Below, piece after piece: positions 1 through 64,000 of a stretch of 64,000 bases of DNA; the first letter of the stretch is position 1, and each line of letters opens with the position of its first letter. Location of the stretch: NCBI GenBank assembly GCA_016742275.1, contig JACVCD010000019.1, positions 1-64,000 on the forward strand. The letters run 5' to 3'. The DNA comes from Gemmatimonadaceae bacterium (lineage in GTDB: Bacteria > Gemmatimonadota > Gemmatimonadetes > Gemmatimonadales > Gemmatimonadaceae). Made by a program: the position numbers and the translations under genes. The notes beneath the pieces are model-generated. The model ran no database searches, was not told where the DNA came from, and saw only the letters and a program-made list of their open reading frames with translations.

Positions 1-2813
1 AAAAAAAAAATGGTCGCATCGTTACCCAGGCGCGCATTGAACCCCATCGATTCCGAGAACGAGATGAAGCCTGGCAGTGACGTCGCATCGCGGGCATAGA
101 GAGGAAACTCCACCACACGAAGCGAGCGATGCTGATATGGTCCGAAATTTTCCGTGTAGTAACCCAGTGACTGCCCGGCGGCCTGCATCATGCGATCGAT
201 GTTTTCACGATGCTCTGGATGATGGTAGATCTCGATTGCAACGCCATTCTGCTCGCTCGACTTCACCGCATACCGGGCGGACACGAAGCCGAAGTAGTGC
301 GTGATGGGGATGTCGGTCCGGTAGTGAAAGTATCGTCGACCGTTCGCTGCCCAGCTCCGCAATAGTTCGCCAGAAGTGATTGCGGTCTGATCGAGATCGG
401 TGGAGACGATCATGTCAAAGGCCACTCGATCGGCGTCTGATGCGCGCGGTGACCGACTCCTGGCTGCCGCGTCATCTGGATCGGCCAATCGGGGAAGCGG
501 ATCGAGGCCATGTTCCTTTCGCTCATCGGAGATCACGAGCTGGCGTTGCGGCTCGAATCCAATCACGGGAAAAAAATCACGCTTGGTGAAGTACGTTCCG
601 TTCTCGACCACCGTAACACTCGCGCCATTGTTGACAAATCCTTCGTTCTCTACGACGAGATCAAAGCCAAGCTCCAGCGAATCATTGGGCGCAAGTGGCG
701 TATGCAGTTGCAGAATGTGATATCCGAGCGTGTCGTCCGCGTGCACGATGTCGTGACTCGGTAGGCCCAGCCGATTCACGTGCACGCCAACGGGAATACT
801 CACGTGGATATCACGTTGCGGTTGGGTGGACTGATTCTGCAGCCGATATGAACCGCGAATGTTTACACGCCGGTCGCGTGGGTAGATGTCCACCTCGCCA
901 CGGACAGCGACCACGCGAGGCAAATTGATATTCTGGTACCGCACATAGCGCGTTTCGTACAACGCACGACGTGCCGCCATCGTGGTGTTGGGAACATACT
1001 CATTGAGAACATTGGTATTGTAGAAAATCCATGCGCCCGCCATGGTGGCGCCCAGTACCGATGTCACAGTTACCGCTCGGGTGAGTCCATGAAAACGTGT
1101 ACGCGCTTCACTCAATCGTGATCGCCAGCTGTCATCCGTGCCGCGTCTCCAGAACGCAACCGATACACCGATCAACATCGTGGCGACCAATCCCCAGTAC
1201 AGGGCGTACCAGGAAAATGGCTGCAGGAAATGACCAAAACCGTTGAGATCGGAATACGGTGTGGGCGGCAGGCTTGCATAGCGATAGAGGTGATGCTCGA
1301 AGCCAAACTCTTCCAACAGGTCCCAGGCGACAATGAAGAGCACCACGAGCCCGTAACCGGCAATCCTGTTGCGCGCCACGACATGAAATGCGGAGGACAG
1401 CACCATCATTAATACGGGATATGCCGCGGCGATGAGCATGCCCTGCACGTACAATCCGAATTCGAGATGCGCATATCCCTGCAGGAGTTGAAAGGCGATC
1501 AATGCGACCACACCCGCCAGCTGAAACACGGCGATTGCGAACAGCAACGCCACCAGCTTCGCACCAAAAAGAACACCATTGGGTGTTGGCAGCGCATCGA
1601 CCATCTCGTGCACATCGAGAGTGCGATCGCGCCAGACCAACTCCCCGCTGAACAGTACGGCCGCCAGTAGCAGGACTTTTGCGAATCCGCCTTGCATGGC
1701 CTCGATCATGAGATGTGTTCGAGGATAGACCGGCATGCCGAAGATGTTGCCAGCAGAACTAGCGGTCTCGATCAGCACGATCAATCCGAGAAGCAACATG
1801 CCGAGGAATGGCAGACTGCCAAGTACACCAAGTACCTCGCGCCACGTTTGCCGCAGAAACTGGATACGCACCGTGTGCCATGAGAAGGTGCGCTGCGGGG
1901 AATGCGCATGGCTTGGTCGTACGATCTGCGGCTCCGACGGCTCTTCAACTACTGGCGAGGTCGACCTACGCGCAGGAGAGGGTTCCTGGGCAGGGACAAA
2001 GGTCGCGCTGGCGATGCCGAATGCTGACAAGCCGAGTCCGAGCCACAACACTCTGTTCCAGAGCAGCATCCCACCAAGTGGCGGGATCGCGGTGTTCAAC
2101 TCCGCCGTCGTCCAGTGTCGGAGCGTATCGCCAAGTGCCGTGACACCGAATGGGTCGAGCATTTGACCAATCCACGGTGACACGAGTTGCGAGGAGGAGA
2201 GACCCGCAACCGCACTGAGTGCGACGAATGCCACGATGCCGACATAGGTGGCGATCGTACTGCGAGTCCAGATGGCAAGAGCAAAGAACGCGCCGCCCAG
2301 CGCAAGGAGTGTGGGTAGGATCAACACGCCAAACGCAAAGGCATAGGGCGCCAAGCGAAATGGTCCGACGCGCTCCGGGGCAATGTCTGGCATGCTGGTG
2401 CCGATCGCGAACGCGACAGCACCGACCAGATAGGGCAGTAGGCACGCCACAATGGCGCCGGCAAACCGGCCAATCAGATAGTCGAATCGCGAGACGGGTT
2501 TCGAAAAGAACAGTTCAGACGTGCGCCGGTCGAAGTCCCGCATCGCGGCGCTCACAACAAATGCCGCCATGAGAAAGAGCACGACGTGAATCCATGTCAT
2601 TAGATGCTCCAGGACGACCGCAGGAGCATTGAGGAGCAACTTGCCTGTGGCTCCACCACGCCCCTGACCCGATCCATCGAGGAACAACAACACGCTCAGG
2701 AAGAACGTGACCAGATAGAACAGTGGCTGGCGAAGGTGATGCCGGATTTCAAAGCCGAAAATGGGTAGCAAGCTGCTGCCCTGGCGAATGCTACGCGGCA
2801 TTGGATCGGTCAT
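1..2813 (-). CDS. ABC-2 permease / M1-aminopeptidase-like membrane protein (partial)
   Basis: An uninterrupted frame of 937 codons runs from an ATG at 2813 to the left window edge, so the 3' end is missing. The first 250 residues carry several hydrophobic segments typical of an ABC-2 permease, followed after a Pro-rich linker by a second hydrophobic block (about 320-560). From about residue 600 the protein becomes a soluble domain like the N-terminal beta region of M1 peptidases. The zinc-binding HEXXH would lie in the missing part, so catalytic competence cannot be judged. The start overlaps the end of the ATPase gene by 23 bp, implying translational coupling; the two should form one transporter. 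Known family members of this fused type are usually 1,100-1,200 residues; their substrate is not established. Confidence 0.85.
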   Translation of the reverse strand, partial: MTDPMPRSIRQGSSLLPIFGFEIRHHLRQPLFYLVTFFLSVLLFLDGSGQGRGGATGKLLLNAPAVVLEHLMTWIHVVLFLMAAFVVSAAMRDFDRRTSELFFSKPVSRFDYLIGRFAGAIVACLLPYLVGAVAFAIGTSMPDIAPERVGPFRLAPYAFAFGVLILPTLLALGGAFFALAIWTRSTIATYVGIVAFVALSAVAGLSSSQLVSPWIGQMLDPFGVTALGDTLRHWTTAELNTAIPPLGGMLLWNRVLWLGLGLSAFGIASATFVPAQEPSPARRSTSPVVEEPSEPQIVRPSHAHSPQRTFSWHTVRIQFLRQTWREVLGVLGSLPFLGMLLLGLIVLIETASSAGNIFGMPVYPRTHLMIEAMQGGFAKVLLLAAVLFSGELVWRDRTLDVHEMVDALPTPNGVLFGAKLVALLFAIAVFQLAGVVALIAFQLLQGYAHLEFGLYVQGMLIAAAYPVLMMVLSSAFHVVARNRIAGYGLVVLFIVAWDLLEEFGFEHHLYRYASLPPTPYSDLNGFGHFLQPFSWYALYWGLVATMLIGVSVAFWRRGTDDSWRSRLSEARTRFHGLTRAVTVTSVLGATMAGAWIFYNTNVLNEYVPNTTMAARRALYETRYVRYQNINLPRVVAVRGEVDIYPRDRRVNIRGSYRLQNQSTQPQRDIHVSIPVGVHVNRLGLPSHDIVHADDTLGYHILQLHTPLAPNDSLELGFDLVVENEGFVNNGASVTVVENGTYFTKRDFFPVIGFEPQRQLVISDERKEHGLDPLPRLADPDDAAARSRSPRASDADRVAFDMIVSTDLDQTAITSGELLRSWAANGRRYFHYRTDIPITHYFGFVSARYAVKSSEQNGVAIEIYHHPEHRENIDRMMQAAGQSLGYYTENFGPYQHRSLRVVEFPLYARDATSLPGFISFSESMGFNARLGNDATIFF

Positions 2814-3669
2814 TGAGCGCAGCAAAGTAGACATGCTCAAGGTCTGCCGCCGCCGGTTCAAATCCCGCGCCGGGCAATTCAGCGCTCCGCACATGCAATA
2901 CAACGCGCCCACCCACGAGACGCGTGGAGAGCACATCCATGCGCTCCCGATAGTGCGCCACCTCGGCACGATCGATCAGCTTGCGCCAGACCTGGCCATC
3001 GAGTCCGGCGATGAGCACAGCAGGTTCTCCCTGCTGCAGAACCCGCCCCTTCGCGAGAATGGCCATACGACTGCACAACTCACGCACATCTTCCACGATA
3101 TGCGTGGACAGAATCACCACCGCCGTCTCACCGATTTCGCACAGCAGATCGTGAAAACGATTGCGCTCCTCGGGGTCGAGGCCAGCTGTCGGTTCGTCGA
3201 CAATGATCAGTTCTGGCTCACCAAGCAGCGCCTGCGCGATGCCGAAGCGTCGGCGCATCCCGCCAGAGTAGGTGCCGAGCTTGCGTTTGCGCACCTCATA
3301 CAGATTGGTCAGGTGCAGTAGACGCTCAACGGCTTCGCGGCGTTCACTGCGCGAGGTCAATCCCCTCAGAACAGCAAAATGATCGAGCATCACTTCGGCT
3401 GAGGTGCCCGGATAGACGCCGGGATCCTGCGGGAGATAGCCGAGGATCTGACGTGCCTCGTGTTTGTTCTCGAGCACATTGATATCGCCAAAGCGGATCG
3501 AGCCGGAGTCCGCGTCCTGTAGTGTGGCGATGGTGCGCATCAATGTGGACTTGCCCGCTCCATTGGGACCCAGCAGGCCGAACATGCCTCGCGGAATATC
3601 GAGCGTCACACCGTTCAGGGCCTGCACGCCATTGGCATAGCGCTTCGAGAGATTCTCGAGCCTGAGCAT
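2791..3669 (-). CDS. ABC transporter ATP-binding protein
   Basis: A 292-residue ATPase that would energise the adjacent permease. Walker A GPNGAGKST lies at 34-42, the signature SGGMRR near 135, Walker B LIIVDE at about 154-159, and the switch-His region follows (STHIVEDV). The C-terminal tail after residue 215 resembles that of CcmA/NatA-type ATPases of drug or lipid exporters. The ATG at 3669 is chosen because GGAGG lies just upstream, inside the end of the regulator gene; the regulator stop is one base away. A longer reading to 3888 has no domain similarity and covers the regulator gene in another frame. Confidence 0.93.
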   Translation of the reverse strand: MLRLENLSKRYANGVQALNGVTLDIPRGMFGLLGPNGAGKSTLMRTIATLQDADSGSIRFGDINVLENKHEARQILGYLPQDPGVYPGTSAEVMLDHFAVLRGLTSRSERREAVERLLHLTNLYEVRKRKLGTYSGGMRRRFGIAQALLGEPELIIVDEPTAGLDPEERNRFHDLLCEIGETAVVILSTHIVEDVRELCSRMAILAKGRVLQQGEPAVLIAGLDGQVWRKLIDRAEVAHYRERMDVLSTRLVGGRVVLHVRSAELPGAGFEPAAADLEHVYFAALNDRSNAA

Positions 3670-3670
3670 G

Positions 3671-4567
3671 TTACGCCTCCGCGTGATCGAGCGATTTCTC
3701 GAACCAGAAGTGCGCGTAGCGCTCGTCGTTGAACGCGCTGACTTCGCGGTAGCCGCTCTGTCGGTACAGTGCCTGGGCCTCGCGCAAGCTGCGATTCGTT
3801 TCCAGTCGGACGCGCGTTGCGCCAAGTCGTCCCGTTTCGTGCTCGAGTGCGTGAAGCAGCCGTCGTCCAATGCCGGAACCACGCACATCCCGTGACACCC
3901 ACATGCGCTTGATGTAGCCGACGTCGGCGTCGGTGAGCCTCACCGCACCACAGCCCACTGGTCGGCCGTCGAGTCGTGCGACAACAAACGCACCACGAGG
4001 AGCGCGCAGATCATCTGCGCCAAGCGGGATCGACGTCGTGACATCAAAGCCATCATCGAACCGCTCATTCAGTTCCGCGAAGTACTGGGCGAGACACCAT
4101 TTGGCGTCCGCACTGTCAGGGTCTTCGACCGCAATACGCGTGAACGCGAGGTTGAGCAGTTTCTCGACTTCTGCCATCGCCAGAACGAGACGTGACTGCT
4201 CGCTTTCGCTCAGCGGTTCCAGCGTACCCTCGGCGAACTGATCGCCGAGGCGGTCGAGTTCCTGAAACTCTTTAAGGCCAGCGTCAGTCAGGACAGCACG
4301 GCGACTTCGCAGATCGGATTCAAGCGGGACCACCTCGACGAGGCCTTCTGACTCGAGGGATCGCAGCATGCGACTGAGATAGCCCGAGTCGAGATCGAGG
4401 CGGGCGCGGAGTTCGCGAACGTCGGCGCCCTCTCGATTGATCTCGAAGAGCAATCGGGAGAGTGCGATGGGCCGCTGCCGACCCAGGAAACGATCCGTTA
4501 GTACCCCAACCCGAAGGGTCAGGGCGCGATAGAAGCTCCGGACGGTCGGAATAGGGTCGCCTGTCAT
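3671..4567 (-). CDS. MarR-type HTH regulator fused to GNAT acetyltransferase
   Basis: This 298-residue protein has a MarR-like winged helix at about 25-140 (LSRMLRSLESEGLVE recognition-helix region, then a wing rich in Arg) and a GNAT domain at about 150-295 with the acetyl-CoA loop motif RGSGIGRRLL. Such MarR/GNAT fusions are an established architecture; the acetylated substrate is unknown. It is first in an operon with the ABC ATPase and permease/M1 genes, so it probably senses a compound and controls export or processing of it (inference). The start ATG has no ribosome-binding site and lies inside a perfect palindrome, suggesting a leaderless, autoregulated mRNA. Confidence 0.9.
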   Translation of the reverse strand: MTGDPIPTVRSFYRALTLRVGVLTDRFLGRQRPIALSRLLFEINREGADVRELRARLDLDSGYLSRMLRSLESEGLVEVVPLESDLRSRRAVLTDAGLKEFQELDRLGDQFAEGTLEPLSESEQSRLVLAMAEVEKLLNLAFTRIAVEDPDSADAKWCLAQYFAELNERFDDGFDVTTSIPLGADDLRAPRGAFVVARLDGRPVGCGAVRLTDADVGYIKRMWVSRDVRGSGIGRRLLHALEHETGRLGATRVRLETNRSLREAQALYRQSGYREVSAFNDERYAHFWFEKSLDHAEA

Positions 4568-4602
4568 TTATCTGACTTTAGTCAGATAAATGACACCGTC
4601 AA
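4562..4602 (-). promoter_or_regulatory. Leaderless promoter with 15-bp-arm palindromic operator over the start codon
   Basis: TGTCATTTATCTGAC at 4562-4576 and its exact complement at 4581-4595 flank a 4-bp TTTA spacer. Read on the minus strand, a -35-like TTGACG (4602-4597), a 16-bp spacer and a -10-like TAAAGT (4580-4575) are followed after 7 bp by the ATG at 4567, so transcription would begin at the start codon. The palindrome covers the -10 box and the ATG, which fits repression by the MarR-like product it precedes. It could additionally act as a hairpin at the end of the upstream ankyrin gene (stop at 4599), but it has no U-tract. Confidence 0.7.
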
Positions 4603-6197
4603 GCCTCGGACCCTGACTGCGCGCTCTTCGCCAGGATATCCGCCATGCGCTCGTTGTTCGCGCCATATCGCGCCCATCCCTCGGCGGTCGATCGATAGCG
4701 GTAGTCGGTCATCGTGAGATCGGCGCCGTGCTGAATCAGGAATCGCACAGCCGGTTCGTTCCCCTGGATTGCCGCCTCGTGCAGGATGCTCGCGGGCTCG
4801 TGCGTGCCCCAATCGGTGTTGATGTTGGCGCCCCGCGTGAGGAGAAACTCCGCAATGTCGAAGTGCTGATTGAGCACGGACCATGCCAGTGCGATGTCGA
4901 GCACCTGCTGTGCGCTCGGTGGGCTCCAGTGCAGATCGGTGCGTGGGAATTGCGGGTCGTTGTGCGGGTAGTGCTGTGACAACGATCCCAGCGCGGGCGT
5001 ACCGTCAGCATCGAACCACCGCGCCACGGTAATCGCATTGCCAATGCCCGCTGCGTGAGGCAGGTCATTCGGCAGTGGCCAGATTCGTGTCAGCAACGGA
5101 ATCAGATGTGCGTTGCCATAAGACATAGCCTGCACGATGTGCGATGAACGTGGCGGTGGATCCGCGCGTAAGAGCGCAGCATCACGATCCAGCATGGCCA
5201 CGATGAACGCCTCGCGATCCTTCTGATAGCAGGCGGGAAGGATCAGTCGAGCCTGTGTCTCAATGTGCTGTCGTTCGAGTAGCCACGGTTCGTTGTCGAG
5301 CCAAAGATTGAAGGCTGACAGATCGTTGCCATCGCGGGCGTGCCCCAATTGCAGGACCACGAATGTCTCCCATGGCGTAGTCTCCGGTTCCTGCCAAAGG
5401 ATGCCCGGTTCATTCATCAAGAATTCGACAAATGCTGCGCGACTTCTCCAGTGATCAATGCGGCGGCCGAGCTCGGGGCTTCGCGCGGCGGCGAGTTCGA
5501 GCAGTTGTCGCGCAATGTCCTCGTGCCTGAATCGACACGCGATCATGAATGCATGATCGATATCTGCGGGCTTCTCCTGCGCTTCTTGAGACAAACGAAC
5601 GACGGTTGCATCGCCTAGCGCAGCGAGTACCGGCAGTACTTGAGGAAGTGCCCCCTTTTGTGCGAACAGACGAAGCATGCCCGATGCACCGGTTCGGATC
5701 ACATGCATCCAGGTTTTGCTCTCGACTGTGGCGCCCGCGTCTAACAGCAGCTCGGCAGCCGATGGCCTGGTGTATGTGCGCTCACGCTCGGGATCGGAGC
5801 AGTCCATGGCGTACGACGTGGTCGCATCGAGCAGTGTTTGACCATCGGTGTCACGCCACGCAATCAACGCGGGGTGCTTCGCGAGCAGTGCGCGCAGCTG
5901 TTCGTTGTTGTCATTGTGGATAGCGACGCGGGCCTGGGAAGCCGCCCAGTCGAGTTCACTGCCGACACGCTTCTCCACTTCGGACATAAGGTATGACCAG
6001 CCGGAAAATCCGTACTCTCGGGCGATGACGAGCTGTGCGTCACGAAGCGACAGCGGGAGTACAGCATGCGGCACTTGTGCACGCACGCGAGCGATGGCGT
6101 CGCCGCTTTCGGCAACGGTATCCCGGGCGAGTCGCTTGGCTTGTTTGCGCAGCGAGTCGAGCGAGGGACGAGCGGGAAGTACCCGAATACCAGACAT
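4599..6197 (-). CDS. Ankyrin-repeat protein
   Basis: A 532-residue cytoplasmic protein. The first 90 residues form a charged helical region also found ahead of ankyrin repeats in other bacterial proteins (RKQAKRLAR, then a YGFSGWSYL segment). Ankyrin-type pairs follow at about 105-160 and again at 440-515 (for example AEFLLTRGANINT and VRFLIQHGADLTM), with degenerate repeats between. Ankyrin repeats mediate protein contacts, so the partner and role are unknown. The start at 6197 is preferred over an in-frame ATG five codons upstream because AAAGGAGG precedes it at proper spacing. It is transcribed toward the MarR-type operon but separated from it by the palindrome. Confidence 0.85.
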   Translation of the reverse strand: MSGIRVLPARPSLDSLRKQAKRLARDTVAESGDAIARVRAQVPHAVLPLSLRDAQLVIAREYGFSGWSYLMSEVEKRVGSELDWAASQARVAIHNDNNEQLRALLAKHPALIAWRDTDGQTLLDATTSYAMDCSDPERERTYTRPSAAELLLDAGATVESKTWMHVIRTGASGMLRLFAQKGALPQVLPVLAALGDATVVRLSQEAQEKPADIDHAFMIACRFRHEDIARQLLELAAARSPELGRRIDHWRSRAAFVEFLMNEPGILWQEPETTPWETFVVLQLGHARDGNDLSAFNLWLDNEPWLLERQHIETQARLILPACYQKDREAFIVAMLDRDAALLRADPPPRSSHIVQAMSYGNAHLIPLLTRIWPLPNDLPHAAGIGNAITVARWFDADGTPALGSLSQHYPHNDPQFPRTDLHWSPPSAQQVLDIALAWSVLNQHFDIAEFLLTRGANINTDWGTHEPASILHEAAIQGNEPAVRFLIQHGADLTMTDYRYRSTAEGWARYGANNERMADILAKSAQSGSEA

Positions 6198-6448
6198 GGC
6201 GCCTCCTTTCATGACACGCCTGTACCCGCTGCTTGATCAGGCTGAAAGAAGGTGCAGGGCACCACGTTCCAGTCGATGACAGGTGGGAATGATTCCCTCG
6301 CCGCGGGTGGGAGGCGCCCTGTCTGGCGCTCTGTCCAAGAGTATCGTGCGGGACGAACGGGAAGTCAAACGCAGGTCAGGCGGTCTCATGTTCGGCGTTA
6401 CCGAGGGCCTGTAGCGCCGGAAGTGCGGTGATCGTACAATCGATATCT
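6198..6448. other. Divergent intergenic region
   Basis: About 250 bp between the divergently transcribed ankyrin gene and the membrane-protein gene. Apart from TACAAT at 6435-6440, eight bases before the ATG at 6449 and therefore a candidate -10 box for a leaderless transcript, I see no gene, terminator or clear repeat. No good -35 box is visible at 16-18 bp spacing, so the promoter assignment is weak. Confidence 0.4.
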
Positions 6449-7126
6449 ATGACTGAACGCCGATATGGGGACGACGAGGTTCGTCAGATATTCAGCCTGG
6501 CAACAACCGGTGACACGCGTGATCAGGCGCCATCGGTTGACGCTGATGGTTTGACACTTGAAGAAGTACAGCGCATCGGCGCGGAAGCAGGCATTGAGCC
6601 CGCGCGCGTGGCGTTGGCCGCGGAACAGATTGAGACCAAAGGGCGACCGGTAACGGTACGACGGTCTTTCGGACTGCCAATTGGTGTGTCGCGCGTAGTA
6701 CCGCTCGCCCGTGCACCAACAGATCGCGAGTGGGAACTGTTGGTGACGGAATTCCGTGGTACGTTCGAAGCACGCGGTGAAACAACGATGTCCGGTGGAA
6801 TTCGCGAATGGTCCAACGGCAATCTGCACATTGCTGTGGAGCCGACGGCGCACGGTCATCAACTTCGGTTGAGCACGCTCAAGGATGACGCCATGGTGCT
6901 CAATGTTGTTGCTTCGTTGTTTACGGTGATGGCTTTGGTCATGGGAGCAACAATTGCTGCGGCGGGTAAGCCGGACAAAGCCATTGCGATCATGGTGATG
7001 TTCGGTGGCCTCGGGTTGGCGGCGCTCGGTACCAACCTGATTCGTCTGCCCCGGTGGGCACGTACACGTCAGCAGCAGTTGAGCGCGATCGCCGAGCGCA
7101 CGGTGAAGCTGCTGTCGAACCCGTAG
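6449..7126 (+). CDS. Two-TM hypothetical membrane protein
   Basis: A 225-residue protein of unknown function. The N-terminal 65 residues are acidic and helical, with a segment (DGLTLEEVQRIGAEAGI) of the kind found in small regulatory or oligomerisation modules. Two hydrophobic helices separated by a short basic turn lie at about 157-176 and 181-200, followed by an Arg-rich tail, so it is probably an inner-membrane protein with its N-terminus in the cytoplasm. The ATG at 6449 is chosen; a GTG seven codons upstream is also possible and has a weak GGAAG before it. Neighbours give no functional clue. Confidence 0.7.
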   Translation: MTERRYGDDEVRQIFSLATTGDTRDQAPSVDADGLTLEEVQRIGAEAGIEPARVALAAEQIETKGRPVTVRRSFGLPIGVSRVVPLARAPTDREWELLVTEFRGTFEARGETTMSGGIREWSNGNLHIAVEPTAHGHQLRLSTLKDDAMVLNVVASLFTVMALVMGATIAAAGKPDKAIAIMVMFGGLGLAALGTNLIRLPRWARTRQQQLSAIAERTVKLLSNP

Positions 7127-7156
7127 CGTGCTGCTCACCATGGCGGAGCGTGAGTC

Positions 7157-7582
7157 ATGAACCCGGCTGTGAACTATCGCCGCGCGGTAAAGCGGTTTTG
7201 CGCAGTCTCGAGTAGTGTTGCTGCCATTGTCGGGCTATTCGCTGCCTGCTCAGATGGTTTGGCACCGGGATTCGGCGCAGTCGTAGAGGCTCGCGGGATC
7301 TATGTGGTGGGATTCGAAGCCAACGGCTTCGCACCATGCGGGTCGTCTGAAGGATGGTGGGTGCGATCACTTCACGGTGCGCCGGACGTTGCAGCCTATC
7401 TCTCCGTGCATCCGCCAATAACTCCCATCGACACGGTCTTCCGGCACACGCAAATGTTCGTGGATTGGCGTGGAATCCGAAGTGCGCGTGGACAGTATGG
7501 CCACCTTGGCGGAATGCCGTATGAGTTCACGCCCACTTCCGTCAGAGAGGTTCGCGAGATGCGGGCGACTGATTGCCAATAG
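7157..7582 (+). CDS. Hypothetical lipoprotein
   Basis: 141 residues with a basic N-terminus, a hydrophobic segment and a lipobox-like LFAAC near residue 31, so it is probably a lipid-anchored envelope protein. The mature part has two further cysteines (near 60 and at the penultimate position) that could form a disulfide, and no domain I recognise. It starts 30 bp after the membrane-protein gene, with GGAG before the ATG, and may be co-transcribed with it. Function unknown. Confidence 0.65.
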   Translation: MNPAVNYRRAVKRFCAVSSSVAAIVGLFAACSDGLAPGFGAVVEARGIYVVGFEANGFAPCGSSEGWWVRSLHGAPDVAAYLSVHPPITPIDTVFRHTQMFVDWRGIRSARGQYGHLGGMPYEFTPTSVREVREMRATDCQ

Positions 7583-7903
7583 GCGCATTAGATTTTGAGG
7601 AGTCGTGGTCCCCGGTTGACGTGCATGGTCTGTCGCAGTGGGTTCGACTCCCATGAAGCAAGGCGGGCGACTCGAGTGCATTGGGGTTCGAATCCCCACG
7701 CGACAATAGTCGCTCGACATTCACCCTTGACCGCGGCGACATGTGCCGTTAGTCGTTCAATCATGATCTCCTGCACGTCCGCCATCATGCGCTCCCGCAT
7801 GGCCCGACCGCGACCGTCGTCGAACACGCTTCGATGCCGGACGGTGGTCGTGCGCCCATGGGGGCGCCCGCGCGTGTAGGGTTCCGCACTTTCTGCGGTA
7901 CCA
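7583..7903. other. Non-coding stretch with tRNA-like hairpins
   Basis: About 320 bp without a convincing gene. Minus-strand frames stay open here, but part of their length is simply the complement of tRNA-arm-like sequence, a well-known source of false proteins. At its start are two T-arm-like hairpins (7638-7654 and 7683-7697) and at its end, just outside, a strong terminator. A short minus-strand segment around 7710-7800 reads like coding sequence rich in Met, Glu and Arg and could be a gene remnant, but I cannot name it. Confidence 0.4.
7631..7705 (+). ncRNA. tRNA-like relic or structured RNA
   Basis: Two hairpins carry the hallmark T-arm loop: GTGGG-TTCGACT-CCCAT (7638-7654) and GGGG-TTCGAAT-CCCC (7683-7697). 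TGTCGC at 7631-7636 can pair with GCGACA at 7700-7705, enclosing a 75-nt unit of tRNA length. However the D-arm position is occupied by the first T-arm-like hairpin and positions 27-43 do not pair as an anticodon stem. It is therefore not a functional tRNA by inspection; it may be a rearranged tRNA fragment or another small RNA ending at the terminator near 7945. Confidence 0.3.
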
Positions 7904-7945
7904 ATCGCCCCGTCCTGCCTTTGCGCCGGACGGGGCGATGTCTTT
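7904..7945 (+). terminator. Strong hairpin with short U-tract upstream of proC
   Basis: ATCGCCCCGTCC at 7904-7915 and its perfect complement at 7928-7939 form a 12-bp GC-rich stem with a 12-nt loop, followed by GTCTTTT. It lies about 40 bp before the proC start and more than 300 bp after the previous gene. It either ends a small RNA transcribed from the preceding region or acts as an attenuator in the proC leader. Confidence 0.7.
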
Positions 7946-7982
7946 TCTGCTCTCGCCGGCGTGTTCTCCAACTCACCGGTTC

Positions 7983-8867
7983 ATGCTCAGAACGCTCAGT
8001 ACCAACGATCACATCGCGCTGCGAACGTCGCAGCACCTCGGCCACACGGATACGCTCACCCAGTCCATTGCGGTCATTGGCATTGGCACTATGGGGCGCG
8101 CCATTGCCTCGGGATTGGTGAAAGCGCAGGTGGTAAGCGCCGATCAGCTTGTCCTGCATGACCGCGACCACGCATCAGCGCATAAGCTGGCCGAAGAACT
8201 GGCGGGAGCCAGCGTGGCGATCAACACTGCTACTGTGTGCCGCAGTGCCGATGTTGTTCTGCTTTGCGTCAAACCGAACGATGTGCCGCAAGCCATTGCA
8301 CAAATGGGGACACTGTCGCCCCACACGCTGCTCATCTCTATTGCGGCTGGTGTCACGCTATCGGCGCTGCAGGATGCCGCTGGTGCAGATGTGCCGGTGG
8401 TACGTGCCATGCCCAACACACCATGCCTCATCGGCCAGGGACTCACCGTGCTGAGCGCCGGATGCGCAGCAACCGATGCGCACATGAGTGTCGCGCATCG
8501 TATCTTTGCGGCTCTTGGCGCGTGTCAGTCTCTCGCGGAGAAGCATCTTGATGCAGTCACTGCACTTTCGGCCAGCGGTCCGGCGTTTGTGTATGTGATG
8601 ATCGAAGCGATGGCTGCTGGTGGACTGTCATGCGGATTGCCACGAGATGTGGCAACAGCAATGGCGGCGCGCACGGCGCTCGGGGCAGCATCGATGGTTC
8701 TCGCTACGGGTATGCATCCGGCCGAGTTGCGCGATCAGGTGAGTTCACCTGGTGGATGCACTATTGCTGGTTTGTTGGCCCTTGAGGACGGTGGTATGCG
8801 TTCCGTGGTATCGCGGGCCGTGGAGGTCACTGCCCGTACGGCGGCTGGACTGGGGAGGCGCACATGA
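7983..8867 (+). CDS. proC: Pyrroline-5-carboxylate reductase
   Basis: Catalyses the last step of proline synthesis, NAD(P)H-dependent reduction of pyrroline-5-carboxylate, in the cytoplasm. The nucleotide-binding motif IGIGTMGRAIASGL follows an unusually long N-terminal extension of about 25 residues. The conserved VRAMPNTP segment and the C-terminal signature (LRDQVSSPGGCTIAGL, here with Cys where Thr is common) are present. The 294-residue length is slightly above the usual 265-280. The ATG at 7983 is the only plausible in-frame ATG but lacks a clear ribosome-binding site. It overlaps the next gene by ATGA, and a terminator-like hairpin sits in its leader. Confidence 0.93.
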   Translation: MLRTLSTNDHIALRTSQHLGHTDTLTQSIAVIGIGTMGRAIASGLVKAQVVSADQLVLHDRDHASAHKLAEELAGASVAINTATVCRSADVVLLCVKPNDVPQAIAQMGTLSPHTLLISIAAGVTLSALQDAAGADVPVVRAMPNTPCLIGQGLTVLSAGCAATDAHMSVAHRIFAALGACQSLAEKHLDAVTALSASGPAFVYVMIEAMAAGGLSCGLPRDVATAMAARTALGAASMVLATGMHPAELRDQVSSPGGCTIAGLLALEDGGMRSVVSRAVEVTARTAAGLGRRT

Positions 8868-9340
8868 GCAATACGCAGAATACCGATATCGAAATCACTA
8901 CCGATGCTGCGCGCATCGATGCCGAAGCGGCACACGCTTTCCTCACCACGTCATACTGGTCACCCGGTATTCCGTTGGATGTGGTGCAGCGCGCGATTGC
9001 CAACTCACTTTGCGTGGCCGCACGATCGGGCGGTGCGCAGGTGGGATTTGCGCGTCTCGTGACTGATCGGGCGACCTTTGCATACCTTGCGGATGTACAC
9101 GTGCTTGCCGACTACCGGGGGCGGGGTATCGCCCATCGCATGTTGGAGGCTCTGTTCGGTCATGTCGATGTACAGGGGCTTCGGCGGCTCATGCTGGTGA
9201 CACGTGATGCACATGCTCTCTATCGCGGATTCGGGTTCACGGCTGCGAGTGCACCGGAGCGCATCATGGAACGTGTAACGCGAAATGCATACGCCGGTTC
9301 AATCGTCGGCTCAATCAATCGTGTGGAGGAATCATCGTGA
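8864..9340 (+). CDS. GNAT family N-acetyltransferase
   Basis: 158 residues with the GNAT fold. The acetyl-CoA-binding loop appears as DYRGRGIAHRML at about 80-91, and the C-terminal beta-bulge region as LYRGFGF. The protein resembles small GNATs similar to the yeast YJL-type and bacterial YafP-like sets; the substrate is not predictable. The ATG overlaps the proC stop (ATGA), so the two are translationally coupled, and the following tiny ORF overlaps its stop as GTGA. Confidence 0.88.
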   Translation: MSNTQNTDIEITTDAARIDAEAAHAFLTTSYWSPGIPLDVVQRAIANSLCVAARSGGAQVGFARLVTDRATFAYLADVHVLADYRGRGIAHRMLEALFGHVDVQGLRRLMLVTRDAHALYRGFGFTAASAPERIMERVTRNAYAGSIVGSINRVEESS

Positions 9341-9486
9341 GGCGTCTGCTTGTCATTCTGGCAGTTGTTCTTTCGTTTGTCGCGCCATCGAACGTGAGCT
9401 CGCAGCCTATTCGTTCAATCGCTGTGGACTTCTCAGTGGGGCGGGGAAAGGGCTATGGTGGATCTGACTATCCGGATCGCGGCTAA
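9337..9486 (+). CDS. Tiny exported peptide or truncated outer-membrane protein
   Basis: A 49-codon frame starts with GTG overlapping the GNAT stop (GTGA), with AGGA upstream. It encodes a clear signal peptide (RRLLVILAVVLSFVAPSNVSS) of about 22 residues and a 25-residue mature part ending GYGGSDYPDRG. The mature start, a short beta-like strand then Gly-rich turn, looks like the beginning of a beta-barrel protein that was cut by a stop codon. It could be a genuine secreted micropeptide or a remnant; only conservation can tell. Confidence 0.45.
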   Translation: MRRLLVILAVVLSFVAPSNVSSQPIRSIAVDFSVGRGKGYGGSDYPDRG

Positions 9487-9490
9487 GAGT

Positions 9491-10654
9491 TCACTGAGAC
9501 TTTTCCGATTTGGCGTCGGGCAGTACGGCCAATAGGCGCAGCATCAGCTCAAAGGGTGCACTCTGGCTTGCTACCGTGTTTACGGTACCGGTGACATACA
9601 CATCCTTATCCGGTGAATAGAAGGCGAAGGCGCCGGACAGACCGGAGTGGCCAATAAGCTCCGGTTGCTTGGTGAAGGGCGGCATCCAGCGGGGCAGCTG
9701 AAACCTCAGCATGCCAACTCCGGCTTCGAGCGGGAAGAAAACAGGATTCCACTGCCGCATCTCTTTGAGCCACACTTCCGGAAACAGACGGCCTTCGAAG
9801 AAGGCCCGCAGGAACGTCAGCTGTTCTTCTGCCGTGGAGACGACGCCGCCATCTGGGCCAAACGAGGCCATCGCGCGTGGAATGCGCAGTGCGCCATCAC
9901 TACCGATGATATCAGCAGGCCGCTTGTCACTCGTGTCACGATACATGTAGGTGCTCGTGAGGCCGAGTGGTGCAAGGATGCGAGTGGTCAGGGCGTCGTC
10001 AAACGACTGTTTCGTTTTGACTTCGATGATGCGGCCGAGCAGCTGGAAGTTCGTATCCGAGTAGCGGGCCTTCCCTGGCTTACCAGGGGGGAACGGCGGT
10101 TTCATTTCACGGGCCATGTCGAGGGCCTGTGCGGTGGTCCATCCGCGGTCCTTGCCCGCCAGCAGCTCCTTGTCGAGTCGCCTGCCATTCGCACGCTCTC
10201 CCTCGAAGTAGTCAGGAATGCCTGATGTGTGGGCCAGCAGCTGGCGCACGGTGATGGCGTCGGAACGATCGATACCATCCAGTCGATTCAGGCCCTTCCA
10301 CTCCTCCGCGGGAAGCAGGTCGGCAAGACGATCGTCAAGCGACAGCAATCCCTCATGGCGCAGCTGCATGATGAGCGCGGTGACATACAGTTTCGTAGTG
10401 CTGGCAATGAAGTACGGCGTACTCTGCTCAAGCACGCCGGCCTTGCCGGCAAAGGAGAGCGTGTCACCGCGGGCAACGATGCGAACGACGGCGCCATGTA
10501 CATTCTTTCCGTCGACTGCATCGGCGACGATGGCATCCAACGCTGCCGCGCGCTGCTCGATCGGCACCGGGCGTGGTCGACCTAGCACAATGACAGTCAC
10601 CAGCAGCACAATTCCGAGTGCCAGTGCCCATCGCCACGCCAACCGCTTTGTCAT
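9491..10654 (-). CDS. Exported serine beta-lactamase-fold hydrolase
   Basis: 387 residues, class C beta-lactamase/DD-peptidase-like fold, anchored or exported through a single N-terminal hydrophobic segment (about 8-25). The SxxK motif is STTK (nucleophile Ser), the second-loop motif is YSDTN, matching YxN at the Tyr position, and the third motif is HSG (IGHSGLSG). Families with HSG rather than KTG are usually esterases or D-amino-acid peptidases rather than antibiotic-degrading enzymes. GGAG precedes the ATG at 10654; longer frames upstream run into the divergent gene. Confidence 0.85.
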   Translation of the reverse strand: MTKRLAWRWALALGIVLLVTVIVLGRPRPVPIEQRAAALDAIVADAVDGKNVHGAVVRIVARGDTLSFAGKAGVLEQSTPYFIASTTKLYVTALIMQLRHEGLLSLDDRLADLLPAEEWKGLNRLDGIDRSDAITVRQLLAHTSGIPDYFEGERANGRRLDKELLAGKDRGWTTAQALDMAREMKPPFPPGKPGKARYSDTNFQLLGRIIEVKTKQSFDDALTTRILAPLGLTSTYMYRDTSDKRPADIIGSDGALRIPRAMASFGPDGGVVSTAEEQLTFLRAFFEGRLFPEVWLKEMRQWNPVFFPLEAGVGMLRFQLPRWMPPFTKQPELIGHSGLSGAFAFYSPDKDVYVTGTVNTVASQSAPFELMLRLLAVLPDAKSEKSQ

Positions 10655-10705
10655 CCAGTCTCCAGGCATCCGGCGTTCAACGCTACACCGATCAGGTGAA
10701 TCTTC

Positions 10706-11179
10706 GTGCCAGCCAAACGAACCGCCTCTGTGAAATCTGCACCGGTTGCCAAGAAAACCGGCAAGCCAACTGCCAAGACTACGGCGCCCGCTGCGTCCAT
10801 TGCGGCATTTCTGGACACACTGGATCATCCGCTCAAGCCAGTCCTCGAGGATGTGCTGGCCGTGATTCGCGGTGCTGATGTTGCTGCGTCAGAGGGTATC
10901 AAATGGAATGCTCCCAGCTTTGCCGGGCCTGATCAACAGTACTTCGCTACACTCAATGTGCACACACGCGGGAAAGGGTCACCCGTTGTTCTGCTCGTGC
11001 TGCATCGTGACGCAAAGGCCGTCGCCGGCCATGTGAATGTCGCGGACTCTGAGAACCTGCTGGAGTGGTTGGGGGCAGACCGTGCCGTGGTGAGGTTCAA
11101 CACGCGGGACGAGGTGCGTGCGAAGGGTGTGGTCCTTCAGAACATCCTTCGGCAATGGGTTGGGCAGCTGAAGGGGTGA
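10706..11179 (+). CDS. DUF1801-family protein
   Basis: 157 residues starting at a GTG with GGTGA just before it. The first 30 residues are Lys/Ala/Pro/Thr-rich and disordered, reminiscent of histone-H1-like tails. The rest matches the DUF1801 (YdhG-like) fold: LDTLDHPLKPVLEDVLAVIR, then ASEGIKWNAPSF and the C-terminal VLQNILRQWV helix. The family is cytoplasmic and functionally uncharacterised. It is divergent from the serine hydrolase, with starts 51 bp apart. Confidence 0.8.
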   Translation: MPAKRTASVKSAPVAKKTGKPTAKTTAPAASIAAFLDTLDHPLKPVLEDVLAVIRGADVAASEGIKWNAPSFAGPDQQYFATLNVHTRGKGSPVVLLVLHRDAKAVAGHVNVADSENLLEWLGADRAVVRFNTRDEVRAKGVVLQNILRQWVGQLKG

Positions 11180-11184
11180 GTCGT

Positions 11185-11219
11185 CAATGATGTCCGATCT
11201 GGTCGGATTCATGACATTG
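11185..11219 (+). promoter_or_regulatory. Imperfect dyad upstream of the GlxA-type regulator
   Basis: TCCGA (11193-11197) and TCGGA (11203-11207) are nested within CAATG (11185-11189) and CATTG (11215-11219). The dyad lies 41 bp upstream of the regulator ATG, a sensible position for an autoregulatory site, but the two symmetry axes differ by about 2 bp and no second copy is visible. Confidence 0.3.
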
Positions 11220-11259
11220 CTGCCATGGCGGTTTCGGGCAAGGTTGCATGGAGAGCGGT

Positions 11260-12246
11260 ATGCAACTGAACCCGGCCATGACACGACCAACGATTGCGGT
11301 ACTCATTTACGAAGGCGTCAACGCGCTCGATGTGGCTGGACCACTCGAGGCATTTGCCGCATCACACACAGACGATGGGAGGCTCGGCTACGCCCTTGAG
11401 GTGTGGGGGTTGAACGAACTCGACGTTCGATCAGAGTCGGGGCTCAAGCTTCGCGCGGATCGACGTGTGCCGGACCGTCCACGGGCCGATCTGCTGATCA
11501 TGCCAGGTGGTCCTGGTGTGCGCGAGCCACGAACACTGCAAGCGCTTGGCAATTGGCTGCGTCGACATCACGCATCGTTTGGCCGAATTGCCAGCGTGTG
11601 CACCGGTGCCTATGCCGTCGCCGAATCGGGGATTGCCGATGGTCGAACGCTCACGACCCATTGGGCGCACGCCGATGATTTGCAGCGACGCTATCCCAAG
11701 GTGCGAGTGGAATCAGATGCACTCTACACCGTGGATGGCACGCTGTTGTCGTCTGGTGGTGTGACGGCAGGCATCGATCTCGCGCTTTCGATCATCGAGA
11801 AGGATCACGGTGTGCGTTCAGCAGTTGCCACGGCGCGCGAACTGGTGGTGTTTCTGCGGCGCACGGGCAATCAGGCGCAGTTCTCTGAACCGCTGCGTCT
11901 TCAGGCGGCCGGCGATAATGGTCTGCAGGAGGTGTGCCTCTGGGCCACCAATCATCCCGAGGCTGATCTTTCGGTCGATGCGCTGGCCGATCGTGCCAAT
12001 CTGAGTCCGCGGCAGTTCGCGAGACGGTTCCATGCGGCGTTTGGCATGTCACCCGGAAAGTTCGTCACCACGCTACGTCTGGATCATGCACGTACGGCCC
12101 TGGCTGGCGGGCGAGTCAACATCAAGCGCGTAGCACGGAGTGCCGGCTTTCAAAGTGTCGACGGATTCCGTCGCGCTTTCGAGCGCGAACTCGGTGTTAC
12201 CCCCGTCGAATACCAACAGCGTTTTGCCAATCGGAGGCCACGATGA
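11260..12246 (+). CDS. GlxA-type transcriptional regulator (DJ-1/PfpI domain plus AraC HTH)
   Basis: 328 residues. A class-I-glutamine-amidotransferase-like domain (about 10-180) contains a Cys in the nucleophile-elbow context (SVCTGAY, Cys near 114), and a double helix-turn-helix of the AraC type fills about 225-325 (LSPRQFARRFHAAFGMSPGKFV and VDGFRRAFERELGVTPVEYQ). Members of this family usually activate catabolic genes; the DJ-1-like domain normally senses rather than catalyses. GGAGAG is spaced correctly for the ATG at 11260. The stop overlaps the next start as ATGA, so the downstream hydrolase is co-expressed and possibly its target. Confidence 0.92.
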   Translation: MQLNPAMTRPTIAVLIYEGVNALDVAGPLEAFAASHTDDGRLGYALEVWGLNELDVRSESGLKLRADRRVPDRPRADLLIMPGGPGVREPRTLQALGNWLRRHHASFGRIASVCTGAYAVAESGIADGRTLTTHWAHADDLQRRYPKVRVESDALYTVDGTLLSSGGVTAGIDLALSIIEKDHGVRSAVATARELVVFLRRTGNQAQFSEPLRLQAAGDNGLQEVCLWATNHPEADLSVDALADRANLSPRQFARRFHAAFGMSPGKFVTTLRLDHARTALAGGRVNIKRVARSAGFQSVDGFRRAFERELGVTPVEYQQRFANRRPR

Positions 12247-13370
12247 GCATGTGGAGCGCGTGGGTAGCAACACGACGGGATTTTGTGCGCCATGGTGTGA
12301 TGCTCGCGGGTAGCGCGGCGCTTGCTCCGTTGCTTGTGCAGAATCCTGCGACGTACATCTGCCCGCCGTGCGGATGCGCGATGGACGGACGCGTATTCGA
12401 TGCACCGGGCAGGTGTCCTGCGTGCGGCATGACGTTGGTGGCCAAACCGGAAGGAGCCACGCCCTTCGAACCGCAATCGCTGTCCAAGGGGCGCGGTGTC
12501 TTCGAGACCGCAGGTGGTATTGGGCATGAGTCGCATCGCATTACGGTGGCATACTATGTCCCCACTCGGTTTACACCGGACTCCCGTGTGCTGCTCGTGT
12601 TGCCGGGCGCCAGTCGCGGCGCTGAGGACTATCGCGAGCCGTGGATTGAGCGCGCGGAGAAGACCAATGTGCTGGTCGCGGCATTGGGCTATCCAGAGTC
12701 ACAGTACGACTTTGCCGCGTATCAGATGGGCGGCGTGATCGCGAATTTCGAGCTGCGCAATGTGTCGCGTTCAGCCTATGGCGAGCTTCCGGCGGTTCTC
12801 AATCTGCGCGATGAGGATATTCAATTCACCGTGAATTCACGCCGCGAGACGTGGCTCTTTCACGACTTTGATCGAATCTTCGGATTGCTGGTGCGCGCTA
12901 CGGGTTCGAAGGCCACGCACTATGACATGTTTGGACATTCGGCTGGCGCGCAGATCCTGCATCGCCTGGCGCTCTTTCATCCAACGTCCAGGGCCAATCA
13001 GTTGATGGCGGCCAATGCCGGACTGTACACCATGCCCATGCTTGATGAGCCACAACTCATCGGTCTTGAGGGGACCGGTGTGACGGCGAGCGAACTCAAT
13101 ACGGCGTTTGGTGCGCGATTGCATCTCCTTCTCGGCGAATTGGACAATGATGGTGAGCTCGGAGGCAATCATTTGCATACGCCGAAACTTGATCGTTATG
13201 GCATCGGTCGCCTTGATCGGGGAAGGTCATTCTTTGCTGAAGGGCAGCGCCGAGCCAAGGCCGCAGAGGCGGAGTTCAACTGGCAGATGGACATCGTGCC
13301 GGGCGTTGGGCACGATCATGAGCGCATGGGGGCTGCGGCGGCGCGGGCGTTGTACGGGGGCCAGGGCTAG
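12243..13370 (+). CDS. Tat-exported alpha/beta hydrolase with N-terminal metal-binding domain
   Basis: 375 residues. The N-terminus has a twin-arginine motif (TRRDFVRHG) and hydrophobic stretch. A short Cys-rich module (about 38-66, C40, C43, C45, C58, C61) resembles the heavy-metal-binding domain of copper-transport proteins. The rest is an alpha/beta hydrolase: LVLPGASRG oxyanion region, nucleophile elbow GHSAG (Ser near 233), and a late GVGHDH catalytic His. Length and exported location suggest a periplasmic esterase or polymer hydrolase. The fusion to a metal-binding module is unusual. It is translationally coupled (ATGA) to the GlxA-type regulator. Confidence 0.82.
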   Translation: MSMWSAWVATRRDFVRHGVMLAGSAALAPLLVQNPATYICPPCGCAMDGRVFDAPGRCPACGMTLVAKPEGATPFEPQSLSKGRGVFETAGGIGHESHRITVAYYVPTRFTPDSRVLLVLPGASRGAEDYREPWIERAEKTNVLVAALGYPESQYDFAAYQMGGVIANFELRNVSRSAYGELPAVLNLRDEDIQFTVNSRRETWLFHDFDRIFGLLVRATGSKATHYDMFGHSAGAQILHRLALFHPTSRANQLMAANAGLYTMPMLDEPQLIGLEGTGVTASELNTAFGARLHLLLGELDNDGELGGNHLHTPKLDRYGIGRLDRGRSFFAEGQRRAKAAEAEFNWQMDIVPGVGHDHERMGAAAARALYGGQG

Positions 13371-13401
13371 CTTTTTCGGTAGTCCCTTTTGTGGAGTGAC
13401 A

Positions 13402-14469
13402 ATGCACGTTGGAAGTACCAGAGTGCTTTTAGGGGTGTTGACGGTTTTCCTGGAAGGATGCGGAAAGCCAGGAGATGAGGCAGGACAGTTGGGCCGCCGA
13501 GTTGAGTTGACCCCATTCGCCACGGTCCGCCTTGAGGACCGAGACACGGCGTACATCGCGAAACCAAACGCGTTGGGGGTTTCGCGCGCAGGCGAGTTCT
13601 TTGTCACTGACATGCCAAGCCGACGAGTGCTTCGGTTTGATGCAGGCGGAGCATTCGTGGAAGCCATCGGCCGCGCTGGTGGAGGACCGGATGAATTCGA
13701 GGGCCCTCATTCACTGACCGCACTCGACGACTCAACGTTGGCTATTGTGGATGTCCTGCGGCGGCAGGCAGTGCTGTGGGATCTGCGATCGAAGTCGGCC
13801 AGGGCGCATCTTCCGATCGGGGGGTTGACCTCACCGCTCGTCTATTCGAAAGGCCTGCTGTACGCTGCCTCTGCTGATGTCGAACACGGCACCGCGGGGC
13901 TTCGCTGGCGCTCTCCATACGAAGAGCCTGAACGTCTTGGCAAGGTGCTCGATGTCTACCGTGACCGGTTCTATGCCATCTGGGGAACCGTGTTAGCCGA
14001 TGTCTCGGGCGACAGCATTCTGTACTTCGGAGGTCGCTCCGAATACCTGATCATCGCTGACAACGAGTGGCAGCCACGCGATTCTCTCCCGATTCCCCGC
14101 GTGGCGCGCCGGGGCATTCCTGTGGAGATCGACTACTCACTCGGCGGGGGTCGAAACATCTACGACGTTGGCAAGCAGCTATCAATTCCCTTTGGACTCA
14201 AAATCCTCTCCGGCGGCCGATACGCTGTGTTTCACCTCGATGCGAGCATTGTCAACAACACCAGCGTCATCGGGCAGGTGTTCATGACCGTGCTGTCTTT
14301 ATCGGGAGCGTCTCGCTGTGTTGATGTGCTTATGCCATCGCATGACCCAACAGCGATTCCACGCCTGGCGTTCGTTGCGGACACACTCTTTGTGCTCGAT
14401 CACTACGTCGTCGCAGACAGTGCGATTGCAGAAGTCAGTAAATACCATATAGGAACTGACCTCTGTTGA
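13402..14469 (+). CDS. Beta-propeller lipoprotein (NHL/6-bladed type)
   Basis: 355 residues with a signal sequence and lipobox-like FLEGC near residue 20. The first blades carry repeats of the pattern GEFFVTDMPSRRVLRFDAGGAFVEAIGRAGGGPDEF, typical of 6-bladed beta-propeller (DUF/NHL) lipoproteins common in Bacteroidota and Gemmatimonadota, whose role is unknown. GGAG precedes the ATG at 13402. It starts 31 bp after the hydrolase, so it may be the last gene of that operon, and converges on the phosphotransferase gene. Confidence 0.75.
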   Translation: MHVGSTRVLLGVLTVFLEGCGKPGDEAGQLGRRVELTPFATVRLEDRDTAYIAKPNALGVSRAGEFFVTDMPSRRVLRFDAGGAFVEAIGRAGGGPDEFEGPHSLTALDDSTLAIVDVLRRQAVLWDLRSKSARAHLPIGGLTSPLVYSKGLLYAASADVEHGTAGLRWRSPYEEPERLGKVLDVYRDRFYAIWGTVLADVSGDSILYFGGRSEYLIIADNEWQPRDSLPIPRVARRGIPVEIDYSLGGGRNIYDVGKQLSIPFGLKILSGGRYAVFHLDASIVNNTSVIGQVFMTVLSLSGASRCVDVLMPSHDPTAIPRLAFVADTLFVLDHYVVADSAIAEVSKYHIGTDLC

Positions 14470-14485
14470 TCGCAGCGGCGAAGAG

Positions 14486-15271
14486 TCAGAAACATTCATC
14501 GAGGCACAGATGGAACTCTATGCGCGCTTGGTCGGGCGCAGCAATTCCGTAGGCCTCGAACAACTGCCGCTGCGCCTCCTCGCCAAACTCGCCGAGACTG
14601 TTCCAGAGAATCGCGAGATCCTGATAGGGGTCGGCCACGCCAAGCCGGCCCACGTCGATGCAGCCGGTGACATGATCATCGACAATGAGAATATTGTCGA
14701 GCGAAAAGTCGCCGTGGGTTACGACCTGTTCGAATGGCAGTGGCAGCAGTTCGATCATGCTCTGCCACACATGCTCGGCGGTCCATCCAGTTCTTGCATC
14801 GTCGAAATCCGATTCGTCTACAACACCAGTGTCGATATTTCGGCGAGCGTGCGCCATTCGAAACTGATGCCCCGCATGGAAGGGGCAATCGGCGATTGGC
14901 AGCGCATGCATCCCGCGAAGGAATTCGGCAATGCTGCCAATCGTTTTGTGTCGGGATTCCGGACGCGTCTCCAGATAGGCGGCGGCAGGTGTGCCGGGGA
15001 TGGCGGTGGTGAGCAGCCAGGCCGAGTCACCATCGCGAATGAATGACTGCACATCGGGACAGAGTATGCGCCTCTTGAGCCACGTGAGGCGCAGCATTTC
15101 GTGTGTGATGTCGCCTGCAACCTCACCGTCTCCACCCTTGAGATACAGTGTGGGACGGTCCCGCGCATCGCATCGAAAAACATGACCACCGGATTCGCCG
15201 GTTTCTACTGGCGTACGTCGGTAGCCCTGAAGGGCTTGTTCGATACTGGTCGGGAATGGAAGTGCGGACAT
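14486..15271 (-). CDS. APH(3')-like aminoglycoside O-phosphotransferase
   Basis: 261 residues, the normal length of APH(3') enzymes. ATP-binding Lys in LYLKGG (K45), a Glu-containing helix (HEMLRLTWLK), catalytic loop THGDFSLDNILI (D188) and the metal-binding CIDVGRLGVADPYQDLA (D206) are all intact. The C-terminus DECF matches the FHLLDEFF ending of the family, whose last Phe contacts the drug. The enzyme would phosphorylate the 3'-hydroxyl of kanamycin-type antibiotics. There are no integron, transposon or resistance genes nearby and base composition is like the neighbours, so it is probably an old chromosomal gene. Confidence 0.88.
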   Translation of the reverse strand: MSALPFPTSIEQALQGYRRTPVETGESGGHVFRCDARDRPTLYLKGGDGEVAGDITHEMLRLTWLKRRILCPDVQSFIRDGDSAWLLTTAIPGTPAAAYLETRPESRHKTIGSIAEFLRGMHALPIADCPFHAGHQFRMAHARRNIDTGVVDESDFDDARTGWTAEHVWQSMIELLPLPFEQVVTHGDFSLDNILIVDDHVTGCIDVGRLGVADPYQDLAILWNSLGEFGEEAQRQLFEAYGIAAPDQARIEFHLCLDECF

Positions 15272-15408
15272 TGCGTGTCGAGAGAGTCGTGGCCCTGCGA
15301 TGGAGGCAAGCTACTGGACACGCGTGAAGGCGAGTACCCTGATGCAACGAATTGCCAGATTGCGAGTAGGAGGTTTGATCCCACTCCCCATCCTGAACAG
15401 CTCTTTTT

Positions 15409-15909
15409 ATGAATCGATTTGTGCCTGTATTGGTTCTCGCCCTGGCTTTTGCAGCGGCCTGCGGTGATACGATCGGTGGGCCATGCGGTGGCAACCGGGA
15501 ACTTCGAGCCACTGCGCAATTGCCCGACACCGGGATCGGAGCGCGTGGGAAATTGCAGCTTGTCTATTCGGAGATGTTTCCCGAAGCCCAACAAGTGCGT
15601 GCGCTCGTCGTCGTCACCATTTCACCCCCGGCGGGAGGTGTATTTCGGCACGACTCACCGTCCGTCCGTTTCCTGACGGACGATGGTCGGGTCCTGATGA
15701 GTAACGTGGCAACTCGCATCCGCGGCTCCCAAACCTGGTACTTGCAGCAGGCGATAGAGCAGACCGCTTGGCGCGACCAGATTCTGGCGGCCTTTGAGCG
15801 CGGTGCGGTCTCGGTCGAGTTGAATACCTTCGAGGCAGATCCACGCACATCGCGCGTGCCAGTTGAGGCAGGTCCTCTGATCACGACGCCCATCGGACAA
15901 TGTGTGTGA
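15409..15909 (+). CDS. Hypothetical lipoprotein
   Basis: 166 residues with a signal peptide and lipobox AAAC near residue 18. The mature protein has two or three further cysteines (GGPCGG, and a Cys before the last residue), a predicted beta-rich middle (VRALVVVTISPP) and no known domain. There is no good ribosome-binding site at the ATG; a GGAGG lies about 30 bp upstream, too far for use. Divergent from the phosphotransferase gene and convergent with the SDR gene (11-bp gap). Confidence 0.65.
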   Translation: MNRFVPVLVLALAFAAACGDTIGGPCGGNRELRATAQLPDTGIGARGKLQLVYSEMFPEAQQVRALVVVTISPPAGGVFRHDSPSVRFLTDDGRVLMSNVATRIRGSQTWYLQQAIEQTAWRDQILAAFERGAVSVELNTFEADPRTSRVPVEAGPLITTPIGQCV

Positions 15910-15920
15910 TCAGACCGACG

Positions 15921-16715
15921 TCACTTCACCGGCCAACTGCCAACTAGCGCCACCGCGTCTGGTCCGGCGGCAAAGCGCAGACGTTCTGTACGGTCGTTCG
16001 CGGCCATCCAGGCTGTGGACGCCACATCGGTCGGATGGGTGACCGCGCCGGGCTTGGCAAAGGCTTCAAAGATCGGCGTGGCGAACGGCTGGTACGCTGG
16101 AGGAATGAGACCGGCCATGCGTGAGCCACCATTGCTCGCGAATGCCGTATCAGGGCAATAGCCCGGCTCTACGAGTTTGACGCGCACACCGAAGCTTTCG
16201 AGTTCGTGGCGCAACGAGGCGGTGAAACCTTCAATGGCGGTCTTGCTCGCTGTGTACACGGCGGCGAGTGGCATGGGGGCAAGCGTCACACTGGATGTGA
16301 CATTCACGATCACGCCCGCGCCACGTGCACGGAACTGCGGAATCACGGCCTGCGTCATGGCCATGACACCAAACGTGTTCGTTTCGAACACTTCGCGGGT
16401 GACATCGGCGGACATGGCTTCGAATGCTCCAACCACGCCGATTCCCGCGTTGTTGATGAGCGCGTCGATTGGTCCCGCTGCCTCGATGGCAGCGGCAATG
16501 CTCTCCGGGTTGGTTACGTCGAGTGACAGCAGACGCAGGCGGTCCGAAACGGGCAGCACGCCCTCGCGCGGCGTGCGCATGGTGGCGATGACCTTCCATC
16601 CTTTGGCGAGGAAGTGCCGGGCGGTCTCAAGTCCGTAGCCGGATGAGCAGCCGGTGATAAGGACAGTCGGCGCTGCAACTGAAGACTCGCTGTTGGCACG
16701 GATGTGGTTCGTCAT
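15921..16715 (-). CDS. Short-chain dehydrogenase/reductase
   Basis: 264 residues of the classical SDR type: TGCSSGYGLE coenzyme loop (about 22-31), NNAG (about 90-93), catalytic Ser (NVTSSVT) and YxxxK (YTASK). The acidic/neutral residues after beta-2 (ATMRTPREG) suggest NADPH preference. Similar proteins are annotated as oxidoreductases of unknown substrate and are often next to AraC regulators, as here. The ATG at 16715 follows AGAGAG; upstream in-frame codons are less likely. Probably controlled by the divergent AraC-family gene. Confidence 0.88.
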   Translation of the reverse strand: MTNHIRANSESSVAAPTVLITGCSSGYGLETARHFLAKGWKVIATMRTPREGVLPVSDRLRLLSLDVTNPESIAAAIEAAGPIDALINNAGIGVVGAFEAMSADVTREVFETNTFGVMAMTQAVIPQFRARGAGVIVNVTSSVTLAPMPLAAVYTASKTAIEGFTASLRHELESFGVRVKLVEPGYCPDTAFASNGGSRMAGLIPPAYQPFATPIFEAFAKPGAVTHPTDVASTAWMAANDRTERLRFAAGPDAVALVGSWPVK

Positions 16716-16721
16716 GATGAT

Positions 16722-16818
16722 CTCTCTGAAGTGTGTGGGCCGCGTCAGTGCGACACCCACAGAATTGCCTTCACGAGGAGGACGAACTATGATGAATAGT
16801 CCACATTACTTTAGAGAG
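16722..16818. promoter_or_regulatory. Inverted 16-17-bp leader motif shared by divergent SDR and AraC genes
   Basis: The sequence CACATTACTTTAGAGAG (16802-16818) has an inverted relative CTCTCTGAAGTGTGTG at 16722-16737. Read toward each gene both give CACA-N-ACTT-N-AGAGAG, ending 6-9 bp before the respective ATG. AGAGAG can serve as ribosome-binding site in both directions; the conserved upstream part exceeds that need and may be the regulator's binding site. Confidence 0.45.
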
Positions 16819-16827
16819 CGTCCGAAA

Positions 16828-17742
16828 ATGATCGATCCTCTCTCAGATGTCATCGCGATGCTGCAGCCACGTGCCGTCCACACGCGGCGCATCAGTGGTG
16901 CTGGCCGATGGGCTGTGGCGTACGGCGAGTTCGGCCATCCGAGTTTTTGCATCGTGTTGGATGGCAGTTGCCGTTTGGCCGTGAACGGGCATCGCGCGCT
17001 CACCATTCAGGCCGGCGACTTTGTGCTGATGCCGGCCACTCCGGGGTTTACAATTTCCGGTTTTGATTCCGTGCGCGCGGTGCGCATGGACCCGCAGGCG
17101 AGCGCGGCGCGCGTTGGCGAGATGCGCTATGGCACACCACGCGGAAAGGCTGACGTGATCATGCTGGGTGGCTGGTTCGAATTCGAGTCACCCAATGCGG
17201 CGTTGCTGGTATCGCTGTTGCCCTCGCTGGTCCACCTGCGGGACTCCGAACGATTGGCCATGCTGGTCCGCCTCATCGGCGACGAGTCTGCGGAGCGTCT
17301 GGCGGGGCGGGAGCTGATGCTGACACGTCTTGTGGAAGCACTACTCATCGAAGCCCTGCGTGCCAAACCGGATGAGGAGGCGCCGCCAGGTCTTCTGCGT
17401 GGGCTGGCGGATGCGCAGTTGGCGCGTGCGCTGCGTCAGATGCATTCGCACATCGCGCGCTCATGGACGGTAGCTCAACTGGCTTCTGCGGCTGCGCTCT
17501 CTCGCTCGGCGTTCTATGAGCGATTCACGGCCATGGTCGGTGTCCCGCCCATGGAGTATCTCACGCAGTGGCGCATGACAGTGGCGCGCGACCTGCTGCG
17601 CCACCAGGAACTCGATGTGTCCGAGGTGGCGCAGCGGGTGGGTTATGGCTCGACCAGTGCGTTCAGCGTGGCATTCAGTCGATGTGTTGGACAGTCACCC
17701 AGTCGCTATGCAGCGGGCAGGCAAGCAGATCAGCCGAACTGA
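16828..17742 (+). CDS. AraC-family transcriptional regulator with cupin domain
   Basis: 304 residues. A cupin-type sensor domain (about 1-170, with FCIVLDGSCRLAVNGHRALTIQAGDFVLMPATPGF) precedes a double helix-turn-helix (about 200-300: WTVAQLASAAALSRSAFYERFTAMVG and DVSEVAQRVGYGSTSAFSVAFSRCVGQSPSRY). It belongs to the cupin_6-AraC group, usually activators of an adjacent oxidoreductase gene. AGAGAG precedes the ATG at 16828. Divergent from the SDR, which is its likely target. Its last 13 bp overlap the convergent next gene. Confidence 0.92.
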   Translation: MIDPLSDVIAMLQPRAVHTRRISGAGRWAVAYGEFGHPSFCIVLDGSCRLAVNGHRALTIQAGDFVLMPATPGFTISGFDSVRAVRMDPQASAARVGEMRYGTPRGKADVIMLGGWFEFESPNAALLVSLLPSLVHLRDSERLAMLVRLIGDESAERLAGRELMLTRLVEALLIEALRAKPDEEAPPGLLRGLADAQLARALRQMHSHIARSWTVAQLASAAALSRSAFYERFTAMVGVPPMEYLTQWRMTVARDLLRHQELDVSEVAQRVGYGSTSAFSVAFSRCVGQSPSRYAAGRQADQPN

Positions 17743-18371
17743 TACTGTACGTCCTGCGCGGCCTTCTTGTCTTCTCCCATCATGTAGCTGCGGCAGAAGA
17801 TACAGTGGAACTCACGAAGCGTCGGCATCTCCTTTCTGGCAGCGCTGATGGCCGTCTTGAGAGGAATGCCGAACAGAATGTTCCAGCGATTGCGCACGGT
17901 GAGAATGCTGCCGCCCCAGTCATCCATAAGCGTTTCAAGGGCACGCCCTTTCCCGCTGGCAGAAGCTTTCATCAGCATACTGAACTTCTTTTCGCGGATG
18001 GTATCGCGTCCCGAGACGGTGTCGGCAACCTGCTTGTAGGTCTCCAGGGTCTGTTTGCCGTCACTACCGGCGTGCGCCCCCTGATACTTGGAGAGCAGGT
18101 AGTTGAGACATTGTTGACCGCCGGTCACGACTTCGCGCGGCCTGGCGTGAGAGCTGTCACGGGCAAAATTCCCGATGCCCGGATCGAGCAGCGCTGCGCC
18201 GTGCTCGCCGTAAAAAATGATGCGCACACCATCAGGCACGGTGAAGGTGCTGTTCTCCTTGATATAGCCGCCGTGTGCGCTGATCATGCAGTCGCTCGAA
18301 TTGGTCCGCGACTTGAACAGGTAGAGACTTGAGCTGATTTCTGTGGCACCGCTGGGAAGGGGCTTCGCCAT
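17730..18371 (-). CDS. Hypothetical protein, possible Stv-type adhesin/effector-like domain
   Basis: 213 residues, no signal peptide or membrane segment. It begins with a segment (SRTNSSDCMISAHGGYI) containing His-Gly-Gly, then GVRIIFYGEHGAALLDPGI, and ends with FHCIFCRSY. The HGG and EHG motifs recall a domain described as putative adhesin Stv; I give this only as a resemblance. GGAG precedes the ATG at 18371. The gene stands between a convergent AraC gene and a terminator, so it is a single-gene unit. Confidence 0.5.
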   Translation of the reverse strand: MAKPLPSGATEISSSLYLFKSRTNSSDCMISAHGGYIKENSTFTVPDGVRIIFYGEHGAALLDPGIGNFARDSSHARPREVVTGGQQCLNYLLSKYQGAHAGSDGKQTLETYKQVADTVSGRDTIREKKFSMLMKASASGKGRALETLMDDWGGSILTVRNRWNILFGIPLKTAISAARKEMPTLREFHCIFCRSYMMGEDKKAAQDVQYQFG

Positions 18372-18422
18372 GCAGATCTCCAGGGAGGGGTGAGATGCCA
18401 CAATCTTACTCTCCAACGACGA

Positions 18423-18456
18423 ACTCCGCATTTGCCATGCGGCGCAAATGCGGAGT
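18423..18456 (-). terminator. 13-bp perfect hairpin after the SRPBCC gene
   Basis: ACTCCGCATTTGC (18423-18435) pairs perfectly with 18444-18456 around an 8-nt loop. It begins 17 bp after the SRPBCC stop and ends before the next minus-strand gene. The U-tract is poor (TCGTCGTT), so it may act as an mRNA 3' stabiliser as well as a terminator. Confidence 0.6.
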
Positions 18457-18473
18457 CGTTTCGTTGTAGTGAC

Positions 18474-19451
18474 TCAGGCGACCGCCAGCACCTCGCGTTC
18501 GAGTCGCGCATAGCTCGATTCCATGCCCTTGGTCATGCCGGTGCCAAGAATCATGTCGCGCAATTCCTTGCTGGGATACGTGATGACGAAGCTGAGCAGC
18601 GTGCCACCGTCCACCGGAATGAGCGTGAGTTCATTCCGGGTGCTTGGTCCGGGCGTGCCAATCATGCGTTCCGAGGTCACGGCACGATACGGTGCTGCGG
18701 ATTCGAGCAATTCGCCTTCGAAACCAAATCGCTGCGAGCCGTCGGTGTTCTCCCATTCGTAGCGATAGGAGTCACCGACGTTGATGGCCACTTCGCATAC
18801 GGGCATGGTCCATCCTTCGGGGCCCAGCATCCATCGCTTGAGCAAGGCTGCTTCATGATGGGCGCGCCACACCTGCGGCACGGTTCCACGAATGACACGG
18901 CTGATGCGTACCTGGGTGTCACTGAGCAGCTGCGCGTCGGTCACGAGATCAGCGGAGAATGAGCGCAGATCGGCCAGTACACCATCGATCTGCCCCATGG
19001 CCGAACGCATGCCATCCATCATGCCCATCTGCACCAGCTGTTCCATGGCTTCGACGGACGCGTACTGCGTGACGATCTTCGCGCGTGATCCCGACGCCGT
19101 GGACTCGAAATTGAACGTCATGCGCATGGTGGGCATGCTCGTACTCTTCTGGCCGTTCTCGTCGGAGAATCCGTCCTCCACTTCGAATCGCGTATGCGGC
19201 TCGACGGCAAGGAAGCGGAACCATCCACCAGCCCGCGTGCCGTCGGGACCGGTCATGTAGTAGTGGGACTCGCCACCAACAGCCATGTCATGGCGTGTGA
19301 AGGTCGCGGGCCATTCGACGGGACCCCAGAAGCGCTCGAGTTGACGCGGGTCGGCGTAGGCGTCCCACAGACGCGCCACCGGGACGGCGTACTCGCCGAT
19401 GATCGTAAGCGTCAGAGACTCGGCGTTGGAAATCACTTCGGTGATGGGCAT
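18474..19451 (-). CDS. Tandem SRPBCC (AHSA1-type) protein
   Basis: 325 residues containing two complete START-like AHSA1 domains in one chain: about 10-150 (VPVARLWDAYADPRQLERFWGP, GGWFRFLAVEPHTRFEVEDGFS) and 168-310 (GTVPQVWRAHHEAALLKRWMLGPEGW, ERMIGTPGPSTRNELTLIP). Such domains bind small hydrophobic ligands; single-domain proteins normally follow ArsR regulators, as here, where the ATG is 13 bp after the ArsR stop. A two-domain fusion suggests internal duplication. Cytoplasmic; ligand unknown; probably derepressed together with its regulator. Confidence 0.88.
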   Translation of the reverse strand: MPITEVISNAESLTLTIIGEYAVPVARLWDAYADPRQLERFWGPVEWPATFTRHDMAVGGESHYYMTGPDGTRAGGWFRFLAVEPHTRFEVEDGFSDENGQKSTSMPTMRMTFNFESTASGSRAKIVTQYASVEAMEQLVQMGMMDGMRSAMGQIDGVLADLRSFSADLVTDAQLLSDTQVRISRVIRGTVPQVWRAHHEAALLKRWMLGPEGWTMPVCEVAINVGDSYRYEWENTDGSQRFGFEGELLESAAPYRAVTSERMIGTPGPSTRNELTLIPVDGGTLLSFVITYPSKELRDMILGTGMTKGMESSYARLEREVLAVA

Positions 19452-19464
19452 GGCGATATCCTGG

Positions 19465-19821
19465 CTATTTCCTGGTGGGCGGCTTGGGATCAGCCAGCAC
19501 ATCGTCGAGCTGACTGAAACGGGAGATCCAGATTTGTTCGAGCTTGAACAACAGGGCGCGCGCTTGTGCGATGCGTTCAGGATTGCTTCGCACGATGCGT
19601 TCCCGTCCACGTGATTCCTTGCTCACGAGACCGGCCTCCTCGAGCATGGCGACATGCTTCTGCACGGCCGCGAACGACATGTCGTAGCGCGCGGCGAGTG
19701 TGGAAACGGACGCGGGTTCACCGGCCAGGAGCCGGGTCACGATGTCGCGCCGTGTGGCGTCAGCGAGGGCCCGGAAGAGCCGGTCGAGCTCGTCGTCGGT
19801 GAGTGGAGAACGTACAACCAT
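19465..19821 (-). CDS. ArsR-family transcriptional regulator
   Basis: 118 residues with an ArsR winged helix (about 5-90: LFRALADATRRDIVTRLLAGEPASVSTLAARYDMSFAAVQKHVAMLEEAGLV). It lacks the CxC metal site of arsenic sensors, as expected for the SRPBCC-linked subgroup. The ATG at 19821 is preferred to one 12 codons upstream because it stands exactly where a -35/-10 pair would start transcription; it also lies in the centre of a palindrome. It is the first gene of a two-gene operon with the SRPBCC protein. Confidence 0.9.
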   Translation of the reverse strand: MVVRSPLTDDELDRLFRALADATRRDIVTRLLAGEPASVSTLAARYDMSFAAVQKHVAMLEEAGLVSKESRGRERIVRSNPERIAQARALLFKLEQIWISRFSQLDDVLADPKPPTRK

Positions 19822-19857
19822 GTGGTTGTATATATGGGTAACCGGATTTTCGCGCAA
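19813..19857 (-). promoter_or_regulatory. Leaderless promoter with palindromic operator centred on the ArsR start codon
   Basis: On the minus strand TTGCGC (19857-19852), a 17-bp spacer, TATATA (19834-19829) and 7 bp lead directly to ATG at 19821, leaving no room for a leader. TACAACCA (19813-19820) and TGGTTGTA (19823-19830) form a palindrome with a 2-bp spacer that overlaps the ATG and the end of the -10 box, a position suited to autorepression by the ArsR product. Confidence 0.7.
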
Positions 19858-19874
19858 GTCCCGGGATTTTTACT

Positions 19875-21200
19875 TCACTTCACTTCGCGCCCGCGGCGAA
19901 TGACCAGTGCGATCTGGCGCGTGTTGGTGATGTCGGCGAGCGGATCGGCCTTGAGCACGAGCAGGTCCGCAGCTTTGCCGATGGCAATGGTGCCATGCGT
20001 GGCATCGAGTCCGGCGGCTTCGGCGGCATGACGTGTCGCCGCTATGAGCGCGTCCATTGGTGTAAGACCGGACTCCACGAGGAGACGCAGTTCCTCATGG
20101 AGATTCGGCATGGCACCGGCTTCGTCGCTGCTAATGCCATCGGTGCCAGCCACGATACGCACACCTGCTGCATGCGCTGCACGTGTGAGCATTTGTGCCT
20201 GCGCGAGCCGTTGCGCGCTGGTGGTGTCGCCCGGTCGGCCGGCACCGCGATACACCCACAGTGTGGGCTCTAACAACATGTTGCGTGCTTTCATTGCCGC
20301 GAATAGACGCTGCAATGATGCTTCATCGCCACGCACGGTGCGATCACCATCGGCGCGTTTCTCGTAGGTCGGTAACCCGGTGGCGGGTTCCCAGGCCAAC
20401 AACAGCGCATGTGATCCCACATCGACTCCGCCCTGCACAATATCGATTGGCTTGGCAGGAAAGAGAGCGAGATGCGCCCACGTCTTGATGCGTTGCCGTT
20501 TGGCCTCTGCGGCAATTTTCGCCACAAGCGCCGGCGTGAGATCAGCATAGAGTTTGAGGCCACGTGCTCCGGTGCCGCGCGCCTCGGCAATCACTTGCCG
20601 AAGATCGGTGGTGTCAAAGACGGCGCGTGTCCACGCTGCGGTTCCCGGCGGCAAGCCTGCGCTGGCGCTTCGTACACGAGGATCGGCAAAGAAACCCGGG
20701 CCCGAGAGCAAAGCGGAATAGCTGATGACGGGTGATTCGATGTCGCCGACGTCCGCAGCGCGCGATAGATCTGCAAGAGCGCGTGCGTCTCCTGCCATGT
20801 CCCGTACGGCGACGACTCCACCGCGCAGTGCGTTCCGGAGACGTCCCTCCACACGAGGACGTCGATCGCTCACGCTGGGATTGGTGGCGAGATGCACATG
20901 TGCGTCAATGAGTCCCGGCAACAGCCACTGACCGGTGAGATCCCGCACGTCGGCGTCGGTGGGCACCGCGCCGCTGCCATCGGGAGCGATTGACGCGATT
21001 CGCCCATCACGCAACACCACCGTCATGCCACTGCGTGGCGGTGCCCCGGTGCCATCGATGAGCGTGGCGTGTTGCAGCACGAGCGCACGAACCGGTTGTG
21101 TCTGCTGCCACTCCATGTTGGTGTTCATGGCCGTGGCCATGGCCGCGACGGCTATGGAAGAAGCAACACATACCGCAACCGTTCGCATGGCTGGCTTCAT
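19875..21200 (-). CDS. Exported metal-dependent amidohydrolase
   Basis: 441 residues with a signal peptide (about 1-26). The amidohydrolase-1 metal motif DAHVHL occurs near residue 100, followed by a KLYADLTPALVAKIAAEAKRQRIKTWAHL segment with Lys and His ligands and GTDGI with the catalytic Asp near 350. It resembles imidazolonepropionase-like exported enzymes of unknown substrate that are abundant in this kind of genome. The C-terminus KADPLADITNTRQIALVIRRGREV is the usual small beta-sandwich completion. The start at 21200 gives the best signal peptide; no ribosome-binding site is evident. Divergent from the SnoaL-like gene. Confidence 0.87.
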   Translation of the reverse strand: MKPAMRTVAVCVASSIAVAAMATAMNTNMEWQQTQPVRALVLQHATLIDGTGAPPRSGMTVVLRDGRIASIAPDGSGAVPTDADVRDLTGQWLLPGLIDAHVHLATNPSVSDRRPRVEGRLRNALRGGVVAVRDMAGDARALADLSRAADVGDIESPVISYSALLSGPGFFADPRVRSASAGLPPGTAAWTRAVFDTTDLRQVIAEARGTGARGLKLYADLTPALVAKIAAEAKRQRIKTWAHLALFPAKPIDIVQGGVDVGSHALLLAWEPATGLPTYEKRADGDRTVRGDEASLQRLFAAMKARNMLLEPTLWVYRGAGRPGDTTSAQRLAQAQMLTRAAHAAGVRIVAGTDGISSDEAGAMPNLHEELRLLVESGLTPMDALIAATRHAAEAAGLDATHGTIAIGKAADLLVLKADPLADITNTRQIALVIRRGREVK

Positions 21201-21281
21201 AGCAATGATCGGGGCAAGAGGGGCAGTGCGCAGCACAGTAGGCGCTCCCAATGTACGCCGGGAATCCGTAAGTTGGCGATC

Positions 21282-21770
21282 ATGCGACTCACACACATTC
21301 TTCTCGCGGCGTCACTGCTGGCCGGTTCGGCTCCGCTGCTGCATTCGCAGGGAGCGTCGTCCACAGCATCCTCTGCCGCGTCATCTGGACCCACATCGCC
21401 ACCTTCGGTGGCGATGCCTCCCGAGCTCGATCGCGTCTTGCGTGACTATGAGCGCGCGTGGCGTACCCGGGATCTGGCCGCGCTGGTGAGTCTGTTCACT
21501 TCTGACGGCTGGGTGCTGCAGTCGGGGCGCGCACCGGTCCGGGGTCATGAAGCACTCACCGCCGCGTATCGAGGGCAGGGCGGTGCGGATCTCAAATTGC
21601 GTGCGCTGTCGTATGCCAGCGCTGACAGCATCGCGTTCATCATCGGTGGCTATCGCTACGGGACTGCAACAACCGATATGGGCAAGTTCACGCTGACGCT
21701 CCGGCGTGCAGCTGGAGGGAAGTGGATGATTTTTTCGGATATGGACAACGGCAATTCTCGTACACCATGA
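21282..21770 (+). CDS. Secreted SnoaL/DUF4440-like protein
   Basis: 162 residues with a signal peptide cleaved near LHSQ (residue 23), a Ser/Pro-rich linker, then an NTF2-like domain (about 45-160: LDRVLRDYERAWRTRDLAALVSLFTSDGWVLQSGRAPVRGHEAL and KWMIFSDMDNGN). This fold binds small ligands or has weak isomerase activity; the role is unknown. No ribosome-binding site; TAAGTT lies 7 bp before the ATG, in keeping with a leaderless start. Its stop codon TGA is the first three bases of TGAACTGC, the terminal sequence of the repeat that follows. Confidence 0.75.
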   Translation: MRLTHILLAASLLAGSAPLLHSQGASSTASSAASSGPTSPPSVAMPPELDRVLRDYERAWRTRDLAALVSLFTSDGWVLQSGRAPVRGHEALTAAYRGQGGADLKLRALSYASADSIAFIIGGYRYGTATTDMGKFTLTLRRAAGGKWMIFSDMDNGNSRTP

Positions 21771-21780
21771 ACTGCTAGTG

Positions 21781-21911
21781 TGAACTGCGTAAAGGAACGG
21801 CGGGCGTAAGGTGGGTGGCGTAAAGGAACAGCAAGCGACCGTTACTGCGTAAAGGGTAAGCTGGACTGCGTAAAGGAACAGTACGCGAGACTGCGGTAAC
21901 GAGTACCGTCA
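21781..21911 (+). repeat. GCGTAAAG element, copy 1 (single arm)
   Basis: About 130 bp with GCGTAAAG at 21787, 21818, 21847 and 21868 and a GCGTAAG variant at 21804. Internal landmarks shared with the other copies are the outer end TGAACTGCGTAAAGG, the block AGCAAGCGACCG and the inner end with GCGAGAC-GCGGTA. It corresponds to one arm of the 236-bp foldback copies, running from the outer end slightly past the centre. It fills the gap between the SnoaL-like gene and the methyltransferase gene. Confidence 0.9.
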
Positions 21912-21934
21912 GTGTTACCATCAACTATTCATAC

Positions 21935-22384
21935 GTGACTGAACGCATCTCGCCGCGGCTACGAACAATGGTGGACGCATTGCCGCTACGCGAAGGGATG
22001 CGTGTACTCGAAATCGGATGCGGTCCCGGTGTGGCAGCGCGTGCTGTACAGCAGCGCATCGGCAATGGCTATGTGCTGGGTATTGATCGATCGAACAAGG
22101 CGATTCAGCAGGCGGTGGCAATGAGTCCGGATCTCATCGCCAGTGGGGTGCTGGCGTATCGATGTGTGGCCATCGAAAACTTCGAACTGGCTATAGACGA
22201 AGCACCGTTCGACCTCGTGTTTGCCATACGGGTCGGCGCACTGGATGGGCGGCACCCGGAACTCGAGCGGGAAGCGTTGGCGCGTATTAGGCGAGCGATC
22301 GCTTCCGATGGGCGGCTGTTTGTCGACGGAATAGAGAGAGGTGAACTGCGTAAAGGAACGGCGGGCGTAAGGGGAACGGCGTAA
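21935..22384 (+). CDS. Class I SAM-dependent methyltransferase, C-terminus replaced by repeat
   Basis: 149 residues starting at GTG. The SAM-binding motif VLEIGCGPG (about 26-34) and the following acidic loop (LGIDRS) are intact, and the chain proceeds to ASDGRLFVDG, near the usual end of the core fold. The last 15 codons, from about 22342, are read from the GCGTAAAG element, which also supplies the stop. The element therefore probably landed in the 3' end of the gene and swapped the original tail; because the core is nearly complete the protein may still be active. Substrate unknown. Confidence 0.75.
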   Translation: MTERISPRLRTMVDALPLREGMRVLEIGCGPGVAARAVQQRIGNGYVLGIDRSNKAIQQAVAMSPDLIASGVLAYRCVAIENFELAIDEAPFDLVFAIRVGALDGRHPELEREALARIRRAIASDGRLFVDGIERGELRKGTAGVRGTA

Positions 22385-22577
22385 AGAGACGGCAATCGAC
22401 CGAAACGGCGTGAAGGGTGAGCGGGAACTGCAGAAAGAAACGGTACGCGCCACCGCGGTCTCGGGTGCGGTTCCTTTACGCTGTCTTGCTCACGTAATTC
22501 CTCTTTACGCCGTATCGGTCGCTTGCAGTTCCTTCCCGCGGTTCCCCCTTACGTCCGCTGTTTCTTTACGCAGTTCA
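22342..22577. repeat. GCGTAAAG foldback element, copy 2 (full, 236 bp)
   Basis: Two arms of roughly 115 bp face each other, centred near 22450 (GAAACGGTACG against CGCGGTCTC). The left arm begins TGAACTGCGTAAAGG at 22342 and the right arm ends with the complement, CTTTACGCAGTTCA, at 22577. Each arm repeats GCGTAAAG or close variants four to five times and contains the AGCAAGCGACCG-type block. The left end lies inside the methyltransferase frame and the right end is 47 bp before the transporter start. If transcribed it could fold into one long imperfect hairpin. Confidence 0.9.
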
Positions 22578-22624
22578 TTCGCCCCGATGTGACCGCGCAG
22601 TATCGACACCGGTTAGTCTCACAC

Positions 22625-23794
22625 ATGCCCCCGAAACTGCCCCCGCTTCAGTCCTGGTCCTCTGCATTCATCGCCGTCCTCATTGGCTTCGGTGGTACCA
22701 TTGCGCTGGTGGTACAGGCCATGCGCGCGCTCGGGGCATCGGTGGAGCACATTGGTTCGGGCGTGACCGCGCTGTGTCTCGGTATTGCGATTGGAGGCGC
22801 GGCGCTGTCGTACCGTTTACGCATGCCGGTGTTGCTGGCGTGGTCCACACCAGGAGCAGCGCTGCTGGTTGCCACTTCACCGGGCGTGACGTGGAATGTG
22901 GCGGTGGCCGTGTTTATTGCCGCATCATTGATGACCATCGCCGTTGGTGCAGTGCCAATGTTTGGCCGACTGGCCGAACGCATCCCTTCATCGATTGCTT
23001 CAGCGATGCTGGCGGGTGTGTTGTTGCCGTTCTGCCTTTCGCTGTTCCGCTTGGGTAGTACGGATTGGGCCATGCTGGTGGTGCTCGTGGCCGTCTTCAT
23101 TGTGGCACGGCAACGCTGGCCGCTTCATGCGTTGTTGCTCGCTCTCGGCGCGGGCGTGATACTGGCACTCACACGTGGTGATGTCAGCAGTGTGCCAAGC
23201 GGGCCGACATTTGGCACACTGACAGCGGTTGTCCCGTCGTTTGATGTACAGGCCATTCTGAGTCTGGCAATTCCACTCTTCCTGGTGACGTTGGTTTCGC
23301 AGAATTTGCCTGGTCTGGTCGTGTTGCGTGCCTCGGGATACCAGCCGAATTCCGGTACACTACTGATTGGCAGCGGAGTGGCTGGTGTGGCGGCTGCGCC
23401 CTTTGGTGCACATATCGTGAACCTCGCGGCGCTTACGGCTGCGATCTGCACGAGTGATGATGCGCATCCGGATCGCAATCAGCGATGGAAAGTTGGGGTG
23501 TTGTACGCGGCGTTCTATCTGCTGCTGGCCATCTTTTCGCCCGCGCTCGTGCGTCTCTTTCTTGCGTTGCCGTCGCCAGTGATTGTTGGACTGACCGGTG
23601 TGGCATTGATCCCAGCACTTATCAATGCACTCGATGCGATGCTCGTTGTGAAAGAGGATCGCGATGCCGCCATTGTCACCTTTCTTGCGACGGGGTCCGG
23701 GCTTGCGCTCTTCGGGCTTGGCGCTGCGTTCTGGGGATTGCTGGTGGGGTTTGTGGCAATAGGAGCGAAGATGTTGATGAAGCGAAGCGCATAG
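22625..23794 (+). CDS. BenE/YdcO-family benzoate-type transporter
   Basis: 389 residues with about 12 hydrophobic segments and no signal peptide, an inner-membrane protein. The sequence matches the BenE family of putative benzoate:proton symporters: N-terminal SAFIAVLIGFGGTIALVVQA, the STPGAAL motif in the third or fourth helix, RIPSSIASAMLAGVLLPFCL, and the QNLPGLVVLRASGYQP segment with a PFGAHIVNLAALTAAICT re-entrant region. Some homologues probably carry other aromatic acids. The ATG at 22625 has no ribosome-binding site. It stands between copies 2 and 3 of the repeat; its TAG stop is one base before copy 3. Confidence 0.9.
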   Translation: MPPKLPPLQSWSSAFIAVLIGFGGTIALVVQAMRALGASVEHIGSGVTALCLGIAIGGAALSYRLRMPVLLAWSTPGAALLVATSPGVTWNVAVAVFIAASLMTIAVGAVPMFGRLAERIPSSIASAMLAGVLLPFCLSLFRLGSTDWAMLVVLVAVFIVARQRWPLHALLLALGAGVILALTRGDVSSVPSGPTFGTLTAVVPSFDVQAILSLAIPLFLVTLVSQNLPGLVVLRASGYQPNSGTLLIGSGVAGVAAAPFGAHIVNLAALTAAICTSDDAHPDRNQRWKVGVLYAAFYLLLAIFSPALVRLFLALPSPVIVGLTGVALIPALINALDAMLVVKEDRDAAIVTFLATGSGLALFGLGAAFWGLLVGFVAIGAKMLMKRSA

Positions 23795-23795
23795 A

Positions 23796-24032
23796 TGAAC
23801 GGCGTAAAGGAACAGCGGGCGTAAAGAAGAAGTAGGCGGGAAGGAACAGCAAGCGACCGATGGGGCGTAAAGGGTAAGCTGGAACTGCGTAAAGAGACGG
23901 TATGCGCTACCGCGGTCTCGCGTGCGGTTGCTTTACGCGGTCTTGCTCACGCGGTTCTGTTTACGCCGTATCGGTCGCTTGCTGTTTCTTTACGCCGTTC
24001 ACCTTACGCCCGCAGTTCCTTTACGCAGTTCA
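23796..24032. repeat. GCGTAAAG foldback element, copy 3 (full, 237 bp)
   Basis: Same architecture and almost the same length as copy 2, starting TGAACGGCGTAAAGG at 23796 and ending CTTTACGCAGTTCA at 24032, with the axis around GGTATGCGCTACC. It exactly fills the gap between two convergent genes: the transporter TAG ends at 23794, and the synthetase stop TGA (24032-24030) is the first three bases of the element end. It may act as a bidirectional terminator. Confidence 0.9.
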
Positions 24033-25943
24033 AGACCGCCGTGCGTGCCCAAGCCCACGCAGCGCCTCCGCTATTTCCTCGAGCGTCGCCGGCTCGTCGA
24101 TCGTGGCCGGCATCGTCCAGTCATCCCCATCAGCAATGAGCCGCATGGTCTTTCGAAGCACTTTCCCGCTGCGCGTTTTGGGAAGTCGCGCCACGACCGC
24201 GACCTGACGAAAATTCGCGACTGGGCCGACTTCGCTGCGAACCTTCTGCACCAGTTCAGCTGCGATATCTGCGTGTGCACGGGTCACACCAGCCTTGAGT
24301 ACCACCAGACCAACCGGCAACTGCGTCTTGAGCGCATCCCGCACACCAATCACCGCACACTCGGCTACATCGGGATGGCTGGCCAGTGCCTGTTCGATGG
24401 AACCGGTGGAGAGATTATGCCCGGCGACGATGATGATGTCGTCGACACGGCCCATGATGAACAGGTAGCCGTCTTCATCGATGTATCCACCGTCGCCGGT
24501 GAGATAGTAGCCGGGATAGCGCGTGAGGTAGGTGTCGATGTAGCGCGCGTCATTGCGCCAGAGTGTGGTCAATGAACCCGGCGGCAGAGGCAGTATCATG
24601 ACGACCGCACCTTCCTTGTTTGGCGCGACCGTTTGCCCTTCGTCGTCGAGCACTTCGACGACATAGCCGGGGACCGGCTTGGTGGGCGACCCGGGTTTCA
24701 CCGGGAAGGAGGTGAGGCCGAGGAAATTCGAAGCAACCGGCCACCCCGTTTCCGTCTGCCACCAGTGATCGATGACGGGTTTGCCGATGAGCGCGCGCGC
24801 CCAATGATACGTGTCCGGATCAAGGCGTTCACCAGCGAGAAAGAGCGCCCGAAGACAGCTGGTATCATATCGGGTATAGTGCGCGCCGTTTGGGTCTTCG
24901 CGCTTGATGGCACGAAATGCCGTTGGTGCCGTGAACAGCACACGCACCTGGTGCTCCTGGATGACACGCCAGAATTCACCGGCATCCGGTGTGCCAACGG
25001 GTTTGCCTTCGTGTACCACGGTGGTGCAACCCGCGAGCAACGGACCATACACGATGTACGAATGGCCCACGGCCCAACCAAAATCGCTCGCAGCCCAGAA
25101 AACTTCACCAGGCTGCAGACCGTACACATGCTCCATACTCCAACGCAGCGCCACCGCGTGTCCACCGTGATCGCGCACCACACCCTTGGGCATACCAGTC
25201 GTGCCGCTGGTGTACAGGATGTAGAGCGGATCCGTGGCATCAACGGGAACACAAGGCACAGGCGACGCGGCTACATGCGCCGCGTGCCAATCCAGATCCC
25301 TTCCTGATGTCCGCTCGCACGGATGCACCGGCCGCTGCAGTACCACGCAGTGTGCGGGCTGGTGTGTTGCGAGAGCGAGCGCCTGATCGAGCAGCGGCTT
25401 GTATGGCACGATGCGCTGCACTTCGATACCGCAACTGGCGGTGAGCACAACCTTCGGCTGTGCATCGTCAATACGAACGGCGAGTTCGTTGGGAGCGAAG
25501 CCACCGAATACCACAGAGTGCACGGCGCCAATGCGCGCGCAGGCGTACATGCCGATGAGTGTTTCTGGTGTCATCGGCATGTAGATGATGACGCGGTCAC
25601 CCTTGGTGACACCGAGCGACGTGAGGACACCGGCAAAGCGCGCGACCTCGTCCTGCAGTTCGCGATACGTGATCGTGCGCTTGATGCCCGTGACCGGTGA
25701 ATCGTATATCACGGCGGCCTGGTCACCACGTCCCGTCTCGACATGACGATCGATGGCGTTGTAGCAGATGTTCAGCTGACCACCAGTGAACCAGCGATAG
25801 AGCGGCGCGTTGCGAGCGTCGAGCACCCGCTCCCAACGCGCGTCCCAATGCAGTGCGTCTGCCGCGTCGGCCCAGAAACCTTCAGGATCTTCAAGCGCGC
25901 GTTGATACGTGAGCTCGTAGGCGTTCGATTCGTTGGTCGACAT
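24030..25943 (-). CDS. prpE: Propionyl-CoA synthetase (ACSS3/PrpE type)
   Basis: 637 residues, the usual length. It activates propionate (possibly acetate) with ATP and CoA in the cytoplasm. The adenylation motif YTSGTTGMPKGV lies near residue 250, WWQTETGWP near 395, TGDGGYIDEDGY near 475 and the catalytic-Lys motif RSGKVLRKTMR near 595. The region after the N-terminus (ICYNAIDRH, IIYMPMTPETLIGMYACARIGAVHSVVFGGF) is closer to propionyl-CoA synthetases than to acetyl-CoA synthetase. It follows the SDR gene by 15 bp, so both are one operon. Its stop lies in the terminal bases of repeat copy 3. Confidence 0.93.
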   Translation of the reverse strand: MSTNESNAYELTYQRALEDPEGFWADAADALHWDARWERVLDARNAPLYRWFTGGQLNICYNAIDRHVETGRGDQAAVIYDSPVTGIKRTITYRELQDEVARFAGVLTSLGVTKGDRVIIYMPMTPETLIGMYACARIGAVHSVVFGGFAPNELAVRIDDAQPKVVLTASCGIEVQRIVPYKPLLDQALALATHQPAHCVVLQRPVHPCERTSGRDLDWHAAHVAASPVPCVPVDATDPLYILYTSGTTGMPKGVVRDHGGHAVALRWSMEHVYGLQPGEVFWAASDFGWAVGHSYIVYGPLLAGCTTVVHEGKPVGTPDAGEFWRVIQEHQVRVLFTAPTAFRAIKREDPNGAHYTRYDTSCLRALFLAGERLDPDTYHWARALIGKPVIDHWWQTETGWPVASNFLGLTSFPVKPGSPTKPVPGYVVEVLDDEGQTVAPNKEGAVVMILPLPPGSLTTLWRNDARYIDTYLTRYPGYYLTGDGGYIDEDGYLFIMGRVDDIIIVAGHNLSTGSIEQALASHPDVAECAVIGVRDALKTQLPVGLVVLKAGVTRAHADIAAELVQKVRSEVGPVANFRQVAVVARLPKTRSGKVLRKTMRLIADGDDWTMPATIDEPATLEEIAEALRGLGHARRS

Positions 25944-25958
25944 GGCAGGAGAAGTGGC

Positions 25959-26738
25959 TCAGCGATAGACGATGCCGCCGTCGGTCAGGATGGACTGTCC
26001 AGTGATATAGTCGGAGTCGGGGCCGGCGAGGAAGGACACGAGCGACGCCACATCATCCGGTGTCTGCGCACGGCCGAGCGCGATGCCTTCCACGTACTTC
26101 TTGTAGGTCTCGCCCTTCGGCGCACCGGTGAGTGCAGCGAAGCGCTTGTCGATTTCCACCCACATATCGGTGCCCACGATGCCAGGGCAATACGCATTTA
26201 CCGTGATGCCGGCGCTGGCATATTCCTTGGCAGCGGCCTGTGTCAGTGCGCGCACGGCAAACTTGGTGGCAGAGTAGACGCCGAGCATCGCAAAGCCGTC
26301 ATGCGCCGCAATGGACGCGGCGTTGATGATCTTGCCTTTCTGACCACGTGCCTGAAACTTCGCGGCAGCGGCCTGAATGCCCCACAGCACACCTTCGACG
26401 TTGATCTTGTGAATGCGATCAACTTCTTCAGGGGTGACCGAGGAGATCGGGTTTACCTGCGCAATGCCGGCATTGTTGACGATCACGTCGAAACCGCCAA
26501 GCGCGGATTCCGCCTTGTCGATGGCGGCGTAAACATCGTCGCGCTTGCTGACATCTGCGGCGATGGTGACGGTCTTGCGGCCGAGGGCTTCGACTTCGGC
26601 GGCGACGCCGGCCAGCCGGTCGGTCTTGAGGTCGACGAGCGCCAGATCGGCGCCGTCCTTCGCCAGTCGGAGGGCGATCCCGCGGCCGATGCCCTGCGCC
26701 GCGCCCGTCACGAGGACGACTTTCCCTTGGATGGACAT
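25959..26738 (-). CDS. Acetoin/diacetyl-reductase-like SDR
   Basis: 259 residues, a classical NAD-dependent [13 protein letters not shown] (about 10-19), Asp after beta-2 (LVDLKTDR), NNAG near 89, catalytic Ser (NAASIAAH) and YSATK. The C-terminal half ([32 protein letters not shown]) is close to BudC-type (S)-acetoin-forming diacetyl reductases and meso-2,3-butanediol dehydrogenases. Placed directly before the propionyl-CoA synthetase gene, it may process a short-chain ketone or hydroxyacid that yields a carboxylate for activation (inference). The long AT-rich upstream region (26740-26850) is the probable promoter. Confidence 0.88.
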
Positions 26739-26891
26739 GCAAATGCTCCATGTTGAGGTGCGTCCCTCAACGCTAAGACGTATACATTGTGAAAACAACC
26801 ATTAGCAGGCTTATTAATTGTTCTTGCGTGTAACATTGCATGGTTCATAGGGTCGGTAATACTCCTCAACCGCACTCACCCGAACCCCGCC

Positions 26892-27251
26892 ATGTATATC
26901 GCGAGTCTCTGGGGCACCGCGCTTGTCGGCATTCTGCACTTCTATATTCTGATGCTCGAGATGTTCTGGTGGACCACGCCACGTGGCCGACGTGCGTTCG
27001 GTACCACGCCGGAATTCGCTGAATCCACCAAGGTGCTCGCGGCCAATCAGGGGCTCTACAACGGCTTCCTCGCGGCCGGACTGCTGTGGGGAGTGTGGCT
27101 TGGTCCGGATGGGCTTTCGGTGCGGTTGTTCTTTCTGGGCTGCGTGATTGTGGCAGGTCTGTACGGCGCAGCGACGGCGAGTCGGAAGATCCTGTTTGTG
27201 CAGGCGGTGCCAGCGCTGCTGGTGCTGCTCCTGGTATTGGCGGCCCGGTAA
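26892..27251 (+). CDS. DUF1304 membrane protein
   Basis: 119 residues with four hydrophobic helices, matching the DUF1304 family of small inner-membrane proteins: GILHFYILMLEMFWW in helix 1, NQGLYNGFLAAGLLWG in helix 2. Function is not established. It leads a run of co-directional genes with short gaps (26 bp to the coiled-coil gene). Confidence 0.9.
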   Translation: MYIASLWGTALVGILHFYILMLEMFWWTTPRGRRAFGTTPEFAESTKVLAANQGLYNGFLAAGLLWGVWLGPDGLSVRLFFLGCVIVAGLYGAATASRKILFVQAVPALLVLLLVLAAR

Positions 27252-27276
27252 TTACCGAACTTCAACGGAGACGCAG

Positions 27277-27534
27277 ATGTCGAACGAAACCGCTGAGAGC
27301 TGCACCGGAGATGTGAACGAGATGCTGGCTCGCGCAGAGAAAGAGCTGCGCGATCTGATGGATCGGGCGCAGACCGAGTTGGATCCGCTGCTCCATGAGA
27401 TCGAGGCGTGCGTCAAACCGGTTCTCGAGAATCTCGAGCGCGAAGTTCGGCCGATGTTTGAACAACTCGAGAAGGAATGGCGGTCGTGGTTCGATCGCCC
27501 ACACGATGATGCCGCATCGCCTGCGACGGAATGA
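27277..27534 (+). CDS. Small acidic coiled-coil protein
   Basis: 85 residues, almost entirely helical with heptad-like spacing (MLARAEKELRDLMDRAQTE, VLENLEREVRPMFEQLEKEW), no signal peptide. CGGAG precedes the ATG. The stop overlaps the oxidase start as ATGA, so the two are coupled, but the oxidase family is not known to need such a partner. Function unknown. Confidence 0.7.
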   Translation: MSNETAESCTGDVNEMLARAEKELRDLMDRAQTELDPLLHEIEACVKPVLENLEREVRPMFEQLEKEWRSWFDRPHDDAASPATE

Positions 27535-28604
27535 CACGACCAGCCTGTCTTCACGATTTCGAACTCGCCGCGCGTGAGCAGATGTCGCACATGGCGTTCG
27601 AGTATGTCAGCGGTGGTGCAGGTGACGAACGCACGTTGTCATGGAACACTGAAGCGTGGAACGACATCCGGTTGCGCTCACGGGCGCTAATCGATGTGTT
27701 GTCACTCGATACATCAATCGAGTTGCTGGGCCGCCGCATGTCGCATCCTGTGCTGCTGGCACCAACGGCATATCAGAAGCTGATTCACCCGGAAGGTGAG
27801 GTGGCAACGGCGCGTGGCGCTTCCGACGCGAGTGCCTCCATGATCGTGAGTTCTTTTTCGACCTCATCGATCGAGGATGTCGCTGGGGCGGCCACGTCGC
27901 CGCTGTGGTTTCAGTTGTACATCCAGCCAGATCGGGGATTCACGAAGGAGCTGGTGCAGCGCGTGGAATCCGCCGGGTGCGAGGCGTTGTGTCTGACGGT
28001 TGACACGCCGGTGCTTGGGGCACGCTATCGGGAGGCTCGCACCGCCTTTCGGTTGCCCGATGGTTTGACTCGAGTGAATCTGAGCGGGATGCAGCATGTC
28101 GCCGCCAACGCGGCCCATCGCCCGCAAGAGGGCGCGATCTACAGCGCGGTGCTCGACCCCAGTCTGACCTGGAAGGACGTGGAATGGCTACGCAGCGTGG
28201 CCAAGGTGCCGGTGTTGCTCAAGGGCATCATGGATCCCGATGACGCAACGTTGGCTGTGGAGTCCGGAGTCGATGGCATTGTCGTTTCCAACCATGGAGC
28301 GCGCAATCTCGATACGGTGCCTGCAACTGTAACAGCGCTACCGCGAGTGGTTGAAGCTGTTGGTGGTCGTGTCCCGATTCTTGTCGATGGTGGTGTGCGG
28401 CGCGGGGTTGATGTGCTGAAGGCCCTCGCTCTCGGCGCATCAGCGGTGCTGATTGGTCGTCCGTACCTGTATGGGTTGGCTGTCGAAGGTTCTGCCGGCG
28501 TGAGTCGTGTGGTACGCACACTGCGCACGGAATTGGAGATGGCGATGGCGCTGACCGGGCGCACCACGATTGGTGCCATCAATAGCAGCGTACTCTGGAC
28601 GTAG
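27531..28604 (+). CDS. FMN-dependent alpha-hydroxy-acid oxidase/dehydrogenase
   Basis: 357 residues of the glycolate oxidase/L-lactate dehydrogenase family. It oxidises a 2-hydroxy acid to the keto acid. Family landmarks are FEYVSGGAGDE near the N-terminus, LLAPTAYQKL, WFQLYIQPDR, LTVDTPVLGARYRE, and the catalytic-His motif SNHGARNLD (canonical SNHGGRQLD, so two substitutions next to the His). LVDGGVRRGVDVLKALALGA binds the FMN phosphate. No membrane-binding insert, so a soluble oxidase type. Followed 14 bp later by the PhyH gene. Confidence 0.92.
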   Translation: MTRPACLHDFELAAREQMSHMAFEYVSGGAGDERTLSWNTEAWNDIRLRSRALIDVLSLDTSIELLGRRMSHPVLLAPTAYQKLIHPEGEVATARGASDASASMIVSSFSTSSIEDVAGAATSPLWFQLYIQPDRGFTKELVQRVESAGCEALCLTVDTPVLGARYREARTAFRLPDGLTRVNLSGMQHVAANAAHRPQEGAIYSAVLDPSLTWKDVEWLRSVAKVPVLLKGIMDPDDATLAVESGVDGIVVSNHGARNLDTVPATVTALPRVVEAVGGRVPILVDGGVRRGVDVLKALALGASAVLIGRPYLYGLAVEGSAGVSRVVRTLRTELEMAMALTGRTTIGAINSSVLWT

Positions 28605-28618
28605 CAGGTGAAGGTCAG

Positions 28619-29317
28619 ATGACAGCCGAACAGCTTGAAGAATTTCGGACGCACGGAGTGATCGCGCTGCGTCAGGAGTTGCGAAAGGATCAATACGAGC
28701 CGGTGCGTCAGCATGTGCTGAGTGAACTCAAGCGGCTGAAAGTCTGGTCTGGTGGCAAAGCGTCACAGGGCGCGATGAAAGGTGTGCCGATGTTTCAGCA
28801 AGTGACGCGTCTGTCGCAGTCCATTCGCTATGACGGTTTGCGAGAGCGAATCGTGAGTGCGGACTTGCTGCATCGTATGCAGCAGTTGGCGGGCAATTCA
28901 CGACTGTCGGCGCAGGAGCCGCAGCTATTGGTTTCGCCGCCCAATCAGGGCGAGTGGTCCTTCGATGGGCTCAACTGGCATACGGATATCACACCGCCAG
29001 CTGATGGGCGATTGCCCGGTGTGCAGGTCTTTGCTTTGCTCGATGATGTGGCACCAAAGGGTGGAGGTACGCTCGTGGTTGCCGGCTCGCAGGGAGTAAA
29101 GCGTGGAAGTGGCACCGCGTATGGCATACTGCACGATGTGTTGAGACAAGGCGATGCCGTGCCCGATCGACTGACGGCGCTTGGCTACTCCCTGGTGGAA
29201 ATGTCCGGACGTGCAGGCGATGTCTATCTCATGGACCTGCGTCTGCTGCATTCGCCATCGGTGAATTCACTGAGTCGTCCGCGTATCATGGCCACATCGC
29301 GATACTTCGTGGCCTAG
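28619..29317 (+). CDS. Phytanoyl-CoA dioxygenase family protein
   Basis: 232 residues of the PhyH group of Fe(II)/2-oxoglutarate oxygenases. Iron ligands are visible as HTD (NWHTDI, near residue 121) and the distal His of LLHSPSVN; the 2-oxoglutarate-binding Arg follows in SRPRIM. Substrates in bacteria are mostly unknown and include small metabolites. AGGTGAAGG precedes the ATG. With the 2-hydroxy-acid oxidase upstream, an oxidative pathway acting first by hydroxylation and then oxidation is possible (inference). Confidence 0.88.
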   Translation: MTAEQLEEFRTHGVIALRQELRKDQYEPVRQHVLSELKRLKVWSGGKASQGAMKGVPMFQQVTRLSQSIRYDGLRERIVSADLLHRMQQLAGNSRLSAQEPQLLVSPPNQGEWSFDGLNWHTDITPPADGRLPGVQVFALLDDVAPKGGGTLVVAGSQGVKRGSGTAYGILHDVLRQGDAVPDRLTALGYSLVEMSGRAGDVYLMDLRLLHSPSVNSLSRPRIMATSRYFVA

Positions 29318-29372
29318 TGAGAGTTCAGTGAATTGGACGCAACGCTCGGACAGCACCGGTTGTCCCAGATGC

Positions 29373-30260
29373 ATGCGCCATTCTCTCCTGTTGTTCCTGG
29401 CTGCACTCAGTGCGCCTCTGTCCTTGCCAGCGCAGCCGCCCATGGTGGCTGACGTGCACTTTCACCACCTGGGCGCCGAAGCGACGGCTACATCGCTGGC
29501 GTCGATGGACTCGCTCGGCGTGCGACTGGCTGTGGTGATCGGCACACCAGCGCAACTGCGATCACTGCCGCCCCGAACCGGCATGCAGATCATCAAGTCG
29601 CTTACCTTGCCCTGCATCGGTGGACGCATGCCAAACTCCGGTGTGACCTGTTACACCGATGGTGGTGACTGGCCTTCTGTCGACACGGTGAGGGCGCTGG
29701 TTCGTGAAGGACAGGTGCAGATGCTTGGCGAGATCAACGCGCAGTACGCCGGCATCCGCATTGATGATGCGCGTATGGAGCCGTATTTCGCGTTGGCCGA
29801 GAAACTCGATATCCCGGTCAGCATTCATTTGGGTGTCGGGCCGCCGGGCGCCTCGTACGCGGCATCCCGATTCCCACCATACAAGTCGCCCGACTACAGT
29901 GGCGCCGCCGGCGACCCCATGGTGCTCGAGTCGGTGCTCAAACGACATCCACGACTTCGGGTCGTGGTGGCCCATGCCGCATGGCCAATGCACGATGCCA
30001 TGTTGTACCTGCTCTACATGCATCCACAGTTGTACGTGGATGTCTCGGTGTTGCAGTATGCCATCCCGCGCGCGGCCTATACGTCGTACCTGCAGGACAT
30101 CGTCGATGCGGGTTTCGCCACACGCGTCCTCTTTGGATCTGATGGGAATGCACACCGCGTGAAGGAAGGAGTCGACGCCATCGGTGGCATGACGTTTCTT
30201 ACGGCAGAGCAGCGAAGTGCTATCCTTTGGGGGAATGCCCAACGCTTTTTCCAGAAGTAG
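29373..30260 (+). CDS. Exported amidohydrolase-2-family protein
   Basis: 295 residues with a signal peptide (about 1-22, ending SLPAQ). The TIM-barrel metal site begins with DVHFHH and continues with a His on strand 5 (SIHLGVG), HAAW on strand 6 and the late Asp in FGSDGN, so the metal site appears complete. Members hydrolyse or decarboxylate small molecules; no substrate can be named. The ATG at 29373 gives a clean signal peptide; an upstream GTG at 29328 has GAGAG before it but would put charged residues ahead of the signal. Confidence 0.8.
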   Translation: MRHSLLLFLAALSAPLSLPAQPPMVADVHFHHLGAEATATSLASMDSLGVRLAVVIGTPAQLRSLPPRTGMQIIKSLTLPCIGGRMPNSGVTCYTDGGDWPSVDTVRALVREGQVQMLGEINAQYAGIRIDDARMEPYFALAEKLDIPVSIHLGVGPPGASYAASRFPPYKSPDYSGAAGDPMVLESVLKRHPRLRVVVAHAAWPMHDAMLYLLYMHPQLYVDVSVLQYAIPRAAYTSYLQDIVDAGFATRVLFGSDGNAHRVKEGVDAIGGMTFLTAEQRSAILWGNAQRFFQK

Positions 30261-30313
30261 CGATCGAGTCGCTGCGTAGGGCCTTGGTCGCCACCCGTAC
30301 CTCCGCATCAATC

Positions 30314-30769
30314 ATGAGTGACCTGCCGACGCTGGTAGCCCACCTCGCCTGGGCTGACGCGCGCACGAGAAGTTCGATCAGCACGCTTGATGTGACGAGC
30401 AGCGAGTATGCCGAATCGCTGCGTCTGTATGCGCATCTCGCCGCTGCGGCACATGTATGGTGCTCGCGTATCGAGGGGCGAACTCCCGCACATGTCGTAT
30501 GGCCGACACTCACGCTGGATGAAGCGGGCGCACTGGCAGACGAAAGCGTCGCGGGTTTGGCGGCGTGTGTGGCCCGGGGAGCCGAAGAGCTGGAGCGGAC
30601 GGTTTCCTATACCACGAGCACCGGCCTGTCTTTTCAGAACACCGTGGCCGAAATGATTCGGCAGGTAGTCACGCACGGTGGATATCATCGCGGGCAGATC
30701 GCGATGCTGGTGCGGCAGGGTGGAGGTGCGCCGCAGGCGACGGACTATATCGTGTTCGTGCGACTGTAG
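30314..30769 (+). CDS. DinB-family protein
   Basis: 151 residues, a four-helix DinB-like protein. The metal-ligand His triad expected of the family is visible as HLAWAD (near 10), the H in YAHLAAAAHVW (near 48) and HGGYHRGQI (about 122-130). Some relatives are thiol-dependent transferases; most are unassigned. It starts about 50 bp after the amidohydrolase. Confidence 0.85.
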   Translation: MSDLPTLVAHLAWADARTRSSISTLDVTSSEYAESLRLYAHLAAAAHVWCSRIEGRTPAHVVWPTLTLDEAGALADESVAGLAACVARGAEELERTVSYTTSTGLSFQNTVAEMIRQVVTHGGYHRGQIAMLVRQGGGAPQATDYIVFVRL

Positions 30770-30809
30770 CAGTAGATTCGGGCTCGCAGTGATCGTGTGA
30801 GGGACGTTG

Positions 30810-30837
30810 TCTGGTCAGTCCATTCTGGTCAGTCCAC
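30810..30837 (+). repeat. Tandem 14-bp direct repeat
   Basis: TCTGGTCAGTCCAT at 30810-30823 is followed immediately by TCTGGTCAGTCCAC at 30824-30837, differing only in the last base. It ends 17 bp before the start of a lipoprotein gene, so it might be a binding site spaced by 1.3 helical turns or a slippage product. Confidence 0.7.
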
Positions 30838-30854
30838 TTGAACACGGAGCAACC

Positions 30855-31364
30855 ATGCGCGCGCGAACGATGCGTCATCTGTTCCCGTTGACCATCTGCA
30901 TGCTGGTGGCGTGCACTACCGAGCGGGTTCCGGCTGCACCGACATCTGCTGCTGCGCATGCGGCGGTACGTGATTCCGTGCTGTCGCGTATGGAGCGCTA
31001 TGTGGAAACGGCCAGGCGTGTCGACACGCTCGGTGCCGACTTCTTCGGTCCGCGCGGCACGTTGTTCGAGCCAGGAATACCGCCCATCGTTTCTCCCGAC
31101 TCGATCCGTCGCTTCATTGCCTCATTCCCCGGTGTCATTGTGGATTCGGCCATGCTGCGCGCCGACACCGTGGAAGTGTTCGAGGGCACGGCTTTGGTTT
31201 GGGGCACCTACTTCGAGGCGCTGCATTTCCCGGGACAGCCGGCGAGCCGTCAACATGGACGCTTCGTGATGGAGTGGAAGCGCGATAGCAATGCAGCGTG
31301 GCTCATTGAGCGCTATTATCGCGTGCCGTTGCCACCAACGTGGGTGGATAACGGACCGCGCTGA
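30855..31364 (+). CDS. SnoaL/DUF4440-like lipoprotein
   Basis: 169 residues with a lipobox MLVAC near residue 20 and an NTF2-like domain (about 45-165: VLSRMERYVETARRVDTLGADFFGPRGTLFEPG, VFEGTALVWGTYFEAL, WLIERYYRVPLPP). CGGAG precedes the ATG. Likely a periplasm-facing lipid-anchored protein binding a small ligand; function unknown. Confidence 0.75.
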   Translation: MRARTMRHLFPLTICMLVACTTERVPAAPTSAAAHAAVRDSVLSRMERYVETARRVDTLGADFFGPRGTLFEPGIPPIVSPDSIRRFIASFPGVIVDSAMLRADTVEVFEGTALVWGTYFEALHFPGQPASRQHGRFVMEWKRDSNAAWLIERYYRVPLPPTWVDNGPR

Positions 31365-31423
31365 ACGATGTTCCTGTAACCGTTCGACTCTTTCCCACCT
31401 TCAGGCTCACCATCAGGTCGCGC

Positions 31424-32377
31424 ATGCGCATCTCCCGTCTGGTTCTGTCGGTCGCCGCACTCACCGTGATGGTGACTGCTCCGCTCATGGCGCAAGCCAC
31501 GCCCCAGCGTGCAGTACTGGTTACCGGTGCCAGTACCGGTATCGGACGCACGATCGCCGAGCGATTGGCGCGCGAAGGTTTCTATGTGTACGCCGGCGCA
31601 AGACAGGCAGATGACATTGCGGCGCTGTCGAAGATTCCCAACATGAAGGGTGTGCGTCTCGACGTGACGTCCACGGCGGATATCGCGGCCTTCGTGCAAA
31701 CGGTGCAGAAGGACGGGAAGGGTCTTTACGGCGTGGTGAATAACGCCGGTGTTGCCACAGGTGGGCCGCTCATCAACACCGACGACGAAGAACTGCGTCG
31801 TGTGCTCGACGTGAACGTCATGGGGCCGCTGCGGGTGACACGTGGAGTCGCACCGCTGCTTATCGCATCCAAGGGACGTGTGGTGACCATTTCGTCCATT
31901 TCCGGCGTCCTGTCTGGTGCGATGCTCGGTGTGTATTCGATGAGTAAACATGCGGTCGAAGCATTCGGTGATGCGCTTGGCGCGGAAATGGCTCCACTCG
32001 GCGTTACTTCAAGTTTGATCGAGCCGGGGAACTATCGTTCGGAGATTGGCCGCAATACCATGACCGCAGCGGTCGCCGCAGCCGATCGGGCCAAGGGCAC
32101 GCCGTTTGAAGCGGCGATGCAGAATTTTGTGCGGGCCATGGGCAACTACGACAACTATCCACCGCCAGACAGTGTGGCGGCGGCCGCGCTGCATGCGTTT
32201 ACTGCGCCGCAGCCGCGTGTCCGCTACATGGTGGTGCCGATGGCCAATCAGGCAACCGCTACCATTCGCAAGGCGATGGATGAATTGGTGCAGCTCAACC
32301 ACGGCCAGCAGTTCGCATACGATCGTGAGGCGCTCATCAAGATGCTCGATGAGGCGCTGGCGCGCGTACAGAAGTAA
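31424..32377 (+). CDS. Short-chain dehydrogenase with an N-terminal signal peptide
   Basis: 317 residues. A signal peptide of about 23 residues (ISRLVLSVAALTVMVTAPLMAQA) precedes a normal SDR: TGASTGIGRT, NNAGVA, catalytic Ser in ISSISG and YSMSK. The tail resembles 17-beta-hydroxysteroid-dehydrogenase-like SDRs. Export would place an NAD(P)-dependent enzyme in the periplasm, where the cofactor is not normally available. The ATG is the only good start, and the signal is not a mis-read upstream region because its reading frame continues directly into the Rossmann fold. Confidence 0.82.
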   Translation: MRISRLVLSVAALTVMVTAPLMAQATPQRAVLVTGASTGIGRTIAERLAREGFYVYAGARQADDIAALSKIPNMKGVRLDVTSTADIAAFVQTVQKDGKGLYGVVNNAGVATGGPLINTDDEELRRVLDVNVMGPLRVTRGVAPLLIASKGRVVTISSISGVLSGAMLGVYSMSKHAVEAFGDALGAEMAPLGVTSSLIEPGNYRSEIGRNTMTAAVAAADRAKGTPFEAAMQNFVRAMGNYDNYPPPDSVAAAALHAFTAPQPRVRYMVVPMANQATATIRKAMDELVQLNHGQQFAYDREALIKMLDEALARVQK

Positions 32378-32388
32378 CCACGACCTGC

Positions 32389-32979
32389 ATGCCACCAGTC
32401 GTCGTCCATCCGGATCGCATCCGCGAGTTCGCGGATCGCAAGTCGTTCTACACATGGTTGTCGAAGCACCACGATTCAGCCGAGGAGATCTGGATCCGGA
32501 TCTTCAAGAAGGACAGCGGTCACCCAACGATTACGGCCGTCGAAGCCATCGAGGTCGTGTTGTGCTGGGGGTGGATCGACGCTATCCGGAAGTCGTGGGA
32601 TGATGTGTCGTTTGTGCAGCGCTACTGTCCTCGCAGGCCGAAGTCCGTCTGGAGTCAGGTGAATCGCGACAATGTCGCGCGACTGACCGAAGAAGGACTG
32701 ATGACCGAGCACGGCATGGTGCATGTGCGAGCGGCCCAGGCTGACGGCCGCTGGGAGGCGGCGTACGCCACGCGGATGGATGCGCCGCCAGAGCTGCTGG
32801 CGGCCATCAACAAGTCACGCAAGGCGAAAGCGTTTTACGCGAAGCTCACGGCACAGAATCGTTTTGCCCTCACCTTTCGCTTGTCGCAGCTCAAGACGGC
32901 GGCGGGGAAAGCCAAGCGCATTGCCGCGATCGTCGAAATGTTGGAGCGGGGTGAGACGATCTACCCGCAGAAGTCCTAG
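32389..32979 (+). CDS. YdeI/OmpD-associated family protein
   Basis: 196 residues, no signal peptide. Family landmarks are WLSKHHDSAEEIWIRIFKK near the N-terminus, AIEVVLCWGWIDAIRKSWDD, and RRPKSVWSQVNRDNVARLTEEGLM, followed by a basic, helical C-terminus. The family has been linked to envelope stress and polymyxin tolerance in enterics, but its biochemical role is unknown. It begins 12 bp after the exported SDR, so they may be co-transcribed. Confidence 0.9.
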   Translation: MPPVVVHPDRIREFADRKSFYTWLSKHHDSAEEIWIRIFKKDSGHPTITAVEAIEVVLCWGWIDAIRKSWDDVSFVQRYCPRRPKSVWSQVNRDNVARLTEEGLMTEHGMVHVRAAQADGRWEAAYATRMDAPPELLAAINKSRKAKAFYAKLTAQNRFALTFRLSQLKTAAGKAKRIAAIVEMLERGETIYPQKS

Positions 32980-32998
32980 ACCCTCCACCTCTCTGTTC

Positions 32999-35722
32999 AT
33001 GCGCCACGTTGTCCACTTGGCTGGTGCGCTGTCCGTCGCCCTGCCTGTTGCACTGTCTGCACAAACGTTGCCGGTGCTCCCAGCTTCGGAGTTCCGGCGT
33101 GTCGAAACACTGCAGCCGATGTCTGTTTCGACACGCGGTAACTGGGTAGCGTACCTCACGCGTCGCCTTACCGGTGTTGGTGACAGCAGCCGGGTCGTAT
33201 ATCTGCAGCGCCGCGCACCAGATACCACGATTCGTCTGGATTGGGCGCAGAATCCACAGATATCGCGCAATGAAGCCTGGGCAACATGGGCCACGGTGCC
33301 AACCGACGCGGAACGCGCGCGTTTGACCACGGCGCGTCAGCCGGTGCGCAATCGTGCGGTGTTCATGAACCTGGCCACGCTCAAGCGTGATTCGGTGGAC
33401 GGTGTCGCCAACGCGGCGTTCGATGCCACCGGGAAGTATCTCGTGCTCGAACAGTATCCGGCGCGTGATACGGCCGATCACAAGCTAGTGATGGTGGTGG
33501 ATCTGGCCACTGGCAAGCGCACCACGATTGGCAGCGTGTCGGAGTGGCGTTGGTCGGACCGTGGTTCGCTGCTGGCACTCACGCTCGGAGTGCGTGACGG
33601 TGGTCCCGGTGGTCTTCAGCTGTACAACGCGGCCGCCGGCACACTGACCGCACTCGGAACATCAGGCTACACCTATCGCCAGACGCGCTGGCGGAAGAAT
33701 GCCTTCGACCTGATCTCGTTGCGCGCGCGTGCCGCACGTGGTGCGGCCGATGCGGCGCATCGGGCCGAAGTGTGGCGGGGGCTCGATCGTACCACTTCGG
33801 ATGCCGTGACGTTGTCCGACACGGTACCGGGTATTGCTGATACGTTGGTTCTTGTTGCGCACAGTGCACCCACGTGGTCGGAGGACGGCACGCGTCTGCG
33901 TCTCGGTGTGCGGCCGCGAGTGACGCCGCCCGATACATCGGCGAGAGCGCGTCGGGATACACTTCCCGGTGTACAGATCTGGCACCCGACCGATGTGCAG
34001 ATCTTCCCGGCACAGCAACAGCAGGCCGCAGCCATGGCGCGGCGCAGTATTCCGCTGCTGTGGAATATCAGCACGGGACGCACGCTGCTCGTGCCGTCCG
34101 CGCTCGATGAGAATGTCGAGTTTCTTGGCGACTGGTCGCAGGCCTATGTCACGTCCGACAAGGCGTACGCGTGGGGCACCATGTTTGGTCGCCGCTACCA
34201 CGACGGATTCCTCGTGGACCTGACCAATGGGACGCGCAAGCAGGTGCTGGATAGCGTGCGCTATTCGTTCTCGAGTGCCAAGGGGCGATACATCCTCTCC
34301 TTTGACGGAAAGGACTATCACGCGCTCAATGTGAGCACGGGTCAGACACGGAACTTGACGGGAACACTTGGTGCCACGTTCGCCGTGACCGACTATGACA
34401 CGCCGACGGATCTGTTGCCGCCGCACGGCCGTGGTGGGTGGCTGGACAACGATGCCGGTGTTCTGCTGTTCGATGAGTACGATGTGTGGCTGGTGCGTCC
34501 CGATGGCACGGGTGGCAGTCGTCTGACACGGGGCCGCGAAGATTCGGTCATTCATCGTCCGGTGATGCTTGATACCTCGCGCACCACCTTCGATTCGCGG
34601 CAGCCGATCATGTATGCGCTGCGTGGTTACTGGACCGAGCAGCGTGGCTATGCCCGCGGTGTGATCGGTCGTCCGATCGAGCGCCTCATGCTGCGTGACC
34701 GTGCGTACGTTGGTCTCCAGAAAGCGGACAGTGCCGATGTGCTCATCTGGCGCGAGGAATCACGGCAGCAGGCGCCGCAGCTGTTTGTGAGTGACGGGTC
34801 CTTCCGCAATCCGCAGCAGCTGTCGAAGTCGAATACTTTCTTGACGGCCTTTGCACCGGGCAAGACCGAGCTGGTTCGCTACAAGAATGAAACAGGACGC
34901 GATCTCAAAGGTGTGCTGCTGTATCCGGTCAACTACGATCCGTCGAAGAAGTATCCGATGATCGTGTACGCGTATGAGTTGTTGTCGAACACGCTGCACA
35001 GCTGGCAGGCGCCAAGTGAACGCAGTTACTACAACTTCACGCGTTGGACGCTCGAAGGATACTTCGTGCTCATGCCGGACATCCATTTCCGTCATGGCGA
35101 TCCCGGTGTCTCGTTGCTCGAGACCCTGCGTCCAGCCATTGGTGGTGTGGTGTCACGCGGTTTGGTGGATGAAAAGCGCGTGGGGTTTGTTGGGCATTCG
35201 TGGGGTGGCTATGAAGGTGCGTACGTGGCCACACATAGCACGCTGTTTGCCGCGTCGATTGCCGGTGCGCCGCTCACCGATTTCCTGTCATTCATGGGGC
35301 AGATTCACTGGAATGGTGGATCGGCCGAAGTGGATCACTGGGAGACGGGTCAGGCGCGCATGGCGGTGCCGTACTGGGAGAACCGTGAATCGCATCGCCG
35401 GAACTCGCCGATCGAGAAGGTCGAGACCATGACTACGCCGCTGCTGCTGGCGCATGGCAACAAGGACCGCGTGGTCGAATATTGGCAGTCCACGGTGCTG
35501 TACAACTTTGCCCGTCGTGCCGGCAAGCCGGTGGTGTTTCTCACCTACGAGGACGAAGACCACGGCTTCACACAGGAAGCGAATCAGGTGGACTATCACC
35601 GCCGCATCCTCGAGTGGTTCGGGCACTATCTCAAGGGTGATGCCGCACCGTCGTGGATCTCCAAGGGTATTCCGTTCAACGCGCTCGAAGCCGAGAAGCG
35701 TCGTGTGAAGGATCGGAAGTAG
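32999..35722 (+). CDS. Exported S9-family (prolyl-oligopeptidase-like) peptidase
   Basis: 907 residues with a signal peptide ending LSAQ (near 22). An N-terminal beta-propeller (about 30-610) leads into an alpha/beta hydrolase domain. The triad is readable: Ser in GHSWGGYEG (near 734), Asp in GNKDRVVEYW (near 823) and His in EDEDHGF (near 855). Such exported S9 enzymes cut short peptides for nutrition. The frame is also open far upstream but that part covers the YdeI gene in another frame; the ATG at 32999 gives the signal peptide. Followed by a clear terminator. Confidence 0.92.
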   Translation: MRHVVHLAGALSVALPVALSAQTLPVLPASEFRRVETLQPMSVSTRGNWVAYLTRRLTGVGDSSRVVYLQRRAPDTTIRLDWAQNPQISRNEAWATWATVPTDAERARLTTARQPVRNRAVFMNLATLKRDSVDGVANAAFDATGKYLVLEQYPARDTADHKLVMVVDLATGKRTTIGSVSEWRWSDRGSLLALTLGVRDGGPGGLQLYNAAAGTLTALGTSGYTYRQTRWRKNAFDLISLRARAARGAADAAHRAEVWRGLDRTTSDAVTLSDTVPGIADTLVLVAHSAPTWSEDGTRLRLGVRPRVTPPDTSARARRDTLPGVQIWHPTDVQIFPAQQQQAAAMARRSIPLLWNISTGRTLLVPSALDENVEFLGDWSQAYVTSDKAYAWGTMFGRRYHDGFLVDLTNGTRKQVLDSVRYSFSSAKGRYILSFDGKDYHALNVSTGQTRNLTGTLGATFAVTDYDTPTDLLPPHGRGGWLDNDAGVLLFDEYDVWLVRPDGTGGSRLTRGREDSVIHRPVMLDTSRTTFDSRQPIMYALRGYWTEQRGYARGVIGRPIERLMLRDRAYVGLQKADSADVLIWREESRQQAPQLFVSDGSFRNPQQLSKSNTFLTAFAPGKTELVRYKNETGRDLKGVLLYPVNYDPSKKYPMIVYAYELLSNTLHSWQAPSERSYYNFTRWTLEGYFVLMPDIHFRHGDPGVSLLETLRPAIGGVVSRGLVDEKRVGFVGHSWGGYEGAYVATHSTLFAASIAGAPLTDFLSFMGQIHWNGGSAEVDHWETGQARMAVPYWENRESHRRNSPIEKVETMTTPLLLAHGNKDRVVEYWQSTVLYNFARRAGKPVVFLTYEDEDHGFTQEANQVDYHRRILEWFGHYLKGDAAPSWISKGIPFNALEAEKRRVKDRK

Positions 35723-35736
35723 TCGAGCCGCGAGGT

Positions 35737-35769
35737 AACTGCGCGTGGTGCGTCAGACCACGCGCAGTT
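35737..35769 (+). terminator. 13-bp perfect hairpin after the S9 peptidase
   Basis: AACTGCGCGTGGT (35737-35749) pairs perfectly with 35757-35769 around a 7-nt loop, 14 bp after the peptidase stop. The tract after the stem is GCAATT, poor in U, so termination strength is uncertain; it also faces the convergent cupredoxin gene. Confidence 0.65.
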
Positions 35770-35840
35770 GCAATTCGAAACGCATCGCTGTCTTTGCAAC
35801 GGTCGCAGTTGGCGCTGCCGGCTACGACCAACACGTGGCG

Positions 35841-36701
35841 CTATGGCACGCGGACCACGTGCGAGAAGCCATGCAGGGAGTGAGGTTTTCCATCTCGGCG
35901 ATCTGGTGAGAAGCACACCACCGCGTAGGTCCCGGGCGTGAGATCCACATCCAGCCACGCCACACCGCGCGATGCAATGCCTGCCAGCCCGCTCCAGGTC
36001 TCCACTGGAGATGGTGTGATCTGACCCGTTTCTGCCCAGTGTCCCACGTCGGCCGGTGTCTTGCCGGGCTTGAGTTTCACCAACAGAAACTCGTGGTCCT
36101 GCGCCCCGACATTCTCGATACGTAGAGTGTGCTTGCCCCGGGTGAGCGGTGTGGAGAAGGTGGCGGCGTACTCCTTGAGTGTCACACGAATATCCGATGC
36201 GGGCTCCACTTCTCGCGGCGCGGTCGGTGACGGTGTGATTTCGAGCTCGCTCATCATGCCCTTCATCACGTGTACCTGCCCATCACCACTTGGCACCCAA
36301 CAAATCACCGCATAGCGGCCGGGCGCGAGCTGTTGCCGAATGGCGATGGATTGTCCGGGAAGTGCCGCACTGACGCCACCCGCTGCCACGGCCCATTTCG
36401 GAGTGTTGTGCACACCCTTGTTGGCGTTCAGAATGGGAAAGAGATCTGCGAGGCGCTTGCCGTCTTCGAGCTTGAAGAGCTGCACGTGGTGCAGCTTCTT
36501 ACCGGTGTTGGTGAGGCGTATGGTGTTGAGCCCCGCTGTCCCTTTGGCTGGACTGCGAAACGCGAAGTCCATGGCCGTGAATTCGAGTACGCGGCTTGCT
36601 GACCGCGGCGCCGATTGGGCGCGAAGGGAAGCGCCGGTCATGAGTGCGGTGCAGCCCGCAATGACAAGCGCGGCCATATTGGAGCGGAGACGAGTGGGCA
36701 T
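35841..36701 (-). CDS. Exported tandem cupredoxin-like protein
   Basis: 286 residues: signal peptide (about 1-26), then two cupredoxin-like beta domains. In the first, possible type-1 copper ligands are His (KLHHVQ), Cys (AVICW), His (GQVHVM) and Met (KGM). The second repeats the pattern with His (DHEF), Cys (VVCFSP), and His (PHSLHGF) but ends in Phe where the axial Met would be. A periplasmic electron-transfer or copper-binding role is likely; the second site may be a non-blue or degenerate one. Divergent from the VOC gene. Confidence 0.75.
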   Translation of the reverse strand: MPTRLRSNMAALVIAGCTALMTGASLRAQSAPRSASRVLEFTAMDFAFRSPAKGTAGLNTIRLTNTGKKLHHVQLFKLEDGKRLADLFPILNANKGVHNTPKWAVAAGGVSAALPGQSIAIRQQLAPGRYAVICWVPSGDGQVHVMKGMMSELEITPSPTAPREVEPASDIRVTLKEYAATFSTPLTRGKHTLRIENVGAQDHEFLLVKLKPGKTPADVGHWAETGQITPSPVETWSGLAGIASRGVAWLDVDLTPGTYAVVCFSPDRRDGKPHSLHGFSHVVRVP

Positions 36702-36803
36702 TGTCCAATTTACGGGCACGACGGCGATGTTGACGAGCACTCATTCAGCAATGGGTCATATCTGTTGCTGGCCGTCACCATGGTTTCCCGATAGTTTGAC
36801 CAC

Positions 36804-37163
36804 ATGTTTACCGGCATCGACACCATCATTCTTCGTGTCCGCGACATCTCAGCGGCCACCACGTGGTACACCCAGCATCTCGGTGTTGAAGTCGTCTACG
36901 ACGACGACGAGCAAAAACTTGCGGTCATCGAGTTTTCGTCCGGCTCAACACTCACTTTGTGGCAGATCGATGAAGGTGCCGACTTTGTCGTGTCGACTAC
37001 CTATCCGATTCTGGCCACGGAGGATGCGGTTCTCGCACACGAGAAGCTGAGCGCGGCGGGTGTCGAAGTGGATGCGCTGCAGGAGACCCCGGGGGTGGTC
37101 TACTTCCGCTTCTTCGATCTCGATGGCAATCCGCTCGAGGCCTGCCAGGTGCGCGAGGACTGA
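36804..37163 (+). CDS. VOC-family (glyoxalase/bleomycin-resistance-like) protein
   Basis: 119 residues, a single VOC module of paired beta-alpha-beta-beta-beta units: IILRVRDISAATTWYTQHLGVEVVYDD and the metal-ligand Glu-containing end (FRFFDLDGNPLEAC). Reaction unknown. No ribosome-binding site; GATAGT ends 8 bp before the ATG and could be a -10 box of a leaderless transcript. Confidence 0.88.
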   Translation: MFTGIDTIILRVRDISAATTWYTQHLGVEVVYDDDEQKLAVIEFSSGSTLTLWQIDEGADFVVSTTYPILATEDAVLAHEKLSAAGVEVDALQETPGVVYFRFFDLDGNPLEACQVRED

Positions 37164-37196
37164 CCGCGAGTACAGCGCCGACGTTTCAGAATCTGT

Positions 37197-37919
37197 TCAG
37201 CGCATCGAACCCTTCTCCTTGCGCGTCGCGACATACAGCGTGTGCATGGGCCCTGTCGTGACATGCGCACGCGCCTGCAGACGTTTCACCGATAGTCCGG
37301 CGCGCTTGAGCGCCCCTTCGAATCCGGGGTCATCGCCTACCGACCAGTAGGCGATCGGCCCCGGTCCGCGTAGAGCGGCCATCGTAGCCTGAATGCCGCG
37401 CGCCGCATAGAGGCGCGAGTTCTCAGACAAAATCATGCCTTCGGGACCGTTGTCGGTGTCGAGCATGATGGCGTCGAATCCGCCAACATTGTTGCGCAGC
37501 ACGTTGCTCACGTCATCGTGCACAATGCGTACGCGCGTGTCCGCAAGCGCTTCCGTCGAGATGCCGTATTCGGGATTACGGTTCCACTCGATGACTTCAG
37601 CGAGCAGTTCGGCCACCACGACTTCCGCATCTGCAGGCAGTGCGGCCAGCGCCGCCCGCATCGTGAAACCCAGACCCAGTCCGCCAATCAACACCCGTAT
37701 GCCACTCGCCGCGGCATGCGGTGCGCACGCCACCTCGGCGAGACGATCTTCGGAGTAATGGCGCCGCGTGGACATAAGCTCCACGCCATCTGCGCGAATG
37801 AGGTAGGCTCCATCGTGTTGAAACAGCTCGAGGAGCGAGCCGTCAGGCGTGCGAGCCTCGGCGAGGCGAATCGTGGGTTTCATGCGGCGTTCGAAATGCT
37901 GACAGGCATGCTCAAACAT
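37197..37919 (-). CDS. Spermidine-synthase-like methyltransferase-fold protein
   Basis: 240 residues. The Rossmann glycine motif VLIGGLGLGFTMRAAL and the acidic VVAELLAEVIEWNR belong to the polyamine aminopropyltransferase fold, and NYD-like catalytic surroundings appear as FDAIMLDTDNGPEG. The N-terminal strand domain (SLLELFQHDGAYLIRADGVELMSTRRHYSE) is shortened relative to true SpeE, so aminopropyl transfer is not assured. GGGAG precedes the ATG at 37919. Divergent from PhzF. Confidence 0.8.
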   Translation of the reverse strand: MFEHACQHFERRMKPTIRLAEARTPDGSLLELFQHDGAYLIRADGVELMSTRRHYSEDRLAEVACAPHAAASGIRVLIGGLGLGFTMRAALAALPADAEVVVAELLAEVIEWNRNPEYGISTEALADTRVRIVHDDVSNVLRNNVGGFDAIMLDTDNGPEGMILSENSRLYAARGIQATMAALRGPGPIAYWSVGDDPGFEGALKRAGLSVKRLQARAHVTTGPMHTLYVATRKEKGSMR

Positions 37920-37996
37920 AGCGAGTCTCCCGTCGATGGCCTGTTCCGCCGTCAGCCACAGGTGACGTCTCGTCCCCTCACCAAGTAAGGCGACGC

Positions 37997-38863
37997 ATGA
38001 CTGAGACTTTGAGCCGCTGGGCGGCATTTACAACAGATCCGGCTGGGGGAAATCCCGCCGGTGTATGGATAGGCGACGCGCTTCCTGATACTCACACCAT
38101 GCAGCGCATTGCCCGTGACGTCGGATACTCCGAGACCGTGTTTGTTGCACCGTCGCATGGACTCGAACGAACCGTGCGGTACTACAGCCCCGAAATGGAA
38201 ATCCCGTTCTGTGGTCACGCTACGATTGCCGCCGGTGTGCAATTGGGTGTGCGTGATGGTGCGGGCAGCTACACACTGCATACACAGGTCGGTGCCGTGC
38301 CGGTGACGGTGCAGGCGGTCGTTGGCCAGATGCAGGCATCGTTGACTTCGGTGACACCGCAGTGGGAGCGCCCATCGTCGAAGTTGGTGCAGGCTGTGCT
38401 GCAGCTACTTGGCTGGAACGCCGATGAACTCGAGCCCGACCTTCCTCCGGCTCGTGCATATGCCGGCGCCTGGCATTTGGTGCTGGTGGTACGGAATCGC
38501 GCGACACTGGATCGATTGCACTATGACTTCGAGGCGATGCGGCGCCTCATGCACGAGCATTCGCTGACAACACTACAGCTGGTTTGGCCGGAGTCTGCGA
38601 CCGTGTTTCACAGTCGGAATCCCTTTCCCGTTGGTGGGGTAGTGGAGGATCCAGCCACCGGTGCTGCGGCGGCCGCCCTGGCGGGCTATCTTCGCGATGC
38701 TGGTCTCATTCTGGCTCCCACGGCGCTCACCATTCATCAGGGTGTGTCCATGGGCCGCCCGAGTCTATTGCGGGTTATCGTTCCGGTCGTTGGTGGTGTT
38801 GTGGTGCAGGGCACGGCGGTGCCGCTCCCTAGTGTCGATGCACTTGCGGTGCAGAGTCGCTGA
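37997..38863 (+). CDS. PhzF-family isomerase/epimerase
   Basis: 288 residues of the phenazine-biosynthesis PhzF/DapF-like fold. Family motifs are AFTTDPAGGNPAGVW near the N-terminus, the catalytic Glu in YSETVFV (near 46), CGHATIAAG and VEDPATGAAAAALAGYL in the second half. There are no other phenazine genes nearby, so this is one of the many PhzF paralogues of unknown substrate. Its 3' end overlaps the convergent lipoprotein gene by 35 bp. Confidence 0.92.
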   Translation: MTETLSRWAAFTTDPAGGNPAGVWIGDALPDTHTMQRIARDVGYSETVFVAPSHGLERTVRYYSPEMEIPFCGHATIAAGVQLGVRDGAGSYTLHTQVGAVPVTVQAVVGQMQASLTSVTPQWERPSSKLVQAVLQLLGWNADELEPDLPPARAYAGAWHLVLVVRNRATLDRLHYDFEAMRRLMHEHSLTTLQLVWPESATVFHSRNPFPVGGVVEDPATGAAAAALAGYLRDAGLILAPTALTIHQGVSMGRPSLLRVIVPVVGGVVVQGTAVPLPSVDALAVQSR

Positions 38864-39425
38864 TCGTTGAGGGCATCGTGCTTTCCGGCGTATCGGAGAG
38901 GTGTTCCTGCACGATTTGCCAGCGGTCGTTGGTGCGTCGCCAGCACATCGTCCACGCGCCACTGACGATGTGCTGATTGCCAGCCGGTGTCGTATGCGGA
39001 ATGGAGTAAGTGATGGTCATGACGGCAGCGTCGCGCGTGATCACATCCACGTAGGTTGAGCCGAGGACAAACTGCGGCTTCCGCATGTTCTGTCCGACGC
39101 GTGTCCAGAATCCGCGAATGGCGCCGTCGAGTGAGTCGCGGGTGGTGATCACACTGCCCGCGGCTGCCGAAATCACGCGACCGGAATCGGGATAGAGCGA
39201 GAGCAGGGATGTTGGCGCGTCGGCTCGGGTAAAGTCGTACGCGGCGGTGATCAGGTGACTCAGCGAATCGGCGATGATCCGCCGTTCGCCCGGTGGCACC
39301 CCCTCGATGCGTGTACAGGCGATGAGGAGGTTGCCCGCCAACAATGGGACCAGCAGCGGTTTGAGCCGCCGCACAGAAAAGGCGGCTCGGGGCAGGCGAT
39401 TGGAGATCGGTTGCGCGGTAGTCAT
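38829..39425 (-). CDS. SnoaL-like lipoprotein
   Basis: 198 residues. A long basic N-terminus precedes a hydrophobic segment and lipobox-like LLIAC near residue 37; an internal Met or TTG could be the true start. The mature part is an NTF2-like domain (ERRIIADSLSHLITAAYDFTRADAPTSLLSLYPDSG; GAWTMCWRRTNDRWQIVQEHLSD). Third SnoaL-like exported protein of this window. It is divergent from the low-complexity lipoprotein gene. Confidence 0.7.
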   Translation of the reverse strand: MTTAQPISNRLPRAAFSVRRLKPLLVPLLAGNLLIACTRIEGVPPGERRIIADSLSHLITAAYDFTRADAPTSLLSLYPDSGRVISAAAGSVITTRDSLDGAIRGFWTRVGQNMRKPQFVLGSTYVDVITRDAAVMTITYSIPHTTPAGNQHIVSGAWTMCWRRTNDRWQIVQEHLSDTPESTMPSTISDSAPQVHRH

Positions 39426-39636
39426 GAGGCGCTGGGAGCGAACGAGTGCAGCCGATTGAGGACAGGCCGGACCGGGGGATCGTCCACTCCGGATGACGGA
39501 CGATATGGTAAAAACTACGGCTCTCCTCTACGCCACGGGGGAGCGGGATGTGGCGTGGCTTTTGCAGATCATATCAGAAGCAAATTGCGTGCAATCCCGG
39601 CGTTTCCCTCACCCCACGAAGTCGTGGAGGCGTTCC

Positions 39637-40362
39637 ATGTCTCACCGCGCCCCGCGTTTCTCGCCCCGATCCGTGTCCATTCGTTTCACATCGCCCATGA
39701 CTGTAGGGACTGCGCTTTGGCTGAGTGTGGCTGGGTGCAGTACTGAGCGCTCTGATGGGCAGATGACCGCCGATCTCGAACGAGATCTGGCCATGGCCGT
39801 GTATGCCAGACCGGCGGTGGTGGTTTCGGCGGTCGAGGGAGGCCGAACGGGTGCGCCGAGTGGCGATGCTCGGGGGCGCCGGGACGCGGTGCCGCAGCCG
39901 CGTCGGGCGGCTCGCCCAGCGCCTGCTCCCGAGGTCCAGGAAACGACCAGTGATGCCGTGCTGGACACCCCGCTTCCGGCCATCTCCATGGCACCGACGG
40001 AGATCAGCACTGAGGCGGCCGCGCCGGCGCCGGAGATCCCGGCTCCTTCGGCTGAGCCGTCCACCACCGTGATTCCGGTGAGTGGCCCCAGTGATGCCAG
40101 TGGCCGTGAAGGGCATGGTCGCGAAGGGCACGGCCGCGGCGGAATGGGCGGAGTCATTGGTGCCATCATTCGTGGTGGAGCGGCCGGCGATGACAACTGC
40201 GAGGAGCATGACCGCCGTCGTGGCCGCGGCCGCGGACGCGGGCCGATCCTTACCACTGGTGGTGGTTGGGGACGTGGTGTGGGTACGGTGATCATGGTTG
40301 GTGGCGCGATCATCTCCAATACGGGAGATCGTGGTACGGTTCGGCCGACCTTCCCGCGCTGA
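39637..40362 (+). CDS. Low-complexity Pro/Ala- and Gly/His/Arg-rich lipoprotein
   Basis: 241 residues with GGAGG before the ATG and a lipobox LSVAGC near residue 31. About 60-150 is Pro/Ala/Thr/Glu-rich and probably an extended linker. It is followed by a duplicated GREGHGREGHGRGGMGG segment, a Gly-rich hydrophobic stretch, an Asp/Glu/His/Arg patch with a single Cys (DDNCEEHDRR) and a second Gly/Val/Ile-rich stretch. The two glycine-rich hydrophobic stretches could insert into or lie on a membrane. No homologous domain recognised. Confidence 0.65.
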   Translation: MSHRAPRFSPRSVSIRFTSPMTVGTALWLSVAGCSTERSDGQMTADLERDLAMAVYARPAVVVSAVEGGRTGAPSGDARGRRDAVPQPRRAARPAPAPEVQETTSDAVLDTPLPAISMAPTEISTEAAAPAPEIPAPSAEPSTTVIPVSGPSDASGREGHGREGHGRGGMGGVIGAIIRGGAAGDDNCEEHDRRRGRGRGRGPILTTGGGWGRGVGTVIMVGGAIISNTGDRGTVRPTFPR

Positions 40363-40400
40363 TATCAGACACCGATCGATTGACCCAGGCGGGTTTGAGG

Positions 40401-40430
40401 GGCACGACGCCAGACGTCGTGCCTCTTGTC
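40401..40430 (+). terminator. Rho-independent terminator
   Basis: GGCACGACG (40401-40409) pairs with CGTCGTGCC (40415-40423) around a 5-nt loop and is followed by TCTTGTC, 38 bp after the lipoprotein stop. It separates that gene from the globin operon. Confidence 0.7.
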
Positions 40431-40499
40431 ATTTGCAGATGAGAATGGAGTCATAAACGGTTCCCCTGCCTACCGTGCGTGAGTAGGCTTCCCTCCATC

Positions 40500-40877
40500 A
40501 TGACCCACTATGAGCTCCTGGGGGGAGAGACGGGAATTCGGACGCTGGTGGACCGATTCTACGATCTCATGGATTCGTCGCCCGAAGCCGCCAACGTGCG
40601 CGCGCTGCATGCTGCCAATCTCAAGGTGTCGCGCGAGAAACTGTTCCTGTTTCTGACCGGCTGGAGCGGCGGTCCGCAGCTCTACGTGGAGAAGTACGGA
40701 CACCCGATGTTGCGCATGCGGCATTTCCCGTTTGCCATCGGTGAGCGGGAGCGCGATGAGTGGCTCTGGTGCATGCATCGGGCACTCGACGAGCATGAGG
40801 CCCCTGATGAGTTGAAGCAGTTTCTGCGTCAGCGTTTCGATCAGCTGGCCGATCACATGCGCAACCAGCCGGAGTAG
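40500..40877 (+). CDS. Group II truncated haemoglobin
   Basis: 125 residues of the 2-on-2 globin group II (trHbO). The proximal His is H75 in LRMRHFPF, Tyr at B10 is in DRFYDLM (near 21), and the group-II Trp at G8 is in DEWLWCMHRAL. Group II globins bind oxygen tightly and scavenge nitric oxide or peroxide. The ATG at 40500 starts at THYELLGG, matching relatives. Only 2 bp separate it from rsmD. Confidence 0.93.
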   Translation: MTHYELLGGETGIRTLVDRFYDLMDSSPEAANVRALHAANLKVSREKLFLFLTGWSGGPQLYVEKYGHPMLRMRHFPFAIGERERDEWLWCMHRALDEHEAPDELKQFLRQRFDQLADHMRNQPE

Positions 40878-40879
40878 GC

Positions 40880-41398
40880 ATGCGTATTGTCGGAGGCAAG
40901 TTCAAGGGGCGACAACTGACGTCGCCCAATGATTTCCGGGTGCGTCCCACGGCGGAAACCGTCCGTGTGGCGATGATGAAAGCCATCGCCAACGAGATCG
41001 AGGGTGCGCGCGTGTTGGACCTGTTTGCCGGCACCGGGGCGCTCGGACTCGAAGCGCTGTCGCGTGGTGCGAAGTACGTGGACTTTGTGGAGTTTCGTCC
41101 GGCGAGTCTGCATTCGCTCAAGGCCAACATTGCCGCGCTCCGCGTTACCGAGAAGGTGCGCGTATACAAGAAGGACGCGCTGCCGTTTGCCGATGCGCTG
41201 CCGCCGGATCGCTATGAGGTGGCTTTTGCCGACCCACCGTACGAGTCCCGGATGCTCGATCGCCTGATCGAGCGGTGGCAGCAGGCGCCCTGGTCCGCAG
41301 TGCTGGTGGCTGAGCATGCGCGAACGCATCAGCTTCCCAGGGCCACGCAAACGCTGCTGTTCGAAGACAGCGCGGTGTCGGTGTATCGTCGCCCGTAG
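40880..41398 (+). CDS. rsmD: 16S rRNA (guanine(966)-N2)-methyltransferase
   Basis: 172 residues. RsmD methylates G966 in helix 31 of small-subunit rRNA. Typical features are the start MRIVGGKFKGRQL, RPTAETVRVAMM, the SAM-binding LDLFAGTGALGLEALSRGA and the catalytic ADPPYE. The protein has the standard bacterial length minus a few C-terminal residues. It follows the globin by 2 bp. Confidence 0.95.
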   Translation: MRIVGGKFKGRQLTSPNDFRVRPTAETVRVAMMKAIANEIEGARVLDLFAGTGALGLEALSRGAKYVDFVEFRPASLHSLKANIAALRVTEKVRVYKKDALPFADALPPDRYEVAFADPPYESRMLDRLIERWQQAPWSAVLVAEHARTHQLPRATQTLLFEDSAVSVYRRP

Positions 41399-41458
41399 TC
41401 GTTCTTTCGTTTGTTCTGCTGCTGTTCGTCAGATCGCTGCTTGAACCCCTCCTGCCTC

Positions 41459-43705
41459 ATGTCCTGCCTCTCCTCCCGTCGAATTCGCGCGGCGCTGGTT
41501 GCCGCCGCGCTCAGCGCACTTCCCGCCGTCGCGCAGGCCCAGCCTGCTGTCTGGGAAGCGCAGGCGAAGAAGGTCACCATCATGCGCGATCAGTGGGGCG
41601 TGGCGCATGTGTATGGTCCGCGTGATGCTGATGCGGTGTTCGGCATGGTGTACGCGCAGGCCGAAGACGATTTCGCGCGCATCGAGACGAACTACATCAA
41701 TGCGATGGGGCGTCTCGCGGAAGTGGAAGGGGAGCGCGAGATCTGGCGCGATCTGCGCATGAAGCTGTTCATCGACACGCTTGAGATCAAAACGCTGTAT
41801 GCGAAGAGTCCGGTGTGGCTGCAGGAGTTGATGCAGGGATGGGCCAATGGACTCAACTACTATCTGCATACACATCCGCAGGTGAAGCCGCGTTTGATCA
41901 CGCGCTTTGAACCGTGGATGGCGCTGACGTTCAGCGAAGGCTCGATCGGTGGTGATATCGAGTCGGTGAATTTGCGCGGGCTGGAGCAGTTCTACGGTCC
42001 GCGATCGGGTGGTGCGACCGGTGTGTCGGGCGGTTCGTCGAGCGGCGCTTCGAGTGGTGGATCAGAGGACGCCGCGGCTTCGCCATTCGGGCAGGAGCCC
42101 GGTGGTTCCAATGGTTTTGCTGTGGCACCCCAGAACACCGTGAGCGGTCATGCACTGCTCATGATCAATCCGCATACGTCGTTCTACTTCCGTCCAGAGA
42201 TTCACATGGCGAGTCAGGACGGACTGGATGCATACGGCGCTGTGACGTGGGGACAGTTCTTCATCTATCAGGGCTTCAACAGCCGCCTGGGCTGGATGCA
42301 CACATCAGGTGGTGGTGATGTGATCGACGAGTATCTCGAGACCGTCGTACCCAAGGGGAAGGGTTTCACGTACAAGTACGGCACGGCGTCGCGAAATGTG
42401 GTGGCAAAGATCATCCGTCTGCCGTACAAGACGGCGACGGGTACGGCCACACGCACGGTGACGGCGTACTTCACGCACCATGGCCCGGTCATCCGTACGC
42501 AGGGCGAAGGAGCAGCTGAGCGTTGGGTGGCGGTGCGCATGATGAACAATCCGCTGGATGCGTTGCAGCAAAGCTACCTGCGCACCAAGGCCACGGACTT
42601 CGCGTCGTTCAGCAAGGTGATGGAGTTACGCACGAATTCGTCGAACAACACGGTGTATGCCGATGCGGACGGCGTGATTGCGTACTTCCATGGCAATTTC
42701 ATTCCCAAGCGCGATCCGTCCATCGATTTCACGCGTCCGGTGGATGGCAGTGATCCGCGCACTGATTGGCAGGGACTGCACACGTTGAACGAAATGATTC
42801 TGCTCAAGAGTCCGTCCAACGGCTGGCTGATGAACACCAACAACTGGCCGTTCACGGCGGCGGGAGCGAATAGCCCCAAGATTGGCGACTGGCCCACGTA
42901 CATGTCGGCGCAGCGTGAAGACAATGCGCGCGGTGTGCATGCCGTGCGTGTGCTGGAGAACCGCAAGGACTTCACGCTCGACGGTCTGATCGGCGCGGCG
43001 TACGACAGCTACCTGCCCGCGATGGAGCAGCTCATTCCGCCGGTGATTGCGGCGTATGATGCGTTGCCTGCGGGTGATTCACTCAAGGTGAAGTTGGCGG
43101 TGCCGGTGCGCACGCTGCGTAACTGGGACTATCGCTTTGGTGTGGCCAGCGTGGCGATGACGGTGGCCAATGCGTACGGCGAAGAGGCGACGCAGGCCAG
43201 CGGTGCGGCGGCGCGTCAGGCCGGCGTGCCGGTGCTTGAGTTCATCCGCACGCGTGCGGCTGCTCCGCAGGTGCTCGGCGCGCTGTCGCGGGCGGTAACA
43301 CGTCTTGAGCGTGACTTTGGTTCGTGGCAGATGCCCTGGGGTGATGTGAATCGCTTCCAGCGCGTGAGCGGTGACATTGCGGCTGGATTCGACGACAGCA
43401 AGCCCAGCTTGCCCGTCGCCTTTGCGTCGGCCAATTGGGGTTCGCTGGCGGCGTATGGTCAGACCGGTGCGCGTACGACGAAGAAGTACTACGGCAACCG
43501 TGGCAATAGCTTTGTCGCGGTGGTGGAATTCGGTCCGCGTGTGCGCGCCAAGAGTGTGTTGGCGGGCGGTGTGAATGCGGATCCATCCTCACCGTACTTC
43601 TTCAATCAGGGTGAGCGTTACGCAACAGGTGCCTTCAAGGAAGTGAACTTCTATCGCGCCGACGTGGAAAAGCACGCGGTGCGCACGTACCAGCCCGGTC
43701 AGTGA
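41459..43705 (+). CDS. Exported penicillin-acylase-family amidase
   Basis: 748 residues, an Ntn-hydrolase of the penicillin G acylase/AHL acylase family, with a signal peptide ending AVAQAQ. The precursor should be cut before the nucleophile Ser of GGSNGFAVAP (near 217), freeing the beta chain; the linker before it is Gly/Ser-rich (about 183-203). The oxyanion-hole Asn is in NTNNWPFT. The family removes acyl groups from penicillins, N-acyl-homoserine lactones or other amides. The stop overlaps the pantothenate-kinase start as GTGA, so the two are translated together. Confidence 0.9.
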   Translation: MSCLSSRRIRAALVAAALSALPAVAQAQPAVWEAQAKKVTIMRDQWGVAHVYGPRDADAVFGMVYAQAEDDFARIETNYINAMGRLAEVEGEREIWRDLRMKLFIDTLEIKTLYAKSPVWLQELMQGWANGLNYYLHTHPQVKPRLITRFEPWMALTFSEGSIGGDIESVNLRGLEQFYGPRSGGATGVSGGSSSGASSGGSEDAAASPFGQEPGGSNGFAVAPQNTVSGHALLMINPHTSFYFRPEIHMASQDGLDAYGAVTWGQFFIYQGFNSRLGWMHTSGGGDVIDEYLETVVPKGKGFTYKYGTASRNVVAKIIRLPYKTATGTATRTVTAYFTHHGPVIRTQGEGAAERWVAVRMMNNPLDALQQSYLRTKATDFASFSKVMELRTNSSNNTVYADADGVIAYFHGNFIPKRDPSIDFTRPVDGSDPRTDWQGLHTLNEMILLKSPSNGWLMNTNNWPFTAAGANSPKIGDWPTYMSAQREDNARGVHAVRVLENRKDFTLDGLIGAAYDSYLPAMEQLIPPVIAAYDALPAGDSLKVKLAVPVRTLRNWDYRFGVASVAMTVANAYGEEATQASGAAARQAGVPVLEFIRTRAAAPQVLGALSRAVTRLERDFGSWQMPWGDVNRFQRVSGDIAAGFDDSKPSLPVAFASANWGSLAAYGQTGARTTKKYYGNRGNSFVAVVEFGPRVRAKSVLAGGVNADPSSPYFFNQGERYATGAFKEVNFYRADVEKHAVRTYQPGQ

Positions 43706-44565
43706 GTTCGATGCACGCGGAGAATCAGAAGGTGGCCCACGGAGAGGCCCACGCGGCCATCGATTTTGGTGCCAGCAACACCGATATCGTGTTGCGCAAT
43801 GCCGACGGTGTACACCACTGGACTATCCCCACCGAAGGACAGCCTGATGAATCACGTGTGCGGCGCGCGTTGGCCGCAGGTGATCTGACGGTGCGTGATG
43901 TGCAGTGGTTGGCCGTAACAGGTGGCAATCGCAGTGCGCTCGCGGCAACCATTGATGAACGTCGCGTGCATCAGGTGGCAGAAGTCGAAGCCATTGGCCG
44001 TGGCGGACTGGCACTGGCGGGTCTCGATGCCGCCGTCGTGACCAGCGCTGGTTCTGGTACGGCAGTGGTGGCGGCGACAACCACCGGCGCACGCCACGTG
44101 ACTGGCACCGGTGTTGGTGGTGGTACGCTCGTGGGTTTGTCGCGCCTTCTGCTTGGTACGGTGGATCCGCAGGAGATCGACACACTCGCCCGGGCTGGCA
44201 AGGACACCACACTCAATCTCACGATTGGTGAAATCCTGGGTCAGGCGATCGGATCACTGCCACCGGATACGACGGCCGTGAATTTCGGGCGCGTGGCGCG
44301 GCATTCGGTTGACGCGTCGCGCGCCGATACGGCGGCGGCACTGGTGAACATGGTGGGGCAGGTGATTGCCATTGTGGCGATCAATGCGGCGCGTGCGCAG
44401 CAACTCGAACACGCCGTGATCGTGGGCCATCTCACTGATCTCCCCAGCGTGCGCCACACGTTCGAGGTGGTGGCGCAATTCTACGGTGCTGCGATTCGCA
44501 TTCCTGAGCGGGGCGGACAGGCGACGGCGCTTGGGGCCTTGCTTGTGGCGGCCGATCGCGCGTAG
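43702..44565 (+). CDS. Type II pantothenate kinase
   Basis: 287 residues of the fumble/CoaW group of the actin-like ATPase fold: AIDFGASNTDIVL at the N-terminus, a catalytic Glu in VAEVEAIGRGG (near 96), SAGSGTAVV, and TGTGVGGGTLVGLSRLL. It phosphorylates pantothenate in the first step of CoA synthesis. Type II enzymes are mostly eukaryotic or from staphylococci and are found in scattered bacterial groups, and are refractory to CoA feedback. The GTG at 43702 overlaps the acylase stop; an ATG three codons on (43711) is equally good. Confidence 0.85.
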   Translation: MSSMHAENQKVAHGEAHAAIDFGASNTDIVLRNADGVHHWTIPTEGQPDESRVRRALAAGDLTVRDVQWLAVTGGNRSALAATIDERRVHQVAEVEAIGRGGLALAGLDAAVVTSAGSGTAVVAATTTGARHVTGTGVGGGTLVGLSRLLLGTVDPQEIDTLARAGKDTTLNLTIGEILGQAIGSLPPDTTAVNFGRVARHSVDASRADTAAALVNMVGQVIAIVAINAARAQQLEHAVIVGHLTDLPSVRHTFEVVAQFYGAAIRIPERGGQATALGALLVAADRA

Positions 44566-44579
44566 ACGCGGCTCTTTGT

Positions 44580-45020
44580 CTACGGTTTCGTGGCGCAGAG
44601 ATGTTTGTGCGCCACGGCCGTCACTGAGCCTGGTACCGGGGCACCGTAGCCCGGGATACCCACGATCTTTTCGCTTGCGATCTTGTTGAACTTGGCGTCG
44701 CTGTAGTAGCGGTTCTCTTTCACCGCTGCCGTGCCGGCCTTGCAGCGTACAGTGACCAGCGTGCGTGAGCCGAACCACTCACCGCCAGGAGCCTTGGTTG
44801 GTTTGGCGAAGACGGTTCGCAGGGTGGCGGTGATTTCGTCACCTGCCTTCTTCACGGTGCGTGATTCGAGCAGCACCACGTTGCCGCCAGCGATTTCGCC
44901 GATCTTTGGCATCGACGCGTTCTGCGCCGAGCTTTCATGACCGACGCATAGACTGACAACGACACAGAGCGCAGACGGAAGCAGTGCCGATGAATGCGAG
45001 AGCAATTTTACGCGAGGCAT
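44580..45020 (-). CDS. Secreted surface-adhesin-E-like protein
   Basis: 146 residues with a signal peptide (about 1-33, ending ESSAQ) and a small beta-rich domain with two cysteines (TVRCKAG, and HLCATKP at the C-terminus). The spacing of Cys, RYYSD and PGSV resembles the surface-adhesin protein E family, which binds host or matrix proteins in Haemophilus; in a free-living organism the role is unknown. Its ATG lies 14 bp after the DUF4249 stop, making it the last gene of the TonB-receptor operon. Confidence 0.65.
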   Translation of the reverse strand: MPRVKLLSHSSALLPSALCVVVSLCVGHESSAQNASMPKIGEIAGGNVVLLESRTVKKAGDEITATLRTVFAKPTKAPGGEWFGSRTLVTVRCKAGTAAVKENRYYSDAKFNKIASEKIVGIPGYGAPVPGSVTAVAHKHLCATKP

Positions 45021-45034
45021 GAGAAGGGAGCCTG

Positions 45035-46258
45035 TCAACGCAGGCGTTGATATATGATGGACCCGCCGCCGCGAATGGTGCCTTCGAAACGAGAGCCGAC
45101 ATTACTGGTCAGTGTGCCATCCAGTACAGCGAGTGTGTCGCGCAGCGACATGCTTGAGAGAATGGTGACCTGCACACGATTGCCGTATTGTTCGGCGACC
45201 ACCAAGCGAGGTGGCATACCAAGCTCCATCGCTGCTCCGGTCAGTCGTCGCGACCCGTATGTTTCGCTTTCGACGGCCAGTTCGAAGCCGCCAGGCAAAG
45301 GCGAGGGCGCGGTCCCAACGACTCTCCAGATCCCAGCGGGCCAGTCCCCTGGTTGGACTCGCACGTCGACCAGTCGCTCGATGACACGACCCACGCTGCC
45401 GAATACGCCATGGCCACCGGCCAGTGTGGTGATGAGACCGCGGGTGGTGAGTTCGTCGCTGCCGCTCCGATAGTAGTCGAAGTAGTTGCGGTCGACGGCG
45501 CTCACACTGATGATCTGCCGAAGTCCTGGCCAGAACACGCGCGGGCGACCGGTGCCAGTATGCGTCAGTGAACCAGCCGTCAGGTATTCGAGCGAATCGA
45601 CAAACGCGATGAATGGTCCGTTGGGGGATTCGACACGAATCTCGTAACGAGCGGCTCCCTTCACTGCTCCCCAATGCAAGAAGAGCGAATCGGAATCGCG
45701 GAAGAATTGCCTCGGGGCCACGGGCGCAGCGTTCCCGGGGGTTGTGGGAACGGTAGTACTGCCAGTGACGACACCTTCGGCCGCTCGTACTTCGAGCGTG
45801 TATCGTTCACCGGGAATGACGGGAAACCAGGGAATGGCCTGTCCAACTGGTGCAGGGACGTCGAAGTTCTGAAAGCGATAGACGCCAGCGCCTTTGCCGT
45901 CGGCGCGCCATGTCCGATCTTCGCGCAGTACCACACTATCGCCGTTGGTTCTACGCACGACGACTCGCGCATTTTGCACCGGCGAACCGCCATCGGAGAC
46001 GATCGGGTCCAGTGAGTCGAATGGCACGCGAATCGTGGATATCGCACCTGTGAGCGAGCGTTCCACGAGAACGACCTGGTCGCTTACGCCTGGATTGAGC
46101 ACGCCATGTACGACGAGTGTCGGCGGGCCCGACGGAAGCGTGATTCGGTCAAATACACAGCCTCCCACACTCAGTGCGACAGTGACAACAAGCACCATCC
46201 AGTGCAGGCGCGCAGACCATAGGCGACTCAAGAGCGGTGAATGCGCTTCAGTGCTCAT
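45035..46258 (-). CDS. DUF4249-type lipoprotein
   Basis: 407 residues with a lipobox VGGC near residue 34. The mature protein is beta-rich, with a first domain containing TLVVHGVLNPGVSDQVVLVERSLTG and GSPVQNARVVVRRTNGDSVVL and a later region with many turn motifs. It matches the DUF4249 group, typically encoded beside TonB-dependent receptors in Bacteroidota and relatives and presumed to be an outer-surface substrate-binding partner. The ATG overlaps the upstream lipoprotein stop (ATGA). Confidence 0.78.
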   Translation of the reverse strand: MSTEAHSPLLSRLWSARLHWMVLVVTVALSVGGCVFDRITLPSGPPTLVVHGVLNPGVSDQVVLVERSLTGAISTIRVPFDSLDPIVSDGGSPVQNARVVVRRTNGDSVVLREDRTWRADGKGAGVYRFQNFDVPAPVGQAIPWFPVIPGERYTLEVRAAEGVVTGSTTVPTTPGNAAPVAPRQFFRDSDSLFLHWGAVKGAARYEIRVESPNGPFIAFVDSLEYLTAGSLTHTGTGRPRVFWPGLRQIISVSAVDRNYFDYYRSGSDELTTRGLITTLAGGHGVFGSVGRVIERLVDVRVQPGDWPAGIWRVVGTAPSPLPGGFELAVESETYGSRRLTGAAMELGMPPRLVVAEQYGNRVQVTILSSMSLRDTLAVLDGTLTSNVGSRFEGTIRGGGSIIYQRLR

Positions 46259-46737
46259 GGTTCTCGTATGTAAGTCAGCGTGACCCGCTGCACGGTACGG
46301 TGGATCGGTTCGAGATAGCGTACGCGTAAGTGCAGGACCGGGCCATTCACGGTTCCCGTATCAACCCAGTCGTCGCTGGCCAGTAACCCGAACCGCCGAA
46401 CATACACGGTGTTCGATGTGGCGTCGAAGGGCGACGTCAGAGTATCAACGAAATCTTCTGATACCACGGTTCCGCGGCGCAGCACGATGCGTTTGGTGTC
46501 GTCGAGCCGACGCCGGGAGCGGACGATGATCTGTCCGGCTGTTACGCTACGGACGCTGCCATCGATCAGGGTACCGATCGTGCGTGGAATTGGCTGATTG
46601 TCCACGGCGGCCAAAGACCAGGTACCAGCAAAGTCAGGTACCGGTTCGGTTGGCGGTTCTTCGGTGCACGCCGTGACGAGACACACCGCTGTCGTGCACG
46701 CAAAGACCAGTGTTCGCTTCATACGCATGCGTTTCAT
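46255..46737 (-). CDS. Lipocalin-like lipoprotein
   Basis: 160 residues. A lipobox VTAC near residue 24 is followed by a Pro-rich linker and a small beta-barrel-like domain whose opening, FAGTWSLAAVDNQPIP, is the G-x-W motif of lipocalin-like extracellular proteins. It probably presents or senses a ligand at the outer membrane. Its ATG overlaps the receptor stop by one base (TGATG) and its stop overlaps the DUF4249 start, so the set is translated as a unit. Confidence 0.75.
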   Translation of the reverse strand: MKRMRMKRTLVFACTTAVCLVTACTEEPPTEPVPDFAGTWSLAAVDNQPIPRTIGTLIDGSVRSVTAGQIIVRSRRRLDDTKRIVLRRGTVVSEDFVDTLTSPFDATSNTVYVRRFGLLASDDWVDTGTVNGPVLHLRVRYLEPIHRTVQRVTLTYIREP

Positions 46738-49073
46738 CACCAGCCCACCGTCACGCCAAGCGTGGGAATGATCGGCAACTGCGACAGGCTTTCGCGAATG
46801 GCGGGCGCCTGTCGGTAGTCGAAACGATAGGCATAGACATTCCGACGATTGGTGGCGTTGATGACACCGAGCACCGGCGTGAAATTGAGACGTCCGCGTA
46901 CCAGGGTGCGCTGGACGGAAAGATCGAGGCGTACCACAGACGGAAGCATCGCGGCATTCCGCTCTCCTCCAACTCCCTGGACATCGCGCTCGACGACACC
47001 ACGATCCCACCGATTGGCGCGCGGGTCGGCGATGCGTCGGACGAGCTGTGTCTCGAGACCGGTATAGGGAATGCCGGATCCAAAACCCAGTCGTCCGGAG
47101 AGCACGGTGCCATTGCGTGTGCGCCACGTGCCTACCGCGTTGACGGTGTGCCGGCGATCCTGCGCTGGGCGCCAGGTACTTACACCGTCGGTACGCGTAT
47201 TGTGGCTGAAGGTGTAGGCCAGCCAACCGGACACGGCTCCCGTCTCCACCTGTCGGAGCAATACATCAAACCCGCGCGATTTCCCGGTGATGGGGCGGAA
47301 CTCATCGCCACGCACATCGCGGGCATCGAGTGGGTTGCGCTCGACGAGTGCTCCATAGTGTTTGGCAAACACCTCAATGCGCAGAAAGCGACGCGGCGAG
47401 AGCCAGTGCTCGAATTCCAATGCTCCTTGTGTTGCGCTCGCTACGGGCACGGTTGAATCGGCCATGACCCAGCGGTCAAAGAATCGCAGTGCGTCTTCTT
47501 CTTCACGAAGCGCATGGAGCCATTGGGTGGTGCGACCAATGGTTGCTGTGAGGGCGGTGTTGCTGGTCGTGAACCAGCGTGCGGCAATGCGCGGAGAGAT
47601 ACCGGACCAACCCGCACCACTCAGGCGCTCGAAGCGCACACCGGGGCGCAACACAAAGGATGACCCAAGCTTCCAGGTGTCATCGGCCAGCAGAACAGCG
47701 GACACGGGGCGCTGCACTCGCCACTCAAACGTAGTGGCCAGCTGCGGCGATCCCTCGCGGTACATGACATCGTGCTGGGCGACTTCGTAGCCCACCCCAA
47801 GCAGGTGCGAACCGTGCTCGCTTCTCAGCAAGCCGCTTGCACGCCATTCCCGTACATCGTTCTTGGCGACGCTGGTTCCTGCACCCTCGTCCTGTTGAGA
47901 CACAAAGCGGGAAACGCTTGCGCGCTGCACAAACGATGTGGCAGTCCCCAACGGCTGTGTCCACGTGATACCGGCGGCGTCGTTTCCCCAGTCGAGCGCA
48001 TACGGCGAGTCGAGGCGCAGCGTATCCTCACGCTGCATGAAGTCCTCACGCAGCCGATCGCGTCCGTGATACGCGGTGAATGTGAAAGTGCCGCCGCTGG
48101 CGCGTGCCCACGAGAAGTGCGCGTGCCCATCGAGAAAGGCGTATGGCAGTTCACGGTCCGCCAGCGCGCTTGCGATCTGGTCGGCATAGGTGCGTCGCAC
48201 GGCCACATTCCACGATCGCCGCGTGGAGGCGTCGGCACCGGATAGTGCGAGTGTTGAAGCAAGTAGCGATGTCTGCACTTCGCCGTGCACTCCGCGGCGG
48301 GCATCTCGTGAGCTACTGACCTCCAACACGCTGGAGAGACGCGTGCCGAATTCCACTGGTGGTGCACCGGCATGCAGACGCAGCCCACCGACGGCCGACT
48401 CGATAAATGTCCCGAACACTCCGCCAAGATGAAACGGCTGGAATAGGGGAATACCATCGAGCAGCACCAGATTCTGATCCTGTTCACCACCGCGCACATT
48501 GAGGCCCGTTGTGAAATCATTGCGGGCCACTACGCCGGGCAACAACTGCGCGACACGCAGCACATCGGGCTCACCAACTGCCGGCAACGCCGTCAGGACA
48601 TTGGCGCTGATGGTCGTACTGGCGGTAGCCGGCGCACCGTCGAATCGTTCTCGCTCGCTGACTGCGGCCGTGGTGCGCACAGCATCGAGCGTAACAGACG
48701 ATGGCACCAGACGCAGCTCCACCTCGGCGATCTGTCCGTCGCGGATGGATACCGGTTGTTCTGCGGCTGTGAAGCCCACGCGTCGCGCACGTACCACGAG
48801 CGTTCCGCGGGGAAGCCGCATGATGGCAAACCGTCCCGTGCTGTCAGTCAGCACGGACTGCGGAATGCCATCGACTGAAACGGTGACACGCGCGAGTGGT
48901 GCGCCACTACTGTCATGACGCACCACGCCACGTACGCCGCGCTCCTGCGCGCTGGCTATGCGTGGCGCCGACAGGAGCAGCAGCGACGCGGCGAGCACAT
49001 GCCCGACGCTGATACGGACGGAGCCAATGCGGAGTGCATTGATCAGGAACACACACCTGCCGGAGACGGGCAT
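46737..49073 (-). CDS. TonB-dependent outer-membrane receptor
   Basis: 778 residues with a signal peptide (ending IASAQ near 43), a carboxypeptidase-regulatory-like domain (about 45-125: GVVRHDSSGAPLARVTVSVDG), a plug domain (about 130-250: LPGVVARNDFTTGLNVRGGEQDQNLVLLDGIPL) and a beta-barrel ending in the terminal aromatic GVTVGW. Such receptors import large or scarce nutrients using TonB energy; the N-terminal domain is typical of SusC-like proteins. First gene of a four-gene operon with a lipocalin-like protein, a DUF4249 lipoprotein and a small adhesin-like protein. The substrate is not evident. Confidence 0.9.
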   Translation of the reverse strand: MPVSGRCVFLINALRIGSVRISVGHVLAASLLLLSAPRIASAQERGVRGVVRHDSSGAPLARVTVSVDGIPQSVLTDSTGRFAIMRLPRGTLVVRARRVGFTAAEQPVSIRDGQIAEVELRLVPSSVTLDAVRTTAAVSERERFDGAPATASTTISANVLTALPAVGEPDVLRVAQLLPGVVARNDFTTGLNVRGGEQDQNLVLLDGIPLFQPFHLGGVFGTFIESAVGGLRLHAGAPPVEFGTRLSSVLEVSSSRDARRGVHGEVQTSLLASTLALSGADASTRRSWNVAVRRTYADQIASALADRELPYAFLDGHAHFSWARASGGTFTFTAYHGRDRLREDFMQREDTLRLDSPYALDWGNDAAGITWTQPLGTATSFVQRASVSRFVSQQDEGAGTSVAKNDVREWRASGLLRSEHGSHLLGVGYEVAQHDVMYREGSPQLATTFEWRVQRPVSAVLLADDTWKLGSSFVLRPGVRFERLSGAGWSGISPRIAARWFTTSNTALTATIGRTTQWLHALREEEDALRFFDRWVMADSTVPVASATQGALEFEHWLSPRRFLRIEVFAKHYGALVERNPLDARDVRGDEFRPITGKSRGFDVLLRQVETGAVSGWLAYTFSHNTRTDGVSTWRPAQDRRHTVNAVGTWRTRNGTVLSGRLGFGSGIPYTGLETQLVRRIADPRANRWDRGVVERDVQGVGGERNAAMLPSVVRLDLSVQRTLVRGRLNFTPVLGVINATNRRNVYAYRFDYRQAPAIRESLSQLPIIPTLGVTVGW

Positions 49074-49162
49074 GCCCCAAGATGCGCTCCGGATTCGCGG
49101 GAGGCGAGTCTTGCAGATCGGCTCGTCGCCGGTCGGCTCGTCGCCCGTTGGGTCTTGGCCAG
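49074..49162 (-). promoter_or_regulatory. Upstream region of the TonB-receptor operon with a 13-bp tandem repeat
   Basis: TCGGCTCGTCGCC occurs at 49118-49130 and again at 49133-49145, a period of 15 bp. The pair lies about 45-75 bp upstream of the receptor start and just after the end of the AcvB-like gene. It may be a regulator site; the GC-rich sequence shows no convincing -35/-10 pair. Confidence 0.4.
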
Positions 49163-49945
49163 TCAGGGACCGTGCGAGCTGCCTCGTCCGGGAATCGCCT
49201 GGCCAATCTGAAGTACCAGATACTTACCGAGCCCACGATAGTCCCGATCAAAGTGATGGTCCCCTGCAATGGCATGGCGCACAACACTCGCGTCGGAAAG
49301 GCCCGGGCAAATCGTGTCCTCCTCCTGGGTGCCGTACACGCAGATCACGCGAGGTACGGTCACTCGCGAGAGCTCCGGAAGCACGGCAATGTCGGTTGGT
49401 CTCGGTGTGGATCGTATGAGGTCGAGGAGGTGAAACTCGAAACTGGCCGTGTGTTCAATACCGAGCAGTGCCAATGCTTCCGTCGCATGCCGAAGGTCGG
49501 GATCGAGTCTGGTCGCAATGAACGGAAGAAAGCCAGCGCCTCTCGAGTATCCCACGAGGACGATGCGCGACTTGTGCCAGAGTGTGAGGTAGTGCCTGAG
49601 CAGCATGGTCGTGGTGGCTGCAGCCGCGTCGGGATCTCGTGCGCGCGCCGTAAGCCAGGCGCGCGAATCGATACCGATCACGGCGATGCCATGGTCTGCC
49701 AACGTGCCGGATACCTGGCGGGTCAAATCGGCCCACCCTCCATCACCGCTCCAGAACACGGCCAAGGTTGAACCGGTGTCGCTTGGATATTCCTGGACCT
49801 TTGGAAGCGGGTCCGGGGCCGTACGGCCCTGCGCGTCCCCCGGACCCGGCATCAGCAGCGAGGTGGCGACTGCCATCAGTGCGGCAAGTCGACGTACCCG
49901 AACACTATGGAACCTTCGCTGCATATGACTTACGAATGGCGTCAT
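49163..49945 (-). CDS. Exported AcvB/VirJ-like alpha/beta hydrolase
   Basis: 260 residues. A signal sequence (about 15-39) leads into a domain with WSGDGGWADLTRQVSGTLADHGIAVIGID and nucleophile elbow GYSRGAG (Ser near 134), matching the VirJ domain of the Agrobacterium AcvB/VirJ pair. AcvB is a periplasmic lysyl-phosphatidylglycerol hydrolase. The late His (GDHHFDRDY) would complete the triad. It is divergent from mprF, starts 129 bp apart, which supports a shared role in aminoacyl-lipid homeostasis (inference). GGGAG precedes the ATG. Confidence 0.82.
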   Translation of the reverse strand: MTPFVSHMQRRFHSVRVRRLAALMAVATSLLMPGPGDAQGRTAPDPLPKVQEYPSDTGSTLAVFWSGDGGWADLTRQVSGTLADHGIAVIGIDSRAWLTARARDPDAAAATTTMLLRHYLTLWHKSRIVLVGYSRGAGFLPFIATRLDPDLRHATEALALLGIEHTASFEFHLLDLIRSTPRPTDIAVLPELSRVTVPRVICVYGTQEEDTICPGLSDASVVRHAIAGDHHFDRDYRGLGKYLVLQIGQAIPGRGSSHGP

Positions 49946-50074
49946 GCGATCTCCCCAAGAACCTCCGGGAAATAGTGTTGCTGCATACCTGACGGTGAGA
50001 TAACAGAGCCATTCGAGATAGCGGGGTGAAGGCGGCGTTAGCCAAGGTTCAGGATCCGGCAGCAGATTTCCGGT

Positions 50075-52726
50075 ATGACTATGCCTCGCCCCTCCACGCC
50101 GGCTGTCAGCGGGTCGCCGGTCGTGCCAGGTACATCATTGGAAGGATCGTCGGTTTCTGCCGTACCGCGCTGGATCAGCCGCGTGGCAATGGCCGTGGTG
50201 GTTGTGGCGGTATTGGCGACCAGTGCGGATCTGTTGCGACACACGTCGTATCACGCAATCACGCGCGAGGTGATGAGCGTGTCGCGCACACGCGTGATGC
50301 TGGCGTTGCTGCTCACCATCGTGGCGTATCAACTCCTGGTCGGATACGACTACCTGGCGCTTCGTCAGGTTGGTGGCCGGTTGTCACTGGGGCGCACGTG
50401 GTTTGCCTCGACTGTGGCGTACGCCTTGAGTCAGACATTGGGTTTCCCGTTGCTGACGGGTGGCGCTGTTCGGCTCCGTCTGTGGAGTCAGTGGGGATTG
50501 AGCGGGGTGACCATCGCCACTGCTACCGTATTTGTCAGCATCACGTTTGGCCTGGGTGCGGTGCTGCTGGCTGCACTGGCATTGATCAGTGAGCCGGCGT
50601 CTCTGGTGCGAGCGCTGCATTTGCCTGTTGCCGTGGCACGCGCAACCGGTGTGGTATTGCTGCTCGCCGTGTTTGGGTATGTGTGGGCGGCATACAAGCG
50701 TCCCGCATGGCGATGGCCCATGGCGCGATTCAGCATGGAACTGCCGTCTGCGCGTATGGCGATTGCCCAGATTGCGCTCGCATTGGCCGACTGGACGGCG
50801 GCCAGTGCGGTGGTGTGGGTGCTATTGCCTTCGGATCACGCGGTGCCGTTCCTCGGATTTCTCGGTCTGTTCGTGCTGGCGCAGTTGCTGGGTGTGATCA
50901 GCCATGTGCCCGGCGGTGTAGGCGTGTTCGAATCGATCATGCTCATGGGACTGCATGGCCGCGTGGATACCGCATCGCTTACGGCATCCCTGCTGATGTA
51001 TCGCGTGGTGTACTACTGGCTGCCATTCGCACTCGGTGTGCTGGCGCTGGCAGTGTACAGTGCCGTGGCATCTTGGCGTAGTTCATGGGCGCAGTGGTGG
51101 CGTGTATTGCAGCCATTACTCCCGCCGGCACTCGGTATCAGCACATTTCTTGGCGGTGCGCTATTGGTCTTTTCTGGTGCGACGCCCGGTGTGCATGGCC
51201 GCCTGCGAGTGTTGGGGTCCGTTTTACCACTTGGACTCGTGGAGTTTTCGCACTTTGTTGGTAGCATGGCCGGTGTGGCGCTCATGGTGCTGGGTGCCGC
51301 ATTGCGTCGTCGCCTCGATGCAGCGTGGGGTGTGGCTATTGGTGTGCTGGCCATTGGCATTGCCGTTTCGTTGACCAAGGGCCTCGACTGGGAAGAGGCC
51401 TGCATGTTGTCGGTGGTGCTGGTGGCACTGTTGCTTTCACGTGGCGCATTCTATCGGCGGGCCACATTAAGCTGGGATCTTCTCACACCAGGGTGGATTG
51501 CTGCTGTTGCCGGTGTGGTGTTGACGAGTGTGTGGCTGGGTCTGTTCGTGTTTCGACATGTGGACTACACGAACACGCTATGGTGGGAATTCGCCTTCAT
51601 GGGCAATGCGCCGCGCTTTCTGCGCGCCAGTGCTGGTGCGATGGCGTTGTTGATATTCGTGGCCACGTTCTGGTTGTTGCGACCCTCGGCGCGACCTGGT
51701 GCAGCGCCAACTGAATCGGAGGTATCGGAGGCCGCCGCAATTGCAGTTACGGCTCCGACTTCTGTTGGGGCACTCGCTCTGCTCAGCGACAAAGCGCTCA
51801 TTTTCTCGCGGGATCGCGACGCTTTCGTGATGTATGGTGCGGCCGGGAGAAGCTGGATCTCCATGGGCGATCCCGTTGGCTCCGCACGTGGCCAGGCGGA
51901 TGCGGCCTGGCGCTTCTACAACGAAGCGGATCGGGCCGGCGCATGGCCCGTGTTCTATCAAGTCACTGCAAGTCATCTGCCGCTGTATATCGAGCTCGGT
52001 CTCACGATGCTCAAGTTGGGTGAGGAAGCCGTAGTGCCGCTCAAGGCGCACCTCGGGGATGCACCGCCACGCAAGTGGATGCGTCGGGCGCTCAAGGATG
52101 CGGATCATGCAGGGCTGCGCTTTCATCTGGCGATGCCGAACGAAATCCCCGCATTGTTGCCGGAACTCCAGCGTGTGTCCGACAGTTGGCTACGCACGAA
52201 GCACGTACGCGAGAAGGGATTCTCTCTCGGCTATTTTGACGGGACATACCTGCAACACTTCCCACACGCCCTGGTGTACGCGCCGCGTGTGGATGGTGAG
52301 CGACTGGTGGCGTTCTGCAACCTCTGGCATGGTGCACCTGGAAGCGAAATCTCGCCGGATCTCATGCGGCACGCGGCCGATGCGCCACGTGGAACCATGG
52401 ACTTTCTGTTCGTTCGTCTGATGCAGTGGGCGGCGCGCGAAGGATACCAGCGCTTCAATCTCGGTATGGCACCGATGTCTGGTTTGCGGGCCACGGAAGT
52501 CGAACGCGCGGAAGCGAGCCCCTTGTGGTCGCGTGTGGGGACACTGTTGTACGAGCGGGGAGAACCGCTGTACAACTTTCAGGGACTGCGCGCGTTCAAG
52601 GAAAAGTTCGAACCTGAATGGGAGCCACGCTTTCTTGCGGCACCTGGAGGATTGGTCTTGCCGCGCGCGCTATCGAATGTGGCCCAGCTCATTGCTGGTG
52701 GCATGACTGGTCTGGTCATGCGATGA
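50075..52726 (+). CDS. mprF: Bifunctional lysyl-phosphatidylglycerol flippase/synthase
   Basis: 883 residues. The first part (about 35-530) has 13-14 hydrophobic helices of the MprF flippase, and the second (about 560-870) is the DUF2156 aminoacyl-tRNA:phosphatidylglycerol transferase: SDKALIFSRDRDAFVMYGAAGRSWISMGDPVG, RAGAWPVFYQVT, FNLGMAPMSGL and LYNFQGLRAFKEKFEPEW. MprF adds lysine or another amino acid to phosphatidylglycerol in the inner membrane and turns it outward, lowering anionic charge and raising tolerance to cationic peptides and acid. Length is standard. Divergent from the AcvB/VirJ-like gene. Confidence 0.93.
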   Translation: MTMPRPSTPAVSGSPVVPGTSLEGSSVSAVPRWISRVAMAVVVVAVLATSADLLRHTSYHAITREVMSVSRTRVMLALLLTIVAYQLLVGYDYLALRQVGGRLSLGRTWFASTVAYALSQTLGFPLLTGGAVRLRLWSQWGLSGVTIATATVFVSITFGLGAVLLAALALISEPASLVRALHLPVAVARATGVVLLLAVFGYVWAAYKRPAWRWPMARFSMELPSARMAIAQIALALADWTAASAVVWVLLPSDHAVPFLGFLGLFVLAQLLGVISHVPGGVGVFESIMLMGLHGRVDTASLTASLLMYRVVYYWLPFALGVLALAVYSAVASWRSSWAQWWRVLQPLLPPALGISTFLGGALLVFSGATPGVHGRLRVLGSVLPLGLVEFSHFVGSMAGVALMVLGAALRRRLDAAWGVAIGVLAIGIAVSLTKGLDWEEACMLSVVLVALLLSRGAFYRRATLSWDLLTPGWIAAVAGVVLTSVWLGLFVFRHVDYTNTLWWEFAFMGNAPRFLRASAGAMALLIFVATFWLLRPSARPGAAPTESEVSEAAAIAVTAPTSVGALALLSDKALIFSRDRDAFVMYGAAGRSWISMGDPVGSARGQADAAWRFYNEADRAGAWPVFYQVTASHLPLYIELGLTMLKLGEEAVVPLKAHLGDAPPRKWMRRALKDADHAGLRFHLAMPNEIPALLPELQRVSDSWLRTKHVREKGFSLGYFDGTYLQHFPHALVYAPRVDGERLVAFCNLWHGAPGSEISPDLMRHAADAPRGTMDFLFVRLMQWAAREGYQRFNLGMAPMSGLRATEVERAEASPLWSRVGTLLYERGEPLYNFQGLRAFKEKFEPEWEPRFLAAPGGLVLPRALSNVAQLIAGGMTGLVMR

Positions 52727-52741
52727 GACACCCAATACAAC

Positions 52742-52769
52742 GCCCCCGGACCATTGCTGATCCGGGGGC
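52742..52769. terminator. Bidirectional hairpin between convergent genes
   Basis: GCCCCCGGA (52742-52750) pairs perfectly with TCCGGGGGC (52761-52769), loop 10 nt, just after mprF (stop at 52726) and before the end of the small Lys-rich gene. The + strand tail is AAAACC, so the T-rich flank is on the minus-strand 5' side; a pure hairpin terminator is likely for both directions. Confidence 0.6.
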
Positions 52770-52801
52770 AAAACCTACCGCTTCACGACACCAGCCATGT
52801 G

Positions 52802-53059
52802 TTACATGGGGGGCTTCTTGTTCGCCGGCATGTGCGAAGCAGTAGGCTTGGCCGAATCAGTCTTGCTCTTCGGCGCCTGATGCGTGGTCGCAGGGGCACC
52901 CTTGGTCGCTGCGGCGGCGGTCTTGGCGTGGGTTCCAGCCTTGGTCGAGTCGTGCTTGGCCGGGACGGTCTGTGCCGGCTTGGCCGGCGACTGCGCATTG
53001 ATCGCACCGGTCGCGAGCACGGCAGACAGGATGGCCGGAACGAGCAGACGGGTACGCAT
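52802..53059 (-). CDS. Small secreted Lys/Ala/Thr/Pro-rich protein
   Basis: 85 residues: signal peptide (about 1-23, ending INAQ) and a mature region of Lys, Ala, Thr and Pro with several His, lacking any fold. Its composition and size recall the acid-shock protein Asr of enterics, a periplasmic basic protein induced at low pH. Homology cannot be claimed because low-complexity sequence matches easily. GAGG precedes the ATG at 53059. Divergent from the two-component system, which may control it. Confidence 0.6.
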   Translation of the reverse strand: MRTRLLVPAILSAVLATGAINAQSPAKPAQTVPAKHDSTKAGTHAKTAAAATKGAPATTHQAPKSKTDSAKPTASHMPANKKPPM

Positions 53060-53210
53060 AGTGATATCCTCGATTGGCTTGAGTTTCACTCACCGGAATG
53101 GTGGGTGCGGTGCCGTGGTGAGAGGTCTTGTATGGGACATCGCCTCGGGCACTCGCATGGAAGGTGGGATGGGCAACCTGACGGACACATAACACCGGAG
53201 ACCCCGCTTC

Positions 53211-53894
53211 ATGCGGCTGCTTATTGCCGAGGATGACCTGCGTTTGCAGGACCTGCTGGCGCGCGCGCTTCGAGAGCAGGGTTATGCTGTGGACGCCATG
53301 GCCGATGGACAGGAAGCTCAAGTAGAAGCTTTGGTCAATGAATACGACGCCATCATTCTCGATGTGATGTTGCCGCGTCGCAGTGGTCTTGAGGTGTGCC
53401 GCGAACTGCGTCGACGTGGTCTACGCGTTCCGATTCTGATTCTGACAGCGCGTGATGGCGTGCAGGATCGCGTCGACGGGCTCGACAGCGGAGCGGATGA
53501 CTATCTGATCAAGCCGTTCGAGTTGCCGGAATTGCTGGCTCGTGTGCGGGCACTCCTGCGTCGGGCCCCGACACTGGTGGAAGAGACTCACGCGATCGAC
53601 GACTTGCTGGTGGATACACGTCGCCAGATCGCGACGCGGGCGGGGCGCGAGCTCGGGCTCACCACACGTGAGTTCGCGTTGCTGGCGTATCTCGCGCGTC
53701 ATGCGGGTCGTGTCGTTGGGCGAGCCGAAATCATGGAGCATGTATGGGATGCAAACCATGATCCGGCATCCAATGCGCTTGAGGTGTACATCGGTCGCAT
53801 TCGCCGGAAGCTCGAGCTGCCGGGAGAACGTGCGTTGCTGCATACCCGTCGTGGCGCCGGATATCAGTTGTCATCATCCGAAGGCCAGCGCTGA
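53211..53894 (+). CDS. OmpR-family response regulator
   Basis: 227 residues. Receiver domain (about 1-118) with phosphorylatable Asp51 (AIILDVMLP), acidic pocket EDD at 7-9 and Lys101 (LIKPF); winged-helix DNA-binding domain (about 130-225) ending RRGAGYQL. CGGAGA lies 9 bp before the ATG. The stop and the kinase ATG share one base (TGATG), so the pair is co-translated. Confidence 0.95.
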   Translation: MRLLIAEDDLRLQDLLARALREQGYAVDAMADGQEAQVEALVNEYDAIILDVMLPRRSGLEVCRELRRRGLRVPILILTARDGVQDRVDGLDSGADDYLIKPFELPELLARVRALLRRAPTLVEETHAIDDLLVDTRRQIATRAGRELGLTTREFALLAYLARHAGRVVGRAEIMEHVWDANHDPASNALEVYIGRIRRKLELPGERALLHTRRGAGYQLSSSEGQR

Positions 53895-55435
53895 TGCTGG
53901 GCTTGACGCTGCGTGCGCGGTTGGCGGTCTGGTCCATCCTGATTGTCGCGGTGGGCTGTACGCTGCTTGGCGTTGTGGCGGATCGTGCGTTGCATCGTTT
54001 GGCGCTGGCAGATACGGACGCGCTATTGCTCGACGCCGCGACCGCGGTGCGTGCCTCCTGGACGTTGGCAGCGACTGATAGCTCGCCACCGGATGCTGCG
54101 TCGGCTCCTCCGTCGTCGCCATGGGAGCGCGCCACGGCATCAGCGCTGGCCAATCATCGCTATCGCGATATCACCGTGCTGATCGCACGTGGCTATTCCG
54201 GTGGGGCCGATACGACTGTTCCTGCGGTACTTGGAATGACTGAGGCGCGGGACTCGATTGCGCGCACGTCAGCTGCTGAGCAGTGGTGGCCACCACTCTG
54301 GGACGCTGCGCGGGAAACCATTGGGGATGCTGCCGGGGATACCGTGTCGGTGTCTCAGGATCATGCCTATCGTGCCGTGGTCCTGCAGGACTCCCGTGAT
54401 GACGGTGTGCTGATCACGGTGGCAGTGCAGTCGACCGCGCGGCAGCAGATCGTGCTTGGACGGATGCGTCTCGTACTTATAGTGGGCAGTGTCCTGGCCA
54501 CACTGGCAGCGGCACTTGGAGCGTGGGCGCTGGCAGGCGCGAGCCTTCGGCCTGTCGAGACCATGCGGCAAGCCGCTCAGGACATTTCCTCTCGAACATT
54601 GCACGCCAGATTGCCGGTGCCAGCGCAGCGCGATGAATTGGCACGCTTGGCGGAGACTTTCAATGCGCTGCTCACGCGTATCGAATCGGCGTTTGCGTTA
54701 CATCAGCAATTCACTGCCGATGCATCACACGAGCTGAGAACGCCCGTGGCGGTGATCACAGGGGAAAGTGCACTGGCGCTCGCCGAGCCGCGCGATGCCG
54801 ATGCGTATCAGCGGGCGCTTCGTATCATTGATAGCGAAGGTCAAAGATTGCGCGGCATTGTGGATGACCTTTTCCTTCTGGCGCGAGGAGATGCGGGCCA
54901 GCGCATGGTACAACCTGGGGCGCTCTATCTTGAAGAGCTGGTCAGCGATTGCACCGCCGCCATGATGTCGCGTGCACGCGCGCACGAGCTGGTGCTCGAG
55001 TACAGCCCAACCAGCGAAGTGCCTCTGCGGGGAGATGGCGTGCTGCTCGCGCGCGCCATCATGAACCTGCTCGACAATGCCATCAAGTACACACCGTCCG
55101 GCGGTCGTATTCAGGTCCTCTGCGAAGCCACGTCTTCCGGTGGTGCGCTTGTGGACGTGATTGACGACGGGCCCGGTATTCCGGTTGCTGATCGCGAGCA
55201 CATCTTCGATCGATTCTATCGGGTGAATGCAAATGCGGTGAACGCAAACGCGCCAACTGGTCCGGCTCCCTCCGGTGCCGGGCTTGGCTTGCCCATCGCG
55301 CGCCGTATTGTGGAAGCGCACGGTGGTACGCTTGAACTTGTCACCACATCAGATACGGGGAGCCACTTCGTGATACGCCTGCCAGCGACTCCGCTGCCAT
55401 TGGTCGGCGAAACACTCAGGGACGTCGCACATTGA
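53894..55435 (+). CDS. Sensor histidine kinase
   Basis: 513 residues, EnvZ/QseC-type. TM1 at about 8-30, a long periplasmic domain (about 32-195) without recognised fold, TM2 at about 192-215, HAMP to about 265, HisKA with His279 (ADASHELRTP), then HATPase with N-box NLLDNAIKY, DDGPGIP and GAGLGLPIARRI. It should phosphorylate the response regulator immediately upstream. A duplicated VNANAVNANA before the G2 box is an odd spacer. Confidence 0.93.
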   Translation: MLGLTLRARLAVWSILIVAVGCTLLGVVADRALHRLALADTDALLLDAATAVRASWTLAATDSSPPDAASAPPSSPWERATASALANHRYRDITVLIARGYSGGADTTVPAVLGMTEARDSIARTSAAEQWWPPLWDAARETIGDAAGDTVSVSQDHAYRAVVLQDSRDDGVLITVAVQSTARQQIVLGRMRLVLIVGSVLATLAAALGAWALAGASLRPVETMRQAAQDISSRTLHARLPVPAQRDELARLAETFNALLTRIESAFALHQQFTADASHELRTPVAVITGESALALAEPRDADAYQRALRIIDSEGQRLRGIVDDLFLLARGDAGQRMVQPGALYLEELVSDCTAAMMSRARAHELVLEYSPTSEVPLRGDGVLLARAIMNLLDNAIKYTPSGGRIQVLCEATSSGGALVDVIDDGPGIPVADREHIFDRFYRVNANAVNANAPTGPAPSGAGLGLPIARRIVEAHGGTLELVTTSDTGSHFVIRLPATPLPLVGETLRDVAH

Positions 55436-55551
55436 GCACGCTTAATAGCCTTCTGTCCCATGCACGGTTTTTCGCCTTGCCACCCTGTGATGGGGAGAGC
55501 GAAAATATCGCAGATGCTGCTGTTCTCCGATTCCCCGTGCCCGAGTTCTCC

Positions 55552-56115
55552 ATGATCCGAAAGGCCACTGATCGTATTGCGCAACTGCTGATGGCACCGC
55601 GCTCTTCTGTTCGGATGTTCGCTGCCGCTGCGACCACTTTGGCGCTCACATTGGGAGCTACGGATGTGCGCGCGCAAGCCGCGCACTCAGGACATCAAGG
55701 AGGGGCCGACCATGCGGCAATCATGGCCGTGGTTCAAAAGCTGTTCGATGGGATGCGCAAAGGTGATTCCACGATGGTCCGTTCGGTCTTCGCGCCGAAC
55801 GTTCGTATGATCACGGTCGCGCCGCGGCAGGGCGTGATGACAGCCAGTGTCACCAATGGTGCCGACAGTTTCGCGAAGGCCGTTGGTACGCCGCACACGG
55901 AAGTGTGGGATGAGCGTATTGCCAACGAAAAGGTGTTCGTTGACGGCGCGCTGGCGTCGGTGTGGGTGGACTACGCATTTTTCCGCGGTACCACGTTCTC
56001 ACATTGTGGCGTGGACCACTTCCTTCTCACCAAGAGCGACGCCGGGGCGTGGACTATCCTCGAACTGGCGGACACGCGTCGCAACACGGGGTGCGAGCAA
56101 TGGACGAAGAAATAA
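55552..56115 (+). CDS. Secreted NTF2-like protein
   Basis: 187 residues; a signal sequence (about 20-45, FAAAATTLALTLGATDVRAQA) is preceded by a charged N-terminus, so a start at an internal ATG (RMFAAAATT) is also possible. The mature region is NTF2-like: MAVVQKLFDGMRKGDSTMVRSVFAPNVRMITV and ASVWVDYAFFRGTTFSHCGVDHFLL. Its relatives are lumazine-binding-like proteins of unknown function. It begins 116 bp after the kinase and may belong to that regulon. Confidence 0.65.
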   Translation: MIRKATDRIAQLLMAPRSSVRMFAAAATTLALTLGATDVRAQAAHSGHQGGADHAAIMAVVQKLFDGMRKGDSTMVRSVFAPNVRMITVAPRQGVMTASVTNGADSFAKAVGTPHTEVWDERIANEKVFVDGALASVWVDYAFFRGTTFSHCGVDHFLLTKSDAGAWTILELADTRRNTGCEQWTKK

Positions 56116-56138
56116 CGCCGTAAAGCGGCCGTACAGCG

Positions 56139-58403
56139 TCAGTCTTTCCCCACGACCTTCTTGCCGTCCAGTACGTCGCGCACTTTGTGCAACAGACTGG
56201 CGCGCGAGAAGGGCTTGGGGAGGAATGCCACTTGCCGGGCCGCAATGTCGGCCACCAATGCATCGTCATCGGCATAGCCACTCACGAAGAGCACTCGCAG
56301 CTCCGGCCGACGACGGGTGAGTTCGCGCACCAGCTCCGGCCCTGACATGCCAGGCATCACCACATCGCTGATCACCATGTCAAAGTGCTGCGTTTCGAAG
56401 CGCGTCAGTGCATCACGCGCTCCAATGGCTGACTCCACCGCGTAGCCCGCTTGCTGCAGCAAACGCTCAGCGATCTTGGCGACGGCCGGCTCGTCGTCCA
56501 CGACCAGCAAGCGCTCCTGGCCAGGCGGTGGCAACTCCTCTGCTGCGCGTTCCTCGGCGTCGGCAGGCCGATCGAGTTCCGGCAACATGACACGCAATGT
56601 GGTGCCCACGCCGGGAGCGCTTTCCACTGACATGGCACCACCGGCCTGTTTCACGATGCCGTAGGCAATGGCGAGGCCAAGGCCCGTACCACGCCCGCGC
56701 TCCTTGGTCGTGAAGAATGGCTCGAAGACACGATCGAGCACTTCCTTCGGGATGCCGTCGCCACTGTCGCGTGCGGTATAGCACACGTAGTTGCCAGGCT
56801 CGATGCCGAGTGGGGAGCCCGCATGCACCTGCAGTCGTGAGACACTGATGTAGAACTCGCCGCCGCGCGGCATGGCGTCTCGCGCATTGGTGGCCAGGTT
56901 CATCAACACCTGCTCGAGACGGCCCGGATCCACACGAATGCTGCCGGTGCGATCGTCGTACTGGCTCGTGAACGTGATGCTTTCGCCAAGCACACGTGCA
57001 ATCAAGCGTTCGATGCCACGCACGATGTCGTTCGGATTGACGAGGCGTGGCTCGACAACCTGTTGACGACTGAAGACGAGAATCTGCCGCGTCAAATCCG
57101 CTGCACGGCGAGCCGCGTCGATCGTGTGATCGATTTCGGTGCGCGCTTCATGCCCTACCGGTACGATTTCTCGTGCCAGTTCAGCGTGCCCGAGAATGGA
57201 CGAGAGGTAGTTGTTGAAATCGTGCGCAATGCCGCCGGCAAACGAACCAAGCGCTTCGAGTTTCTGCGCCTCGCGCAATCGATCCTGCGATGCAGTGAGC
57301 GCTGCTTCGCGATCGACAATGGCGTCGGCCATGGCGTTGAAGGTGCGTGCCAGTTCACCGACTTCGTCATCGGATGAAAGCTGCGAACGCCGCCGCATGT
57401 CGCCTTCGGAAATCGCTCGTGCGTCAAGCGTGAGCGATTCGATCGGTGTGAGCAGACGCGCGGTGACCCAGTAGGCCACGAACACAACGACAAGCCCGCC
57501 GAGAATGCCGATGGCCAGGTCGTACACGAACTGCAAACGCGCAGCGCGAAACACCTCGGAGACCGGAATGCCGACATAGGCACGCCAACCGATGGAGCGC
57601 AGGTACTCGGAACCGAACAGTCGATCAACGTGGTCGATATCGCTTGGCACGATGGTGTCGGTGCCAACGGGCTGTTCGGCCTGACCACGCACCGAGAAAC
57701 CCGGAAACATCTTGCCGATCCACCGGTCGCTGTCGAGCGTGCGGACAATGATACGACCGTTAGCATTGAGGACCGTGAGCACAGAACCGGGCGGCAGCCG
57801 GCGCGCCATCTGCACCCCTTCCAGTGAATCCACCAGAATGGATGCGCCGACATAACCCTTGGGCTGTCCGGTGCGCTGGTCGGTGATGGGCGCAATGAAC
57901 GGCATGATGCGCACGGAGTCCGGCAGGGCTCGTGAGCGGACCGGGTCTCCGACGGTAAAGCGCTGTGTGCGCGCGACCTCCTGGAAGTACGGACGGTCGG
58001 AGATGTTCATCGCCGCGCGGCCGGCCGGGAGGATGCGCGCCGCGCCTAATACCTGACCCGCTGTATCGGCCAGAAAAAGATTGGAGTACGGCGCGACCAT
58101 GCGGTCATGCAGGACACGCAGCACCGAGTCGGTGACCGACGCTGGCGCATTGAGATCCACTACGTAATGCAGACTTTGCAGCAGCGTCTGGACCTGACCG
58201 ATCTGCGCGTCGAGCGCACGGGTCACCGCCTGCGCATTGTCCGATGCACGCTCACCAATCAGTCGCTGCTCGGCGAGTTGCCGATCGCGTGCGCGAAGCC
58301 ACGCCAGCAACGCAAACGCGATGGCGACAAAAACCGCCACCGCGCGCATACGAGCCCGCAGACTGGCCCGGCGCGGAGCAGGCGATTTTGGTGCTGAGGA
58401 CAT
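56139..58403 (-). CDS. Hybrid sensor histidine kinase with periplasmic CACHE-type domain
   Basis: 754 residues. TM1 (about 20-37), a periplasmic sensing domain (about 40-290) with SDRPYFQEV and [15 protein letters not shown] typical of double CACHE, TM2 (about 293-313), HAMP (315-368), HisKA with His394 ([16 protein letters not shown]), HATPase ([31 protein letters not shown]) and a C-terminal receiver (about 632-754, [12 protein letters not shown]). The HDFNN form of the kinase motif usually signals to other receivers through the fused domain. The ATG at 58403 is the start of the soluble N-terminus; a start at 58487 would read through a hairpin. Confidence 0.92.
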
Positions 58404-58428
58404 CGCCGAATCCGGCTGGGAGACTAAA

Positions 58429-58460
58429 GCGGCCACCCCCGAAACGTAGGAAGTGGCCGC
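58429..58460 (-). terminator. Hairpin between M28 peptidase and hybrid kinase
   Basis: GCGGCCAC (58429-58436) pairs with GTGGCCGC (58453-58460), loop 16 nt, followed on the minus strand by TTTAGTC. It lies between the peptidase stop (58542) and the kinase start (58403), so it probably ends the peptidase transcript. Confidence 0.5.
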
Positions 58461-58541
58461 TGGCCCCGCGAGGGGGACGTCTGGCACGGATTGCCCGAAT
58501 AGGCGCTGCGGGGCGGGATCTGGCCCGAATTCCCCTCGGCC

Positions 58542-60461
58542 TTAGCGCCCGCAGGTGGGCATGGTCGGGTCGGGACCCGCAATGGCGGGTTTGTCCGGCC
58601 GGTTGGCCACGCCCGTCATGACGGCATGGACAAACCGCCCCAGGCGAGCCGAGTGATCGTAGTCGATGTACTGCGGTTCGTCGGTGTGCTGGTGGTAATC
58701 CACCGCGTATCCGAGGGACATGTACACCACGGGAATGTCCTTGCGGACATAGTTCACCTGGTCGCTTCGGCAGAACCGATTGAGCGGATTGGCCGGAACA
58801 TCCCAGGTCTTGTCGATGGACATGGGCTCGGGGATGTTGGAATTGACCGAGTCGATGATGTCGCCAAACTCGCGCGACAGGCGACGGGCGCCCAGCATCT
58901 GCACCGAGGCCGGTCCACCGTACTTGACCTGCCAGTTCTTGCCCTTGCCCACCATGTCCATGTTGTGGGCCGCCACGATCTTTTCGAGCGGGATCGTGGG
59001 GTTGTCGGTGAACCAGCGCGAGCCGAGCAGGCCGCGTTCTTCGCCCTGGTGAGATACGAAGACGATGGAGCGCGCCGGCTTCTGCTTGGCAAACTGTTCG
59101 GCGATTTCGAGCATGACCACGGTGCCCGAACCATCGTCATCGGCACCATTCATGATGCTGTCGCGGCGCGGCGCACGGACCGAGCGGGCGATGGCAATGA
59201 GTGAGTCGATACGGGCCTGCTGTGCGGCGGTGGGCACGCACACCGGATCGTTGGCGCCCTGACGACGCACGACCATGTTGTACGCGCGCACGGAGTCGTG
59301 ATCGACGACGACCGGATTGACGCCCACGTGATCGTTATGCGCGCCCACGAGCACGTACTCGCTTTTGAGCGTGGGGTCGCTGCCCGGCAGCATCGCAATC
59401 ACATTGCGGGCGGGTGTGCTCGACATGCGCCATCCGTGCTGCCACGACGCGCTGATGTTTTGACCCGTTGTTCCGACCGTGACCTGCGCGATGGGCTTGC
59501 CGAAGAGTTGTTCGGCGATGGCGCGCGAGATCGTGGCAGCGGCTGGTGCATTGGCGTTGAGCGCCTGTGCGGGGCGCATGCCCATGGGCTGCGCAAAGGC
59601 CGTGTTCCGAGCGGTGGCCGACATGTCATCGAGACCGATGACCAGCACTCCCGCTGCGCCGATGCGCTCGGGACGGAGATCGCGCACACCCACGGGTAGG
59701 GGGCGACGCGCCGGCGGAGCGGTGGGGTTGGCACGCTGACGTGCTTCTTCGGCAATGGAGGCGTTGGCGCCGAACTTGTCGGGCACATCACTGCAGCTCA
59801 CGAAGCTCACGGGGGCGCCGGTGCTTGCTGCAACGGCAGCGCCGGCTGTCGGGGCGGTGAACACGAGCACCTTGCCCTTCATCGCGTTGGCATCGAGCGC
59901 CACGGTGGTATCGCCATAGGTGCCGGCAAACACCACCTGCACATCGTTCAGCGCGGCGCGTGATCCGACGCCGTTGGTGGCCGTCGGACCCTGCGGCACC
60001 CAGTCGGTCTTCTGGCGCAATGTCTGCGATCCGATCCGCAGCGTGGCGCTGCTGCTGTCGATGCCGATCGGACCGTAGGGCATCACCTGGAAGAACGTGC
60101 CACTGTCGCCGGCCGGCATGAGGCCTAGACGACGGAATTCGCGGGCGATGTACTCGGTGCCTTTGAAATTGCCTGGCTCACCCATGGCACGACCGCGCAT
60201 GGAGTCGGCGGCCAACTGATAGAGACGCGTGCGCAGATCGTTGGCCGTAATGCCAGCCACTGTTGGGCGCGGCGCCCAGGTACGCGGGCCTTCGTCCGAC
60301 CATACGGTGCCGGCGGCCTTGTTGGGAGCCACCAAGACGCTGATCGGCGTGGGCAGCTTGCCTCCCTGAGCGCCGAGTGCTGTGGCCACGGTGAGGGAGA
60401 GTACGCCGACCGAGAGGCCAGCGGAGAGCGCGCCCAGCGGCCGCGCACGCAGTGATGTCAC
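58542..60461 (-). CDS. Exported M28-family metallopeptidase
   Basis: 639 residues with a signal peptide ending TALGAQ. A protease-associated insertion is visible around GKVLVFTAPTAGAAVAA and ERIGAAGVLVIGLDD. The M28 zinc site shows as VGAHNDHVG, DDDGSGTVVMLEIAEQFAKQ with the Asp and then VSHQGEERGLLGSRW (catalytic Glu pair), plus the late H in DYHQHTDEPQYIDYD. Such exported aminopeptidases supply amino acids. GTG at 60461 is preferred, with GAGG upstream; a TTG 11 codons earlier lacks support. Confidence 0.88.
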   Translation of the reverse strand: MTSLRARPLGALSAGLSVGVLSLTVATALGAQGGKLPTPISVLVAPNKAAGTVWSDEGPRTWAPRPTVAGITANDLRTRLYQLAADSMRGRAMGEPGNFKGTEYIAREFRRLGLMPAGDSGTFFQVMPYGPIGIDSSSATLRIGSQTLRQKTDWVPQGPTATNGVGSRAALNDVQVVFAGTYGDTTVALDANAMKGKVLVFTAPTAGAAVAASTGAPVSFVSCSDVPDKFGANASIAEEARQRANPTAPPARRPLPVGVRDLRPERIGAAGVLVIGLDDMSATARNTAFAQPMGMRPAQALNANAPAAATISRAIAEQLFGKPIAQVTVGTTGQNISASWQHGWRMSSTPARNVIAMLPGSDPTLKSEYVLVGAHNDHVGVNPVVVDHDSVRAYNMVVRRQGANDPVCVPTAAQQARIDSLIAIARSVRAPRRDSIMNGADDDGSGTVVMLEIAEQFAKQKPARSIVFVSHQGEERGLLGSRWFTDNPTIPLEKIVAAHNMDMVGKGKNWQVKYGGPASVQMLGARRLSREFGDIIDSVNSNIPEPMSIDKTWDVPANPLNRFCRSDQVNYVRKDIPVVYMSLGYAVDYHQHTDEPQYIDYDHSARLGRFVHAVMTGVANRPDKPAIAGPDPTMPTCGR

Positions 60462-60609
60462 GGGAGAACCTCGTCCTGCGGAGGAAGGGAACAACGACAG
60501 ACCCTGAATCTACGCATTTCGGGAGGCGCTTGCTGATCGTGCGGCACGTGGCGTCCTTCCGGTACGCCCGTCTTCACCACCTGATTCACTCGTACTTCGT
60601 CGCCTGCCC

Positions 60610-61509
60610 GTGCTGCATTTGTGGTCGTCAGCCCGCTACACGATCGATCTGCCGGATGGTCATCGGTTTCCGATGTCCAAGTACGAGCTGTTGCGAATGG
60701 GCGTGCTTCGTGAGGCGCTTGTGCCACTGGAGTGTCTGCACGATCCGCCACGGGCGACGCGTGATGAGGTGCTGCGCATTCACACACCGGAATACGTGTC
60801 GCATATCGAGCAGGGGACTTTAAGTCCGGCTGATCAGCGGCGCATCGGACTGCCATGGAGTCCGTCGTTTGTCGAGCGCGCGTTTCGTGTGGTGCAGGGC
60901 ACCATCGAAGCCTCAGACAGTGCGCTCGCGCATGGTGTGGCCATGAATCTGGCGGGTGGAACGCATCACGCGTTTCCCGATCGTGGGGAGGGCTTCTGCA
61001 CGTTCAATGATGCCGCGATCGCCGTGCGTCGTTTGCAGGATTCGGGACGTGTACGCCGCGTGGCGATCGTGGATCTCGATGTGCATCAGGGCAATGGCAC
61101 ACACGCGTGCTTCGCTGATGACCCCAATGTGTACACGTTCAGCATGCATGGCGCGAAGAATTTTCCATTCCACAAGGTGCCAGGCACGCGCGATGTCGAA
61201 CTCGAGGACGGTACGACCGACGACACCTACCTCGGCCTGCTGCGTGAACATCTGCCGGATGTGCTGCGCGCATCACGCCCGGATCTTGTGATGTATCTGT
61301 CGGGCGCCGATCCACACGAAGGCGATCGTTTGGGGCGTCTCAAGCTCACATTCGATGGGCTGATGGCGCGGGACCACTATGTGGTGGAGACGTGCCGGGA
61401 GGTGGGCATTCCCGTCTGTACGACCATGAGTGGCGGATATGGGCGGGACATTCACGATACGGTGGCGGTGCATCTCAATACAGTGCGGGTGCTCAAGGCC
61501 TTTGCCTAG
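60610..61509 (+). CDS. Histone-deacetylase-family (acetoin-utilisation AcuC-like) hydrolase
   Basis: 299 residues of the arginase/HDAC fold. Catalytic His pair HH at 119-120 (AGGTHHAF), zinc ligands D155, D157 and H159 (IVDLDVHQGNGT), later Asp in SGADPHEGDRLG and GGYGRDIHDT. Bacterial members deacetylate acetyl-lysine proteins, polyamines or small amides; no histone is implied. GTG start with no clear ribosome-binding site. Divergent from the M28 peptidase. Confidence 0.9.
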   Translation: MLHLWSSARYTIDLPDGHRFPMSKYELLRMGVLREALVPLECLHDPPRATRDEVLRIHTPEYVSHIEQGTLSPADQRRIGLPWSPSFVERAFRVVQGTIEASDSALAHGVAMNLAGGTHHAFPDRGEGFCTFNDAAIAVRRLQDSGRVRRVAIVDLDVHQGNGTHACFADDPNVYTFSMHGAKNFPFHKVPGTRDVELEDGTTDDTYLGLLREHLPDVLRASRPDLVMYLSGADPHEGDRLGRLKLTFDGLMARDHYVVETCREVGIPVCTTMSGGYGRDIHDTVAVHLNTVRVLKAFA

Positions 61510-61590
61510 GCTCTCCGGAGACCTTTGCTCACCTCCGGGTCGGGTCGGTAGGTTAAGGGGGTTCCCTTCCGTCATCCCAGGAGATTTGCG

Positions 61591-62784
61591 ATGCGTGGTT
61601 CGTCGCTGCGGCATGTGATGGCCGCCGTGTTCGGTGCAACACCGATGTTGGTATCACCTCTGTTCCCGCAGGTGCTTGGGGCACAGGCGGCGGCTCCCGC
61701 CGTGCAGAAGTCGTCGGTGCACGACTATCGCGCGGTCACGGTCGCCGATGGCTTCGTGAATCCGTGGGGCATGGCCTTCGTGCCGGGCGGCGATATCCTC
61801 GTCACCGAACGTCCCGGTCGTGTGCGCATTGTGCGCGCCGGCAAGCTGCTGCCCACACCAGTGAGTGGCGCGCCAGCGGTTGTCGCGGCGGGGCAGGGTG
61901 GCATGCTCGATATCGCGCTGCATCCCAACTTTGCGCAGAACCGCTTCGTGTACATCACGTACTCAAAGGCGGTGACGGGTGGTTCGACCACCGCTTTGCA
62001 TCGCGCGAAGTTCGTGAATGATGCGCTGGTTGAAGGACAGGACATCTTCGTGGCAGACACGAAGGGTCGTCCGGGCCACTTCGGTTCACGCATCGCGTTC
62101 GACAAGAGCGGCCACGTATTCATCAGCGTGGGTGATCGCCAGATCGCACCTGAGGGTGATCTGACCAAGCATCCAGCGCAGGATCTGTCGAATCATCATG
62201 GCAAGATCATTCGCCTCATGGATGATGGTCGTGTGCCGACGGACAATCCGTTCGTTGGACGTTCTGGCGCCAAGCCCGAGATCTGGAGCTACGGTCACCG
62301 CAATCCGCAGGGATTGCTGGTGCATCCGGTGACGGGTGATCTCTGGGAAACGGAGCACGGCCCGCAGGGTGGTGATGAACTCAATCAGCCCGAAGCCGGC
62401 AAGAATTACGGTTGGCCGGTGGTGGGTTTTGGTGTGAACTACGGACCAGGCAAGGCCATTCACGCCGGCACCATGGCGCCGGGCATGGAGAACGGCAAGC
62501 ACGTGTGGGTGCCGTCGATCGCCACGTCGGGTTTGATGGTGTACACGGGCGACAAGTTCCCGAACTGGAAGGGCAGCATCTTCGCTGGTGGCTTGGCGGG
62601 ACAGCGTATCGCGCGTATCACGCTTGATGGTCAGCGTGCGGAGTTCCAGGAGAATCTGCTGCGCAACGCGGGTCGCGTGCGTGATGTGAAGCAGGGACCC
62701 GATGGGTTCATCTACGTGGCGCTCGAAGATCAGCAGGGTAAGCCGACGCCGATCGTGCGGCTCGAACCAGTCGTCAGACGTTGA
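61591..62784 (+). CDS. Exported PQQ-dependent-type sugar dehydrogenase (soluble aldose dehydrogenase family)
   Basis: 397 residues with a signal peptide (ending LGAQ near 31) and a six-bladed propeller. Family motifs are NPWGMAFVPGGDILVTERPGRVRIV, GQGGMLDIALHPNFAQNRFVYITYS, GHFGSRIAFDKSGHVFISVGDR, YGHRNPQGLLVHP, WETEHGPQGGDELN and GKNYGWPVV. The His/Arg of GHRNPQG and the E-H-G motif match PQQ and calcium contacts. Enzymes of this type oxidise aldose sugars in the periplasm. AGGAG precedes the ATG. The stop overlaps the next start (TGATG). Confidence 0.9.
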   Translation: MRGSSLRHVMAAVFGATPMLVSPLFPQVLGAQAAAPAVQKSSVHDYRAVTVADGFVNPWGMAFVPGGDILVTERPGRVRIVRAGKLLPTPVSGAPAVVAAGQGGMLDIALHPNFAQNRFVYITYSKAVTGGSTTALHRAKFVNDALVEGQDIFVADTKGRPGHFGSRIAFDKSGHVFISVGDRQIAPEGDLTKHPAQDLSNHHGKIIRLMDDGRVPTDNPFVGRSGAKPEIWSYGHRNPQGLLVHPVTGDLWETEHGPQGGDELNQPEAGKNYGWPVVGFGVNYGPGKAIHAGTMAPGMENGKHVWVPSIATSGLMVYTGDKFPNWKGSIFAGGLAGQRIARITLDGQRAEFQENLLRNAGRVRDVKQGPDGFIYVALEDQQGKPTPIVRLEPVVRR

Positions 62785-63224
62785 TGCGTGCAATGCTGGC
62801 AGCGCTGCTGTGCTGTTGTGCTCCGAATGCTTTGCATTCGCAGGAGCTGCAGCCGGTAGCGCTGTCGGATTTGGTGCAGAATCGCGCGCTCGTCACATCA
62901 GACGTTGCGTCACACAGCAGCGGTGTATGGCCAATGGAAATGCCACGTCGTGTGCAAGGAAAGAAGCGCGTGCTCCTGGGGGCATTCATTGGGGCCGTGG
63001 CTGTGGGCGGCACGACATACATGCTCGCCCATCAGAGTTGCCAACGGACCTGCGACGATAGCGCTCCCGTCCTCATTCCCACCGCGCTGTTTACCGTGCT
63101 TGGTGGAATCGGTGGCGCCATCGTCGGACAATTGTCGCGGGAGAAAAGTGTCAAACAGGCGGCGGCTGCATCCCCATGGCCGCCCACTCTTCCTCAGCGG
63201 GACCGTAAATACCGGGCACCTTGA
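62784..63224 (+). CDS. Hypothetical exported/membrane protein
   Basis: 146 residues, start ATG overlapping the dehydrogenase stop (TGATG). A short signal-like N-terminus (AMLAALLCCCAPNALHSQ), then a hydrophobic pair (VLLGAFIGAVAVGGTTYMLA and VLIPTALFTVLGGIGGAIVGQL) flanking two cysteines (SCQRTC), with Gly-rich zipper-like helices. Function unknown. Its last 74 bp overlap the convergent DinB gene. Confidence 0.65.
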   Translation: MRAMLAALLCCCAPNALHSQELQPVALSDLVQNRALVTSDVASHSSGVWPMEMPRRVQGKKRVLLGAFIGAVAVGGTTYMLAHQSCQRTCDDSAPVLIPTALFTVLGGIGGAIVGQLSREKSVKQAAAASPWPPTLPQRDRKYRAP

Positions 63225-63654
63225 GTCCGGCCTGACGCATCAGCACGGTCATCTGTCCGCGATGATGGGCCTGATGCGCCACCAATGCCAATAGCGCCTG
63301 TGCTGCGCTCCAGCGCTCACCGTACATGTCGTGCATTTCGGTGAGTGAGGCGTCGGTCCACTTGGCGTTGATCTGTTCGATCAATGACGCGCTGGCGGCG
63401 TCGAAACCGGCCTTGATGGTGCTGACATCACCCGGTGCAGGCGCGTGTGGGTCGATGCCGGTGACCTCGAGGCCAGTGAGATTCATCATCTCCGGTAGCG
63501 TCTGCGCGATGTGCCATGCCAGACGACCGAGCGTGCGGCCTCCGGGAACCACGGCTTGGGCGAGCGATGCGTCAGTCAACTGCCCAATGAGCTTGCTGGT
63601 GATGTCGGATTCCCAGGACCATTGAGTACGAAAATCGTCGAGGTTTCTGAACAT
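63151..63654 (-). CDS. DinB-family protein
   Basis: 167 residues, a second DinB-like four-helix protein, with the His ligands in LGRLAWHIAQTL (near 48) and LVAHQAHHRGQMTVLM (near 129-133). Cytoplasmic; may be a metal-dependent thiol transferase, but unproven. Its 5' leader contains copy 4 of the GCGTAAAG element, the only place where the element lies directly upstream of a gene. Confidence 0.88.
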   Translation of the reverse strand: MFRNLDDFRTQWSWESDITSKLIGQLTDASLAQAVVPGGRTLGRLAWHIAQTLPEMMNLTGLEVTGIDPHAPAPGDVSTIKAGFDAASASLIEQINAKWTDASLTEMHDMYGERWSAAQALLALVAHQAHHRGQMTVLMRQAGLKVPGIYGPAEEEWAAMGMQPPPV

Positions 63655-63666
63655 GGGACTAAAAGA

Positions 63667-63711
63667 GGCGTAAGGTGGACTGCGTAAGGTTGGAAAAGCG
63701 TAAAGGAACTT
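63667..63711. repeat. GCGTAAAG element, copy 4 (short)
   Basis: About 45 bp with GCGTAAGG, TGCGTAAGG and GCGTAAAGGAAC. It occupies the gap between the stop of the partial gene at 63711 and the DinB leader. On the minus strand it begins right after a TAA stop as AGTTCCTTTACGC. It is a truncated or decayed relative of the 236-bp copies 40 kb away. Confidence 0.7.
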
Positions 63712-64000
63712 TAGGCGTGTGAAGCCCAGATTGTTTCGCCCTTTACGTACGGTACACAGGGTTGATACTCACCCGGTGTTTCCTTGTACCGCATGGCCTG
63801 CGTGTAACCGATCTCCGATGTGAAGAAACCCACCAGCGCCTGCTCCTTCATCATGCGGAAGAAGTGCGTGGGCTCTTCCCGCGTCTTGTTGCGCTGATAC
63901 TCGTGCTGCTCCTTATCGAGCGCTGTGAGAACGGCCGTGCGCTGTTCCGGTGTGGCCTGCATGAATCCGACATTGTGCGCCGCGCGGCAGTTGTCGTCGA
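63711..64000 (-). CDS. Gluconate 2-dehydrogenase subunit-3-like protein (partial)
   Basis: The frame is open across the right window edge, so the start is missing; about 96 residues are visible. The C-terminal part (FFRMMKEQALVGFFTSEIGYTQAMRY and PGEYQPCVPY) is characteristic of the gluconate 2-dehydrogenase subunit 3 family, exported small subunits of GMC-type oxidoreductases. An internal ATG at 63962 is probably not the start because coding continues upstream (DDNCRAAHNVGF). The large catalytic subunit should lie just outside the window. Confidence 0.8.
   Translation of the reverse strand, partial: DDNCRAAHNVGFMQATPEQRTAVLTALDKEQHEYQRNKTREEPTHFFRMMKEQALVGFFTSEIGYTQAMRYKETPGEYQPCVPYVKGETIWASHA

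Follow-up and report, generated by a model that had tools for sequence, protein, structure and literature searches.

A predicted operator that holds the −10 hexamer and abuts the start codon of a MarR-GNAT gene is conserved with its protein family and probably serves a leaderless autorepressor

In Actinobacteria, Deinococcus-Thermus, and other groups, leaderless genes are described as marked by a TANNNT hexamer adjoining the open reading frame, ∼6 to 7 nt before the start codon, and as occurring among genes of many kinds (PMC3160421; PMC12340547). In the survey of Zheng et al., leaderless genes were detected in 2 of 117 genomes of Alphaproteobacteria and 15 of 239 of Gammaproteobacteria (PMC3160421); the string "Gemmatimon" does not occur in the main text of that 2011 paper. 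MarR regulators are described as binding palindromes of 16 to 20 bp that often overlap the −10 and −35 elements (PMC5401885). The MarR-GNAT gene analyzed here has the TANNNT hexamer of known leaderless genes but differs from them in that this −10-like hexamer is the center of a conserved predicted operator. As a predicted autorepressor gene with a palindrome over promoter-like elements, it also resembles CrtR of Corynebacterium, which is presented as a winged-helix repressor with palindromes over promoter elements and negative autoregulation, and whose gene is itself said to be transcribed leaderless (PMC5401885). In the account given there, however, nothing is said of the CrtR site extending over the start codon of its own gene, whereas the predicted MarR-GNAT operator core ends 3 to 5 nt before the start codon in 29 of 31 close homologues. 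Neither leaderless promoters nor MarR autorepression is novel; what seems to be new is that operator, −10, and start codon are merged, and conserved in that form, in a single gene that travels. Our literature search, with most subscription journals outside its scope, found no paper that dealt with a MarR-GNAT operator in its title or the start of its abstract.

The window, a 64-kb stretch of DNA from a Gemmatimonadaceae bacterium, carries this gene and its start region on the minus strand (Table 1). RpoB places this genome probably in the Gemmatimonadota: over two pieces it was 71% and 65% identical to the protein of a Gemmatimonadetes MAG (the source of L028), against 44 to 59% for the main pieces in five other genomes (one short piece at 70%), and two of the eight genomes compared had no match. 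The MarR-GNAT inverted repeat has 16-nt arms, 100% complementary, around a 2-nt AA/TT center, and it reaches from −28 through codon 2. The original prediction had placed a perfect palindrome with 15-bp arms over the −10 and the ATG; the placement was correct, but the arms are 16 bp long plus the AA/TT center. The promoter string predicted with it, TTGACG-16-TAAAGT-7-ATG, is present on the minus strand at 4602 to 4565 and was the only match to this search pattern in the whole window. The expectation from shuffled windows was 0.21 matches, with a match in 19 of 100 shuffles, and the promoter string by itself is therefore not decisive. The second-longest perfect repeats in the window (spacer of at most 8 nt) had 13-bp arms, and the largest arm in 10 Markov-1 sequences of window length was 9 to 11; arm length, together with conservation among homologues, rules out a chance origin of the palindrome. 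One point against a plain MarR operator is its length, since a single MarR dimer does not usually require a perfect repeat of 34 bp. The TAAAGT hexamer with its 7-nt gap corresponds to the TANNNT at ∼12 nt before the start codon by which leaderless genes are recognized, and no Shine-Dalgarno-like 4-mer lies 4 to 18 nt upstream of the ATG. The start codon is fixed because a TAA directly precedes the ATG and codons 1 to 20 contain no other ATG, GTG, or TTG. On the plus strand, the ATG at 4590 opens a frame of only eight codons, which excludes a second gene there.

Table 1. Coordinates of the MarR-GNAT locus and of the ArsR-type gene in the window
Feature	Position	Strand	Remarks
ABC-2 type permease frame, presumed third gene	3-2795	minus	cut by contig start
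ABC transporter ATPase, presumed second operon gene	2791-3669	minus	likely ATG one base past the MarR-GNAT stop
MarR-GNAT fusion gene, 298 aa	3671-4567	minus	MarR_2 at 38-88, Acetyltransf_1 at 183-273
Inverted repeat, predicted MarR-GNAT operator	4562-4595	minus	covers −10, start codon, and codon 2
Operator core TCTGACTAAAGTCAGA	4571-4586	minus	conserved among close homologues
−10-like TAAAGT	4575-4580	minus	operator center, 7 nt before ATG
−35-like TTGACG	4597-4602	minus	16 nt before −10; overlaps stop codon of the upstream ankyrin gene
ArsR-type gene	19465-19821	minus	HTH_5/HTH_20; TACAACCA-CA-TGGTTGTA (19813-19830) over ATG

Pfam models supported both halves of the fusion protein, with MarR_2 at 32.9 bits (cutoff 27), MarR at 29.6 bits (cutoff 24.6), and Acetyltransf_1 at 65.5 bits (cutoff 20.7). 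The MarR half also had weak PDB matches, among them the repressor MexR (E = 4e-4), which is grouped with the MarR-family autorepressors. An ankyrin gene on the same strand ends 31 nt upstream of the MarR-GNAT gene, and MarR-GNAT and the ABC transporter genes behind it are presumed to form one operon. The ABC ATPase had no tblastn match at the loci of the other close homologues, in stretches reaching ∼1.5 to 2 kb past the gene. By eye, the later part of the ABC-2 permease frame resembles a metallopeptidase. Two inverted repeats with 13-bp arms were seen elsewhere in the window: one at 35737 to 35769, in a terminator-like position between two convergent predicted genes, and one with an 8-nt center at 18423 to 18456, over the predicted start of a minus-strand frame (17730 to 18431) that matches the putative adhesin Stv domain.

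To follow the operator across the protein family, we assembled 31 close homologues including the window's gene (41 to 56% identical). Those from genome contigs came from Acidobacteria, Pseudaminobacter, and Demequina, with further ones from the window's phylum; those from plasmid records came from Nonomuraea, Streptomyces, Sodalis, Tsukamurella, Methylobacterium, Palleronia, Paracoccus, and Haematobacter. Fourteen plasmid records were examined among 40 listed of 246 matched, yielding 11 close and 3 distant homologues (H14, H16, and H18); H3 and H4, with the same figures as H2, and the partial match H21 were left out. Matches confined to the GNAT half (L024 to L028 and L039 to L041) and other partial matches were likewise outside the operator survey. 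A CTGAC-N4-GTCAG-like core scoring at least 8/10 was found in 30 of the 31 close homologues, exact in 25 and near-exact in 5, and the operator-bearing members include Acidobacteria, Actinomycetota, Alphaproteobacteria, and Gammaproteobacteria. The short distance from core to start held in both parts of the set (24/26 in the first and 5/5 of those added), with the start set to a neighboring start codon, differing from the BLAST-derived position, in 10 of the 26 rows. The exceptions were L035, which has no recognizable core, and L066, whose operator lies 21 nt before the annotated start; among the proteobacterial members, six of seven had the operator 3 to 5 nt from the start. Shine-Dalgarno-like 4-mers were absent in 25 of 26 close members. 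The Haematobacter plasmid homologue (L067) apparently has two tandem operator-like sites before its ATG, as judged by eye.

A MarR-GNAT gene of this close type was present in 3 of 25 genomes of the window's genus. In the tree, the window's protein and the Acidobacteria sequence formed a group (94/75, short of the starred support level), apart from the proteins of two congeners, which grouped with proteobacterial plasmid genes; with modest support, this topology fits horizontal transfer. The pattern CTGACTNNNGTCAG-N3-5-ATG occurred in 16 of 395 genomes of the phylum, 12 times at MarR-GNAT starts and 4 times elsewhere, and the reversed control pattern gave 8 matches in the scan of the same 395 genomes. 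Nine of 17 carrier genomes contained the longer TCTGACTNNNGTCAGA, each at a single place, which was the MarR-GNAT start in 8 and a different place in 1 (G022); in the window's genome that place is the predicted operator. Because exact matches to CTGACTNNNGTCAG and TCTGACTNNNGTCAGA mostly fall at MarR-GNAT starts, the regulator would appear to have about one site, its own. A larger regulon was rejected on the same exact matches, since this genome has a single further copy of CTGACTNNNGTCAG, located within an open frame of 805 codons. Because close relatives in several phyla share it, the compact layout of operator and start seems to move together with the gene and not to be a peculiarity of this organism.

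More distant relatives suggest that the start-abutting geometry is special to the close clade. These "clade B" MarR-GNAT fusions are ∼30% identical, with both regions aligning, and include a second copy in this genome; their recognition helix is similar (mostly LDSGY[LV]SR or LDAGYLSR). A motif of related type, TTG[AC]C-N3-G[GT]CAA, was found in 17 of 21 loci with a loose pattern searched without a control. It differs from the operator of the close clade in position, lying not at the start codon but ∼36 to 104 nt before the point aligned with residue 1, which mostly leaves room for a leader. Three distant loci (L044, L054, and L068) have two copies of a TTGC-type motif 21 to 22 nt apart.

Since the operator core is symmetric, we asked in which direction its −10-like string points, using 29 cores (L002 and L035 left out). 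TANNNT was present on the sense strand in 22 of the 29 and on the antisense strand in none. At center position 2, an A was found on the sense strand only in 21 members and on the antisense strand only in 1 (sign test, 1.1e-5, which overstates independence because the homologues are related). Of the 29 members, 11 had a −35 match of at least 4/6 at a spacing of 16 to 18 on the gene's side and none had one on the opposite side, a comparison limited because that opposite flank is coding sequence. This strand bias of the core center is the strongest sequence evidence for a −10 pointing at the ATG. One alternative is an ordinary leadered gene whose transcription starts farther upstream, with the −10-like string an accident of the operator core, because the palindrome dictates T...GT. 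Consistent with this, both terminal T's of the hexamer are set by the core in most members and mainly the A at position 2 is free, and TANNNT is missing from 7 of the 29 cores (L032, L064, L065, L066, L067, L091, and L092). It is at the free position, however, that the A keeps to the gene's strand, and both the one-sided −35 matches and the general lack of Shine-Dalgarno-like sequences also speak against a leader. We therefore regard an ordinary leadered gene as unlikely. The leaderless reading is weakest in the proteobacterial members, because TANNNT is absent in four of these seven and present in three.

Outer arms beyond the core were evaluated in 30 rows (L035 dropped) against a null of re-dealt flanks that ignores kinship. 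Complementarity at flank positions 1 to 11 reached 163/330 against a mean of 133.9 (0 of 5,000 shuffles as high), and the excess came mostly from positions 1 to 6: positions 7 to 11 alone did not stand out (51/150 versus 44.5; 597 of 5,000 shuffles), nor did positions 12 to 22 (85/330 versus 86.4). Contiguous outer runs of at least 6 were found in 5 of 30 rows (null mean, 0.7; P = 5e-5) and runs of at least 8 in 4 of 30 (null mean, 0.2; 0 of 20,000 shuffles). The outer arm mirrored the start codon in 8 of 30 rows (null mean, 3.3; 71 of 20,000 shuffles). Long outer arms thus occur in few members, and most lack them. The long-arm rows, among which L110, with a run broken by mismatches, was counted by eye, are scattered on the tree, requiring five changes for six rows and clustering no more than shuffled labels. 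Coevolution of the protein with both half-sites would explain the nearest flank positions; for the far positions, possible causes are extended binding and template-switch copying with the core as seed, and selection or template-switch mutation could have produced the mirroring of the start codon in scattered members. Quasipalindrome correction is a known mutation route.

The long arms also raise the possibility that the repeat works as RNA, with a hairpin in transcripts reading through from the ankyrin gene hiding the start codon and leaving the leaderless mRNA as the sole translated form. Folding of the read-through strand gave −38.4 kcal/mol (z = −3.8) and placed the AUG within the stem, and leaderless initiation has been proposed by Zheng et al. 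2011 as possibly protecting genes from leakage of upstream operons (PMC3160421). An upstream gene or open frame is codirectional in three of the six long-arm members (L001, L060, and L091), but it is divergent in two others (L062 and L092), and none was obtained for L110. Conversely, L065 and L067 have close codirectional genes but short outer symmetry, and a stable fold is a by-product of any long palindrome. Given this inconsistent orientation of upstream genes across members, we rejected an RNA hairpin gate as the cause of the long arms, and the RNA reading as a whole seems quite improbable.

The original prediction had also pointed to the ArsR-type gene in the same window and proposed a general promoter architecture in this organism for self-regulated genes. 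We evaluated this in the window plus 20 further stretches, together 462 kb of this genome, in which a simple caller found 315 genes; the first ATG could be used in 277 of them. TANNNT preceded the first ATG at gaps of 5, 6, and 7 nt in 9, 19, and 6 genes, respectively (34/277 in total, with ∼3 expected), and at the remaining 37 gaps in the range 0 to 39 it occurred 39 times in total. Because of this excess, leaderless-type starts look common in this genome, the excess over background amounting to ∼11% of genes with the crude caller used. Shine-Dalgarno-like 4-mers preceded 20% of first ATGs and 11% of out-of-frame ATGs. −35-like hexamers of at least 4/6 accompanied 11 of the 34 leaderless-type starts and 39 of the 243 others; they were mostly weak in the 34, and that of MarR-GNAT matched at 5/6. 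A TetR gene of this genome (L082:257-913) has a leaderless-type start with a full −35, TTGACA-17-TACCAT-7-ATG. Among the 34, only MarR-GNAT had a perfect repeat of at least 9 bp over its start; one other gene had 13 bp with one mismatch and another had 8 bp, and the 243 genes outside the 34 gave one repeat score of 13 and a next best of 8. A Pfam scan of 20 of the 34 genes, the first 10 chosen among shorter ones, found a DNA-binding regulator domain in 3 (response regulator, TetR, and AraC types); the others were a histidine kinase, a PAS protein, enzymes, transporters, and other proteins, one of them without a match. Leaderless-type starts are thus not tied to self-regulation, since only 1 of the 34 has such a repeat. 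What survives of the proposed architecture is its general part, the −10-like hexamers at gaps of 5 to 7 nt before ATGs; the link to self-regulated genes is not supported.

The ArsR gene itself tells a similar story. The shared 7-nt gap that had been claimed for it can be read as TATATA-N7-ATG, but 3 of the 9 sites of the ArsR palindrome read as TATCAT with a gap of 8. These nine sites come from a scan for the ArsR palindrome ACAACCANATGGTTGT, which was found in 9 of 200 phylum genomes, this one and other genera among them; the reversed control had no match in the 200. Judged by eye, the ATG opens a frame resembling the same ArsR protein at eight of the sites, and at the ninth it does not. Because ACAACCANATGGTTGT recurs at ArsR-like starts, the ArsR design too seems to be attached to its protein family. 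We then weighed a host-wide promoter design for self-regulated genes, in which a leaderless promoter with a palindrome over the ATG arose separately in the MarR and ArsR genes. It draws some support from the abundance of leaderless-type starts here, from two unrelated regulators with a palindrome over the ATG in one 64-kb window, and from the statement of Zheng et al. that the transcription category is more likely to contain leaderless genes (PMC3160421). However, the remaining 33 leaderless-type genes lack a perfect repeat of at least 9 bp, 17 of the 20 scanned lack a DNA-binding regulator domain, and each palindrome is conserved together with its protein family elsewhere, which for MarR-GNAT includes other phyla. 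With a single palindrome among the 34 and few regulators among the scanned genes, we rejected the organism-wide design as originally stated and consider a separate host-driven origin very unlikely. It is scarcely credible that the repeat is an intrinsic terminator of the ankyrin gene: a strong hairpin does start 3 nt past the ankyrin stop codon, but the defining T run is absent on both strands (GGCGACCC follows on the minus and CCGTCAAG on the plus strand), and the core is conserved at the starts of homologues with other upstream neighbors.

We conclude that the MarR-GNAT gene probably encodes an autorepressor. Its operator would include the −10 and lie directly against the start codon, the mRNA would be leaderless, and the whole would be carried as one unit. 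The palindrome would be the operator of the protein encoded by the same gene, and its core would supply the −10 hexamer of that gene's own promoter. Because the core holds the −10 and ends 3 to 5 nt upstream of the start codon, RNA polymerase is predicted to start at, or within 1 to 2 bases of, the A of the ATG, and the product of such a start would be a leaderless mRNA. A MarR dimer bound there would turn transcription off by occupying the −10, the start point, and the first codons; release by a ligand, or perhaps by acetyl-CoA or a substrate of the GNAT half, would allow expression of the MarR-GNAT gene and, in this genome, of the ABC transporter behind it. Protein binding, the leaderless transcript, the operon, and the inducer in this scheme are all deduced from DNA sequence. 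The unit of operator, promoter, and start would be inherited and transferred with the gene.

More tentatively, and with considerable doubt about the two parts taken together, promoter, operator, and start codon may form a portable unit of ∼45 bp that is independent of the Shine-Dalgarno context of the host and enables moves across phyla, while the outer arms may have been re-perfected over the start, by selection or by an operator-seeded template switch, with read-through mRNAs hiding the AUG and the leaderless mRNA exposing it. If this were true, a self-repressing gene could enter even Alphaproteobacteria and Gammaproteobacteria, in which leaderless genes are rarely detected. For the family, our analysis provides a specific predicted operator for a MarR-GNAT clade, in which one short sequence apparently does three jobs, as repressor site, as −10, and as frame for the start codon. 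This arrangement is kept from the window's phylum to Streptomyces and Sodalis, and it offers a clear-cut way to test whether leaderless starts aid regulators in surviving transfer between hosts that differ in their translation signals.
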